Source: Polymyxa betae (taxonomy: Eukaryota; Endomyxa; Phytomyxea; Plasmodiophorida; Plasmodiophoridae). From it: a stretch of 61,339 bases of DNA. Below, piece after piece: positions 1 through 61,339 of the stretch. The stretch spans positions 1 to 61,339 of the forward strand of contig RBZT01000774.1 in the NCBI GenBank assembly GCA_003693705.1, in the 5' to 3' direction. The notes below the pieces were generated by a model. The model worked only from the letters and a program-made list of their open reading frames with translations. It was not told the DNA's origin and did no database searches. The position numbers and the translations under genes were made by a program. Position 1 is the stretch's first letter, and every line of letters begins with the position of its first letter.

Positions 1-410
1 TATCAACACCCCCGCGTTTTTTTAAACAAGAAAAAGTCAACATTGTTTCAAGACAACCAAGGAGCGATATTCTTGGAGAACAACCACTGCAAAAAACAAG
101 AACGAAACACATCGACGTACGATATCACTTCATACGTGAAAAGGTCGCGGAAGGCCGGATCATAATCAGCTACTGCCCGACGACGGCGATGCTCGCCGAC
201 GCCCTCACCAAGCCGCTCAGCGAGCGAGTATTCAACCAACATCGTTCAACACTCATCAACTATGGCTCGAAGCGCAACCCAGCACCCTATGAGTCCCCAA
301 CTCAAACTGCGAACTGCGGCGCAGCCTCCAGCCTTTACTCACCAGCCACAACTCAGCTCGGAAGCACACACGATTCTTTAGCGAAGGGGCGTGTTGACAC
401 AAGACACTAA
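1..410 (+). mobile_element. 3' end of a Ty1/copia pol (RNase H) with polypurine tract and start of the 3' LTR
   Basis: The plus strand encodes the end of a copia RNase H domain. QDNQGAIF is followed by TKHIDVRYHFIREK and then MLADALTKPLSE, which is the usual order in copia elements. The first motif is in a different frame from the other two, so the copy carries a frameshift and is probably dead. A purine-rich GCGAAGGGGCG at about 381-391 directly precedes TGTTGACA, the expected polypurine tract and first bases of a 3' LTR. The right end of the LTR was not found. The rest of the element lies left of the window. Confidence 0.8.
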
Positions 411-3400
411 CTCATGTGTGAATCAACTATTACAATTTACCTACAATGAGTTTACCTCAATAAAACTACCTCACTTCTTTAGATAATCATAATCTATCTC
501 CCATCGCCTCGTTTAACATTTGTTTTATGTCCGGATTGAGTATGTGACCCTGAATGAGTGTGAAGGAGCCTCATCTGCAATGCTATCGAAAGGCAATGCT
601 TCAGGTGGATTAGCTCTGTGTCAACTCGATTGATCTGTCGAATGTGGACTAACCGCTCTGATCTGTCGTCATGAGGTCTAGATTTTCGCACATGTTTCGT
701 GGAGATGTTCCTTCTAAGACCCGGAATCTGCTTTGAAAGTTTGTAAAAGGTGCCTCTCGCAGTTGGTCATAAAATCCGCATGATTTCTAGTTTTATGTAA
801 TCATTCAAAGATCTGCCATAGTCAATGCAGGATGGTTCTATCCCCGCGGAATTTTCCAACAGTATATTCACCAGCTTGGTTGAAAGATACAGCCCGTTCT
901 TTTCTCGATAGTCGTCCATGTAGCGGAAGCTACATACGGTTCGGAAATATTTAGTTTCAATCAGAAGCAAAAACTGCGCAAGTACACTGCTCTGTGGCTG
1001 TTTAAAAGAAGTTTCGGAAATTGTAAGCGCAGGATTGGTTCATTCGCCTTGTCGATTGCAGTTGTCAGAATTTTGATAGCATATTTTGCCCTCAATTCTT
1101 CAGCAATCTCAGTGTCTTATGTAAAATTGTCGAGTAGAAAGATTACCGCAACGGTATTTCGATTTTTTAACCGTCGAGGCCGATAAAATTATCTTGAAAA
1201 TTTACTTTCACCACGCAGTCCGGGCTGCTTTGTTTTTTGGTGCTATTTTTGTTCGATTGGTAAACACTAAACCGATTGAAGTTTCATTCTGCATAACATC
1301 AACAAAATGGCGATAGAGCGGGGACTGCTTGTACGATGCTTTGGAAGGCTCCACCTGGCTGCAAAAACAAAGGCTAACGAATGCCGGAATAGAGAAAAAA
1401 GCAATGGAGAATGGGGTAGTCGAAACCCCGACCTCGTCGTTGCTAACGACGCGCGATGACCAACTACACCAATTCCCCGCGGATGTGATCTAAGCTCCTG
1501 CTGCGCGGTTCTGTTAGACGTTGGGCCAACGCCATGCAGAAAGCCTGGTCTGGTTCGGCTCGCGGACGAGAGCGAAAAAGCTTTTCGGATGGGATGCATT
1601 GCTGTCTGCAAGTATTCGTTAGGGTTTGGAGCTTATTGGTTAAGTCAATATCGCAGCCGTCGGAGACCAATCAGAGCCGCCTCAGATGATCGGTGAGGCC
1701 ATTAATAGTGTCCGATATATGATGAAAATCATGAATGTATTATGATTGATAACACAATTCAGCTCAGATTACCGTTTTTCTGTAGAGAAATGTAAAATTC
1801 TCACAGATTTCAGAAACACCACGCCTTCAAAGCACCTCGTATTGCAATGTTTCGTTTCAAGTTACATCGGCAACCACTTACGTTTTGTAAAACTTGATGC
1901 GATCGTATGATGGTTTCATTCACAATCTGTAACATTACATGGAAAATTGCCCCTTCTACCAAACAAATTCCCGCATACAGCTAAGTTTCATGAACTTATG
2001 CCAACAGTGATCGTTGCCATGTTGTTACGTTCCGGAATGTAACATCAACATTACAGGAATCGTTATACTGAGGATGACCGATTCGCGCCTACTTCGCGTT
2101 CAGTAACGACGCCGAGACTAGGGCTCCCAGTCGTTTACGTTACGGGCCAGGGATCGCGGCGGCGGTCGAGTCAGTCTCAGTACCAGGGCCACGACCAGGA
2201 CGAGGGCGAGTACGCCCGTCACCGACCATATCCGAAGACGACCCATCTCAATGGTATGTCGAGCCGATCCACGAACGGGGACCCGCAACGCACTCCGTCA
2301 GTCTTGACCAGCCAGCCTGGAAGTAACGTAAAGTTCGTTTATGCTTTTGACGTTTCATCAACATACAAAAAATAGCAAAGTGAAGAGCGACGATTTCTTT
2401 CCAATTGATGAATTCTCAACCCAGCCTTGGACAGCCTGGTAACGGAACTATTGTGTGCGTTGTTAACGTTGCGCTGTAAGGTAACGTTGCGATGTAAGGT
2501 AACGTTGCGATGTTAAAGAATGTCGATTTCGTTTCATCTCCTTCTGAGCAATGATTGACCCCATAGCAAGGGGCGACAATCGCCTGCCAATTTGATCGTG
2601 ATCGCATCCGAGTCTTGACCGACCCAAAAGCGGAATCTTTGCTTCTGTTTTACGTCTCAAAGTATTTCGAATTCGTTACTTCTCTATGGTAACGTCCACG
2701 GAACGTTTCAAATAAGTAAGGGTGAAGTCGCTACTTTAATCACATGGACTGGTTGACCACACGCTGATCAACCATGAGCGAACAGACACTATAGTCGATC
2801 TATCAGTGTTGATTATGAGCGCATGTAGGACATCGGCCAATCTTCTCGGCCCGGTCGTGCCCGCCCCCAAGCTTATCCAAACACGAGAACTCATCACGAA
2901 ACGATTCTACGTTTTTTCCGAAAAATTCCGCATTCCATGGATAGACAGCAATGCCGTCTGTTTGATTAACGACCGAAGAGAAGGAAGACAGTCATACGGG
3001 TTTGCAGACGGCTTCGTTGATATGTAACGGAAACGAAAGTCGATGTCGGTAAGAGAAACGAAATTCGCGAGGTTTTGCTGCCCTCAAACAGACGGTTTGT
3101 ATTTGGCGACCATGCGCTTTCGAAATTATTTTTGGCGAACTTCGTAGAGGGAAGATGATGCGAATTTGCTGATGGCAGAGAAGGAGAATGGGGTCCGTAC
3201 GGACCCCAGAGAGCCCCAGACCAAGCGCAAAGACCTCATGCCGCTCGATGGTCTCTGTCCAATACACGTAATCCCTAACAATCCTAAGCTCGCTGCAATC
3301 CCTGAAGATCCAGATCCCCACACCTGGAGAATCCCAACCAAGGGTTAGGGTTTTAGGGTTTGCTCTGCGAGCACTGCGACACCACGCTCGACAAATCATC

Positions 3401-4490
3401 GTCATCATTCACCTGCGCATTTCTCCCCAACACCACAATCGGCTCCAGCACCGTCGCCGTACAGACCGGCGGCGGTCGCCTTTTCACAACGCGGGCCAGC
3501 ACGACGCCGACCGGTAGCGCTGCGTTTTTGACAGGCCAGGCCGCATGGGGCGGCTTCGCGGGCGCCAGGGCCATCCGTCGCAGCGATATCGAAATGGCCT
3601 ATGATGGGACGTGCTGGCCCACCCACGACAGCCCCGGCGGGTAGCTGGCTGGCTGGCTGGCGGCTCTGCATGACCAGAACCGTCGCGGCTGGCGCAGGCG
3701 GTCCCAGACTGTGGGCCGTGTGCGGGTGGGGGGGGGGTTACCACCAGCCAGTGCCCCTGTTGAGTGTGACCTCCACCCCACCACCACCACACCACCACCC
3801 CATTACCCCACCACACCACCTCCAGCCGACGGTCCCAATAACGCGTCGGCTGGCGGGCTGCGGGGCCTGTGGGGTGGTGTTCGAGCTGGGCGTCCCGACA
3901 CTGCATTGGACATCGTGTGCTGCTGGCCTTGCCTGAATTTGGTTGCTATGAGAGTCGCGTGGTCGGGTAGAGGCTATCAGGCGATCATCATCGTGGCAAT
4001 TTAGTTGCGCAAACGGATCGTCACGCACGAGCCTCGTTAACAAAAAACGCAAGGAAACTTCAAAAACATTTCACTTTGCGAATCTAATCACTTTGATAAA
4101 TTATGATTTTTGTAGTTTATGTTTCGAAGGGAAATCAGCATTGACATGCCTCTGTAAGGGCAAAATCCTGAACCCTAACGATAACCGATCGCAGGCAGAA
4201 AAACGCAACTTGCGAATGACGGTTAACGCCAAAGAAATTGACCTTCGAAAACCATAACCTCATTGTTGGACCTTTTCCGCGTCACACACTGCTTCTCTCT
4301 CTCTACCGCAACATTACACTTACTTGATGTAACATTACACGCCAGGAACCTCTGTCGAAGAAGTTTCGCCTTCGGCCGAACATGATGGAAACGGCAAAAA
4401 CCCCGTGGCAGATCAATCACTGGCGATCGATCGGTCCCGGACGTTCAAGGCATCCGAAAGTTCTGGATAGATCGATCACTCATCATCCAT
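411..4490. other. no confident gene
   Basis: Short open frames occur on both strands, but none shows a recognisable domain or a convincing exon chain. A GC-rich stretch around 2130-2370 is open on the plus strand for roughly 80 codons without a start codon and could be an exon. An open frame at 3360-3644 (+) is preceded by a TTAGGGTTTTAGGGTTT tract. A CCA-rich low-complexity stretch lies at about 3766-3826. The block is rich in GTAAC/GTTAC words. Confidence 0.4.
2464..2516. repeat. 18-bp tandem repeat, about 3 copies
   Basis: The unit TAACGTTGCGATGTAAGG is repeated with one substitution per copy. It lies in non-coding DNA and is built around the TAACGTT word seen elsewhere in the window. Confidence 0.85.
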
Positions 4491-4492
4491 CA

Positions 4493-7400
4493 ATGATTGC
4501 CAACCTCAACACAGCCGCCGCCTTGCTGGTGGTACTGGGCCTAATCGCCGCCGGCGCCCTGGCCAACAACAACGACGACGACATCAACGACGCCGTACTG
4601 GACTCGGAAACGCGCGCCCTCATTCACCTCTTTACCCAGACGATTCCTGACTGGTGCGACCAGAACCGGCAGTTATTTTTCCTTTTTTTTGTGTAAAAAA
4701 CGACAAGAGTTTTTTGTCATTTGAAAAACTTCAAAACTAGTTCAATTCCATTTTTCGGCGATGTTGTTCGCGACGGAATCGTCTGATTCGATTGCAGGAC
4801 GAGAGGGCCGCCGAACAAGACCCAGGAGCGCCACTTCTTCCGGCAAGTGTATACTGGCCCCTACGTCAAGAGCACGCAGGCGGACTTCCTGCACTGCACC
4901 GACACGAGCCCGAACCCCTCCACACAGTACAAGAATTTCTCGCGCGTTCTCGGACGCATCGACCTGGCCCTGGGCCGGCACGACCACGACCTGGGTGTGT
5001 ACGGCCGCCTGTTCGACCTGGCCCGCGGCTATTTCTTCGACGGACCGGATCTCGAGTTGACGCGCTGGCTGTGCCGGGCCGTACAGGCCCCCGACCAGGA
5101 TATCGCGCTGCTCGGGGCGCGCCTGGCCCAATGCCTGCCGCCGTCGTGGGCCGCGGGCCTGTACGACGCCCGCGCTGCGGACGAATCGAATTCCGTTCCG
5201 TTCGAGGGCCCGTCCGTGCTGCTGGCGATGGTGCTGTCGCCGTATTCGCCGCGAATGGCGGAGATCGTCCATGAGCTGGTCGAGACGCTGCCCGAATGGG
5301 TCCGCGACCAACCCTCTCTGCATCTTCACGATCTATTGCATGAAATTATTTGGTAACGAATTTGGTCTTTTTGCTTTGAAACGGAACTTTTTTTCTTGTA
5401 TTTTTACATTTTTTATAGTCGAATCTGCTCCTGTTTTTGTCGCAATTTACGACTTTGTGTTTTTTACGCAATTTTCGACGTTTTAGGCCATTTTCACTTT
5501 TCTGGTTTCAGATTCGACTTTATCTTGGACAATATTTTCGATGTTTGTCATTGCTGATTGATTGTCGTCTGTAGGGCGGATATCGAGAATAATGATACCA
5601 TCATGGCCTTAATCAATCGAATGCGTCCTGAGGATGTCGACGTGGTTCTGAAACGTGAAAGTCAGGTTCCGCTCTATGAATGGCTGCAATATTTTACGAT
5701 GCATCTGGTCCGCGGCATTCAAGATGGACGACTCGATATGGCCAAGCTCACGAGAATCTTCGCCAGATTTGATGACTGCCCGAAACGATCGAATCAGTTT
5801 TATATCTGCGCTACCATGCAATGGAATGTCGATTGGATTCGCGACTTCCTCTGGGAACAAACTTTCAATTGTCGCGAGTAAGGAGAATACGCATTTTTCT
5901 CGAATTGAAAAATCAAGTTTTTTCTGTTCTGGAAATCTTGTGGTTTTATTTTGTGAGGGCAGTTTGCTTATCAATGTTTTCGAGAAATACTTTGAAAGTT
6001 TCTATCGATTCCTGCTTTATGAAGAAAGTTTTCCTTTTTTTTCGTTTCGATTTTGTTTTCTGAAAAACACTTTAAAATTTTTCCATTTTTTAACTTTTAA
6101 GGAAAAATTCACTGTTCTCTCTATTTAGCGTTTCAGGACATTATCGTGTCTTGGTTGCGTACTGACCCAATGGGTTCTGTCTCATAGTGTCCCGGATTGG
6201 ATCTGCGTCGAGCTTGTGAGCCGCTGGAAGCGAAGCATCGTCGTCGCCGACGACTTCCTGTCGACCCTCTCTCAGCCCAGCGACGCTGCTGTCCAGTTCC
6301 GCCATTACCTCCTGCCCGAATGGTAACGTTAATTGGTGTAACGTTGCCAGGACATGCGGGCTGATGCGATTGGTTTGCGCAGGTTGAAATACCAGAAACA
6401 GCAGCAATGGTCGGGCATGACCTATTCGATGCGCGAGGTCACGATGTTCACGTGGCTCTTCTATATGATCTGTAACGTGGAACTCGATATCGTAACGTTA
6501 ATTGGGCGCGAGGACCCCGTCTCGCCGTCCGATCGTTCCGCGGCCGATGCCCTGCGCACGTTATATACGGCGCTGGCGACCGAGTAAGCACGCCAACTGT
6601 CCCAACGTTAGGGATTAGGGTTTCTCACCGTTCTGCAGTCTATTGGATGCGTGCTATCCGCGTCTGATGGTCCCGATTGATCTCAGCCCGACCTACCTCT
6701 TGCCGTACTGGCTCATGCGGGCCAGCCGTTCGGACCTCGAGAACGAATGTGACTGGCGCGGCCGCAACCTCAATTGCCTGGCTTGCGCGCTGATCTTCTT
6801 AACGCTGCAGACCACCCACGACACTGTCGCGGACCTGCTGCCCATGCTGAAACGTGTCAGCAACGTTACCGAAACGCTCGGCGACGCAGCCCCGTTCTAC
6901 GGGCCCGTCCTCGGTTCGGCGCCCGACGCAATCGGGATCGTGGACCCCAACCAGGTCGCCGTACTGGCTCTGCTCCATGACCCGGACCTGCGTCACGATG
7001 CCGACACGCGCAAGCTGTGCCAGGCGCTGGATGCGCTGGCCCCGGACGCGGTCCGGACGCTGACCTGGTTCGCATCGGAGCCGTCGTTGTATCAGTCGAC
7101 CATGCGGGTGTATCTGGCCCAGACCATCATGGCCCTCGAAACGGGTAATGCTGCCCCAGCCCCCTTCTGTTGTTGTTGTGCTGATTGCGTTTGTGCGTAG
7201 CGAATTTCTGCTACTCGTTGATGGATTGTATCGTTCCAAAGAAACAGAATCGGGTAAACGCACTTTTAATAATGTTTGTACAATTTTCTGGTTTTTTTTG
7301 TATCCAAACAACCAAAATCTGGAATTTTTTTTCTATTAATCAAGATTAATTGGTCTGAAATATTTCAGTGAAAGTTTGTTGTTATGCGTTTAACAGTTAA

Positions 7401-7783
7401 CTTGAACAATTTTATTGCATCAAACAATTCTGGTCATTTTTCATCTGAAATTCTGGAGAATCATCATAGTGTAAAAGCACTTTGCATTTTCTGAATGGTG
7501 TTTGCAGAAGAGGAAAAAGGACGACCTTCCATCATGCGCTGTCTGCCTCAACTCGGTGTTCGGTTCTACCAAGACGGTTCGTCTATCGTGTGGTCACCTG
7601 TTCTGTCTGGATTGTATCCAGGCATGGTTCGTCATTAAAGACTCCTGCCCCATGTGTCGTCAGCGACATGTTCATCAGCTGTCTAGGACGCGATTCATCG
7701 AGATGGTTGATGCCAGGATGCAGCTACCTGCTGATTGGATGTACTGGCCTTCAAATTGGCCGCGAAGAAGAACGGAGCAATAA
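4493..7783 (+). CDS. RING-finger protein with N-terminal hydrophobic leader
   Basis: Eight exons can be joined in frame: about 4493-4671, 4798-5352, 5575-5877, 6188-6322, 6383-6583, 6639-7144, 7201-7253 and 7508-7783. All have GT-AG borders and matching phases, giving a protein of roughly 730 residues. The N-terminus has a hydrophobic leader (about residues 8-24) followed by an acidic NNNDDD stretch. The middle is alpha-helical looking and not recognised. The last exon holds a C3HC4 RING: CAVC, then CGHLFCLDC, then CPMC. It follows a basic KKQNRKRKKDD segment, probably a ubiquitin-ligase tail. A RING must face the cytosol to work, so the leader may be a membrane anchor rather than a secretion signal. 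It could also belong to a separate short gene. The RING is certain; the single-gene model is inferred from splice phase. Confidence 0.68.
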
Positions 7784-8114
7784 ACTTATATTGTATCTTG
7801 CTTATCACGAACACATCTCAGGAACCCTGAACTCAAACAATTCGATCTTCTTTAGAGCTCCTGGACGCTTGATCTTCGCTTGGTTTTCGGACCTGTGCTG
7901 CTATGTCGTTTCGTAAGGTTTAATAATATCGTAGAGCAGCAAATTCAGAAAGACAGTTGTTTTATTCTGATAGTAGGACAATAATCACAGATTCCGGCGT
8001 TTCGCAGAGACTCAGGAGAAACGTCAAAACATATACTTCTATAAAACATTCCGAATTACAATGACCAAAATAATTCTTGAAAGGCTGAATTTGTTGAGCT
8101 TTGAAAACTTGTTG
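7784..8114. other. intergenic, nothing recognised
   Basis: This is the AT-rich space between the RING gene and the 3' end of the opposite-strand pseudokinase gene. The two genes are convergent here. Confidence 0.5.
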
Positions 8115-11100
8115 TTAAAGACTTGCCGTTCCAGACAGCTTTACGTTCTCAACACGTTCCCCGCCTCTTTCTAAACGAAGCCTGGAACGTTTAGTTTCTA
8201 TATCCGGTTGAAATTCCCCGCGTTCCATATGGTAAACAGAGCGTGACAGATATTCCGGCGTGTATGGATGCTTTGGGAAGCGTAGCTGTAAAGGGGATTC
8301 CACGGCGTCTTGGATGAACTTCGCCTTTAACAAATCTGAAGAGCAATAGCGCTTTGACGCATTTCGGTTCAGGAGCCGTCTCAAAAGATAAGTGACTTCT
8401 TTTGGGGCACGAGTTCGTGACAGATCAAGTTCGCCATTCTTCGCCTAAGCTATTGTTAAGTTAAATGCCAGAGCAACGGACATGTCATACAGCGTTGACA
8501 TCAGCCAGAGTTGATTCCGGCGTTAATAGCCGATATAGTATGGCACCAACGCTCCACATGTCGCATTTTGGACCGATACGACCACCTTCCTCGACCTCCG
8601 GGGCTATAAAAGATCGGGTCTCGTCATCTAATGCCGAGACGAAAAACTTCCTCAGTCCGATATCAACCATCTGCACAGTTATTGGTCGAAAAGACACTGC
8701 AGTGAAGGAACAAAAAATCGGGGAAGCCATAAATTCAATTCAACGGAGGCAAATCACTCAAACGTAACTAGATTCAAAAGTTTGAACTTTTCAGGGGAGT
8801 GAAAACAGTTAGATGGTACAATCAAAAGCATTGCAGCAGCTCTGACCTGAATGCGATGCTTTCGTAACGATTCCAAGCATAATACGATATTAGCAGGTCC
8901 GAACGCTCTGAGACAGCATTAGAAGACAGCATTCATGTACCAAGTGTCACACCCGAGTATCATTCCTTGACTATGCAAGAACCTCAGCCCAGAGATGACT
9001 TGGCGCATGATCAGAGCCACAGTATTCAGTGACATGATCCCTCGAGCGTTAATAATTTCATCTAAGCGGACCCAATCTGCAGGTGATTGAGAGAAATCCA
9101 AGATTAACCCACAACCAACGGAAAGACCATCCAAACATCAACAAATATTAAGACTCCTAAGAAATGGGCACTTACTTGGAATGTAAGGTCTCAAAATATA
9201 GATTCTGTCATTGTCTTCATACAAGGCCGCAGATTTCGCAATGTTGTGATCATCAACGAAGCGAAGAACCCCGGATTCGATTCGCAGCGTGAGCAAATCA
9301 GAATCTTTAACCACTATTGTAACACATTTAGAAAGGCGTTCGTTGAAAGCAAATGTACAAACTGATCTTGTCGATGTACTTCATCATATAGTGCTGGCCG
9401 GTATACGCTCCTTTACACTCGAACACATTAGGAAGGCAGGGGTGCACTACACTGCTAATTTGATAATGCTCCTGTGAAAAAATTCAGAATTACATTGCTT
9501 GATTAAACCATATGAAACGAACAAACATGAAAACCGAGCAAAATGCGACTACTCAAAGAAAAGAGTAGAGCACAATCCCTTCAGAGATGAGATATTTGCC
9601 TAGATTACAGCGAAAGACCAAATTAGCCTGTAAAATTAAAATTGGCCAATAGTACCGGTAGCTTAAAGTCTCTCGAAGCAATACGAATCGCTTCAACCCA
9701 TCGATCGCGTTGCTCAGCAGTGTCCAGGTAAATGATACGAGTAAGACGGGATATTGTTGACACAATCTGAAAAGCGAATTGCGCCCAATGATGACTCCTG
9801 CCATTGGAAATATAAGGATTGTCATCATCTGCGATCGGGTTGCAGATAGCTCCATGCAGTGACAGGACAATATTCGGTTTCGTCGACGACTGCCTATGGT
9901 ACGAGTACAGCATATTGTTGCTGATGACCACCCAGCGACGCTTCAAGCGCTGCAGACACCAGATGAAACCACATCGACAAAACAGCAAAAGCTAAATGGG
10001 AACAACTGCAAAGAGGGAAATTATAGGAGAGATTACGTAACATAAGAAACTGTAGGGCTTGGCCTCGTTCTGTCATAACGGGGCCTCCTTTAATGTGAAG
10101 GAGTCCCTTTGAAATGGGACTCTCATAACCTACTTTCAGAAACCATGTCTGCTTATAGACGTAACCTTGCATCGAGATGCAACTCAGATCAGCGCTGCTC
10201 GAGCGGCCGTCGTCGGAGCTCAGTTCGAAATCGCACATGCATGGCGCTTTTCCTTCAGCATTCGAGCTTTTAAAAAAGTCGGAAGATGATCGCTCATTGA
10301 TCCTGTAGATCAGGGTCTGAATGCACATCACGGATGCTGCCTAATCATTTACATACCACGATTGGGCGGCTACTGCCTCATCATTGGAGGCGAAGCTTCC
10401 TTTTGGTGGCCCGGAGACCCTGAGAAACTGTCAAATTTTCACGAATAACACATTACACTTCGCACCAGAATTCAGGGAATAAAAATCGATGCAGGTATTT
10501 GAAAATTCTTCGTCTTGAGCATGTTTCAAAGAAGTCGACTCCATGAAACAACCCCTCTGCGAAGCTTGGAATGCCATCAGGCTGAGCTGTGTCATCAGGA
10601 AGGTCTCCCGGAATCTGCGAAAAAGGAGAAGGATCGCGGCAATCACGAAGCCACTTTGCAGGATTCACAGCAATATCAAGGACGAAAGCTCGAAGCCCTG
10701 TGAAAGTATCATGGCTATCGACCTGGAAAAGTTGACTTGCACGAAAGAAAAAGGACGAGGACCATCACCAGCTGAACAAGGTCAGTGAATGATATCCGAT
10801 CACTAAAGCTTCGGTCCGATTTCTGATTTAGGAGAGCATCGACAGTTTCTTTCACCTAGGTACAGGGGCATGAGACCGAAGAAGCAGATCTCGTAGAGAG
10901 TTGACGAAAGCTCAACAGAAAGCCAAAGAAAAAAGCAGCAGCAGACGAAGACAGAACTTCGTTCTTGAGATGAAGTTATAACGATTGTCATACCTTAATC
11001 TCAGTGATCATGAGATAGACGGCATTATGGACATCGACTCCCATTAAACTGCAGGCACAGTCTATGACCAGATCGACAATATGGATATTCTGGCCGATAG

Positions 11101-11860
11101 ATTTCACGTTCGTGACCATCACAAACGATGTCCTTCAATAATTCCACCTGCAAGCCATTAACAAACAGATGCAGCAAAGAATTTCCGGATGGAAATGCAA
11201 GCGACTGCTCATGAGAAGCGACTCAAAATTGTCTAAATCTTCCAAACCTATCGGATAAACACACAGAAAGAAGCTAAACAAGTCTCAGTCAGACCTTTGC
11301 TGCATTCTTGGAGTTGGAAAAAACGCTGAACCCCAGAAGAAAGTTATTGTAGTTGATGGCATCCCGTTTATAGTAGTCAAACATTTTGAACACATTCTCG
11401 ACTAAGTCGGGTGCTATCGCAAAAAGCTTCAGAAAACTTTCCCTGTCGATATTGCGCTCGACGCGGCGCCACGAGATCTCCTGAAATCGTCGTCGTACAT
11501 TGACAAGATTATCGACTCCACAAACTGCATCTAATCAGAGCCGCATGATTACAGCATAAATTTACTGACAGAGTTTGCAGAATTCTATCGACTTTCTCAG
11601 AACAGAACTCATCCAGGGTTATCTAAATGTCCAAATACTGTAAAAGCAGGCCGGATCGGCAAAGCCAGAGATATTCATAGATTTTATTGCGCAGTCGACA
11701 TACAAACTTGCGCGACTGATCGATGCGACTTTGCGCAACTGAGGATCGCGATATTGCGCGACTGAGGGATCGCGACAGTTGCCCTGCCTGGGAGGATTCA
11801 TCGGCGATAGCCTGACGCCGATTGGATATCAACTTATAGAGGAGGTAGAAATGGTGGCAT
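8115..11860 (-). CDS. EF-hand / PH / pseudokinase protein (paralogue of the 50-54 kb gene)
   Basis: Minus-strand exons follow the order of the intact gene at 49976-53666. An EF-hand-like exon (about 11345-11550) reads VFKMFDYYKRDAINYNNFLL, where the intact gene has IFDAFDVDRVGAIDFDAFL. A PH domain spans about 9620-10190 (GYVYKQTWFLK, then RRWVVIS, then RDRWVEAIRIA). The kinase fold spans about 8115-9480. The VAIK lysine survives (MMKYIDK), but the glycine loop is VHPCLPNV. The catalytic HRDLKPEN becomes LGAFGPAN when exons ending near 8960 and starting near 8907 are joined, and DFG is DIG (VDIGLRKF). APE (IAPE) and DMWSVG are kept. A C-terminal tail follows. It is therefore a probable pseudokinase, perhaps a regulator of its active sister. 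The 5' end, and whether an exon at 10430-10720 belongs, are unresolved. Confidence 0.72.
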
Positions 11861-12765
11861 TGGCATTATCGTCACCAGCGACGCTAGCAGAACATGGGTG
11901 TGGCTTGCTTAGGAAGCTTCCGGTTTTAAACAGAAATCATCTCGGCGAGCTCAACGTCCAAACTTGCCGATTGCCACATAGTCGCCGCTCTGGGGACTAA
12001 GTGTGATCAGAAGCGGACGGTGGTGCTGCTCCCAGCTGAAGATGGCAATCCTTTTGTAAAGCGGGTCACAACGGATATCAAACTAAACACCGGCGCTCTT
12101 TATAAATGGCGAAAACTTGAATTCATAAATGCACATGTTCGGTGTTATGGCATTCTAGAAAACGTTTTGAAAATCCGGATCGAATAATTTATCATATTGT
12201 TTTCGGAGATCTGACAATGGGTGAATAACGAATGCATAAGAGTCTGAAAATCATTGGATATGATGGCAAGCAGCTGCAAATTTGTCATAAGAATCATTTA
12301 GGACTATCATCGAGAGGATTTGTGGTCTGACGTGTGGCTCTTAGTTGTGACGGCTCATGCAATTTTATCGATTATTGCAGGAGTGGAATGATGCATGGTG
12401 CACCCATTTTTGAAGTCGCCAGAGATGGTGCGAATTCTGGAATAATATTGAAGGAATGTCTGTAGAACTTTCCAGGTTTCAGGTATATGACTCTAAAGCT
12501 GTCGGCCTTCATCCATGCGCTGTTCCGTTTATAAACTTCGATATGAAATATCATAAGTCAGAACGTGCCAAAAGAATAGCGGTATTTCAATGCAAAGAAT
12601 TGCTCCACGAAACTGCGGAACTCACAATCTGAAAAATTTCTGATCCGCAATAATTTTCACTTACGGTGACAGTCTGTTAGATCTTCCAAATCGCTGCTTT
12701 TAGAAATGTGCGCAGTCGCAGTTTCCATCGTTGTTTTTATAGACATGCCTGATATTTTATCACAT
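11861..12765. other. no confident gene
   Basis: Short frames only. It may hold upstream exons of either the pseudokinase gene (minus) or the globin gene (plus), but I could not join any convincingly. Confidence 0.4.
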
Positions 12766-12769
12766 TTTT

Positions 12770-13882
12770 GAATGTGAGAATCTGTGGCCGGCGGACGACT
12801 ACAACATCTATGGTCGGAAATGGACCGAGGAATCCCTGGACGAAGCCGCCTATGCCCGAGTGAATGCTACCTCATCTATAGCCATGTTCTACATGTGCAA
12901 ATGCGGGCCGTCTGATGTGCCCGACAAGGATCATAACCTGATCGATATCGCCGACCAGATCGTCGACAGGCGCCTGCATCGTGACCCCCGCCAGAAAAAA
13001 AGTAACCTTGATATCGCTCTGAGTCTTCGATTCCAGGCCCAGGCTTCGGAAATTAATTTGGATGCGAACAAGCTCGAAGCCAGAGAATTCGAAAACGCCT
13101 TTAAGATTTGGCCAGAATGGAAACAGCTTCATCGCGATGCCGTTTGGCCGCTTCTGAAGCCGTATCTGCATCCCGAATCGCCTGTGCTAACGCTCGTCAT
13201 CCACCATACTCGGCTCCGTCTTCAAGAGAAGCTTCCCGAATTTAATATCATCTTCAAGGATTACGATTGGGCAGGTACTTCCCATTTGTATGCCCTATAA
13301 GCTTACTGTTGTTTTTTATAAGCAGCTTTATAGGCTAGTACTACCTTTTTGTAAGCCGTTTAAGGTTTGCTTTTGTTGTTTCTTTCAATAAAAAGTTTTC
13401 TTGGCAATCATAACTCATTTGGTGGCCGTGTAAAGCTGGTCTTTTTTATCCACAGTTTGTTTTCGTGTTTATTTGTTTGTTTAAGCATTAATGGAATGTC
13501 GGAAGCTCAATTCTGTGCTCAATATGAAGTTCAAGCGTCAGCAGATTGTCGTTTCGAGTTTTTGAAACTTTTCTGGATGCTTATTGCCCATTCAGAGTCA
13601 GTGCTACGAAATTCCTTGAGAGTGATGATGCACGTCGCCGAGCCGGGGATGGAAATGTCCCAGGAGCATCTGGTCGAAAAGCTGGAAGTCTTAGGCCATC
13701 TGCACGTCAATTACATCGGCAATATAAAATGGGAGCCGGTCGGGCGTGCCTTGACCTATGCCATCAAGCTGGTCGGCGGCGTGTACTTCACCAAACCGCA
13801 TCTGCAAGCGTTCTGCGAGCTGTTCTCGTTCTGCATGCATTACATGCATCTCGGCATGGAGAAGGGGGCGAAGCTCGCCTGA
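12770..13882 (+). CDS. globin-domain protein with N-terminal extension
   Basis: Two clear exons (about 12770-13274 and 13597-13882) join in phase across an intron with a GTACTT donor and an ATTCAG acceptor. The C-terminal about 140 residues read like a globin. A LRLQEKLPEFNIIF segment matches the B-C helices. LEVLGHLHVNY contains the LG-x2-H motif, whose His is the proximal F8 haem ligand. ALTYAIKLVGGVYF and then LQAFCELFSFCMHYM match the G and H helices. About 110 residues precede the globin fold, contain two close cysteines (MCKC) and are not recognised. The true start lies in an upstream exon I could not fix. Haem binding is likely from the conserved F8 His. Whether it senses or detoxifies a gas cannot be told. 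Confidence 0.65.
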
Positions 13883-14174
13883 TGCAACCAGCTCTCCAGT
13901 TCTTCCATCTTGGGCTGGAATCAGCGATTACTAATTTTCTCTATCGAGTAACTAAAGTCAACGATGGTACTTTCCGAAACAGCTCTGGAAAGCTACGCCG
14001 GTAAATTTCATCATCAGCATCAAATCTTTTTATTTTGTTAGATGATGACAACGTTATAGAGTCTTGCTTATCAGTACGTTAACTTTGCAGAATACTTTAC
14101 GCCTTGAAGTCAAGCTCTACGTCCCCTTTGGTGATGATACTGTTAAATAGCATTTAGCAGGGAACATGGCATTT

Positions 14175-14862
14175 TCAGGCGTCTGGAACGGTTTGCGATT
14201 CGGGATCCAGTATGGAGAGCTGAATATTTAGGTAACGAAGATGTTCGTCAAACATCTGATCATCGAGATCCTATGAATTTCTTAGTTCTCATGAAGATGT
14301 AGCCTGACGACGCCTCCAACCCTAAACGAGTGCGATAGATGCCGAAGCCATTGATATTCGGTGATATAGCCTGCATCTCCTGCCTCGAATTCTTGCAAAA
14401 TCTGTTGACAAGTTAGAATCGATTCGCATTTCTCCCATTCAAGCATCGAGAGAAAGCTGGCTTGAAAGCTAAACGGTGAAAGTATCCATCAACATTGTTG
14501 AAAAACGATCGAGGAGCGAAATTTTCAACGCTGTGATCTCATTTGCAAACAGAAACATGAAATTTGTAAAATCTATCGAATATGGTTGCCGCTTTCGTTC
14601 TCTATTCCATGAAATCGGGAAATCGACAACATGCTGTTAGCAACAACTCAATCCCGACCTCGTTGATTCGGTGATCGGCATCGTTGAAGCTTCGACACAC
14701 CAGGCGAAGATCATCAGCCTCGAGCTTCCCGCTCCGATTCACGTCGATCAGGGCGAACGCCGCCCGTAACGCCCCGATGCGAGCCGCCCCGTCCCGATCA
14801 TCAACGCCCTTGTCCACCATGGCGCCAGCTGGCTCGTCAGACCGTACCAGTGACGATTGCAT
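14175..14862 (-). CDS. EF-hand calcium-binding protein
   Basis: Exon 1 (from 14862) contains LRAAFALIDVNRSGKLEADD, a loop with D-x-N-x-S-G spacing and hydrophobic flanks, so a likely functional Ca2+ site. Further minus-strand exons give SIDFTNFMFLF, the exit of a second hand, and EFEAGDAGYITEYQWLRHL, a third degenerate loop. The last exon reads DDQMFDEHLRYL and ends at a TGA at 14175-14177. Not every splice phase could be proved, so exon borders are approximate. The overall look is calmodulin/centrin/calcineurin-B-like. No partner is visible beside it. Confidence 0.6.
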
Positions 14863-15160
14863 AACGAAAGCGTTTTCTTTTTTTCAATTTCGCGGTTTTA
14901 TTTCAAAAATGTTCTCGATTTGTATTGAATTCGATTCGCTGCAGATTTTTTTTAAATTTCTTATGAAAAGCAGGATAAAATCATGACAAAGATCTGTCAA
15001 CCAATATCACGGCTAACATATCAAGAAGTCAAAGCATGACGATTGATGTAAATCGTCGAAATTGCTGAATTAAGGCATTTCGAGCACTTTGAGAGAATAG
15101 GAACCTTTTTCTGAGGGAGAATATTTCATTTTGATTGAGGCCGGGTCGTCTGCTGGATTT

Positions 15161-15418
15161 TTACGAAGCTGGAGCATGTGCTAATGCTGACCCATGTGTA
15201 GTTGTCGGCGTTGAAACATGGCTCGACGGCGCCCTGCTGGCCCCATACGCCAGCATGGTATAGCCGGCCAGAGCGGCCAGGCCGCCGATCACCATCACGA
15301 GCCAGATCAGAGCGGTGTTGCCGCTGGAGATATCGGCCCAGACGGCGACGATCACGAGAATTGTCCCGAATAACGCCAGGCAGAATGCGGCAAGTCCCCG
15401 TCGTTGCATATCAGGCAT
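15161..15418 (-). CDS. two-TM small membrane protein, TMEM230-like
   Basis: The protein has 85 residues. A short polar N-terminus with RR leads into a first membrane span (LAAFCLALFGTILVIVAVW), a short loop SSGN, and a second span (LIWLVMVIGGLAALAGYTML) ending in AYGASRAP. A Ser/Thr/Ala tail follows. Two close helices with a small loop and a Tyr-rich exit resemble the TMEM230/DUF872 family of endosome and secretory-vesicle proteins, though that family has a longer N-terminus. An upstream exon may be missing. The membrane topology is clear; the family is a guess from layout. Confidence 0.5.
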   Translation of the reverse strand: MPDMQRRGLAAFCLALFGTILVIVAVWADISSGNTALIWLVMVIGGLAALAGYTMLAYGASRAPSSHVSTPTTTHGSALAHAPAS

Positions 15419-16279
15419 GTTCGACGTTCAAGTAATTCATATTCGGAGACACGTCTCATATGCGATGAACGAGCTTCGGCCTCAGATCACCATTTGAAGG
15501 TCAGCTTCATTCTCTAACAATCAATATCCGCAACTTTGCCCTTCTTCGTTTACATAATCTGCAATTACATCAACTGTTCACATTCATAGAAGCACGTGGA
15601 GAGATCCTGTTTAACACTCTCCAAGCTTTCGATTCTTGTGTTGTACGTCAACTGGTCATGAAAGAAGGGAATCGAAGTTCTGCAGTAACGAATAGGTTGT
15701 CAGCATCTTCCAAGTTTGCGATGGCTGTGTACGATCTGCCATTTGGGAAGAGATTCAGCTGTGAGATGTGTGAAAGAATCCTGTTAAATTTGCAATTTTG
15801 TAATACGCTGGCCCAACCTTTTCTGATGGGAAAGCTACAAACTCATACAGAGTCGTAGGAAAGGAAACTTTCAGCATTCAAAGTCGCGATTTCATTCCAC
15901 ATTTACATCAGAGGTTTATTTGAAGGGATTGAATGGAGATCTTGGCGAGTTCAGCATTGCTGAAAAGCCACGAACCCATGCAAGACCTTATAAACATACA
16001 ATCCTGTGTAGACATCCTGTGAATCGCGAATTTGCTTTTCGCTTCTTATTTGCAATACATGTGCTGTTCATCTGTAGAAAGAACGAAGGCGCTTCTGTGA
16101 AGCTTGTCTAAGCATTCTTCAAGTCTAGAATCCGTTCTACGAATAGTTTACACAAGCTGCATTTCCTTCAGTTGCAAATTTGTAAAAAACACATTACGTC
16201 AAAATCTTGCCGATGCATTTAGTAAATTGTTGTAAATGGTCAAATACAGAATTTCTGGAACATTCGCAAAGCGGTTGGG
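15419..16279 (-). other. possible exons of an unrecognised gene
   Basis: Minus-strand open segments at about 15655-15770 (LNLFPNGRSYTAIANLEDA, ending SFMTS and a stop) and 15800-15860 (TLYEFVAFPSEK) look codon-biased and are separated by a possible intron. I could not build a full gene upstream. No domain is recognised. Confidence 0.25.
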
Positions 16280-18275
16280 TTAGACTGATATCGAGACGGG
16301 ACCTCCAAGACGAACACGCCTGAATAGTTTCCAAGCAATGCCTGCGGCAGATAAGACGCCCACGGTCACCCCCGATGACATTACGATGGTTTTCCAGCAA
16401 CAGCACTTATGGCTTACAGCTTTGGTATGTTTCGGGTCGGATTGCTGATGATGATGACAGGACTTATCGTCGGCAACAACCTTCAGCGCAAGCAAACTCT
16501 TTTCAGCTTTAGTTTCTTCAACAGTTGCCTGTTCTTCCTCATGTCTTGAAACAGAGCCGTCAGAAACAGAACTTTTTTCTTGATTAGTTTCTGAGGGCGA
16601 AGCTTCGATTTGCTGATGTCTTGAGATCGAGCGGCCAGAAACAGAATCAGCCTTAGCTTGAGCTTCTGACTGAAGATATTCATCGTCCAGATTTTTTGTT
16701 GTTGTTGAACCATCAAGATCAGAATCTGACTCAGCGATAGCTTCTGTCTGAGAAAGGGACCGGCGACATGTTAGGTTAGCGTGCATCACGGCCATAGCAG
16801 GATGCGAGCGAATCTTGATAGGATTGACAGCTGTCCAGTGGGTTTTTTCGCTTTGGTCAATCTTGCAGTCTTGGTCAGCCATTTCGGAATTAGAGAAGGC
16901 AGGAGGGATTGATTTCATTGGATTCTGAGGAGGCCGGAAACGTCTTGGCTTCGATGACGCTTCTTTGACACAGTCTTGAGCAGATTGAGGACCAGCTTCG
17001 ACGGGCTCAGCATCGGGAACAACAGGACTTGAACACAGAACGTCAAGAGCACTTTCTTTGGTCAGCGAGGCTGAATTAGAATGATCATTCGCCGGCAGCA
17101 GATCGCACTCGTTGTCGTTCTGGTTGCTTGCATTCGCCGAATCGGAAGCATCACCCTCAGTTAGGTTCCTTTCCACAAACTGCTCGGAATGATGAGAAGC
17201 AACCTTGGCCGATACCAAAATCGCATCCAATGCTGGCAGGTCCATTTCTCCAGTCTTCATTTGCTGCACGCTGCTGAAGAAGTTGTCATCGTCATCATCA
17301 GCTAACGGGTTGTTGTAGATTTTCATTGAAGATTGAGAAGACGCAGAGCATTCAGGAACTTCGTTGGTTTGATCGGCGAATTCCTCATCTGAATCATAAG
17401 CAAAGGCGGAGACAGACTGAGAAGGTAAAGAAGAGCTTGGAGCCTGGATTGTTTCATTCCGGGTATACCTGAAGGGGGCCTTCTTATCAAGTATAGACGA
17501 ACTTGGAAGCTCGTTTGCTTCATCGCGGGCAGAGCTGATCGGAAAGGAAGGAGAACCGGAGACCTCCAACGATCGACTTTCAAAGCTGGAAGGAACTTCG
17601 ACTGAGTTTGAAACTTTAGCATCCCGAGATGCATTACCAGCGAAATTGTTAGGGATAAGATGCTCTGGCATTGGAAATTAAAAACTGTAATGTGAAGAAA
17701 TTGGTAAAATTACCATCAGAAACGAAAGCTGATCTGCTTGACTCTTTGGAAATCTTTACATCATCGTCAGGCGAATCAAGAACTTCTGTCCTTTGGAAAA
17801 GCAAAATCGGCTCTGAGCACTGGTTCTCAGAAGTGACAGCAGAATCCTGAGCAGCAAAAGCAGGCTCTTCAATCACAGAAGCGTAATCAGCAAGACCCTC
17901 AAACGGACGAGCAGGAGCAGCATGGTCGTCAATTGAAGGAGTGGAAGGCTGCATCGGAGACGCCAAAGAAGCAGCATCATCCATTTCAAGACTTGGTTCA
18001 TCAGGAATTGAGCCCAGCTTGCCGTCTGAATCGATAGAGTTGGAATCATTCGCAAACGAAGAAGAATCGTCAGAAAGCGAATGGAGCGAGGCGGAACCAC
18101 TCTGCAAAACTTGAAGCCTTTCATTGGCGCGATTATACGAATCTTGCAAATAAGCGTCACGCAAGACGGTCGTAGGCGACGGAGGAAAGGAATCAAAACT
18201 GCACGAATCGGAAGATTCCGAAGCAGGTTTGGCTTTCCGCTTTGGAATCCTAAAGACAAGATTCAGATTGAACAT
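16280..18275 (-). CDS. Ser/Glu/Ala-rich tail-anchored membrane protein
   Basis: Two exons (18275-17714 and 17664-16280) are split by a 49-nt intron with donor GTAATT and acceptor TGCCAG. The phase restores DEHLIPNNF, giving about 648 residues. Nearly the whole protein is disordered: Ser, Asp, Glu, Ala and Pro with scattered acidic clusters. Two near-repeats, SVSGRSISRHQQ and SVSDGSVSRHEE, occur about 600 residues in. A His- and Cys-rich patch (CHHHQQ, KCCCWK) comes just before one hydrophobic helix (MSSGVTVGVLSAAGIAWKLF), followed by a basic RRVRLGG tail. One C-terminal helix and a short basic tail make it a probable tail-anchored protein, cytosol-facing. The vicinal cysteines could be palmitoylated. 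No known domain. Confidence 0.7.
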
Positions 18276-18345
18276 TTGAGCAAATTTTCAAAAGACGAAC
18301 GCGCTTGCTTTTGAAGGCTTTGGCGAAGATTTGGCGAAACTCGAG
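18276..18345. promoter_or_regulatory. shared divergent promoter region
   Basis: Only 70 bp separate the start codons of the minus-strand tail-anchored protein (18275) and the plus-strand coiled-coil gene (18346). The 5' UTRs and promoters of both must lie in or overlap this gap. No TATA box is evident. Confidence 0.4.
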
Positions 18346-18813
18346 ATGGACGATTTCGAACTTGCTGTGGTCCGGCTGGAAGGAGCCGGTTTTCTTACTG
18401 GCTCTTTTGGAGGTCTGATGAAGCAGTTAGAAGCAGTTGAGCAGCAGCTGGAGCGGTCTCGTACCGAGGTTGAGCTGATAATGGAACGCCAGGAAACTAT
18501 ATTAACAACTTTCAGACGCGAATAAAAGTTTCTGTTATTGTTACCAGATTGGAAAGTTCTGTCACTGAGTTCTTAATCAAGACTTTTAACCAGCCTTCTG
18601 CCGGAGACTACACAGATAATTAAATCAGAAATCAAACACTGGCTACGAAACTTTAACTCGAATATTGAAGATTCGATAACTTTCAAAGAGCCAAATGAAA
18701 CTTTAAAGAAAGAAGATGTAGATGAGCTTACAGGTTTCGGAAAGCGTTTCGATTTGATGCTGCGAATGATCTCCTACGAAGACAGTTATTTTAATGCATC
18801 CGAATCCATTTGA
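18346..18813 (+). CDS. small coiled-coil protein
   Basis: The first exon starts at ATG 18346 (MDDFELAVVRLEGAGF) and contains a heptad-rich stretch (MKQLEAVEQQLERSRTEVEL). A second clear coding block at about 18595-18813 reads LLPETTQIIKSEIKHWLRNF and ends SYFNASESI with a TGA at 18811-18813. Between them a short exon (LESSVT) is likely, but the small introns could not be fixed. No family recognised. The 3' end overlaps that of the minus-strand secreted-protein gene, whose stop is at 18786. Confidence 0.45.
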
Positions 18814-19325
18814 GAAGCAATTACGGCGATCTCATATTTCTCGTCTTCTGTGTAGCAAAGTTGCTGCGGCTTCAAGGGTTTCAGATCCTTCCACATGCTC
18901 TAATAAAAGAATACGTTAGCAATCCCATAAGCAAAAAAAAACTGCATGAACTTTCCTGAAACAAATAACGTGCACAATTGTTTCTCAAACGAAGCCATGA
19001 ATGTGAAACGTTTCTGGCCAAAAGCTAAAAATAGCAAAGCATGCTAAAAATAGAACAAGATCTACGAATTTCGAAGGAGAAATTCAACAAAGAGGCTGTT
19101 TCAGAATCGAAAGATAACGAACCTGGAATAGACGTTCGACACGGCCTTGATTCGTCCATTTCACGTTTTCAAGATTTGAAAAGATTTTGTTCAGTTCATC
19201 GATCACAGGCTGTCATGCAATGAGCAACATTGCCCTGGGCGCGCACACCAGCATCCTACCTTATTCGGGGATGGAGCTCCTAAAGCGCAGCATGCCAACG
19301 CTACGAGGACGACGACCAGAGACAT
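18786..19325 (-). CDS. small secreted protein
   Basis: Exon 1 starts at ATG 19325-19323 with a strong signal peptide, MSLVVVLVALACCALGAPSP, and ends at a GTAGGA donor. Exon 2 reads PVIDELNKIFSNLENVKW up to LFQ. Exon 3 reads KRFTFMASFEKQLC. The last exon reads MWKDLKPLKPQQLCYTEDE and ends at a TAA at 18786-18788. The final intron has a TGCTAAC branch site and a TTAGAG acceptor, and phases agree. The mature protein is about 85 residues with two cysteines, which could pair. Function unknown. It converges on and overlaps the plus-strand coiled-coil gene by about 28 bp. Confidence 0.62.
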
Positions 19326-20203
19326 TTGTAGATGCTCGGAAAAACTCTCAAGATGGATTGAAGCGAGATCATGGCGAGACAACGCCGCAGCCCGCGGATC
19401 AAGATGAAAAGGGATACTGCACAACGAAGGCTGCGCTGCTGTTGTAATCTACCAAGGCTGACAGAGAGGGCTTGCCGCAGGCGGTTTCTGGCATCTGGTT
19501 AACCAATACCCCTATGGAGGTCGAATCGTCGGGTCCCGCAATGGGGGTGTTAAGTGACTTAATTGCATCGATTCCGTTGGCTTAAGGACAGGAGATCAAA
19601 GGAAGTGGTACTTAATGACCAAATATAGATTTCGTGTTACGAATAAGAGAAAGACTACCGATGATTAAGAGAAAAGTTCTTGGGAAGCGGGGGCGTTTTG
19701 AATCAACTTTCGGTTCGACTGAAGAGGCAGGCAAGGATATCTGGCTGCTTAGAAACCGATACAGATACATTTCAAAGATGCGTTGAGCATTATTCAAAAG
19801 CCGAGAAGCGAGGTTGAAGCACGGCGTTGATCAATATCAGCGTTAACAGAATGATTAATGACATTGAATGTGTTTTCCAATACATCAATTATTTGCTGCT
19901 TGATGATTTCGTTTACTATTTCGCATCAGCTGACGTCGATGATCGTTTCATCACCATCGAGGCTGTTCTGGAAACAATCTTCGATATGATTTTTAATGAA
20001 AATTCACAATCAAATTGCATATTTCAGCAAATAAAACCGCTAAATGCAAGCTTAGAGATTGATCTCCAATTCTTCAATGGTTTTATTGGAGGGATTCCAA
20101 GATTCAACCAGCAATTTGCTTTTGCACCCTGAGCAAAATATCTAGGCGCTTGAAACCAGTCAACCTTCAACAAAAAGAAGAGTTTAGATATCGGCAAAAT
20201 CAC
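19326..20203. other. no confident gene
   Basis: A plus-strand frame at 19827-20132 is AT-rich with unbiased codons and is probably chance. Nothing else was recognised before the 3' end of the ankyrin gene. Confidence 0.4.
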
Positions 20204-22445
20204 TCAGTCTGTGATAACTTGCAATTCAGTATCCTTTCTGCGAACGTTTCGATTACGAATCGATTCGATGTCATGCCGGTATTCTTTCAGGTTGCTTCCA
20301 CGAAGTACATTGCCAAAGGCGAAGATCACGATGTCATCGATAATGGGATTAGGAAGGTCCAACCGCTGCAGCGAAACAACGGCCCTGCAGATGCCTTCTC
20401 GTTCGCGCCTTAATCTCATCAAAGCGGTTCGTAACGTCGTCTCTGCACGACGCCCGACGTCCCGTCGCATCGTCTTGATTTGGACATGAAGCTCTTGCAA
20501 GCGAGGGCCAAGCCAGCCTCCACGCCAAAGAAGTTCTCGAGCCGTGTTGTCCCTTCCGTATTGCAGCGTTTCAAGCATGATGCTGAGGTTACTAGCAGCG
20601 GCCAGCACGGTCGCTGAGCTGTTCAGCAGCAGACGAACGAGTTCTTTGTGGCCCTGCGAAGCAGCATAGCGCAGAGCGTTGTTGTTGTTCGCCGCAAGAT
20701 CGATTCGTCCATCTTCCAGCAACAGACGAAACTTGCAGCACATCATTTTAGTTGGAAAAACATCTTCATATAGCGAGGCTTTTAACGATTCTTGCAGATA
20801 AATATTTTGAAAACATTAAACAATAAGAAAGAGTAATAAACGTACAATAAGAAAGAGTAATAAACGTACAATAAGAAAGAGTAATAAACGTATGAGAATA
20901 TGAGGCAAAGTTAGGTCTCAGACATTCTAAAACTTGATCAGAAAAAGGATTGAGAGTCTGATACGGAAACACAAAATGCAATAAAAAACACATTTTTCAG
21001 TAAATACCATGGCAAGATTGTTCGGCTTCAAAGCGGCGTTCAGGACAGCGTTATTTCTGGCAGCAGGATCAGCACCAGGAAGGGCCAACAAAGCTCGCAT
21101 GAGCGTCACATTCCCTGATTGTGCAGCCGATTTCAATGCTGCCGGAAGAGCAGCAGGAAGCTGACTCAGCATGGTTTCATCACCTGAATTCAAACTTGAG
21201 TTTCATGAATCAAATACAAAACCAAACGCCTCATATCGAAGAATTTGATTCTTTTTTGAAACGGGAATCGAAAGACGAATTCGAAAATAGAAAAAGTGCT
21301 TTGAGCTTACTATGTATTCTCGCAAGCATTAGTTTAGCGATCGTTTCATGGCCATGAACACAAGCTTGAATCAGGGCCTGGAAACCATCTGCGCTTGGAT
21401 CAACATCAGTCTGAACAAGCAGGACCCGAACGATGTCTGAATGACCAGCGATGCCCGCCAATGAGAGCAAAACGTCCATATAAACGGTAGCTCGAACCAT
21501 TGGCACCTGTTCGTAGTTGAGAATGAAGAAGCTTAAATTAAAGTAACAGAAACAATGAAAGCTCTTTAAACCAGACTTAGGTAACGCTGGCCGAAGTTTA
21601 GAATAGCCAAAGACAAAAGCGTAACAAGAGACGGGCAGGCGATGAGAAAACGGCTTCAATAATAATAATAAAGTTGTTAACGAAATCGAGAGAAATATGG
21701 AGAAGCTAAAGATATCGAAGAAGAAATCTTGAAAACGGAAATGACGGGAATCGAAAGAGCGTGCGTAACAAGAGACGTGCCAAATTACTTCATGGCGATG
21801 AGAAAACGGCTTCAATGATAATAATAACGATGTTAACGAAATCAAGAGAAGATATGGAGAAAAAAGATATTGAAGAAGAAATCTTGAAAACGGAAATGAC
21901 GGGAATCGAAAGAGCGCCGTAACAAGAGATGTGACAAATCACTTCATGGCGATGACAAAACGGCTTCATCGATAATAATAAATCGAAGAAGAAATCTTGA
22001 AAACGGAAATGAAGGGAATCGAAAGAGCGCCCTAAAGCCAGTATTGTGCTACCTTCAAAAGTAACAAAACAATGTTTGTATGCCCGTTAGCGCATGCCTC
22101 TCTAATCGCTTCATTATCACAGCTGATGGCATCAACGCTGCTATGCTGAAGCAGAACTTCCACGACGCCGACATGGCCGAAACTACAAGCGCCTCGAAGA
22201 GCAGCTTGCGGTCCATCTGCTGTCCAGAACGGAGCTGGCGACGACCCGGTCCAGCCCGCATCGACCCGAACTCGAGAGTCGGTTAGCAGCAAGAAGATAG
22301 TATCAAGATCGCCACAAACAGCAGCTTCAATAAATGCGTTGTTTAAGCGATCATTGTCGATGGTGGTGGCCGCGAAGGGAACCACCAACGGCAACGCCTC
22401 GACTTCCATCGACATTGTTTTACAACAGGCACGCGTTCGTGGCAC
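20204..22445 (-). CDS. ankyrin-repeat protein
   Basis: At least four minus-strand exons carry ankyrin repeats. About 22055-22445: FIEAAVCGDLDTIFLLL and ALRGACSFGHVGVVEVLL, then AIREACANGHTNIVLLLL. About 21310-21510: LAGIAGHSDIVRVLL and LIQACVHGHETIAKLML. About 20990-21180: ALKSAAQSGNVTLMRALL. About 20204-20746: ALRYAASQGHKELVRLLL. Each follows the ankyrin G-H-x3-[VL]-x2-LL pattern. After the repeats the protein has an Arg-rich helical tail and ends TELQVITD. Ankyrin stacks bind other proteins; no other domain hints at the partner. One intron contains a three-copy 155-bp tandem repeat and another a 24-bp repeat. Confidence 0.78.
20821..20892. repeat. 24-bp tandem repeat, 3 copies, in an ankyrin-gene intron
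   Basis: Three exact copies of CAATAAGAAAGAGTAATAAA plus CGTA lie between two ankyrin exons. Confidence 0.95.
21630..22035. repeat. about 155-bp tandem repeat, 3 copies, in an ankyrin-gene intron
   Basis: Copies begin near 21641, 21797 and 21951 with GATGAGAAAACGGCTTCA (GATGACAAAA in the third). They share ATCTTGAAAACGGAAATGA and GGAATCGAAAGAGCG. The third copy has a deletion. The block sits between ankyrin exons and is GAA-rich on this strand. Confidence 0.9.
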
Positions 22446-22983
22446 GAGCTTGACATTTTCGTTCTGATCATTGCTGCAACTTTTCCGAAATTTTCCGAAC
22501 GGAAATCCACAAATCCCAAAGTGATTCGTTCAAGACAGTTTCGATGCTGTATTGCATTGATAATCATCATTTTGAGTCATTAGGTACCAACGCCTGACAA
22601 CTTAGAAGCAAAGCGTTCCTGACAAATCGATAGACCTGGGTTCCTATTTCAAGTGGAAACAAACATTCGTTATATTAGTCACACCAAGGCTTAGCTACCG
22701 TAGGCTCGAATCTCAATAGCCATAATTTAAGTCACCAAAATTTGCGCCTGGTACGCAAACGATTTTTGTATTTGCGCCTCTTACGCACACTATTTGTATT
22801 TGCGCCTCTTACGCACACTATTTGTATTTGCGCCTCTTACGCACACTATTTGTATTTGCGCCTCTAACGCACACTATTTTTATTTGCGCCTCTTACGCAA
22901 ACACTATTTGTTTTTGCGCCTCTTACGCAAACACTATTTGTATTTGCGCCTGTCGCGCAAACTTGAATTTTCCAAGTTTTAAT
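22446..22983. other. intergenic between the ankyrin and GET2/CAML-like genes
   Basis: The two genes diverge. The right half is filled by the minisatellite listed separately. Confidence 0.5.
22741..22965. repeat. minisatellite of about 28-31 bp, 8 copies, directly upstream of a start codon
   Basis: The unit TTTGCGCCTCTTACGCACAC plus TATTTGTA is repeated about eight times with small changes. The array ends about 20 bp before the ATG of the GET2/CAML-like gene, so it probably forms its 5' UTR or core promoter. It is open in frame for part of its length, but the coding start fits the ATG at 22984. Confidence 0.9.
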
Positions 22984-23858
22984 ATGGCTGACGAACAGCT
23001 GACCGACGCCGCTGATGTCAGGAAGCGTCGTGCTGCTGAGCGTCGCGCCCGAATCTTAGCTTCGTCGACAGCGCGAATGGCTGTCGTCGAAGGCCTCGCT
23101 GATTCCAAGTTGGTTCGCTCGGAACTTGCTGACGTGTCGCCCGCTCCTGATGCCCTGGAGCCGTCTCTATCTACACAGCCTGTTAAAAGCTCAACATCGT
23201 TCGTCAACTACGATCGCCTTCGACGACGACTTGATTTTGCCTACTATTTATTTTTAATGGTGCTTTGGGCGGCCGTCGGTTTTTCAGGAGGAGCTGTATC
23301 TTCGCTGCAGCTGGTTCTTGTGCAAGCCGTTATCGCAGCATTGTTTGCTTTAATCTATCAGGCGTTGGCGAGGCGCATCCCTGGAAATGTGGATCTTGGC
23401 AATATGGAAGGTTTCTTGTCTGCTGCTGAGATTCTTGTCAGGTTAGGTACCATTCTGCTCTCTGTTATTCGTGAGATTTCGATTGCAGTTTGACAACGTC
23501 GTTTCTTATAGGCTCTGCGTTTTCGTTTTTAGTTTCATTTATTGCTTCTGTTTGCATGACTCAAATTGCTTTTGTGACTGTCATCTCGTATCAAATTGAA
23601 TCTTTTCGTTTTTAAGGATTACCTATGTTTTTTGTTGTAAGATTATCATTGCTTTCGGATGATTTCATTTCGCTTAGATTTTCTCTTGCTTTTCTTCGAT
23701 ATATCACTCAACGTTTGCTAATGTATTGTAGGTTGCAGAGATTCATTGGAGATGTCATCAACGGTCTGGCTGTCGTAGCCTTTATCTACGTGTTGCAGAC
23801 AGAAAATTCCCTTTTGAAGGCGGTTTTCTTCGATGTTCTCGACGACGCGCCAATATGA
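22984..23858 (+). CDS. GET2/CAML-like receptor for tail-anchored protein insertion
   Basis: Two exons (22984-23441 and 23732-23858) join in phase to give about 194 residues. The intron has donor GTTAGG, branch TGCTAAT and acceptor TTGTAG. The cytosolic N-terminus has a basic helix, VRKRRAAERRARILASST, matching the RERR-type motif by which Get2 and CAML bind the Get3/TRC40 ATPase. A Pro/Ser linker follows. Then come three hydrophobic helices: YYLFLMVLWAAVGF, LQLVLVQAVIAALFALIY and, in exon 2, DVINGLAVVAFIYVL. That is the Get2/CAML layout in the ER membrane, where it would pair with Get1/WRB. Sequence similarity outside the motif is weak in this family, so the call rests on motif plus topology. 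Confidence 0.6.
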
Positions 23859-24954
23859 TCCATCTCCAGCGTTTTTCGTTGGTATAAAATGTAAATCTAT
23901 TTTAGAATAATCTATCTGGAATCAATGAGCGTCTTTTACTATTGATTGTGATCACCAAAGAATTGCCAAAGTCTCTTATGATGGATAGAATTACACTTCT
24001 TGCTGGTTTTTTCATCACATTTCAGAATCGCTTCTTTGTTTGTTTGTTCGTATTCGACAACAAGAATTGCTGCAACAACTTTTTGTCTGAATTTCCTTTC
24101 GTTGGCTGTTAAGGGAATTCTCTTCGGACGGTCACGCGCAGGACTTATTTTCGACTTCAGCTGTTATAAACCTTTTCCAGCTTTCCAGGTTGGTCGCCTC
24201 GATAGAGTCTCTTTCTACCGGCTTGGTTTCGACATCTCCCGTTATATGAATGCTGTTTCATGTTGATGACTTTGATCGTGATAGGGTTTCTGAGACACCA
24301 ATGATCAGCATGGTAACAGCTCGGTTTGCTGCTAATTATCCAGACGACCCGATTCTCGTCGAATGTTTCATCAAGGTCTTTAGACACTGTTTCGATTTCC
24401 TATAGGCTGTATCAGGCGGTGGGACAAAGCAAGCGAACTCTCCCTTCTAACGAACATAATGTTCGACACTCCGAGGCAGCGCCTTATTCATCTGCAAATT
24501 CTCTTCTTTTGATCGTAGTTTACGCCACCCGGTATTTCCGGCTCATTCGAGAGGAAAACCCATCGAAGAGATTGCCAATTGATTCGTTTTTCATTCGCGA
24601 TCGAGCGGCTAAGCGCTTCGATTTGCGCAGAGCCTAAGCCCTAACGTGCTCTGCTGATTGCAACCGATTATACGAAACTCATTGCATTCGAGCTGCTTGC
24701 CACTAAACGGTCTTGCAAGGAGAGAATCAGCTCGCTGTACTATCCAGAAACAGGCTATTGTTCGTCGTTCCAGACTATACGAGGCCGAATTGAACCGTCC
24801 GAACAAACTTAGGTAGGTCTAGCAGATCGAATCCATTTCGCCACAAATGTGATCAAGTTATGCCAATTTACGTTACGCAAAAGTTAGGAAAAAAAATGAC
24901 AAAATATTTGCGTCCATGTTGGCCGCTGTCTGCGACAGATGTTCGGACGAATGA
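23859..24954 (+). other. possible exons of an unrecognised gene at 24000-24460; otherwise nothing
   Basis: Plus-strand open segments read SSDGHAQDLFSTSAVINLFQ (about 24123-24182), LVASIESLSTGLVSTSP (about 24187-24237) and TPMISMVTARFAANYPDD (from about 24290). They have codon bias and possible GT-AG borders, but I could not join them consistently and see no known domain. 24460-24940 holds nothing recognised. Confidence 0.25.
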
Positions 24955-27624
24955 ATGGGCGCCGTATTCATCATCATCGCGATCATGATCGATCCATATC
25001 ATCCCGCCCTCAAGATCTGGTACATCATCGTCCTCCTCGCCTCCGTCTTCTCGGTCGTCTATACGCCCTTCGCCCTGATTCTCGGCAGTTTCTGGGACGA
25101 CGGCCAGCTGGTCGTACTGGACGCCGTCTTCGTCGCCTCCCTCGTCGTCAACTATCATACGAAAGTGCTGCGCGGCGACGGCCAGATCGTCACCGGCGAC
25201 TACACGCGCCGCCCGGAATTCACCGACGACCTGATCTGCGCCGTGCCGCTGGAGTGCGTGCGCGCCGTACTGGCCCGCGCCCTGCGGGGGCGCGGGCCGG
25301 TCATCGGCACCGGGCCTCACACGCTGACCGTGGCGCAGCCGGTTCTGATGCTGAACATCTTCCGGGCGCTGGCCTTCAACGATCGCCTGAATGCGTTCGC
25401 GAAGGTGACGACGATCGGGCCGCTGTTCTTCAACCATTGCAAACTGGGTAGGTCGTACTGGAGCCCAGGCTTGGCCGCGCCTTTTCATTTCGAATTCTGT
25501 TGCTTTTTTCACAAAACACTGTGCAGAGGTCGTTCGATTTGTTCAGCTTCCACAGAGTGGAATTTGCTAGAATTATTTCAAAAACTGCTGGAAAAGCTGA
25601 TTTTTTTCAAACGATTTTGATCTTGTAAAAAGGCTGATCCGATATTTTGAATAGTTGGGGTCCTGCTGCTATTGATCCACTGGCTGGGCGTCGGGATCGC
25701 CATCGTATGGTCTTTTCGGGTCGCCCATCCCTTATCGTACGTTACATCAAGTCGTACTGCCTCTTGTTCGAGATGCTCCATTTGTTGGACGGACACTCGT
25801 CGTCACCGCAATTCGATTTTTTTAGTTTTTTACCGTTGTTTCTTGACTGACAAAATCAAATCCCTTTGTATTTGTATTTTTTTTAGGTAGATTCTGTAAA
25901 AAAAATTCAAAATAGGTTCAAATTCAGTTTAAAAATAGTTATTTTCTGTGACAGAATATGGGTGGAAGCCGTCTATTGGTCAGTATCTACGATAATCCCG
26001 ATCGGGTATGGTAACATTACCGTATTTCGCCCCTACGTGATGGTGACCGCCTCTGCGATCATGCTCATCTCCGTTGTCTACTTCTACTATGTCATTTTAC
26101 AGATGGCCGACGACGTATTCCGCTTTAGTCGCGTTCGTGGCGCTTTCTCCAGAGCGTTAGAGGATATCACCGATTATCTCGAGTACGCTCTTTCCTTAAC
26201 AAAACTGTTTGCGAACGCTCACTTGTTTTTCAAGAACTCTGTTCCGAATGCAATTTTGCAATATTTACGGACGAAAAATAACATTTTTTTTTGAAAACAC
26301 CGTTTTTCAACATGTTGCCAGAAAATTTCTTTTTCGCATTTTCAAAACATAATTCACTGAATCGTTTTGGAGTTTTTTTCAAAGTTCAAGGAATCTGCGG
26401 GTCTTCAATCAACAGATTGTTTTCATCGCTCAGTTCAGCAAGCCCTAAACCCTAGCCCCCTAGGTCGCGTCATCTGCCCGTCGACCTGCACGCCGCCATC
26501 CTCTCTCTGTTTTACGCCAGCGAAACGACGTTCCGCGCGCTCAGCTATCACGAGCACGATCTTCTTAAAGACCTTCCCGTAGGCCTGCGACGGGAAATCG
26601 GCCTGCACGTTACCTCACCCCGCATTCCATGGGCCAGTACGTTCACACCTGATTGCAGATTCATCGCAACCTGCTGACGGTCGGCCACATGCCTGAGATG
26701 CGGATCGATAGCGAGCTCGTGGCGCAGCTCGCGACCGAAATCGACGGCGTCCGGTCGTACCTGCCCGGCGCCGTCCTGCTGCAACCCGGGCAGCTGCACG
26801 CCGGTCCCGTCTTCCTAGGAATCGTCGTGAAAGGCCTCGTACGTAAGCAACATCTGCCCGTTCTATGATATCTTTTTCAAAAAATTAAAAAAAAAAATTC
26901 TGGCGTTTTATAGTTTTTATTGACGTTTTTGGATTTTGATTTTGCTGCCTTCTTTTGGTTGTATTTTCGTTGCTGTCAACATTGCCCAGTTTCTTTTGGC
27001 CTCTGCTCTGTTGCAATGTTTTGAATTTTTTGTCGAAAAGTGCAAAAGATGCGTGTTTACACGTTTCACTTTTCCAAAAGTTCTTTTTTTCAATTTGGAT
27101 TTTTTCATCTTTTTAAAAAAATTTCTGTTTGCTATTGATACATCTGGTAGGTGGAGGCCACCAACCAGATCACGGGTCTCTCGCGGCTATTAACCGAAGG
27201 GTCCTATTTCGGAGGTCCGCCGCTCTTCCCGACCTCCGACGTTCTATTCCGAACTTTGACGTTCGCCGAGCTCTACCTGCTCGATTACAACCGCCTTATA
27301 ACGCCGCTACGCCGCGCCCCCAACATACATTCGCAGCTGACACAACTGTTGCGGCAGCGAATTCCGGAATCCGCTGCGGACCCGGACTTCCTGGCCAGTA
27401 CGGCCCTGAAAGATCCGCGATTTGAATCTTTCCAGAAGAGAGGGGATGTGGAGGATTTGGCGCCGATTCTGGCGGTCGCTAACAAATTGTCACGTGATGA
27501 TTTGGAGTCTGTGCTGGTCTTGGCTGAGTCGTTGGTGAAACGTAAGCAAGTCCGTGACGGAATTGCGCTCGCTGTTAACGACCTGCTGATGCGTCCAGCA
27601 GCTTCAGATCCAGACAGACAGTAA
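24955..27624 (+). CDS. cyclic-nucleotide-gated/HCN/EAG-type potassium channel
   Basis: Exon 1 (24955-25447) encodes S1-S4: IDPYHPALKIWYIIVLLAS for S1, DAVFVASLVVNYHTKVLRG for S2-S3, and LMLNIFRALAFNDRLNAF in the S4 position. Exon 2 (about 25660-25730) gives S5, LLLLIHWLGVGIAIVW. Exon 3 (about 25955-26200) holds the pore, VYWSVSTIIPIGYGN, with the K+ filter GYG, then S6 and the start of a C-linker. Later exons give LPVDLHAAILSLFYASE (C-linker), YLPGAVLLQPGQ (cNBD start) and EGSYFGG followed by FRTLTFAELYLLDYNRL (end of cNBD). The stop is at 27622-27624. S4 has only two arginines, and the cyclic-nucleotide cassette lacks its usual FGE glutamate. The channel is probably K+-selective, weakly voltage-sensitive and perhaps unable to bind cAMP/cGMP. 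An upstream exon is possible. Confidence 0.82.
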
Positions 27625-28875
27625 TTGTTTTCTTGTAACGAAAAATGAACGGGAACTGTAACGTAACACCTTTAACGGCAAGAAACGAAATCAGTAACTC
27701 GTCTTTCTTAACGACAATTGACGCCAACTGTAACGTGTCAAAGTTGTAACAGCATGCAACGGACACTGTAACCCCTGCGTAATAACGACAATTCGCGGAA
27801 ACTGTTATAATGCATCGTTTGCAACGTCAATTATCAGCAATTGTAACATAACAATTGTTCGGGCAAATAACCGAAGCTGAAACGTACCGCAAGGTCGCAA
27901 ACACACAAAACAAATCGATAAATTTCGGACAGTATCAGGGGCCGCAGTTTTTTATTTACTTTTTTATTTGTGTTTCTGTAATTTTGTCTATCTCCTCGAG
28001 ATCTATCGACTTACAGAGAGAAAACCCTAATTGGGCCTCCCCTGATACAATTCTCCACGGCTCCTATCAAACCGTCTCTTCAAGGGGTCTTGAGCTATAG
28101 TTTGCCAACACTCTTGAATGATCCTCAATACACTGTAACGTGATTACTTGTTTCGAAATGTTAACAAGATGGACTGACTACCCCAGCGATGCATCTCGCT
28201 ATGTTCACGGCAGGGTCGTACTGGCTTCCGATGTTACTCTCTGTCAAATCCATGGCAAACTGGCTGTAGCAACGCCGTGATTGCCAAAGAGGGCCCACGA
28301 CTATCCTGCCATTCTCGGCAAACCCTGAACCCTAACCCCCTGGGTGCGGGAAGATGCTCTGATTCGATGTTGAGCTGGATCAGGATTCCTCGGTCGCTGC
28401 TCTGTCACAGAGCTCACTCACATAGACGATAATCCGACATCAGAGCCGAACTACATGTAGGATTCGTGTACGACCGGAAATACTGGAACCCAAACCCTAA
28501 CTTGTCAGCTGATCGTTTCTTGATATTGTGCATAATTAGGTTACGGAAAGAGATTGCCAACTTATACATTGATGATGGCGATGAGCAGTAAAAACTGTGA
28601 AGATACAACGTGGAAGAGAGTGTAGGCTGGGCTGGATGCGGAATCGATAAGCTTTTGCCGACATTTGAAGAGCCGACTCGAATTGAACGTTTTGTAACAT
28701 CGCATGAGGGAGAATCAATGGATCGCTGATAGAATAATATGCAGATTTTCCTAGATGCTTGAAAAAGGGCTCCATCATACAGCAGCAAATTTGGTGGCTT
28801 TTACTCTAAACGGCGTTTTTCGCCATCGAATGGTGATGGCAGGAAAATACCGCGACTCGGCTGAGCCTGTTTAAG
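27625..28875. other. no confident gene
   Basis: 27636-27850 is dense in GTAACG and TGTAAC words. 28320-28500 has several CCCTAA tracts. Open frames here are short and unconvincing. Confidence 0.4.
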
Positions 28876-29330
28876 ATTCAGGGAAGCATGACCAGCTGTC
28901 TATTCGAGAGGCCTTTGCGACCAGATAACAGAAGCAGTACGACCTGATCACGTTTCTGTGCTTGATGCTCGGTCGCCGTGATTCGACTGGCTTGAGATTT
29001 GGGCTCCAGAACGCTGGTTGTCTCTGTTTCCAATGTCGATGTGAGACCGAGGGCGCGTCTCATCCTTGATGCGATCTCAAGTTCGCATTTTCTCTGCTCG
29101 AGACATTGATGACGGCGAACAGCGGTCATTTGATTATTGTTGGGTTCTGGAGAACCTAATGCGGCGGTTCTGCACGCTGCTGCGATCTCTTGAGTGCCAA
29201 ACGATCTTTCAACCTGACATGATCCGACAGGAAGTAAAGCTGTCTGATGTTGAATTTGTAGTCGATAGTACAGCTTATGGGCTTTATTCTCAAGCTCCAG
29301 GCAACGGAGTTCGCTTGAAACAGAAACAGG
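28876..29330 (-). CDS. possible coiled-coil protein exon
   Basis: One minus-strand frame is open for about 150 codons. It reads SSELRCLELENKAHKLYYRL near its start and RHQCLEQRKCELEIASRMRR in the middle, ending RKGLSNRQLVMLP. Leucine/charge spacing suggests helices. The upstream border is unclear because an in-frame stop precedes the open stretch without an obvious acceptor. No family recognised. Confidence 0.3.
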
Positions 29331-29451
29331 TCAAGCTGCTGATTCTCAGAGTGCTCGTGAGAGAATAGACTATGCGTAGAGCAGATTGATTCGCTGATTG
29401 ATACGTTGTGACCGATGACAAAATCGGAGTCGTCATTCATACAAAGCCGTC

Positions 29452-29928
29452 ATGAACTGCAACAACCGTACAGGATTGAAGATTTCGGCGTTGTTTGGCG
29501 TCATTAATGGCGTGATCTGCGTGGTCTGTATGATCTGGGTGTCCGTAATGACGGATCAACAATGGTCCGAGGTGGCTTCGTCAACATAACTGCAGCGACG
29601 ATATAACAAACTGGAACAGCCGCTGATCGGATTGAATGCGGCTGGTGCCGCGGCGTTCCTTTTTCTTGCCCGAAAGTTCTGGACGCAGGAATGTGAGTCT
29701 TCCGCAGATCAGGCCTTCAGGCTGGCTTTGTCAGGCTTCACCGCCATGTTGAATTCTACCGTTATCAATGCTGTTCGAGACTATGATCCGACTGTTACTG
29801 CTCAACTGGCGATCGCCATTGGTCTCTGGTTGATGGCCGGGGTCTTTATTTATCGAGCAGCGAAAGACGCTGGCATCAATGTTGGATTCAAAGTCACCCG
29901 AATCGTGGACCGTAACTCCGACTCCTAA
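29452..29928 (+). CDS. small multi-spanning membrane protein
   Basis: Exon 1 starts at ATG 29452 (MNCNNRTGLKISALFG) with a membrane helix, VINGVICVVCMIWVS. A GTAATG donor and an ACTGCAG acceptor (51-nt intron) join it in phase to RRYNKLEQPLIGLNAAGAAA. Two or three further hydrophobic segments follow (LNAAGAAAFLFLA; FRLALSGFTAML; LAIAIGLWLMAGVFIY). The protein ends TRIVDRNSDS, about 140 residues. No family recognised. Its length and packing of small residues suggest an intracellular-membrane protein. Confidence 0.55.
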
Positions 29929-30691
29929 TCGTTGACATCGGTGTCCTTGATTGACAATAAAACGTTCGCGTTTTACGTGGTGATTGTGTATTGTGCATTG
30001 TTCAATCGTTTAAAGTTTAACTTATATAGCAATTTGTTTAAAGTGAATTTATACAAAAAATTGTTTAAAGTTTTAATTTATACAAAAAATGTTTAAAGTT
30101 TATTTTATATATATTTTTCAAAGTTTGAATTTATTCATTTCAAGTTGAACTGACATAAAAAAATTAAAAAATTATATCGATCGGCGCCTTACATGATGCA
30201 GCATTCGACACTCGCAATGGGCTGCTCAATCTTCATGTTCGGACCCATCTGCACGCCAAATCCAGCCACAGTTGCTGAAACACGATCGACGCCATCTCCC
30301 ACGCCCGTTTGGAATCCCAAATCCACATCCACACCCATTCAGCAACCTTACACTCGGCTTTGCAACGTTCGGCGTGGCGAACGCCATGGTAATGACTTAA
30401 TTGCTGAAAGAATTTCGAGTCAGTAATGGGCGCTGTGCAACTTGATTGAGAATCGCGTACGACCTGATTAATGAACTCCGAAATATCACGGGGATAATCA
30501 AGCGTATGACGTTTTAAGTCAGCGTCTGCAGCGAGGCTATCAGCTACTGCCGTTCCTTCGAAACGCTGAAGAAACCTTTCCCAGTTGATGGTAGGTTCGG
30601 GCTGTCAACAGTCAGGTGTCTTTTCATACTCAGAGAGTGAGTTGATTCTGGCCATCTCGCAGATAGAAATCTGATGTAAGTTTTTTACTGA
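29929..30691. other. no gene; AT-rich imperfect repeats
   Basis: 30009-30135 holds about four imperfect copies of GTTTAAAGTTTAATTTATAC plus AAAAAATT. The rest is not coding-like. Confidence 0.5.
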
Positions 30692-32728
30692 TTAAGTACT
30701 TTGGGTAGAGTTTAGTGCTGATTGAGCAGGACATTGTCCAGCATGTCCAGGACAGAAATTCTGTTGAAATTGATAATGATCTAAATAATGTCCAAATATA
30801 TGAGAGAAATAATCGACATCATTATTACAATGATGTTCAAGACAGTATAGTATTGGATTTAGAGAATGTTCGAGGTAATCGCTCAGACCAGATGATGAAT
30901 GCAAATTCCACTTCTTCACGTAATTATTCATTTGCTGAAGACACTCGAACATGAGCTTCTGTGATAAATTCAGAAAATACAATATAAAAATTGAACACAG
31001 TAATACCGTCGCGAATCCTTTCATAGAATATAACAATAGACATTGAGCATGGAATTTAATATCAAAAACTAGCTGCGATTTGATGGAGTATTTCTTATTG
31101 TCAGAGATAATGAGAGCCTCAAATCCGCACTGTTTACTCTCGCCATTGTGTCTAGGACAAAGCGTCTGAAAATGCGAATGCGAAAACGGATTCCCCCATC
31201 GCGATTGAAAAGTCCGAAGATCATTCTGACAGCATATTCCAACACATGACAGAACGGAGTAACATGTTCGCTTCAGCCAGTTCTCACATCCACCACGTTT
31301 CATGCTCAATTTCGGATCAGCAATCTTGGCCCGAACTAATCTCAGACATAAACTGGCCACCAATATCAACTTCTGTAACGTGGTCTTGAAAGTTGAGATC
31401 TCCGAGGTTTCGGTCAATATGAGCTGATCCTCGAGAACTTTGATAATAATGGGGTCTCTGGCAGGGTAGGCGTTGGCCTTTGATGGAAACAATATGTTCG
31501 TATTAGTAAGAAAGGCGTATTCGTCGTCATCAGGCTGCTTTTTCTGAATGAAAGTTTTGAAGAAAGATTCTCCCTTCAATATGAATAAATCTCACCAGGA
31601 AAGCACACAGAGTATTGTAGTCTGTGATCTTCTCAATAATAAAATCAAACAATTTCACAACTTCAGGCAGAGTGGTAAACACTGGCAGAACGAGATTCTG
31701 TGGCTTTGGACAAAACTTCATCCGTTTCACGGACGGATTTTCGTCAATTTGAAGATCCGGAAGGTCAATAGAGATGAAAGAACGGAGATTCATTAACTGA
31801 TCGCCAGCTGCGAGTTTAGATCGGAATTCACCTCCGGAACATTCTTTCTCAGGTCTCCGATGATTGAAGGATTGAAGGGATTCCCCCAGAGGGTCTGAAA
31901 TCTCCGGAGATCTTTTTGACAGCAATCCATGACACATCGTAGTACAGGACGACACACCTGATACATCCAATTCCGTATTTTCCAATCCACCTTGCTGTAA
32001 ATCCATTCATATTTCCGGGAGGACCAGATCAATTTCCGATACAGATTCGCAATCAGAATCAGTTTCTGTAATGTGCTCTGAGCAAAACGGATTTGTTGAA
32101 TTTCGCTCATATCCAGATCATGTCCTTTCACATTGATAACAAAATGAGGGTTGATCTTGGAGCATTGATCTGCATCATCCGCGGAATTTGAAGAAAGAGA
32201 AAGAAGTTCCTCATTATTCGGGTCTTTAATCTAAGATAAAATGAATATACAGAAGGACAAAAAGCTCCTCAAAATTCACCAGAAATTTGCAGAGACTTTT
32301 ATAGTCATTGATATCAGTCACATCGGGATTGAAGGAAGACCGAAGGTTGGCTGGCGATGATGTCTCGTCAATACGAGGACGTTTCCGAGAGATAGTTTCA
32401 GAGGGTTCATCATTCTGATTGTGAATATCTCAGCGATTTTCAAGACTTGAGAATTGATAGGAAACATTACATTGATAGTCTCCTGAATAGGTGAAGCTGG
32501 AACATTATTTGTATCATGTAATAAAGACATCAGCGTTGATAGCGTTTCAATATCAGGTAACGAAGATGTGATTTGTTTCTGAGAGCTTTGTCACTTGTGT
32601 GTCTGTGAGGTCGGGAGGATAGACAGTCCATACCTGAGAATCTGTAACATTACTAAGCCCAGGACTGAATGCAGCAAAGCAGCACTCAGATAGGCTCAGT
32701 ATCAGGAAGGGAATCGCTCGGCCAAACA
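30692..32728 (-). CDS. secreted protein with three copies of a cysteine-motif domain
   Basis: A signal peptide (MFGRAIPFLILSLSECCFAA) starts at about 32728. Two tandem units follow, each reading DY-x2-LC-x-FL, then an intron at the same place and phase (donors GTGAAT and GTGAGA after FL). Each continues with TLQKLIL and a cysteine motif: VLRCVMDCCQKDLRRFQ then WGNPF in unit 1, and VLSCVGICCQNDLRTFQ then WGNPF in unit 2. A third, more diverged copy near the C-terminus reads ILYCLEHHCNNDVDYFSHIF. A basic KRPRID or KRMKF stretch precedes each of the first two units. The shared pattern L-x-C-x4-C-x3-[LV]-x2-F also occurs in the 42-48 kb gene array. No known family; likely exported. The first exon joint (32.3-32.6 kb) and the unit 1/2 junction are inferred from phase, so this could be two genes. 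Confidence 0.5.
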
Positions 32729-33772
32729 TGATCAGGCCAATGGAGAGTCGGAATGTCGGACTTCGGGGTTGCCGAACTTGCGCGGTTAGACATCTTCCAT
32801 GACACGCACTTCACGTCTGTGGCTCATCAGGCACGAAAGCGAAGATCGGAGGAGACGGGGCTCCCAGGGAAGGCTTAAGTTTCCTGCAAGATGGGCTGGA
32901 TGGATTGGCAGGGCCGAATCCAGACATCTATGATCCAGGAAGCAGTACGATCATATTCCGCTCTTGGGAAAGATCTTTTAATAGAGCCTTTTTCAGCTTC
33001 CATTTGTCACTTTTCATCAATAGTAATCTCATAAATCGTCTGGCACATAACGTTTCCCTAAATTTTGCTTCTGTTGTGGTCCACCGCTAGAGCCATGCCC
33101 GTGGCTGCTATTCCTGCATCGCAATCATCCGAAACATGATGCGAAACCTGCTCAGACACCGACCCGGCTGCTTCGTCGTCAGCAACAAGAAGTCTTGGGA
33201 CGACTGTTACAAGACAGACAAAACATCGACAATGGTGTCTATTTGGAAATGAGAACTGCTCCAGTAGAGATAATCACGTTACCTCTGGGAGGCTGCGTCC
33301 TCCTCCCCATTACATTGCTTTCATTTGTGGAATCAGTAGAGATGATGACGTTGCCTCTGGGAGGCTGCGTCCTCCTCCTCATTAGATTGCTTTTATTTGT
33401 GGAACCAGTAGAGATAATCACGTTACCTCTGGGAGGCTGCGTCCTCCTCCTCATTAGATTGCTTTCATTTGTGGAATCAGTAGAGATAATCACGTTACCT
33501 CTGGGATTCTGCGGCGTCCTCCTCATGATATTGCTTTCATTTGTGGAATTTACTTTGGAATCTTGAGCTGCCCATAATATGCAAACTAATTTTTTTTATT
33601 TCCTGCTCAAATTGAATCTGGGTGATGCAGGGATCAGGAACAGATGTTCGTATCAACTTCATGAAACATCCGCTTCATGACCAATAAACCTCGAGCCAAA
33701 CTCATTCGACTTGTGCTAAAACCAACCAAGAAATTTGTTATCTGTGGTTCACAGGCGATTTACTACGGCTTT
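32729..33772. other. no confident gene apart from a minisatellite
   Basis: Open frames flank and run through the 72-bp repeat at 33264-33560, but no start, splice chain or domain supports a gene. Confidence 0.4.
33264..33560. repeat. 72-bp tandem repeat, 4 copies, open in frame on both strands
   Basis: Copies start at 33264, 33336, 33408 and 33480. The unit contains GATAATCACGTTACCTCTGG and GGCTGCGTCCTCCTCC. Because 72 is a multiple of three, the minus strand reads NVIISTDSTNESN four times and the plus strand LPLGGCVLL. Either could be part of a repeat protein, but flanking exons were not found. Confidence 0.92.
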
Positions 33773-34795
33773 CTAAATCTGCAAAAGCTGTTTAAAGCTC
33801 ACAATGACATCTAAAAAAGTTAAACCCGGCGTCATCGCATTTCCCGTCAAGGCGCTGATGTAGTTCCAGTGATCGCCCCAGTCCCAGATCCCGGGGAATT
33901 CCGGGAGCGGATCCGGATCTCCGACATGAATCTCCGGACCGGCTTGTCTGTAGCCTGTAAATGAGGGCAGCGCCTTGCAGACGGGATCGCAGCGATTTTT
34001 AACGCGCCACAACAATCCCACATACTGATTGCATTGATTTGCGAACTCTTCGTTGCCGACCGGAGGCGACCCGATTGTCACGTTCCAGATCTTGTCTTGT
34101 TTGTATGTGCCGTAATTAAAGGCGGCGATGGTGCTGACGGCTGCTCCCAGACTGTGTCCAACAAACATGACGACGCCTCCTTTGTCCAGGAACTCGCCGA
34201 TCTTTTTTCCCCATTGCCCGATCAAGCTCTTGTACTGCCGTAGCCAGCCTTTGTGGACTCGGACTCCATCAAACCGATTACCATAGGTGTTATTGCCGAA
34301 CTCGACCTGCTCGATTTGGGCAGGTTGGAAAGCGTCAGCGATTTCATTGGTGTCACGAACAATCATCGCGAGGACTTTCTTCGCATATCCGGTCGGCTGA
34401 TACTCGCAGGCGAACGCCTGCAGTCCCGCTCGACGATCGTCCAGAATATCCGGCTCATCGAGTCGTTGGAGAACGTCGTATTCTTCCGGGACGGGTCCGG
34501 TTCTGGGGCCAGTATGATAGCTCTCCCAACGTTGTTGGAGATCAACGCCTTCCTTGTAGGCCAGCACGGCCATTTTGGCCGCATCGAGGAGCAGGCTTTT
34601 ATCGTTGTCTGTGAACAGGCCTGGGTATGACACAGCGGACGTGATTCGCGTAAACATTATCACAGCGAAGCGAAATTGAACTTTGCATGAATCGGAAACA
34701 TTGTGTGGAAGGTGAAGTTCAGAATAACGAATGGCTGGAAACCCTAACAACGGACGCAGCAGGCGCATTTTATGCGCTCGCGAATCGACCTTCAA
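33773..34795 (-). CDS. class 3 (alpha/beta-hydrolase) lipase
   Basis: A single open exon of up to 340 residues. VVMFVGHSLGAAVSTIAAFN is the nucleophile elbow G-H-S-L-G of Lipase_3 enzymes. WNVTIGSPPVGNEEFANQC is the following strand and helix with the G-x-P-x-x-G-N signature. RVKNRCDPVC supplies the likely acid region, and GDHWNYI near the end a likely catalytic His. The catalytic core starts around MFTRITSAVSYPGLF. The upstream 45 residues include MRLLRPLLGFPAIRY, which might be a weak signal peptide, so the true start is uncertain. It would cleave acyl esters of lipids, probably outside the cell or in a lipid compartment. Confidence 0.85.
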   Translation of the reverse strand: MKVDSRAHKMRLLRPLLGFPAIRYSELHLPHNVSDSCKVQFRFAVIMFTRITSAVSYPGLFTDNDKSLLLDAAKMAVLAYKEGVDLQQRWESYHTGPRTGPVPEEYDVLQRLDEPDILDDRRAGLQAFACEYQPTGYAKKVLAMIVRDTNEIADAFQPAQIEQVEFGNNTYGNRFDGVRVHKGWLRQYKSLIGQWGKKIGEFLDKGGVVMFVGHSLGAAVSTIAAFNYGTYKQDKIWNVTIGSPPVGNEEFANQCNQYVGLLWRVKNRCDPVCKALPSFTGYRQAGPEIHVGDPDPLPEFPGIWDWGDHWNYISALTGNAMTPGLTFLDVIVSFKQLLQI

Positions 34796-35772
34796 GTTAC
34801 GTTACAGTGTCTTCCGAATACAGATTATTGCCGCCCTGGAAGACGATTGCTTTCATCGTCCACTAACCTCAGCCGGATCTAATTGTTTTTGAGCAGCAGA
34901 ATCTGCATTCCTTGTGACTCGGATATTGGAAACAGGTCGTTCTGCATTAACGAGATTGGCCGTCTGACACTCGAAGTGAAAGGCAGATTTCATCAATGTA
35001 ATCGCAAATATGCCTTCGTAAGATGATACCAACATACCATTGCTCTTTTATAACTTGAATATCTTCCTCTAGTATGATCTTCTCCTCGGCTGGTGAGTCT
35101 TATATTTAATTGATCAAAAATTTCAGGGTTATCAAGTTGGTCCGATTCTTTTTCGGCTTCAGAGGTGTTGATCGTCTGGAGATTTAATCAGACATGGTCG
35201 TTCTCGTTCGATCATTCTATGAATTTCAGCTCCTGTTCGCACAATCGTTTCTCATATTTGCATTCACAAGCTGCCTTTTTCGCGTTTGGTAACATCTCAA
35301 GACATCTTCGCACACAGTTCATATCATTGGTACGGTTCTTTCCGTGTCCTGCCCCTTCTTTCATCCTGGTCGTGTAGCACAAAACGTTGCATCTCAAGCT
35401 GTCGTCTCTGCTCAATCTCTGTTCTAGCTTTGCCAGATACCTATTCGGTTCTAATTCTTCAATCTCGCTTCTTTTATCTATTGTTCTGTTACGATCCACG
35501 TCGCTGTATGTCTGACTATTTTCGTGCTTCTATTATCATCTTTGTATGACGATTTTGCCAGCTGAATATCGCTTCGTGTTGGGCAGTGATATACTGGTGA
35601 ATGGATATGTGCGTGGCTCCCTCTCTTCTTGGCCAACCCCATAAAAAAGTCGTCGACCTCATGGAACCCCTTCAGGACGCCTCTGCGACCGACTCCTCTG
35701 CTTTTACATTACGGGTTACAAGACAAACTCTCATGACGAATCCAACCATGAAAATCGAGAAAAAAAATAAGT
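34796..35772 (-). other. no confident gene; possible Cys-rich exon at 35212-35499
   Basis: A minus-strand frame of 95 codons at 35212-35499 contains EELEPNRYLAKLEQRL and several cysteines (C-x3-C twice, then C-x-C), but there is no signal peptide and no splice evidence. The rest is not coding-like. Confidence 0.25.
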
Positions 35773-35843
35773 TCCGATACGGGGACTCGAACCCCGGTCT
35801 TCAATGTGAAAGACTGATATACTGACCCCTGTACTATATCGGA
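35773..35843 (-). tRNA. tRNA-Glu (anticodon UUC)
   Basis: The minus strand folds as a 71-nt cloverleaf without intron. Acceptor stem TCCGATA pairs with TATCGGA. D stem GTAC pairs with GTAT. Anticodon stem TCAGT pairs with ATTGA around loop CTTTCAC, so the anticodon is TTC. T stem CGGGG pairs with CCCCG around TTCGAGT. No CCA is encoded. Internal promoter boxes fall in the D and T arms. Confidence 0.93.
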
Positions 35844-35875
35844 AGATTTGTGGTTGTTAGCATATGAGCGCTGTT

Positions 35876-35936
35876 NNNNNNNNNNNNNNNNNNNNNNNNN
35901 NNNNNNNNNNNNNNNNNNNNNNNNNNNNNNNNNNNN
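35876..35936. other. assembly gap (N)
   Basis: A run of 61 N between the tRNA-Glu gene and the left end of the alpha-kinase element. Confidence 1.
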
Positions 35937-36007
35937 AAACCCTCTCCCGTCTAACAGTGGTGACAAATGTGCGCGACCATTCATCAGATTTGTTGAAGCC
36001 CCGAAAC

Positions 36008-36098
36008 TAGGGAATGCGAGAACCGCCATATTGCGACACGCATTAGTTTTTTTTGCGTGTCACTTAATTTTTTTTCGTCTGATTATCTCGTCGTCGTT
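36008..36098 (+). repeat. left terminal inverted repeat
   Basis: 91 bp, inverse of 38636-38728, including GACACGCATT, a T run, GCGTGTCACTTAATT, a second T run and TTATCTCGTCGTCGTT. Confidence 0.93.
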
Positions 36099-36203
36099 AT
36101 GGTGATTTCGTCGTCGTAGTAGACCCTACAGGAGGCTATTTTGCTCGCGCCGCTCTTTACCCCGCACCTTATCAAGTCTTATCGTTTCGGGGTCAACACT
36201 GCG

Positions 36204-38111
36204 ATGTTCTGTCCACGATCTGGGAAGCCGGACGGGCAGTGTGGGACCGATTGCCCCTCCAGCCAATCTTTGATCCAGCAGACGATCAAAGAACAGCTGA
36301 TACAACTGGCTGGTTCCAAGATCGTTGCAGAAAAACGCCGACGTTTCGGACGCCCTGCTACGACGATCAATCCAGCTCTGTCCAAAATTCACGTCACCGC
36401 ATTCCCAGCGGGTATGCATCCTGTTGACCTTAAACCGATGAAACTTCCTAGAGGAGCCCCTGTTAATGTTGTCTTTATGCTCGACTCGTCATATGATACA
36501 GTAGTGACAGGCCTACAAGAATTGCTGTTTCCATACCCAAAATATAAGATTGCTGATTATTCGCTTGCAGCTGCTGACGGTGCTTTAATCGTCGAAGGGA
36601 TTCCTTTTGCCGAGTTTCCTTTTAACCTTGGCAAGGGCGGCAAGAAAAGTTTATGGCTTGTCTGGCAAGAGAGAGACGAATCTGCATCAGATAATCATTA
36701 TTTATCAGAAAATGACTTTAATGATGTCACAAGAACTGACGTCGACGCTGGTACTACAGAGGGAAACACTATCACCAACCTTCTTCCAATTACGCAATCA
36801 AGTAACGGGAACGAATTCTCATTTTCGCTTTTATCATGCCCAGCATTCGGTGATACGACTTCTCTAAAATTCGAGGAAACTTATGATCTGGCAAAAGCAG
36901 ATGTGGCGGTCACTCATCAATCAGTGGCGATACTCCGCCGAATTGATCCGGTTGCTAAGCAATGGACCGAATGTTTTCTGAAAGGCTTTGATGTTCCAAA
37001 TATGGAGGATCCGATAACTGATGGACAATTCAAAACTGTTTACAGAAATGCATTGTTTCCTTATGTTTTCAAGCAATCCTCTGTGGTTTTCAAAGTCGCA
37101 ACGGATTCTTAAGATGATCGATTGGTTTCAAATTGCAGGGCCGTCCAAATGGCTGCACTCTGCAGCGCTGCTTCCGAGGAATTCAATTCCAATCTTCCCA
37201 AGATTACCACATTTCATTCTGCGAGTGTGTAATTGTTGAGCTTCCTGAAACGATCGACATTCTCCATTCGACTAGCTCACAGCTCAGCATGATGGCGCGG
37301 AAAGGTTTGATATGGCTGGTGGAGAATCAGATTAAAAGCCGACGCTTCGACAAATATGTTGGAAATACCGGAGAAATCGTCCCCATCGAGTTGTGCACAG
37401 GGGAACGCATGAAAAAAGACCGCTTGTTAGCCACTGCATTTACTCATTGGACGTATGTTCGATCTAATCAGAAATGCATGGTCTTAGATTTGCCAGGAGG
37501 AGGGGGTCAGTTCACTGATGTGGAAATTGTAACAGTTGAGGAGCCTGACACCAGCTTCGAATGCGGCAACCTGGGGGCCTCATCGATTACGAAATTCTTT
37601 CAACAGCATCAATGCAAGCTGATCTGCCAACTACTGAGTATCTCGTCAAACCGGCCATTAGTGCCCATATCACTTTTTTCGGATCAAAACCCTAACCCTA
37701 ACGATTGTGGCAGCGAAGATTTACGCGATTTGCCAGCGTTTATCCCAACCCCGACAATGTTCTGAGGAGGAGGATTCACTCTCAAAGGGCAATGAATCTG
37801 AGAGCGATGAAATTGACGCCGCAAACGATATCATGAAACCAGGCCAGCCAGACGGACCGCCTGGTGTCACAGTTGACATTGCTGCCAGTTTGAAACCCAA
37901 TATTCAGGATCAGTCATCCTCACTTAAACGCAAACGTAAACGCTGTGAGCCACTCGTTACGATAAAGCGCAAAGACCACACACTTAACAATCAATTGTCG
38001 ACGCGCCGTAAACCTGCGATGGCTAGAGACGCACGCAAGGATCAAATAGAAAAACAAAGTTTAATAACAAAAAACCTTAACAATATCAATAAACGTCAAT
38101 TTGAATCTTGA
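36204..38111 (+). CDS. alpha-kinase (atypical protein kinase) inside a TIR element
   Basis: Exon 1 starts at ATG 36204 with a cysteine-bearing N-terminus (MFCPRSGKPDGQCGTDC) and runs to about 37090. Exon 2 runs from about 37136 to 37630. Alpha-kinase hallmarks are in order: ENQIKSRRFDKYVGNTG (the E-x-Y-I-x-G-x-F-x-K-Y-x-N-N-G region), ATAFTHWTYVRSNQKCMVLD (usual a-F-x-H-F-[TS]-Y-x-x-S-x-x-x-x-[LM]-V-x-D), QFTDVEI (usual LTDPQI), CGNLGASSITKFFQQHQC and KLIC, the Zn-binding H-x-C-x3-C end. An intron with GTATCT donor, containing CCCTAACCCTAA, leads to a C-terminal tail with acidic (EEEDS, NESESDE) and basic (LKRKRKRC, a likely NLS) stretches and a stop at 38111. If the intron is retained, translation ends at 37765. 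The N-terminal 230 residues are not recognised. Reading frames are open, so it may be active. Confidence 0.78.
37688..37702 (+). repeat. telomere-like tract AACCCTAACCCTAAC in an intron
   Basis: It lies in the last alpha-kinase intron just before the TGTGGCAG acceptor. CTAAC also fits a branch-point consensus, so the tract may serve splicing. Confidence 0.8.
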
Positions 38112-38358
38112 AATTCTCAAGATTGCATGCATAACAATATTTACAGGTCGATCATGAGTGGCTGCAAGGCATCACGATGTTCACGTAAATGTAAATATGC
38201 ATGAGCCATATTTTCCATTGTTGGTGGAAACAGACCGACGACTGTGAGAGCAGCTGTAAAACCGGACGGTCGCGATCCGTATTCAAAAGATTGCCAAGAT
38301 CAATCATTGCAGATGATAAACAATGTCCTTTAAAGGAACGTTGCGCTTGATAAGATTT

Positions 38359-38565
38359 CTAACGTCGCTGATCCAATTCAGAGCTTCTCTCAAAAGCCGA
38401 ACAATAAATTGGTCGATCAAATCCATGAATTTTTATCCATCGCTGTAGGGTTCGGATAGAGATATCTGTGTTATAGTGTAGTCTAAGGCTTTCCACGATC
38501 TCTTCGTAGCTCTGACCAGCTTCAAGTTGATGCTGGACGAAGCCAAGGAGCTGCTGTGTCGGCAT
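38359..38565 (-). CDS. helix-turn-helix ORF near the right TIR
   Basis: A 68-residue ORF that starts 70 bp inside the right TIR and is read leftward. GQSYEEIVESLRLHYNTDIS then IRTLQRWIKIHGF is a transposase-type HTH (x-S-x-E-I-x3-L ... I-S-x-R-T-L-x-R). This is the N-terminal DNA-binding module seen in IS3EU-type integrase-fold transposases. No catalytic domain follows in frame. It is either a decayed transposase 5' end or a stand-alone DNA-binding protein that recognises the TIR. Confidence 0.5.
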   Translation of the reverse strand: MPTQQLLGFVQHQLEAGQSYEEIVESLRLHYNTDISIRTLQRWIKIHGFDRPIYCSAFERSSELDQRR

Positions 38566-38635
38566 TGAGAGCTAAGGGGCAGATGGCGTCTCCCGGGACG
38601 GCGAGATATTCAGATGCAAGTGTATCGCTAAGCAC

Positions 38636-38728
38636 AACGACGACGAGATAACCAGACGAAAAAAAATTAAGTGACACGCAAAAAAAAAAACAATGCGTGT
38701 CGCAATATGGCGGTTCTCGCATTCCGTA
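38636..38728 (-). repeat. right terminal inverted repeat
   Basis: 93 bp, inverse of 36008-36098. Differences are mainly in the length of one T run. Followed directly by the target duplication CGAAAC (38729-38734). Confidence 0.93.
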
Positions 38729-38734
38729 CGAAAC

Positions 38735-39569
38735 AGATGAAAAAAGTCACGGACTCAGTCGACTCTCGAGCTCTGGCCATGCTGGTCCATGCCTTCGCCC
38801 GACCCGGATGCGGAGTTGTCCTGCACGGTCCCAGTCCCCGACACATCATCTCCGCTCGGTCTGATCGCGCCCATACTGGACCCGCCCGTATAAAGTCCCG
38901 ATATCTCTAGATCGACTTCTGGTAATTCGAAACGAGGCGCCGTACCCCTTAGTAATCCACGGTTTATACAGGTCCGCTTTAACCGACAATTTTTATTGCA
39001 AAGATCTTGTATTGTCCCTTTTTGAATACTGAATTTTTACAGAAACTGCAATAGAGAGAATATTTATCTGCAGCTGCTGAAGCCAGCCAGCACTTTCAAT
39101 CTCTTCGAGTTCTTGCAGAGGCCATTAAAGAGTGAAATTGCATTAACGTTCCAACCCGTATAAAAAGTAGGTGTTCTTACTATTATCATCATAAATTCAG
39201 CTTGGAAGCGTTTTTCCGATCACATCGTTTTGGAGATCCAGAATCGTGACGATTTAATTGGGGAATACCTTCAATATTTGGAATTTCTATGCTCGTGACG
39301 ACCTATATGTGGATGTAATGATTGAAATCTTCCAGTTGAAGAGAGATTCCAACAAACTCCGAGCATCAGACGATTAAAAGAAACATCACGACGGCAACAA
39401 AATTAAACCCTGCAGAATTGATACAACCCTAAACCCTAGTAACAGAAATGTATTCTGGTACAGATGACGTTTTCCCTGGGAGATGAGGTAATTTTGACAC
39501 GAACGGTTTTCTTACGTCTTGTGATCTCATAGGAACGTTTATTTATTATTATAGTCTTGTTACGCTATA
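38735..39569. other. no gene; contains a relic of the 42-48 kb array flank
   Basis: See the separate entry for 39325-39480. The rest is not coding-like. Confidence 0.5.
39325..39480. repeat. truncated fifth copy of the array's 3' flank
   Basis: The segment CAACAAACTCCGAGCATCAGAC, ACGACGGCAACAAAATT, CCCTAAACCCTAGTAACAGA and CAGATGACGTTTTCCCTG matches the DNA downstream of the array genes at 43330-43460, 44765-44900 and 47155-47280. The match stops just before the transposase gene, so the array once reached further left. Confidence 0.8.
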
Positions 39570-40500
39570 TTACCATTGGATGTCCCACAAGCGATTTTCG
39601 GACAGATCCAGCTGAGTAACGTTAATAACAGCGGCGAAACATAAGAAATGATTCTCATCACTGTGCCGAAACGTTCTTAAAACGTTAAACTGCTTCATCC
39701 GCTTGTTTACCGACTCGGATCTTGCCATCACCTTTTTGTGTTGCCTGTTAAAACTTATTTCCCATTCATTTTTGGGGTTCATAAATGGTGTCAGAAAAAA
39801 TCGGCCGCCATCTCGGTACCCTTTATCAGATAAAACTTTTTCCCCAACTTCAAGAATTTCAGTGAAGCCTGATCTTGCCAAAGCAAGATCTGAAAACTTC
39901 CCGCATGGCAATCCTCCAGACCACCAAACAATTTTTGAATCCCCCAAGCTCACTCCGATTTCGTATCTCAGGCCAGCATGATGTAGCTTATGTGAATAAT
40001 AATCTGCATTGCATCGGTGAGGCTCCTCGATCCAACAGTCAGTCCCGTCTAGAGTACAGCAAGGCACGGGATGATTCCAGTTCGAATAGCGATCATGGAA
40101 ATCCACCTGCAGAAAGAATACTATCTTTTAGAGAAAGAGTAATGTTCAAACTTAAGATTTCTACCAATTCCAGTTGACCGATTTGGTGAATGGCCATCCA
40201 AACCCATTTACGAAAGGTTTTCGCAGTGCACTGAAAAAAAGAGCATGCCACATCCTCGGTAGGATAATTTTTTAGAAAAAACAGTGCCCATAACAGTTTG
40301 ATACGTGTGAACCCTTTCTTATCAGCAATTCTTGGTAACAATAGATTCCACAAGGTTAGTGTGACATTCAAACTCGCTCCGAAATGTGCTTTATACTGAC
40401 GGTGCCAATAATCTGTTCCATAACCAGACGATTTGATGACTTGGGACGCCAGTTGCTGGAAGCTCATGGCGTGTCCACATCGGCTGACTGTCTCGGCCAT
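39570..40500 (-). CDS. DDE_4 (Harbinger/IS5-like) transposase
   Basis: Two minus-strand exons (start MAETVSRCGHAMSFQQL at 40500) join across a 63-nt intron, donor GTAGAAATC and acceptor TTTCTGCAG at 40107, giving about 292 residues. The N-terminal part has the usual helical region, ALFFLKNYPTEDVACSFFQ. The catalytic part reads TLDGTDCWIEEP (first Asp), YYSHKLHHAGLRYEIGVS, IVWWSGGLPCGKFSD (second Asp region), VLSDKGYRDGGRF, and ARSESVNKRMKQFNVL (final acidic residue). This order fits the DDE_Tnp_4 clan. Frames are intact, so it may be active or domesticated. A DNA-binding ORF lies divergently at 41103, the typical Harbinger two-gene layout. Confidence 0.72.
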
Positions 40501-41102
40501 AGCAAAGTGCAGCTAAAGCGCAGTGAATATCGAAATTTACGCAGCTCGCACTATTTTTGTTTTTTATGCGTTTCTTATCAAACCACCCTCATCTTTCTAA
40601 AAAATACTAAACATCGTAATTTTTGTTTTTCGGGCTCCGACGACGGCGTCGGAGCGCACCTGGCTCGCCCGCTTCACCGTCGATTTGACCACCCTGGGAA
40701 GCGCTTTCTGGGTGACCCGCAAACGGGTGGACTGAATCAGCCATTTCCGAATTTTCGGGGGTGATTCTGCTGAAGATGAAGCAGAGAACGAATCAAAAAA
40801 CAGAATCGCCGAAGAAGGCTTCATTGTGGAGATTTTGGCAGCCGAAAAGAAGATACACCCTAAACATCGTAAATTTGGGTGATCTTCGTAATTTACGATG
40901 TTTAAGGTGGTTGCGCCAGATGACACTGAGAAGGCCGAGCACGAGGGTCCCTTTAGGTAATGGTTTAGCATTGCCCCATGCTCCATGGGAGAAGACTACG
41001 TTACAATCGGGGCTCCAGTGTCTCCACTTTTACTCTATAGACCGATGACAGAGACAGCTATTGGTGTTTTTGCCCTTTTCCTTTCGCTTCATCGTCCTGA
41101 CG
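40501..41102. other. region between divergent transposase and DNA-binding ORF
   Basis: No convincing gene. It contains the 15-bp inverted repeat listed next and a third copy of AAACATCGTAA near 40607. Confidence 0.5.
40861..40904. repeat. perfect 15-bp inverted repeat (hairpin)
   Basis: TAAACATCGTAAATT (40861-40875) and AATTTACGATGTTTA (40890-40904) are exact reverse complements with a 14-nt loop. It could be a binding site for the neighbouring DNA-binding protein or a remnant of TIRs. Confidence 0.9.
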
Positions 41103-41753
41103 ATGCCAAACCTTGGCGTCGAGCGAAAGTACGGCTGGCGACCGGAACATTCGGAAGCCCTTCACAAGTACATGTCTGAGCATGATCATTCGGGTGCGCT
41201 GACCGGCAGCGTCGTGAAAGAATGCTGCGAGATATTTCGAGATATGAACTGTAATTACTTATCCAGCCGAATACGCTCAATGCGAGCGAAGCTCGCAAAA
41301 GGTATTATGGTCAGCTCATTCATGCATTTATATAAAATGAATCATTACCCTGTGTATTTATATTTCATCTGTTCAGACCCAATTCCTGAGAGCGCGTCTA
41401 TATTGGTGAACGGGTCTACGACATCTTATGGAAAAGAAAATGCAGACATGGCAATTGTTCGTGCAAGCAAGAAACAGAAAGTCGACGACAGTCAAGGCCT
41501 CATTATACTTAAGGATCATAGCTCGGATTTCGTGCTCCACCAGACAGCAGAATATACAGATCGAAATGGGAGAGAAACAATTTTGGTAAATCTCGCCCAT
41601 CTGGGGCATTTTTCGATGAAGTTTAAAGTGTCAGAATCGGGTTCCGAACTTATCGTGACTCTTTTGAGTAAGTTCGCGGATGCCACGCCATTTCTGGATC
41701 CCGCTATCAAAACGATTTCTGAGGCGATGGTCGATCCGGAATACAAATTCTGA
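41103..41753 (+). CDS. Myb/SANT-like DNA-binding protein, probable Harbinger partner
   Basis: Starts at ATG 41103 (MPNLGVERKYGWRPEHSEAL). The first 65 residues are helical with W and basic residues (CCEIFRDMNCNYLSSRIRSM), as in Myb/SANT-type domains. An intron of about 75 nt (donor GTATTA near 41301, acceptor TGTTCAG near 41376) leads to DPIPESASILVNGSTTSYG, then a nuclear-type basic cluster KKQKV and a beta-rich tail ending PEYKF. A further open stretch at 41761-41929 (MLNKNPKPMTYTIHLGKF) may be another exon. Position and orientation suggest it works with the transposase at 39570-40500. Confidence 0.5.
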   Translation: MPNLGVERKYGWRPEHSEALHKYMSEHDHSGALTGSVVKECCEIFRDMNCNYLSSRIRSMRAKLAKGIMVSSFMHLYKMNHYPVYLYFICSDPIPESASILVNGSTTSYGKENADMAIVRASKKQKVDDSQGLIILKDHSSDFVLHQTAEYTDRNGRETILVNLAHLGHFSMKFKVSESGSELIVTLLSKFADATPFLDPAIKTISEAMVDPEYKF

Positions 41754-42004
41754 GCGCAATGCTAAACAAGAATCCAAAGCCTATGACATACACTATCCAT
41801 CTGGGAAAGTTTGTTGGCTCGAATCCTGCAACACGTCCTGTGAAGAGCCCTGATGGCTCGATTGTGAGCACACTGATTCTTCTGAATGTCCGAAAGGATA
41901 ACGATGATGATGATGTGGAGATGATGTAAAAACACAAAGAGTTGCTGATTTTCATTCAATTCTGAATTTGTGCGATCTGCTGATGTAGTTATCTCATCTC
42001 CCTG

Positions 42005-42876
42005 TCATTTAATCTCTCCTTGCTTGCTGTTCTTTTGCAAATTTGCAGCCCTTTTGTCACAAACGGTGCTTCCATTACAGCGATTTCTGGGGAAGCTCAT
42101 TATAGGCAAGGTGTCGTGAATCTCTGCGAACTTGGCCACATTCTTATCACAATGATCCTTATAACATCGCAGCATTGCAGTTAACGATTGGTTTACAGAA
42201 TATAACGTCCTTTTGTTGTGCTTTCTTTTATATTGCTTGAAATGTTCATGAAGTTTACCAATCAACCACATCTTGTGATCATCAATATTTCGGAGATTGA
42301 TCTTACGTTTGGTCACATAAAGATCCGGAATCCCAACAACCGGGAATTTGTTGATCTTATCTGCACAATAAGCTTCAATACATTCTATGAGATTCGAAAC
42401 TTCCGCATTGATATTATTACAATCTGAACACGTTTTAAACATGATCAGAAGCCGGATTGTATCAGTTTCAAACCTTCGGAAAGACGGGATGATTCAGCAT
42501 CATATTCTTCATTATCTTCAATGTATAGAACGGGATCGCTGGCGCTGCTCTCTTTGGAAGCTGTTCCATCTTTCATCCGAACATCCTGAGAGTGTTCAAC
42601 TGCAGGTTGGGAGTTCAACATCCTCATATCAACATCATTGATATTATGAAGGGTCCTTTCTATCTCTAATTCATTCGGATTCAGAGCGAATACAGATTCT
42701 TGAAGGGCTTTCAGCAGGTTCAACTCGAGATCAACATCTGCAGTCTCCATCATCTCCACAGATGATGGATCCGAATAGGGTTTTATCCCGCCTGAAGAGC
42801 GAAACCTACGAAGACCAGGCGCTGCTGCTGCTACGCTGACCGTTGCGGACAGGGCCAGTATGGACACGAGCGTCAT
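42005..42876 (-). CDS. array copy A: secreted single-domain cysteine-motif protein
   Basis: Two exons (42876-42474 and 42423-42005) flank a 50-nt intron with donor GTTTGA and acceptor GTTCAG, giving 273 residues. The signal peptide is MTLVSILALSATVSVAAAAP. A disordered middle follows (SSGGIKPYS, LNSQPAVEHSQD, LYIEDNEEYD). Exon 2 begins DCNNINAEVSNLIECIEAYC and holds KINLRNIDDHKMWLIGKLHE and the motif AMLRCYKDHCDKNVAKFAEI. Six or more cysteines suggest disulphides in an exported protein. A basic tail follows. The cysteine motif matches those in the 30.7-32.7 kb protein. No known family. This copy has no disabling change. Confidence 0.7.
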
Positions 42877-43439
42877 GGTTTTTGTTACGGGTGTTGGAAT
42901 ATCGGGTAGGGACGCGAAGTGGAACTTGACCTTTTAGATTCCCGAAAATTCTGCGTGGAAATGATTAATCTGGCATTTAAAAGGGATTTTGTCAATCCAG
43001 GCGATTTTCCTGCCTACATGTTGAATCTGAGAGATTTCAAAGCTAAGTTCTGCAGGAGACAGCTGATCAAGATGTGTCAGATATTTTCCCTCTGCTCACT
43101 CTGCAGAGCTCCTTCTCTTGATTATAACGACACTCTTTGAAACGATTTTCTTTGCGCGCACTATTTATGTATCGAGTATAATAATAGCAAAAGGTGGCGG
43201 CGCAACCTGCTGCTGTCATGATCATCAGATTCAGCTAAGTCAACACAGCATGTGATTTTTGTAACAATCTGCCACATCAGAATCTGCCACTGCCTGATTC
43301 CAGGAAATCCTTATTGGATATGGAAGAGATATATCAACAACTCTGAGCATCAGACCAATAAAGGAAACATTACGACGACAACAAAAGTGGACCTTTCAGA
43401 CTTGATCCAACCCCCTAAACCCTAGTAATAGAAGTTTAT
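42877..43439. other. array spacer
   Basis: Contains GGTGGCGGCGCAACCTG, CTGCCGCTGCCTGAT-like and CCCTAAACCCTAGTAATAG segments repeated in every spacer of the array. Confidence 0.6.
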
Positions 43440-44287
43440 TCTGGTACAGAAGACATCTTTCCTGTCATTCTATCTCTCTGCCTTGCAGCCGTTTTGTCAC
43501 AAATGGTGCCTCCATTACAGCAATTTGTTTGGAAGCTCTTGATAGGCACGGTCTTGTGGATCTCTGCGAACTTATCCACATTCTTGTCACAATGATTGTT
43601 ATAGCATCACAGCATTGCAGTTAACGATAGCTTCGCAGAGTATAACGCTTTTTGTTGGGATTTCTTGTATATTGCTTGAAACGTAAATGACGTTTACCAA
43701 TCAGCCTCATCTTGTGATCATCAATGTTTCGGAGACAGAGCTTACGTTTGGACACATAAAGATCCGGATTCCGATCAACAACTCTGAGTTTTTGAAAATC
43801 ACGTGCACAATGAGTTTCAATAGTTAGAAACTTCCGTATTGAAAGTATTCCATTTTAAGCAATCTTTAAACAGGATCATAAGCCAGATTGTATCAGCTTG
43901 ATACCTCCAGGAAGACGGAAAGACTCGGCATCTTTTTCGATGTTATCTTCAGTGTAAGGAACGGGATCGTTGGCGCCGCCCTCTTTGTAAGATGTTCCAT
44001 CCTTCATCCAAATCTGCTAATTGCAGGTTGGGAGTTCAATATCCTCATACCAACATCATTGGTATTTTGAAGGGTCCTATCTAGACCCAATCCATTCGTA
44101 TTCAGATCGAATCAGATTCATGAAGGGTTTTCAGCAGGTTATCAACATCTGCAGTTTGCATGATTTTAACAGATGATGACTCTGAATAGGGTTTTAACCC
44201 GCCAGTTGAGCGAAACCTAGAAAGACCAGTCGCTGCGGCTGCTACGCTGACCGTTACGGACAGGGCCAGTATGGACACGACCCTCAT
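43440..44287 (-). pseudogene. array copy B: broken secreted-protein gene
   Basis: The same signal peptide (VSILALSVTVSVAAAA) and domain order as copy A, but frames are broken. One base is missing near 44108 (HESDSI then stop, where copies A and D continue with S-V-F), and exon 2 has a deletion after TTTCTAAC. The acceptor GTTCAG has become GCTTAA. Homology extends to the end of the cysteine motif. Confidence 0.75.
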
Positions 44288-44875
44288 CTTTATTGACAGG
44301 GCTGTTGGAACATCGGTTCGGGATCCGAAATGGAGCAAAACCCCACGAGACCTTTCAGTTTACCGGAGTTTTCGCCTTGAAATGATAAATCCGTCTTTCA
44401 AAACGGATTCTGTCAGTGTCAATCCCGCCGCCTTTTTTGCATACAAGTTGAATCTCAGAAATTTCAAAGCTGAGTTCTACAATGTATTATAAACACTCTG
44501 CAGGAGACAGCTGAATATGATGTGTCAGATATTTTCACACTGTTTCACAGCATACCTCTTTTTCCTTTATAGAGTCATGACAGAGGTGCGGCGCAACCTG
44601 TCTCCTTTTTCTTTATAGAGTCATGACAGAGGTGGTGGCGCAGCCTGCCTCAGTCATTACCATTTTATTCAGCTAAGTCAGCACAGGTTATGATTTCTGC
44701 AACCTTTTGCCTTATCAGAATCTGCCGCTGCCTGATACCAGGAAATCCTTTGTGGATATTGAAAAGATATCACAACAAACTCCGAGCATAAGACCAATGT
44801 AGGATACATTACGACGGCAACAAAATTGGAACACTGCATTGTTGATCCAGCCGCCGAAACCCTAGTGATAGATGT

Positions 44876-46020
44876 TTATTCTCGTGCAGATGACGTTTTC
44901 CCTGTCATTCTATCTCTCCGCCTTGCAGTGTTTGACGCCTTTTTGCCACAAACGGTTCTTCCATTACAGCGATAGGTGTGGAAGCTCTTTATAGGCAAGA
45001 ACGTGTGAATCTCTGCGAACTTGGCCACGTTCTTGTCACAATGATCGTTATAACATCGCAGCATTGCAGTTAACGATATCTTCACAGAGTATAACGCCCC
45101 TTTGTTGGCTTTACATTGCTTGAAATGTTCATGAAGTTTACCAATCACACTGATCTTGTGATCATCAATGTTTCGGAGAAAGAGCTTATGTTTGGTCATT
45201 CTTAAATACGGAATCCCAACAGCTTTGAATTTGTTCCGAGCCACTTTGAATTTCTTAATTTTTTTGCACAATGAGCTTCAATAAATTCTATGAGATTCGA
45301 AACTTCCGCATTGAACTTATTCCATTCTGAACACGTTTTAAAATATCATAAGCCGGATTGTATCAGTTTCATAGCTTCCGAACGACGGGAAGATTCAGCA
45401 TCATATTCAACATTATCTTCAATGCATATCACGGGATCGCAGGCGTCGCCCTCTTTGTGAGATGACCCATCATTCTTCCGATCCTCCTATCTCCACAGCC
45501 TCTTGAAGGTACAGGGTTCAACTCCCTGTAGGATTGGGCCAACAGGTGGCTGCCTTCACTGTCAAAGTTTCTAAGTCCTCTGTAGGGCTGAAATACGATA
45601 ATTATTCATGGGCTGGATTATCTCCGAAAATATTAAGTATGAGAACCTGGACCTCGGTTCAGGCCCCGCACTAGGGTTATTGTGCCGCCCACTCTGCCGA
45701 AAGGTGCGAACAAATAGTGCAATCCAATCCAATCCAATCCAATCCTTCCGATCCTCCTGAGTGTGTTCAATTACAGGTTGGGAGTTCAATATCCTGATAT
45801 CAACATCAATGATATTATGAAGGGTCCTATCTATCTCTAATTCATTCGTATTCAGATCGAATACAGATTCATGAAGGGTTTTCAGTAGGTTCAACTCGAG
45901 GTCAACTCCTGCAGTCTCCATCATCTGTATAAACCCATCTGAAGAGCGAAACTTAAGACCAGGCGCTGCTGCTGCTATGCTGATCGTTACGGACAGGGCC
46001 AGTATCGACACGAGCGTCAT
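44876..46020 (-). pseudogene. array copy C: broken by a SINE-like insertion, lost donor and frameshift
   Basis: Exon 1 (MTLVSILALSVTISIAAAAP) is intact until a 256-bp insertion at 45489-45744. Downstream, the intron donor GT seen in copies A, B and D is CT here (GAAG-CTATGAAAC). Exon 2 has a frameshift in an A-run near 45265. The last part is still open (HKISVIGKLHEHFKQ; AMLRCYNDHCDKNVAKFAEI). Confidence 0.82.
45489..45744 (+). mobile_element. SINE-like element with (AATCC)n tail
   Basis: It is flanked by identical 14-bp copies of CTTCCGATCCTCCT (45475-45488 and 45745-45758) that occur once at this place in the other array copies, so it is a clean insertion. The 3' end is five AATCC units. 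Near the 5' end GGTTCAACTCC resembles a pol III B box (GGTTCGANTCC), as in tRNA-derived SINEs; no clear A box was seen. There is no coding capacity. Confidence 0.85.
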
Positions 46021-46029
46021 GGTAATCAT

Positions 46030-47252
46030 TGAGGCTGTTGGAATGTCGGCTCGGAATCCGAAGTGGAACGAGACCCGACGAGATTTTTCTGTGATTGCCG
46101 CAAATTCTGCTTGGAAATGAAAATCTGGCTTTGAAAACGGATTCTGTCAATCCAGCCGCCTTTGCTGCCCACAAGTTGAATTTGAGAAATTTTCAAGTTG
46201 CGTTTAGCAATGTATTATAAATGTCCTGCAGGAATCCGCTGAGTAATATATGTGAGATATTTTCCCACTGGTCTCACATCATACAATGCTCGTTTCATGC
46301 AGGCATTTGAAATCGCGCACCGACTTGTCGACTCTCGTTTCATTTCATATTTACATTGATGCGAAAACGTTATTCATTTAGGCAGAGATTCTATTCACCT
46401 TGAGAAGCTGTTTTTCTGTCGAATATTCGAAAGCTGCAAGCGCCTACCATGCAGTAACATATCGCTCGTGGTCGTTCTGGCCCGTACATGTGCAGAGAGA
46501 TGGTTCGTAACAGACTGAGAACGCTTCCGCTTAGTCGCAAGCATCTTCTGCATCAAATAATGACAAACAATGTGACGAATTGAGTGGAAGCTGCGACTGT
46601 GAAGCAGGACACAGGCGTCACTATTCCGTTACGACAGAGTGACGTTACGCATCGCTGCGGTTCAGCACGGGCCAAAAACTATGCATTACGATACAGAGCT
46701 CCTTCCCGATTATAGTGACCCTCTTTGAAACGACAATTTCTTTGCGAGCACTGATAATGCTACATGTAAATAACAGGCCCTTTTTCTTCTTTATAGAGTG
46801 ATGACAGAGGTGGCGGCGCAACCTGGCTCCTTTTCCTGTATACCGGTAGNNNNNNNNNNNNNNNNNNNNNNNNNNNNNNNNNNNNNNNNNNNNNNNNNNN
46901 NNNNNNNNNNNNNNNNNNNNNNNNNNNNNNNNNNNNNNNNNNNNNNNNNAGAGGTGGCGGCGCAACCTGCCTTCTTGTACTTTATACTCTTTATAGGGTC
47001 ATGACAGAGGAGGCGGCGCTTTCTGCTTCTGTCATTATCATCATATTCAGGTAAGTCAGCACACCCTGTGAATTTTGTAACATTTTGTCACATCAGAATG
47101 TGCCGCTGCCTGATTACAAGAAATCGTTATTGGATATTGAAGAGATAATACAACAAACTCCGAGCATTAGTCGAATAAAGGAAACATTACGACGGCAACA
47201 AAATTGAAACACTGCATTGTTGATGAAAAATCTAAACCCTAGTAACAGAAGT
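46030..47252. other. array spacer with short tandem repeats and an assembly gap
   Basis: Copies of CTTTATAGAGTCATGACAGA plus GGTGGCGGCGCAACCTG occur at about 46793, 46950 and 46985, on both sides of the N run. The same unit occurs at 43190, 44574, 44616 and 48708. Confidence 0.6.
46850..46949. other. assembly gap (100 N)
   Basis: The gap falls inside the 40-bp repeat described for this spacer, so repeat length is probably the reason for the break. Confidence 1.
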
Positions 47253-48123
47253 TTATTCTGATGCAGATGACGTTTTCCCTGTCAATCTATCTCTCCTCCT
47301 TTTACCGTTTGACGCCTTTTTTTCACAAACGGTGCTTCCATTACAGCGAGTCGAGTGGAAGCTCTTTATAGGCAAGGTGTCGTGAATCTCTGCGAACTTG
47401 GCCACATTCTTATCACAATGATCCTTATAACATCGCAGCATTGCAGTTAACGATTGGTTTACAGAATATAACGTCCTTTTGTTGTGCTTTCTTTTATATT
47501 GCTTGAAATGTTCATGAAGTTTACCAATCAGCCACATCTTGTGATCATCAATATTTCGGAGATTGATCTTACGTTTGGTCACATAAAGATCCGGAATCCC
47601 AACAACTTGATATTTGTTGATCTTATCTGCACAATAAGCTTCAATACATTCTATGAGATTCGAAACTTCCGCATTGATATTATTACAATCTGAACACGTT
47701 TTAACATGATCATAAGCCGGATTGTATCAGTTTCATACCTTCAGAACGACGGGAAGAATCAGCATCATATTCTACATTATCTTCAATGTATAGAACGGGA
47801 TCGCTGGCGCCGCCCTCTTTGTGAGATGATCCATCTTTCATCCGATCGTCCTGAGTGTGTTCAATTGCAGGTTGGGAGTTCAAAATCCTCATATCAACAT
47901 CATTGATATTTGGAAGGGTCCTTTCTATCTCCAACTCATTCGTATTCAGATCGAATACAGATTCATGAAGGGTTTTCAGCAGGTTCAACTCGAGGTCAAC
48001 TCCTGCAGTCTCCATCATCTGTTTTAACCCATCTGAAGAGCGAAACTTAAGACCAGGCGCTGCTGCTGCTATGCTGATCGTTACGGACAGGGCCAGTATG
48101 GACACGAGCGTCATGGTAATCAT
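47253..48123 (-). CDS. array copy D: secreted single-domain cysteine-motif protein
   Basis: Intact like copy A: signal peptide MITMTLVSILALSVTISIAA (an internal ATG at 48114 is equally possible), disordered middle, then a 49-nt intron with donor GTATGA and acceptor GTTCAG restoring E-D-C-N-N. Exon 2 carries KINLRNIDDHKMWLIGKLHE and AMLRCYKDHCDKNVAKFAEI and ends RLTGKTSSASE. The coding sequence is very close to copy A in exon 2 and closer to copy C in exon 1, which suggests gene conversion or recent duplication. Confidence 0.7.
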
Positions 48124-49975
48124 TGAGGCTGTTGGAATGTCGGTTCGGAGTCCGAATGAAACGAGACCTTATCGATTCCCGGAATTTCTGCGTGGAAATG
48201 ATTAATCTGGCCCAGAATGCGGATTCTGTCAATTCAGCCGCCAATCCTGACTACAAGTTGATCTCAGAGATCTCAGATCTGTCTTATCAATGTGTTATAA
48301 AGGCCCTGCAGTAGTTAACTGAATAAGATGTGTCAGATATTCGCACTGTTTTCACATCATACAATGTTCGTTTCATGCAGGGTTGAGTTAGGGTTTAAAT
48401 CGCCGCCCAAACTTGTCCAAAGTCGTTTCATTTCGTATTTACATTGAAGTCATTCAATCAGGCAGAGAGTTAGGGTTTTAACGGATTACAGTAATGGTAT
48501 TAAACGTAAAAAAGTCACGAAATCGGCCAGCACCTATTCCGTTACCATAGACTGACGTTACGCATCGCTGCGGTCCATCACGGGCCCCACACTATGCATT
48601 ACGATACAGAGCTCCTTCTCTTGACTGACTCTCTTTGTTACGACAATTTTTTGCGAGCACTGATAATGTTACATGTAACAGGCCCTCTTTATCGAACATC
48701 ATGACAAAGGTGGCGGCGCAACCTGTCAGTATCATCATATTCAGGTAAATCAGCACAGTCTGTGAATTCTGTAACCTTTTGCCCTATCAGAATCTGCCGC
48801 TGCCTTGATGACACAACTTCGGAGGGCTCTTGAAGAGGTGCGGGCGGCGCTTGGAACGCGATCGCCTCAATGCCTTAACAAGCCGCATGTAACGTTAGGG
48901 AGTCCTGAGTCGAATGGCTGAATACAATGCTGTTGACCTTCAAAAGATGCATTTTCTGGTCAATTCGTAAAGTTCATGTCAGCGCCACTTCCAAGAACAT
49001 CTTCGTTGTGAAGCAGAATCTAGCACAAAACGAGTACAAATGGTTGTTTTACCAAAATTGAAAACAGAATCAACAACAAATTTGAAATTGAAACGGCGAT
49101 CGCAGTGTTGTAAAGGAAAGCTTGAGCGGAAAGGTCTTCGATGAATACGGCACTGTTACGAAGATAAAGCGTTTCTCGGTAGCCATTCGACGATTGATGG
49201 CATTCGCAATAACGCTCTGCCGGTATATTAAAACTGATGGGCAGTTGAAGGAACGTTCCGCGCGAACACCATTCGGCGTCCAGAACAGACAGCAGCGGAC
49301 ACCAAGACACCCTGTAAAAACGCAGCCATACAGAACGAGACCAGCCCTATAGCGAAATAGCCCAAAATGCTCCAAGAAGCATTAAAAAGCGCTTTGCAAG
49401 CGAAACAGGGGCGAACAGTCGTTAAAATTTAAAAAGACGAGCAACAATCAAGAGATTTGCAAAAAAATGCAAGATAATGGAACTAATGTGAAAATTGCAG
49501 AAAAATTCCGAAACTGTCAACGATGAAAATCGACGAAATTCACGAACAGGAAGAAGAGTCGACATGAACGAGCTTGTATGAGGTCTGGATAGACAGGACG
49601 CGGCAGGTCGATGGCCGAATCGATCCAGAAAGGAGACTGTCTGCGTCGGCTGCGCGGGACCAGTACGTCCCCAGATTCACATTGAGGATAATCTTGCTCA
49701 GATTGGATGGTCGAATCCGATACGAATCTTACAAAGGTGGAAATCGCCTATTGATCCATTTCAGCCTAAGATATGACTGTAAAACAGAAACCCTAACCCT
49801 AGATGCTTCATTCAATTCGTGACATTATGACGCCATTCATTCGTAACGACAGGTAACGCAATCTGTATCATTAGCAGCAAGTGATAGGCGCTGTGACTTT
49901 GAGGACATTCAGCAGTGATTGTTTATTGAATTGATTAGAACATAGTGGAACAATATTAGCGCAGACTCCACATAA
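48124..49975. other. right array flank and unannotated DNA
   Basis: The array's 5' flank and spacer homology reaches about 48790. Beyond it, 48800-49975 has only short frames. A CCCTAACCCTAG tract lies at 49791-49802. Confidence 0.5.
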
Positions 49976-52900
49976 TCATCCGGGACCAGTCACTGCCAGC
50001 CACGGATGCTGCAAGGCGTCCCGAATCGTCAGACGTAGATTGGGCTGCGGCTGTAACAAACACCGAATCATATCCTTGGCGTTGTCCGAAACTCCGTCCC
50101 AGACAGGCCCAGTCAGATCAAAACTGCAGCTCAGAATCTACAGAGGCATTCGAAACCCTAACCCTAGCAAACCCCAAAACGAACACACCTTTCGACACGC
50201 CTCGCGTACATTAGACATTGAAAACGGCATGCGCGCACTCAGCAGGGCGTACAGGACCACGCCGGCGCTCCAGGCGTCGACCTCGCGTCCGTAACCGGTC
50301 TTCATCAGGATTTCGGGCGCCGCGTACTCCAGGGTCCCGCACGACCGCATCATGGTCTGGTCCGGGGCCGTGAACTTGCTCAGGCCGAAATCGACCAGCT
50401 GCGAGGCGAGGACTCAGTCGCGTGCTGGACCAACGGGCATCACGGATTTAGGGTTTACCAGGATCCGGTCGTCGCGATCTTCGGACTCGACCATGATGTT
50501 CTCCAACTTCAAATCACTGAACATTCAGTGTCAGATTGAATCATTTTAAGCCTTTATATAAAAAAAAAAAGGAAACTTCAAAATTTTCAGTGCTGTTCTT
50601 TGGTTTTGAGATTCTCTATGAAATGCTTCCAAATGGTAAAGCGTTTTTCAAATGTTGTGAAATGTTGTGTCTTGGGCAATTTCAAATGAAAATGGATGAT
50701 CAAAAGAAAGATTGAAGTTACCGATGGACGATTCCGCGCTCATGCAGATGCTGGATGGCTGTTAGGATTTGTACGAAAATGATTCGGGCTCTGGGCTCCG
50801 AGTATGGGCCCTTGGCATTCAAGCGTTCGCAGAGATCGCCGCCTGGAAAATCGGTAACATTAGCCACAGTAACGTAACATTTAACATAAAGAGACGCTCT
50901 CCGCAGACCAGAAACACAACTTGAAAGATAACAAGAATGATCTGAATGAAGAAACGTAAATCCGTAACGAATGCTGACGTTACCGACCCGGAATGAACTG
51001 CATAATCAGCTGAATGCGCGTCTGGGTCTCGAACACGTTCTTCAATGAAACGATATTGCTATGATGCACGAACTGATGGATGGCGACTTCGTTACGCAGC
51101 AGCGGGCGCAGATCCTCGCCGACCGCTACAAACCCAATCATCAGACACCCGCCGGTCGTACAGCCCCGCGGCACGATCCGCCACTCACTCGACTTATCAA
51201 TGACTTTCAGTGCGAAGACGGCGCCGTCATCGCGACGCCGACAACGATACACCTTCGAGAAGCGCCCGTTGCCGACTTCCTCTCCGATCTCGTAATATTG
51301 CTGCGCAACGGATTCAGCCGGAATCTGGGCCTGCACGACGAAACACGGACCTCGAGATCAGTGTGCTTGGCGGCGTTGCGTAACGCCTGGACCCAGCTAT
51401 CGCGTTCGTCACGGGTGGCGCAGAAGAAGACGCGCGACACGTCGCAGATGGGCGAGTACAGCTCGAGGCCCCAGCGCAGGCGCGAGCGGCCCTGCCGTTC
51501 GGGCAGCGGTTCGGCGTAGCAGTTCTCGAGGCAAATGACGTGCGACGGGCGAATCGATTTCCTGTTCCCGAACGTGTGCAGGAAATTGCCCTGGATGACG
51601 CACCAGCGCTGTTTCACCACCTAGACAGATAGATAACGTGTCATAAGAAACGTAACATAAACAGTCAGAGAATTTCAAAAAGGTCCAAAGAAGTTTAGAA
51701 TTGAGAAGAAGCGCGGACTGGAAACATAGCACACAGTGAGAAAATTTAAGACAGCGCACTTAAAAAAAAGAAAATTGGCTTATAGAAACCATTCATTTGA
51801 AAACGTTAAAAAAAACGTTTTGAAAAATTGGTAAGCTGCGAACTGATGAACCACGAAATTGCAAAAACAACAAAAACAACACGTTTTTGGAATATTGTGC
51901 GCACTCTGCGAAAAATCTTGCCAAGTTTCCACAGGTGGCCCTTCATAGTGGCGCGGCCTGCGCTATCCTTCCTATAGAACAGCAAGTATGAGCCCCCATT
52001 TGGCCCCATCACCCCACAACCCTAACCTGTGCCCGAACATCGGCTCGATCGGGTCGCTAAATCGTCGCCCGCAATGGACACAGAAGTGGCATTGGACTCG
52101 GCAGCGGCACGTGTCGCAGGCAAGTTGGACGACGCCGGCGGCTTCGACGACGTACTCGCCCAGCTCGGTGCCGCATTGGGGGCAGTAGCAGACCCGCAGG
52201 GTGTAGTGACAGCCTTCGCAAGGCATTAAGATAAAATTCCTGCAAAACGGCATTAATAGAGAAGATTTTAAAAAGTTTTCGATTACCGATTGCAAGGTTC
52301 GTCGGCGGTGCAGGGCGACTCAGACGTTGCCGTTTGTTGGGACGGACGTTTACGAGGGCTGGAAGCGAGACCCGACCCGGGCGTACGGTCGCTGCGTGAT
52401 GATCCTCTGGAACTACAGCATGACGAATCAGACAACTGCCGGTGCAGCAGCTGCGAGACGAATGTTAACACAAATCGACTATGAAGACGTAAAACAACCT
52501 TAATTTCTGAAAGCAACCGATAGCAACAGAAAGCAGCAAGCTTGAAAAATGTTTTAATTGAAATTTTAGGTTTAATCAGGACACGTTGTGAAGTGTTACT
52601 ATTCGAGAAATCCATAAAAAGTTGATTGAATCTCTCAGAACAATACTTACAACAGCCAACAAAAAGCTGAAAAATTGCTTAAAACAGTCATAAGCCAGTT
52701 AACCAAAGAGTTTTGGATTCACATTAAAATCCTCATGCAAAAGGTGGTCGAATCACATCGAAACCCTACCCTATCTAGCGTGAGTTGCGGTTCAGCTAGG
52801 ACGGTGCCGCAGCGCTCCTGAAACGCGACCGTCTTCCGTTCGCGGATCAGGAACGAGATGATATCGCCGACCGTATTGTGCTCGCGGGCCTGTACGCTCA

Positions 52901-53666
52901 TCAAACCCGATCCGATCATTTGATCCCCCTACACATACCCAGGTGGCGAAATCGGCTTGACCCAGCAACCCGCTGTCGCAGCCGCGGAACGCGTCCTCCA
53001 CCATCTCGTCGGTCTGTGCGTGTCAGGGTCAGCACGACTTTGCCAGGGCCAGTACGACACACGTACGCGCCGGTCGATCAGCTCCTGGGTCTGCGGCGTC
53101 AGCTGCGACCCATCGTTCTGATACGTGATGATCAAGTAGCCGGCGAACATGACGGAGCTCAGGACGGTTTTGAGCTCCGCGCGATTGATGGAGCCGCGCC
53201 CACCCACGTCGTAGATGCGAAACAGGAACTTCAACTGACCAGAGCGGGTTCAGCGACAGCGATCGAGAAACCCTAAATCCCCAGATCGGGGGTATCAAGT
53301 GCCCCGAGGCTAAAACTTGATGGGATCTTTGACCTCTGTACCTTATGTTCGGGAGAGCCGCGAAGCTGGCAGGACAGGCCGCGAAGGAACGCATCGAAAT
53401 CGATGGCGCCCACACGATCCACGTCGAAGGCGTCGAAGATGCGCTCGGAGAGAATTCCCGGCAGGTCGAACACCTTCCGGAACGTGATCTTATCGATCAT
53501 ATGGCGGTGCGAACTGCCCTTGACCATGGCCTCGTACGTTCGACATAGGACGGCCAGCTCGGCGGCGTTGACTACGAAGCGTTAGACAGCTTTGAAGGGC
53601 GAATACGAAACGCTGACATTTGCTCTGGAGCTCGATCAGCTCGGATTTACTGTGCCGAAGACCCAT
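49976..53666 (-). CDS. calcineurin-B-like EF-hand / double zinc ribbon / PH / CAMK-type kinase fusion
   Basis: About a dozen exons splice in phase from ATG 53666 to TGA 49976. The N-terminus MGLRHSKSEL fits a myristoylation signal. EF-hands follow: SERIFDAFDVDRVGAIDFDA, LKFLFRIYDVGGRGSINRAE and VEDAFRGCDSGLLGQADF, in calcineurin-B spacing. A Ser/basic linker precedes a double zinc ribbon with C-x2-C pairs (CEGC, CPQC, CDTC, CVHC). The PH domain spans about 51340-51960 (MKGHLWKLGKIF, QRWCVIQGNF, RDSWVQALRNA). The kinase is complete: GNGRFSKV loop, FALKVIDK, LLRNEV with its Glu, HRDLKLEN, DFGLSKF, APE, DAWSAG and an HPWL end. Ca2+, membrane lipid and phosphorylation would be linked in one protein, as if a CBL sensor and its CIPK kinase were fused. 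Introns contain telomere-like TTAGGG tracts (for example 50160, 50450, 52022, 53270). Confidence 0.85.
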
Positions 53667-54249
53667 GGTCGCTTGGAGGACGCCAGATCCACCGAGGCGA
53701 CCAAGGTGCACTGTCGTCCGGCTTCAAGACAGATAACTAGCGGGAAAGGGGCCTCCAAAACCGATGAATGGTCAGCCGGGGCCCGGAGCGCGGCAAAAGC
53801 CCGGACTTCGGCCTCCATTAATGCCAAATATCCGCAATAACAGTTCGCTCGACTTTTCTGCCAGTTTTAAAAAACCGCGCCCAGGCCCACTTGACTTTTC
53901 GAACAGGTCGTTTGCACTGAATACAACAGTTCAGCCGCGTAAAAAACTGCGCAAATTTCACAACTTCTTTGCCGGACTGGGCCTGTGCTCTTTTGTTTAA
54001 TCGCTCACTGTTTAGAGAACCGCGCCAGTTGCGCAAATGTTGTTTAGCTGGGTTCCCTCAGGATTGTGTGTCTTTCCCACACTTTACGAGACTTCTGTAA
54101 TCAGAATATTGCGTTAAAAATTGTGTCGAGCGTGAGAGCGCCATTCAGCTATCACTTCCAGAATCAGTAAAAAAAAATGTCAGAAAAACTGCGCCAGTGT
54201 GGCAATTTTGTTCTTCGAACCCAAGACTTGATTTTGTTCTCGTTTGAGC
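53667..54249. other. intergenic between divergent kinase and SLY1 genes
   Basis: No gene recognised. It should contain the promoters of both genes. Confidence 0.5.
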
Positions 54250-57200
54250 ATGCGTGCTCAGGACGCTATGGATGTCCAGGCGCTGCAGCGCCGGGTCCTG
54301 ATGGCCATGCTGGCCATGAAGGCTGGCGACCCCGACCTGCACGATGCTGCAGTTGCCTCTGCAACCGGGATCACGACCTGGAAAATTCTCGTGTAATGCC
54401 GCCTTGTTGTTAGTTATCCAAGCCTTATCGTTCGTTTTCACTCTTTTTATAGCTGGAAACAGTTTTTGAATTTATTGTTGCTTTAGATATGACGATGTCG
54501 GTCGAGATATCTTGGCTCCAATTCTCCCAATTGGAGAGCTTAGGTCATTGGGCGTCACATTGAATCTGCCGATCAAAAGTCGACGAGAACGTGTTCCTGG
54601 GGTGCCTGCCATCTACCTATGTGCCCCTACAGAAGAGAATATTAACATTATTGCCAACGATGCTGCTAATTCTCTCTATGACCAGCTCTTCCTTCACTTT
54701 ACAACGTAACTTTCGATTTTTCTTACGGTTTACTCTGCATTTTTGTTCTGTCTCCTCTATGATCAATAGCAGTTTTCGTAGTTTGTATTCTGTTCTTGCT
54801 TTCGATTTTCATATTGGACTTGATTCTATCTTCGTATGGGGTTAGGTTCTTAGGTTTTTTTATGCATTCGATGCCGCCATCCCTCGAGTTTACAACGAAC
54901 TTCGATTTACTTGTCTTGTTTCCATATTTTTTGCCCGATTTTTGCTGTTTAATTGGGTCATTATGAGTATTTTCTGATTACAACCGATTTTGGTGTTGGG
55001 TTTCGTATCTCTTTATTCGCTTTTTCCATTTTTTTCGGGGGCCCATTACCCAGGATGCTGACAATGACGAAGCTTTACGTAGTGATAGTCTGATGGCGTT
55101 TTGTTCTTAGGGCATTGCCGCGCGTCTTATTGGAAGATCTCGCATTGAAATGCATCGATTCTAACTCGGCTTCGCGAATTGCCAAGATCGTCGACTTGAA
55201 CAACCAATTTGTCGCATTGGAGCCCTCATTGTTCACACTCAATATTCCGAATGTAATTTCCTTTCTTTTCTTCGCTTCTAAAACTTAAAAATCTCTTGAT
55301 GATTTTTGTCTTCATTTTCGCCAGTCTGGAGAATGTTTTTAGATTTGTGTTCCCCTTCTGCATGAGTGCTTGGTCTAACATACTTCTTAGTCGTATACTC
55401 GGCTGAGCTCGCACGACGACGCTGACATCATGGCCTGTGTTGACTCCATCACGGCTGCATTATACAGCCTGGTCTGCTCATTGGGCGCCGTCCCCATCAT
55501 CTATGCGCGCCAAGGTGAAGCCGCAGAAATAGTCGGCGAAAAACTCGAGCAACGAATCCGTATGTAGAGCTCTGTTTTCGAATTCTTAAAGCGCGACGTC
55601 AATTTGCAGACATTTTCTGCTAAGGGTTTTATATCGTTACGAATTCTTAAGGATTTATATCGTAACGAATCCTTCTTTAAAATCGTCGTCTTAATATCAT
55701 TTCGCAGTAATTCTCTATCAGATTTTCACTAACAGTTGTTTTTTGTTTTTTGTAATGATTCACTATACGTCATATGACAACTTTTTGTAGGCGAGACTCT
55801 GCGATCGCGTCCCGGGACGTTCCAAACAGCTGCGACATCCTCATTCCACCGGCCCGCCCTCATCATTGTGGATCGCAATCTGGATCTGGCCACTCCCCTG
55901 CAGCATGCCTGGACATATCAGCCCATGACCCACGACCTGCTTGGACTTCATGCCAATCGTTGCACATTGGAGCTCAAAGGACCAGGTCAGCATTTTGTTA
56001 ATGCTTTTTGGCATGCCATCGAGCGGCTTGTTTTATAATGCTTTCATATAACTTTTCGCAAGTTAGCTGTTAGTTTTGCTGCGATGTTCTTTCGGGAGAA
56101 GCTGCTAAGCTCGTGATTAGGAGGGGTTCCTAGGCGTGAAGATATCTATCTGGACCAAAGCGACGACTTCTGGGCCGAAAACCGCACCCAGACGTTCCCG
56201 GAAGTGGCAGCCCGTGTCGAGCAGCTCATGAAAGAGCATCACACCACTATGCAGGTACTCTAATCTGTCACAGATTGTTTTCCGTCTTATGCCACAATCT
56301 CGCTTCCTGCAATGGTTTCATCCCGGTGTTTTCTCTTCGCTCTAATGTCGTTTCTGTTCAGCTCTTTTTTCTGCTCTTTAAGTAACATTTTGCAATGATG
56401 TTTTCTTTTTGCTCTGAGATTCTTAAAGTTTTTTTCTTCGTCTTTTTTGTTGATTCAGTTTCAATCTTTTCGGTCTTGTCTCATTGCTTGTTGTGAAGGT
56501 TCGAAGCGACTAAATGCCATTTTTAGGGATTGAGGTCCAGTGGAGATCCGAATGACGTTGATCTGGATTCGCCCGCTGTCACTGCGCAGCTTGCTTCCAT
56601 GGTCCAAGATGTGCCCGCCATGCTCAATCGGAAACGCCAGCTCGACATCCATACTAACCTTGCCACATCGCTAATGCGAGCTGTAAGATCCAATTCATTA
56701 CGTTTTTCGTGACCTTTGAGACTCTTTTTGCTCTATCTTACTCGATGTCGTTCATGTTTTTAATATGCATCTTTCAGGTTCAAGAACGCGGCCTGGATAC
56801 GTATTTCGAGACTGAAGACCGTATGGCAGCCTCTGGGCTTTTGCCTGACAATCGCGCTCTGTTAAATCGTCTCGGACCAGACGCCAAGGTTTGTCATTGC
56901 TTTTATAGCGTTTGCAAGCTTAACTTTTTCTTTACTATTTTTTACGATTCTTTCTTCTCATTCCTTTGCTTTCGACATTTAAAGATAATCGGCTTCCATA
57001 CTGTTGCTGTGATAATGATCTGAAACTGTTTCAGGGAACGGCTGACGATAAATTACGCCTTCTGTTGTCGTACTATCTCACGAGTGACGAAGTCCCAACC
57101 GCTCAGCTATCTTCGTTCGCTGATGCTGTCGCCGCATCCGGAGCGTCGACGCTGGCGCTGGATTACGTGCGTCGCGTCCGCATGATGCGCCGTATCGCCA

Positions 57201-57692
57201 TCAAAGGCCAGCACGACGACACCAAATCGCTTCTCCAGGACATCGCCAAATCCACTGCATTCGGTTGGCTGAAAGGTAGCGTATTCTAGGCCAAGTTTCC
57301 TCTGCTTGTTGTGATATCGTCGTACAGGAAATGTTCGCAATCTGTTGCCGTTGAAGCATAAGACGCCGCTAACACGAGCGGTGGCCGAAGTGCTGCTGAG
57401 GCCTCCAGGCCCCGGTGGCTTCCGCGTGTTCGATCCGCGTTCTGGATCCAGTACGGCCGCTGCCCAGGTTCGAGCGCCGAAGTCGCGCGACGCCATCGTG
57501 GTGGTTTGCGGCGGAGGATCGTATTCTGAGGCGCATAACCTGTTTGAATGGGCGCGCGACGTCTCGGCCAATGCGCCGTCGCAGGCGCCGATTTCGATCG
57601 TGTATGGCTGTTCCGATCTGGTCAATCCAAGCTCGATGCTGCGGCAGATGGAAACGCTGGCCGATTCGTCTCCCGAAGTCGATCTAAAATAA
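54250..57692 (+). CDS. SLY1: SLY1/SCFD1, Sec1/Munc18-family ER-Golgi fusion protein
   Basis: About ten exons encode roughly 600 residues. The start ATG 54250 gives MRAQDAMDVQALQRRVLMAM. Exon joints restore WKILVYDDVGRDILAPILP and ELRSLGVTLNLPI, then VPAIYLCAPTEENINIIAND, all typical of the SLY1 N-terminal domain. Later exons give LIIVDRNLDLATPLQHAWTY and QPMTHDLLGLH (the Sec1 core), KRQLDIHTNLATSLM and LDTYFETEDRM (the helical arch), DDKLRLLLSYYLTSDE and NLLPLKHKTPLTRAV, then VVVCGGGSYSEAHNL and IVYGCSDLVNP at the end. This order matches SCFD1/SLY1 rather than Vps33, Vps45 or Munc18. It would bind syntaxin-5/Sed5 and promote SNARE assembly at ER-Golgi membranes. Introns are AT-rich and 60-250 nt. 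Exon borders in the middle are approximate. Confidence 0.93.
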
Positions 57693-58055
57693 ATCTCATA
57701 ATGTAACAACGTTTTTTTACAAATTGTAACGAATCACCATCTTTGCCTAAACTTTCAGGCGTTTCTCCCCGTTGTTAGGCTGATTTCAATACATTGTCAT
57801 TAGAACCAGCTCCAATATTAAAACTGACTCATTATACAATGTTTTGTATATGGATTTATATCTAAAACGGATTAAGACTGTCAGGTTTAAAAAACTCGTT
57901 CAAATCGCTAATCTGGCATTCAAGCTGCGAATTTACGTATTCCGGTCCAAAACGAATGTGAACAACAACGAATCTCGTACTAGCCTGTGCTGCTCTAGAC
58001 AACAACAAGACAAAATTCAGAAAGAGATAGCGACAATCCGAATGCCAAAAAGAAT
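57693..58055. other. intergenic between SLY1 and tRNA-Met
   Basis: Nothing recognised. Confidence 0.5.
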
Positions 58056-58127
58056 CGCTCGGCCAAGCTTCGATCTTGGGACTTCTGGGTTATGGGCCCA
58101 GCACGCTGCCAACTGCGTCACCAAGCG
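58056..58127 (-). tRNA. initiator tRNA-Met (CAU)
   Basis: The minus strand gives a 72-nt cloverleaf: acceptor CGCTTGG with CCGAGCG, D stem ACGC with GCGT, anticodon stem CTGGG with CCCAG around CCCATAA, T stem CCAAG with CTTGG around ATCGAAG. Three G:C pairs at the base of the anticodon stem and A54 in the T loop (ATCG in place of TTCG) are marks of a eukaryotic initiator. The first pair is C1:G72, where eukaryotic initiators normally have A1:U72. No intron, no encoded CCA. Confidence 0.88.
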
Positions 58128-58481
58128 CGAATCTTCTAGTGTAGCCATGCGTTACTATAATGACTCGCATTTAAGTATGTGATTCAACAGTCGCTTACCT
58201 TTCCAACTCTTCCATCACCCAATACATAACTTCCAAAAAAATTCATGTTGAAGACGGTTTTACTAAGTAAAACTACCCCTTTAGCCATCCCGTTCTACCA
58301 TTCTATTCAACATACTTTTACACAGCTGTCATAAACCGCCTGACAAGTTACTTCAGAATTGTTTTGATGTGGGTCGTACAACCCTGAAATCCGAACGTTG
58401 ATAGCGGGTTGGGAAGTTTCAGCAACAACAATTTGCTGTATGGTGATTGACCGGGCTCGTGCTGCCCCTGAGATTGCACGA

Positions 58482-58800
58482 TTAGAAGCGATCACCGCGA
58501 ACTCGTCTGGCTAATTGGATGTCCTTGGGCATGACTGTCACCCGTTTGCCATGAATAGCGCTCAGATCAGTGTCTTCGAACAGCGATACTAGGTAGGCTG
58601 TACTGGCCTCCTTTAGGATCAATACAACGGCGTTTCCGAAACCGGATGTCAATCTTGAAATCCTGGGCGATTCCTCGAACCAGGCGCTGAAACGGCAGCT
58701 TGCAGATCAGAAGCTCGGCGGATTTTTGATACTTTCAGATATTACGCAAGGCGACGTTCCCGGGGCGGACTCGATGAGCTTTCTAGCGGCCCGGTTTGTT
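58482..58800 (-). pseudogene. histone H3 pseudogene
   Basis: The minus strand reads KAHRVRPGNVALRNI, stop, [32 protein letters not shown], then after a frameshift [40 protein letters not shown] and RF. Two in-frame stops and one frameshift disable it, and the N-terminal tail is missing. It keeps Lys at the H3K79 position, unlike the intact gene at 60117. Confidence 0.92.
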
Positions 58801-60116
58801 TTCGCGCTGTCTGCTTGTTGCGAACCATCTGCGTGATTTGTATGCAATGAATTCAATCATATCAATGGCTGTCAGCGATTGTGTGTTCGTTCTGCTCCAT
58901 CTTTTTATAAGGAACATAGTATACAGAAGAATCCTTGTAATGTCACACGGCAGTATTCTGTAGGACGTCATTGACTGTAAAGCGGCGCGGCCTACCTCTG
59001 TCAGATCGCCCGTAAGATGGTCTCATTGTCCTCGATCTTCACCGTTCGTTTTGCATAGGGTTTTAGTTCGGCGCGGCGTCACTCTGTCCTATTCTATGGT
59101 CAGGATCAGTTCAGGGCGCTGTCGGGGCGCTAAGGGAAGGCGGATGGATTGGATTGGAATCGAGTCTGTCCCGCCATGAAGATCCAGCTTATTTCCCAAG
59201 TAAACTTCCAAAGCATCCCAGACATCGTTCTTCAAGTCCTTACTAGAACATAGATTTGGCTTCCAATGAGGCTGCAAGATTATATTGTGCTTTCATGCTA
59301 CTCTCTGATGCGATTTAACTCTCATTGTTTTTTATTTACGCCAAAAAATCGAAATTGTGACTTGTTTTTGGCAACGTTTAAGATTTAGTCGATGTTAGGG
59401 CTGTTAGCGGGTTCGTTTTTCCATAAAACTGGTGCAGTTTATCAATTGCGCTCACACCGGTATAAATATATTTTCTGAAAGTTTTCTACTGTCTCTATCG
59501 GGATACAATTTGGTTCATCCATCACAAATCCTATCATATCCCTAATCACACAATCTACCTCAGATTAATAACACAGATTAGATCTGTAAAGTATGAGGAT
59601 CTTAATGTGTGCGGGCGATGCACCTGTCCATAATGCTACATTGAGAAATTGTATTAATAACCCCGAAGAGACCCATCAATGGGTTTTTCGGAAATTTTTC
59701 GCACTTTCCTTATCGGCATACAAATTGGTTCATCAATCACAGACTCCTATCAGATCTCCATGGATCTCCCATTGAACTTATGCTGTATAAATCGCAACAA
59801 TTCCGTGGATCTGTACTGCAGACCAGGCAGACAGCGTTCGCACGGCAGTCGTTCAGTAAGGTCTGATTAAGCATCAAATCGTGCGTGACTGCGAGAAACT
59901 CTGCGCAACTAACGCATAAAATGTAAAGTTGAGCACTCAGCAAACTCTACAATTCTCAGTCGTTGCTGGAGACCATCTTCCTATACGATCGCTATGCAGG
60001 AGGTCCTACAAGCCCTGGAATCACACGAACGGGTTGTTCGGATATTTTCCAAAAAAAAAATCACAATTTTATAGTTCGGCGATTCGATCGGATCATCGGG
60101 CGTACTGGCCTCCTGC
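58801..60116. other. no gene; a local duplicated segment
   Basis: Segments at about 59490-59545 and 59705-59760 are diverged copies of one another (TATCGGGATACAATTTGGTTCATC and its relative). Short frames on both strands show no domain. Confidence 0.4.
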
Positions 60117-60530
60117 CTAGAAGCGATCGCCTCGAATTCGCCTGGCGAGCTGGATGTCCTTGGGCATGATCGTCACCCGTTTGCCGTGAATCGCACAGAG
60201 ATTCGTGTCCTCGAACAGCGACACCAAGTACGCCTCGCTGGCCTCCTGCAGGGCCAGTATGGCGGCGTTCTGGAATCGGACGTCGATCATGAAATCCTGG
60301 GCGATCTCGCGGGCCAGGCGCTGAAAGGGCAGCTTCCGTATGAGGAGCTCGGTGGTCTTCTGATATTTGCGGATCTCGCGCAGGGCGACGGTCCCGGGGC
60401 GGAATCGATGCGCCTTCTTGACGCCGCCGTTGCTGAGGGCGGTCTTCCGGGCCGCCTTCTGCGGGATCAGCTCCTTTCGCGGCGCCTTTCCGCCCATCTG
60501 CTTGCGGGCGGTCTGCTTGGTGCGAGCCAT
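60117..60530 (-). CDS. divergent histone H3
   Basis: One exon encodes 137 residues, one more than standard H3. The histone fold is well kept: [50 protein letters not shown] and [20 protein letters not shown]. It has no centromeric-type longer loop. The tail differs sharply from the near-invariant eukaryotic one. After ARTKQTARK it has QMGGK, so Ser10 and Thr11 are Gln and Met. One residue is inserted before the K23 equivalent (ELIPQK). Ser28 is Thr, and the K79 equivalent is Met (DFMIDVRF). K4, K9, K14, K27 and K36 remain. It is a nucleosome core component, probably a variant. No canonical H3 copy or H3 3' stem-loop is seen here. Confidence 0.95.
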
Positions 60531-61339
60531 GAACGCCCTCGTTGATCAGGTAACAGATTAGAGATCGCGACTGAATGGGAGAGTACGACAGTCGCTGCGA
60601 CCAGGTCGACCTCACGAGTGCGCGACGGATTCCGTGACACACAATTTTCCAACCTTCTACTAGCAGTTCATTGTCCCATACTGAACGAGATCCTTCAAGC
60701 TCAGTCCGATCTCGTAACCTATTAATAATTTTATTTTCTGAAAAAACTTTGTAGAGTTTTCTCGAGTAACATGAACGCTGTTGATAGATCAGGTCTGTGA
60801 TTTTCATTTGGCGCAAAGATTATACTGATCGAGGCTTGGAAAAGACCCGAATTGAGCTGACGACATAGTATAGACTATAGACATTAACATCTTATAGTAT
60901 ATAACATAAACATCTGGACTTAATCGCCGAAAATCCTCAATAATGCAGAAACATTCGGCGCTTTCATAGAAATCGTGACGATTACTCTTTGAATACGTTC
61001 TTGAGAACGGACTTTTGCTGCATTTACAAATGATCTTTCTAAGTTGATTTGGTGAGATTCCGACCAGTACGTAAAGTCGAATGATATTGTGCTATCAGCT
61101 ACATCCAGATAATACTGCATCATTCATAAGGACCAGCATTATCTCACAAAAAAAGTGCGTGTAGGTCCGACGTCTCGTTGTGGGGAGGGAGGTCGTGAGC
61201 GACGATCTGATCTGGGCGACGACACGCTCACGCGCTGGGGTCCACCGTTTGGTCATGGCATGATTCCGAAAGTCTCCTTACTGACACCGCCGATAATAGT
61301 CGAGCGGGCAGAGGGTGGCCCCGCCATGACACTATTTGG
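60531..61339. other. no confident gene
   Basis: This is H3 promoter DNA on the minus strand, then short frames. A minus-strand frame at 60920-61123 (TYWSESHQINLERSFVNAAK) has no supporting features. Confidence 0.4.

What the first reader, a model, noticed from the sequence alone, without database searches (positions are those of the whole stretch)
36002..38734. A DNA element with 90-bp TIRs and a 6-bp target duplication carries an alpha-kinase gene
Both TIRs and the flanking CGAAAC duplication are visible, so the borders are exact. Inside is an open, spliced alpha-kinase with all C-lobe hallmarks and a likely NLS, plus a short transposase-type HTH ORF next to the right TIR. Alpha-kinases are not normal transposon cargo. 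Either a host kinase was captured, or the kinase is part of the element's own biology, for example acting on a transposase supplied in trans.
Basis: partly seen in the sequence, partly recalled or inferred. Interest (0 to 1): 0.88.

Follow-up and report, generated by a model that had tools for sequence, protein, structure and literature searches.

The report
Decayed transposon carrying a kinase gene
This is a worn-out copy of a jumping gene of a known group (IS3EU) that carries, besides the stump of its own jumping enzyme, an unusual protein-kinase gene; the pairing has been briefly reported in rust fungi, and here it appears without the third gene seen there.

Summary
The element is real: window 36008-38728 has ~94-bp TIRs and a CGAAAC duplication and belongs to a dispersed family; 9 of 10 copies with both ends read have a perfect 6-bp duplication. 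TA..TA ends, 6-bp TSDs, long TIRs and a kinase gene antiparallel to an HTH gene match IS3EU transposons. A 2025 paper states that all TET+ IS3EU families carry an alpha-kinase gene opposite the transposase, so the kinase is a published IS3EU gene, not odd cargo.

Corrections: the kinase is not 'open, spliced'; the supposed intron is coding sequence with a premature stop and a frameshift. The HTH is read as the N-terminus of a transposase whose core is missing. The window copy is decayed and non-autonomous. All three loci over the Pfam alpha-kinase cut-off lie in such elements; a weaker relic also sits beside the HTH. Kinase pieces of two subfamilies show pN far below pS. No intact transposase was found; the host is unidentified and the kinase's job unknown. 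I infer a nuclear role on the transposase or host factors.

The parts
36002..36007 (.). [quoted passage not shown]
   Evidence: sequence; identical to 38729-38734; same length in 9 of 10 copies with both ends read
36008..36101 (+). Left TIR (begins TAGGG)
   Evidence: found at other loci
36204..37109 (+). Broken kinase gene, N-terminal piece: Cys-rich motif with helix, conserved element-specific region, start of kinase N-lobe
   Evidence: open frame; relatives P0001-P0007 and P0009 and the C44 copy; P0008 looks like a chimaera
37110..37193 (+).
37190..37762 (+). Broken kinase gene, catalytic C-lobe piece (PF02816) with a His/Cys pattern like the zinc site of solved alpha-kinases
37770..38111 (+). 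Acidic linker and basic NLS-like tail of the kinase, in a different frame from the C-lobe piece; continuous with the C-lobe end in the C44 copy
38144..38260 (-). Remnant of a second minus-strand coding segment shared with C44, read as the transposase C-terminus
   Evidence: score 101 against C44, maximum 45 in 50 shuffles; its assignment to the transposase is inference
38307..38405 (-). Remnant of the second HTH of the transposase N-terminus
38362..38565 (-). First HTH of the transposase N-terminus (the short HTH ORF)
   Evidence: model of the related double-HTH protein P0010, mean pLDDT 82
38633..38728 (-). Right TIR (its reverse complement begins TACGG)
38729..38734 (.). [quoted passage not shown]

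Best explanation
A decayed, non-autonomous copy of an IS3EU-type DDE transposon in a eukaryotic, probably fungal host (host group inferred). The ancestral element carried two genes running inward from the two ends: a transposase with a double-HTH DNA-binding N-terminus and an integrase-fold core, and a kinase made of a Cys-rich N-terminus, an element-specific region, an alpha-kinase domain, an acidic linker and a basic NLS-like tail. Shown: borders, TSDs, dispersed family, antiparallel layout, absence of a transposase core in the element, broken kinase frame, pN far below pS between kinase pieces of two subfamilies. Inferred: that the HTH belonged to an IS3EU-type transposase with such a core; mobilisation in trans by a transposase from intact relatives; nuclear location of the kinase; phosphorylation of the transposase or of host chromatin/repair factors that favours or regulates transposition. 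The kinase is an inherited gene of the element, not a recent capture.
For: Family with 6-bp TSDs in 9 of 10 copies with both ends read, copies located. TA..TA ends and usually 6-bp TSDs are the reported IS3EU traits (PMC10045372, passages); rust TET+ IS3EU have 6-bp TSDs, TIRs over 30 bp and TAYGG..CCRTA ends, and all TET+ IS3EU have antiparallel transposase and alpha-kinase (PMC12730594, passages and section 4.1). The C44 element (G000:C44:8983-11995, TSD TTTCCG) repeats the layout at about 45% kinase identity. 3 of 3 alpha-kinase loci over the Pfam cut-off lie in such elements. Kinase pieces, window versus C44: pS 0.83 (saturated), pN 0.35 over 472 codon pairs. HTH relatives and double-HTH model. 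A basic tail also ends the C44 kinase. Mobilisation in trans is published for Styx, an IS3EU relative (PMC10853768, passages).
Against: The catalytic core was not found, so placement in IS3EU rests on termini, TSD, TIR and layout. PF24764 gave 0 hits and no control genome rang either; PF00665 gave 123 hits (150 of 154 candidates scored), none within the element spans, the nearest on shared contigs (C175, C333, C69) being kilobases away. The HTH is not over the cut-off of any Pfam model in the tables I saw. The window's left end is TAGGG, not TAYGG. One of ten copies (second C512) lacks a matching TSD, and a composite copy at C488 lacks one too. In the relic at C69 kinase and HTH pieces lie on the same strand and no TIR was seen. 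The Styx paper lists no kinase among the element's four genes, so the kinase is not universal in IS3EU-like elements. Recent copies show weak codon bias: p<0.05 in 4 of 10 pairs for the N-terminal piece, 1 of 3 for the C-lobe piece, 0 of 5 tested for the HTH.
Confidence: 0.8

Rival explanations
1. A host alpha-kinase gene was captured by a transposon in this lineage and is carried as passive cargo.
For: Transfer of genes between fungal DNA transposons is documented for TET/JBP genes (PMC12730594, passages); the copies here are decaying.
Against: No alpha-kinase outside such elements was detected; the same kinase-HTH layout exists in two subfamilies with only about 45% kinase identity and pN far below pS; TET+ IS3EU families are reported to carry an alpha-kinase.
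Confidence: 0.1
2. The kinase open frame is a working, spliced gene now used by the host (domestication).
For: Long open pieces; His, Asp and His-Cys-Cys positions line up with solved alpha-kinases.
Against: The supposed intron is coding in relatives; premature stop, frameshift and tail out of frame with the C-lobe; Pro in place of Gln next to the aligned Asp (the residue's role is recalled); window versus C175 gives dN/dS near 0.5 (rough) and no significant codon-position bias.
Confidence: 0.05
3. The element belongs to another superfamily that also makes 6-bp TSDs, such as a GingerRoot-like lineage or an undescribed one.
For: The catalytic core is missing, and IS3EU and GingerRoot are treated together and not separated in the published tree (PMC10045372, passages).
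Against: TA..TA ends, long TIRs, 6-bp TSDs and an antiparallel alpha-kinase together match the published description of TET+ IS3EU.
Confidence: 0.1

Closest known systems
TET+ IS3EU transposons of Pucciniales, Kojima 2025 (PMC12730594; passages and section 4.1 seen; the paper also names one TET+ IS3EU family from Tuber indicum)
   Same: 6-bp TSD, TIR longer than 30 bp, TA..TA termini with GG following, alpha-kinase gene antiparallel to the transposase
   Different: No TET/JBP gene between the two; one end TAG instead of TAY; transposase core missing; kinase broken; host unidentified, not shown to be a rust
Styx, an IS3EU-related element of Zymoseptoria (PMC10853768; passages seen)
   Same: 6-bp TSDs, TIRs, extra genes beside the transposase; degenerate copies can be mobilised in trans
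   Different: The paper lists a transposase, genes with GATA and CCHC motifs and a DUF3577 gene, and no kinase
Alpha-kinase families of rusts (PF02816; PMC4469406, PMC4150398, PMC5295586; passages seen)
   Same: Same Pfam family
   Different: In the passages seen they are treated as gene families of the genome; a relation to IS3EU is not mentioned there

Membership tests
IS3EU superfamily | 6-bp target site duplication (reported as usual) | tested here: met
   9 of 10 copies with both ends read, window included; the composite C488 copy does not
IS3EU superfamily | TA..TA termini | tested here: met
   window TAGGG...CCGTA; 10 of 10 copies with both ends read begin and end in TA
IS3EU superfamily | DDD/E transposase of IS3EU type | tested here: inconclusive
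   only HTH1, part of HTH2 and a supposed C-terminal remnant survive; no core inside the elements by PF24764 (no control rang) or PF00665
TET+ IS3EU of rusts | termini TAYGG..CCRTA | tested here: inconclusive
   met at one end of the window (TACGG); the other end is TAGGG; the other copies likewise have TACGG at one end and TAG, TAA or TAT at the other
TET+ IS3EU of rusts | TIR longer than 30 bp | tested here: met
   about 94 bp in the window; in the diverged C44 copy a 29-nt arm at 86% was reported
TET+ IS3EU of rusts | alpha-kinase gene antiparallel to the transposase gene | tested here: met
   window, C175 and C44, taking the HTH as transposase; not so in the TIR-less relic C69
TET+ IS3EU of rusts | TET/JBP gene between them | tested here: not met
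   kinase tail frame ends at 38111 and the transposase remnant starts at 38144, leaving no room; not a member of the TET+ subset. No TET/JBP profile was run
Alpha-kinase family PF02816 | profile match over the gathering score | tested here: met
   93.6 bits against 21.3
Alpha-kinase family PF02816 | working enzyme (intact frame, conserved active-site residues) | tested here: not met
   stop and frameshift; DLQG of 1ia9 is DLPG here

The most novel reading that the evidence does not exclude
An alpha-kinase is an ancient, selected second gene of IS3EU transposons across fungi, acting in the nucleus on the transposase or on host silencing/repair. It can outlast the transposase core inside non-autonomous copies, so many 'expanded' fungal alpha-kinase families are really transposon genes.
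Probability: 0.45. Interest if true: 0.65.

Novelty: new member of a known kind. Interest (0 to 1): 0.42.

Why it matters
It extends a pairing mentioned in two sentences of one paper to a genome where the element has no TET gene and where all three loci over the Pfam alpha-kinase cut-off lie in this transposon family. That makes a plain hypothesis testable: a DNA transposon that brings its own protein kinase. It also warns that alpha-kinase expansions reported in fungal genomes may be transposon genes rather than host signalling genes.

Tried and rejected
Intron hypothesis: rejected. Search for the transposase core: PF24764 gave nothing and no control rang; PF00665 gave 123 hits, none within the element spans. 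A minus-strand segment in the middle of the C44 element looked like transposase but recurs at C30 and C345 in another setting; treated as an unrelated repeat. Host identity: an RPB2 exon scores 307.8 bits against yeast-type chains, 304.3 against the next yeast-type chain and 302.4-303.8 against a group of chains that I take to be mammalian (organisms mostly recalled); the gap is small, so a eukaryote, perhaps an opisthokont, and no more. I considered a chytrid because of the genome size, looked at one listing and at passages of PMC6572847, and could not test it. A structure model of the kinase N-terminal piece was useless (pLDDT 37). No paralogous empty site. In one search some window-C175 blocks may overlap or be out of register (one at 68% identity), so dN/dS near 0.5 is rough; the window-C44 figure also includes short blocks of low identity. 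Paper searches for the kinase-transposon link were in an open-licence library; one search found none, searches listed 25 of 40 and 10 of 11. Among the papers whose text I opened only PMC12730594 states the link; the rest I saw as listings. I also saw a passage of PMC8955403 on IS3EU in Ganoderma; it does not bear on the kinase.

Full report
What is there. Window 36008-38728 has TIRs of about 94 bp (93 of 97 aligned bases identical) and is flanked by CGAAAC on both sides. In 2000 random pairs of 100-mers from the window the best inverted match scored 27, against 82 observed.

It is a family. The element finds related DNA at C175, C492, C29, C488, C57 and C333, and more weakly at C180 and C169; the left TIR alone finds 9 matches on 5 contigs, the window's own included. 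Searches with a diverged copy at C44 and with the C180 copy add C176, C509, C215, C87, C512 and others. Ten copies had both ends of one subfamily readable in what I held: 9 of 10 have a perfect 6-bp TSD (window CGAAAC, C175 GTAGGG, C492 CGTCAC, C44 TTTCCG, C180 GCGTTG, C169 CAATTC, C176 CGTGAG, C509 CTTTGT, first C512 CTGCTC) and the second C512 copy does not. Not counted: C29, C57 and C87, with one end only; C215, whose far end was not held; C333, with no end recognised; C488, a composite whose two ends are of different subfamilies and whose flanks do not match; and weaker loci that I did not read for their ends, such as C251, C64, C30 and C345.

The kinase. The C-terminal piece at 37118-37762 matches PF02816 at 93.6 bits. 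By sequence it aligns with 1ia9 (TRPM7, name recalled), myosin heavy chain kinase A and eEF2 kinase, keeping an H...D...H-C-C pattern but with DLPG where 1ia9 has DLQG (the role of these residues is recalled). The N-terminal piece matches no Pfam family. Its homologues among 5.8 billion proteins are unnamed fragments of 116-262 residues only, probably metagenomic: 3 in the first search and 9 with the profile, of which P0008 looks like a chimaera with a ferredoxin-like protein. In the C44 copy the end of the C-lobe continues in one frame into a polar, acidic linker and a basic tail; the window has a similar tail, not in the frame of its C-lobe piece.

The kinase is broken, not spliced. In the window the N-terminal frame meets TAA at 37110-37112. 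The copies at C175, C492, C29 and C488 have a sense codon there (4 of the 4 that cover it; C333 and C57 do not). The in-frame sequence after the stop is homologous to P0003, which is continuous through this point, and to the C44 copy (scores 109 and 46 against maxima of 37 and 35 in 500 shuffles each). A frameshift then moves the gene into the frame of the C-lobe piece. The C44 and C175 copies are also interrupted.

The HTH is what is left of a transposase (inference). The window ORF has relatives at many loci: 15 matches to E 1 with the window ORF, 24 with the longer relative P0010. Four of the six database relatives (P0010-P0013) carry two HTH units, modelled as two three-helix units with mean pLDDT 82 and pTM 0.60. 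In both the window and C44 the minus strand holds HTH1, part or all of HTH2 and a further conserved segment (score 101 against a maximum of 45 in 50 shuffles), which I read as the transposase C-terminus; I saw nothing between them that resembles an integrase core. No core was found inside the elements by profile, but PF24764 had no positive control. Pfam does not place the HTH above cut-off in the tables I saw.

Whose gene is the kinase? The Pfam search found four matches at three loci (window, C175, C44), all inside these elements. A protein search added fragments in family members (C333, C492, C29) and a weak relic at C69 (E 0.005) that sits beside an HTH relic, on the same strand and without TIRs. 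No other alpha-kinase was detected, with the limit that the search scores only the best candidates and reads exon by exon. Between window and C44 kinase pieces (472 codon pairs) pS is 0.83 and pN 0.35: the protein was conserved while silent sites saturated. Between window and C175 dN/dS is near 0.5 (rough), and codon-position bias among recent copies is weak (p<0.05 in 4 of 10 pairs for the N-terminal piece, 1 of 3 for the C-lobe piece, 0 of 5 tested for the HTH), as expected of decaying copies.

Comparison with what is known. Complete IS3EU families have TA..TA termini and usually 6-bp TSDs (PMC10045372, passages). In Kojima 2025 (PMC12730594; [quoted passage not shown] The window element fits except that the TET gene is absent, one end is TAG, and the transposase core is gone. 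The related Styx element is listed with four genes, none a kinase, and shows mobilisation of degenerate copies in trans (PMC10853768, passages). Rust papers list alpha-kinases as an expanded, enriched or selected family (PMC4469406, PMC4150398, PMC5295586; passages). Searches for the kinase-transposon link turned up one paper that states it among those I opened, PMC12730594.

Mechanism. The best reading is a two-gene IS3EU element whose copies here lost the transposase core and could have moved only with transposase supplied in trans. The kinase has an NLS-like tail, and its natural substrates would be the transposase or host nuclear proteins; this step is inference with no direct evidence. 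Retention of a recognisable kinase beside a missing transposase core in both the window type and the C44 type is suggestive, but two lineages are too few to conclude from.

Verdict.

Noticed in passing
L012 (G000:C488:3715-5341): Composite element: left end of the C180 subfamily, right end of the window subfamily, flanks not duplicated; perhaps two adjacent insertions fused.
   Followed up: partly
G000:C492, C29, C333: Three copies share sequence at what looks like the same internal deletion joint, which removes much of the kinase C-lobe, so a short non-autonomous derivative itself may have spread.
   Followed up: partly
L029:5726-6078 with L067 and L068 (C345, C30): A few hundred bases inside the C44 element recur at C345 and C30; looks like part of another repeat placed within the transposon.
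   Followed up: partly
L057 (G000:C69 about 25300-26120): TIR-less relic with kinase and HTH pieces on the same strand, unlike window, C175 and C44.
   Followed up: partly
window 35771-35843 and the N run at about 35876-35936: A tRNA-Glu gene lies about 160 bp from the insertion, next to a masked stretch; tRNA-Ala at 1405-1478 and tRNA-Met at 58055-58127.
   Followed up: no
L050 (C512) and window 20207-20815: Several similar ORFs side by side in L050, two of which were scanned and carry a BTB domain, and an ankyrin-type ORF in the window.
   Followed up: no
window 33776-34801, minus strand: Open reading frame with a class 3 lipase domain (68.1 bits).
   Followed up: no
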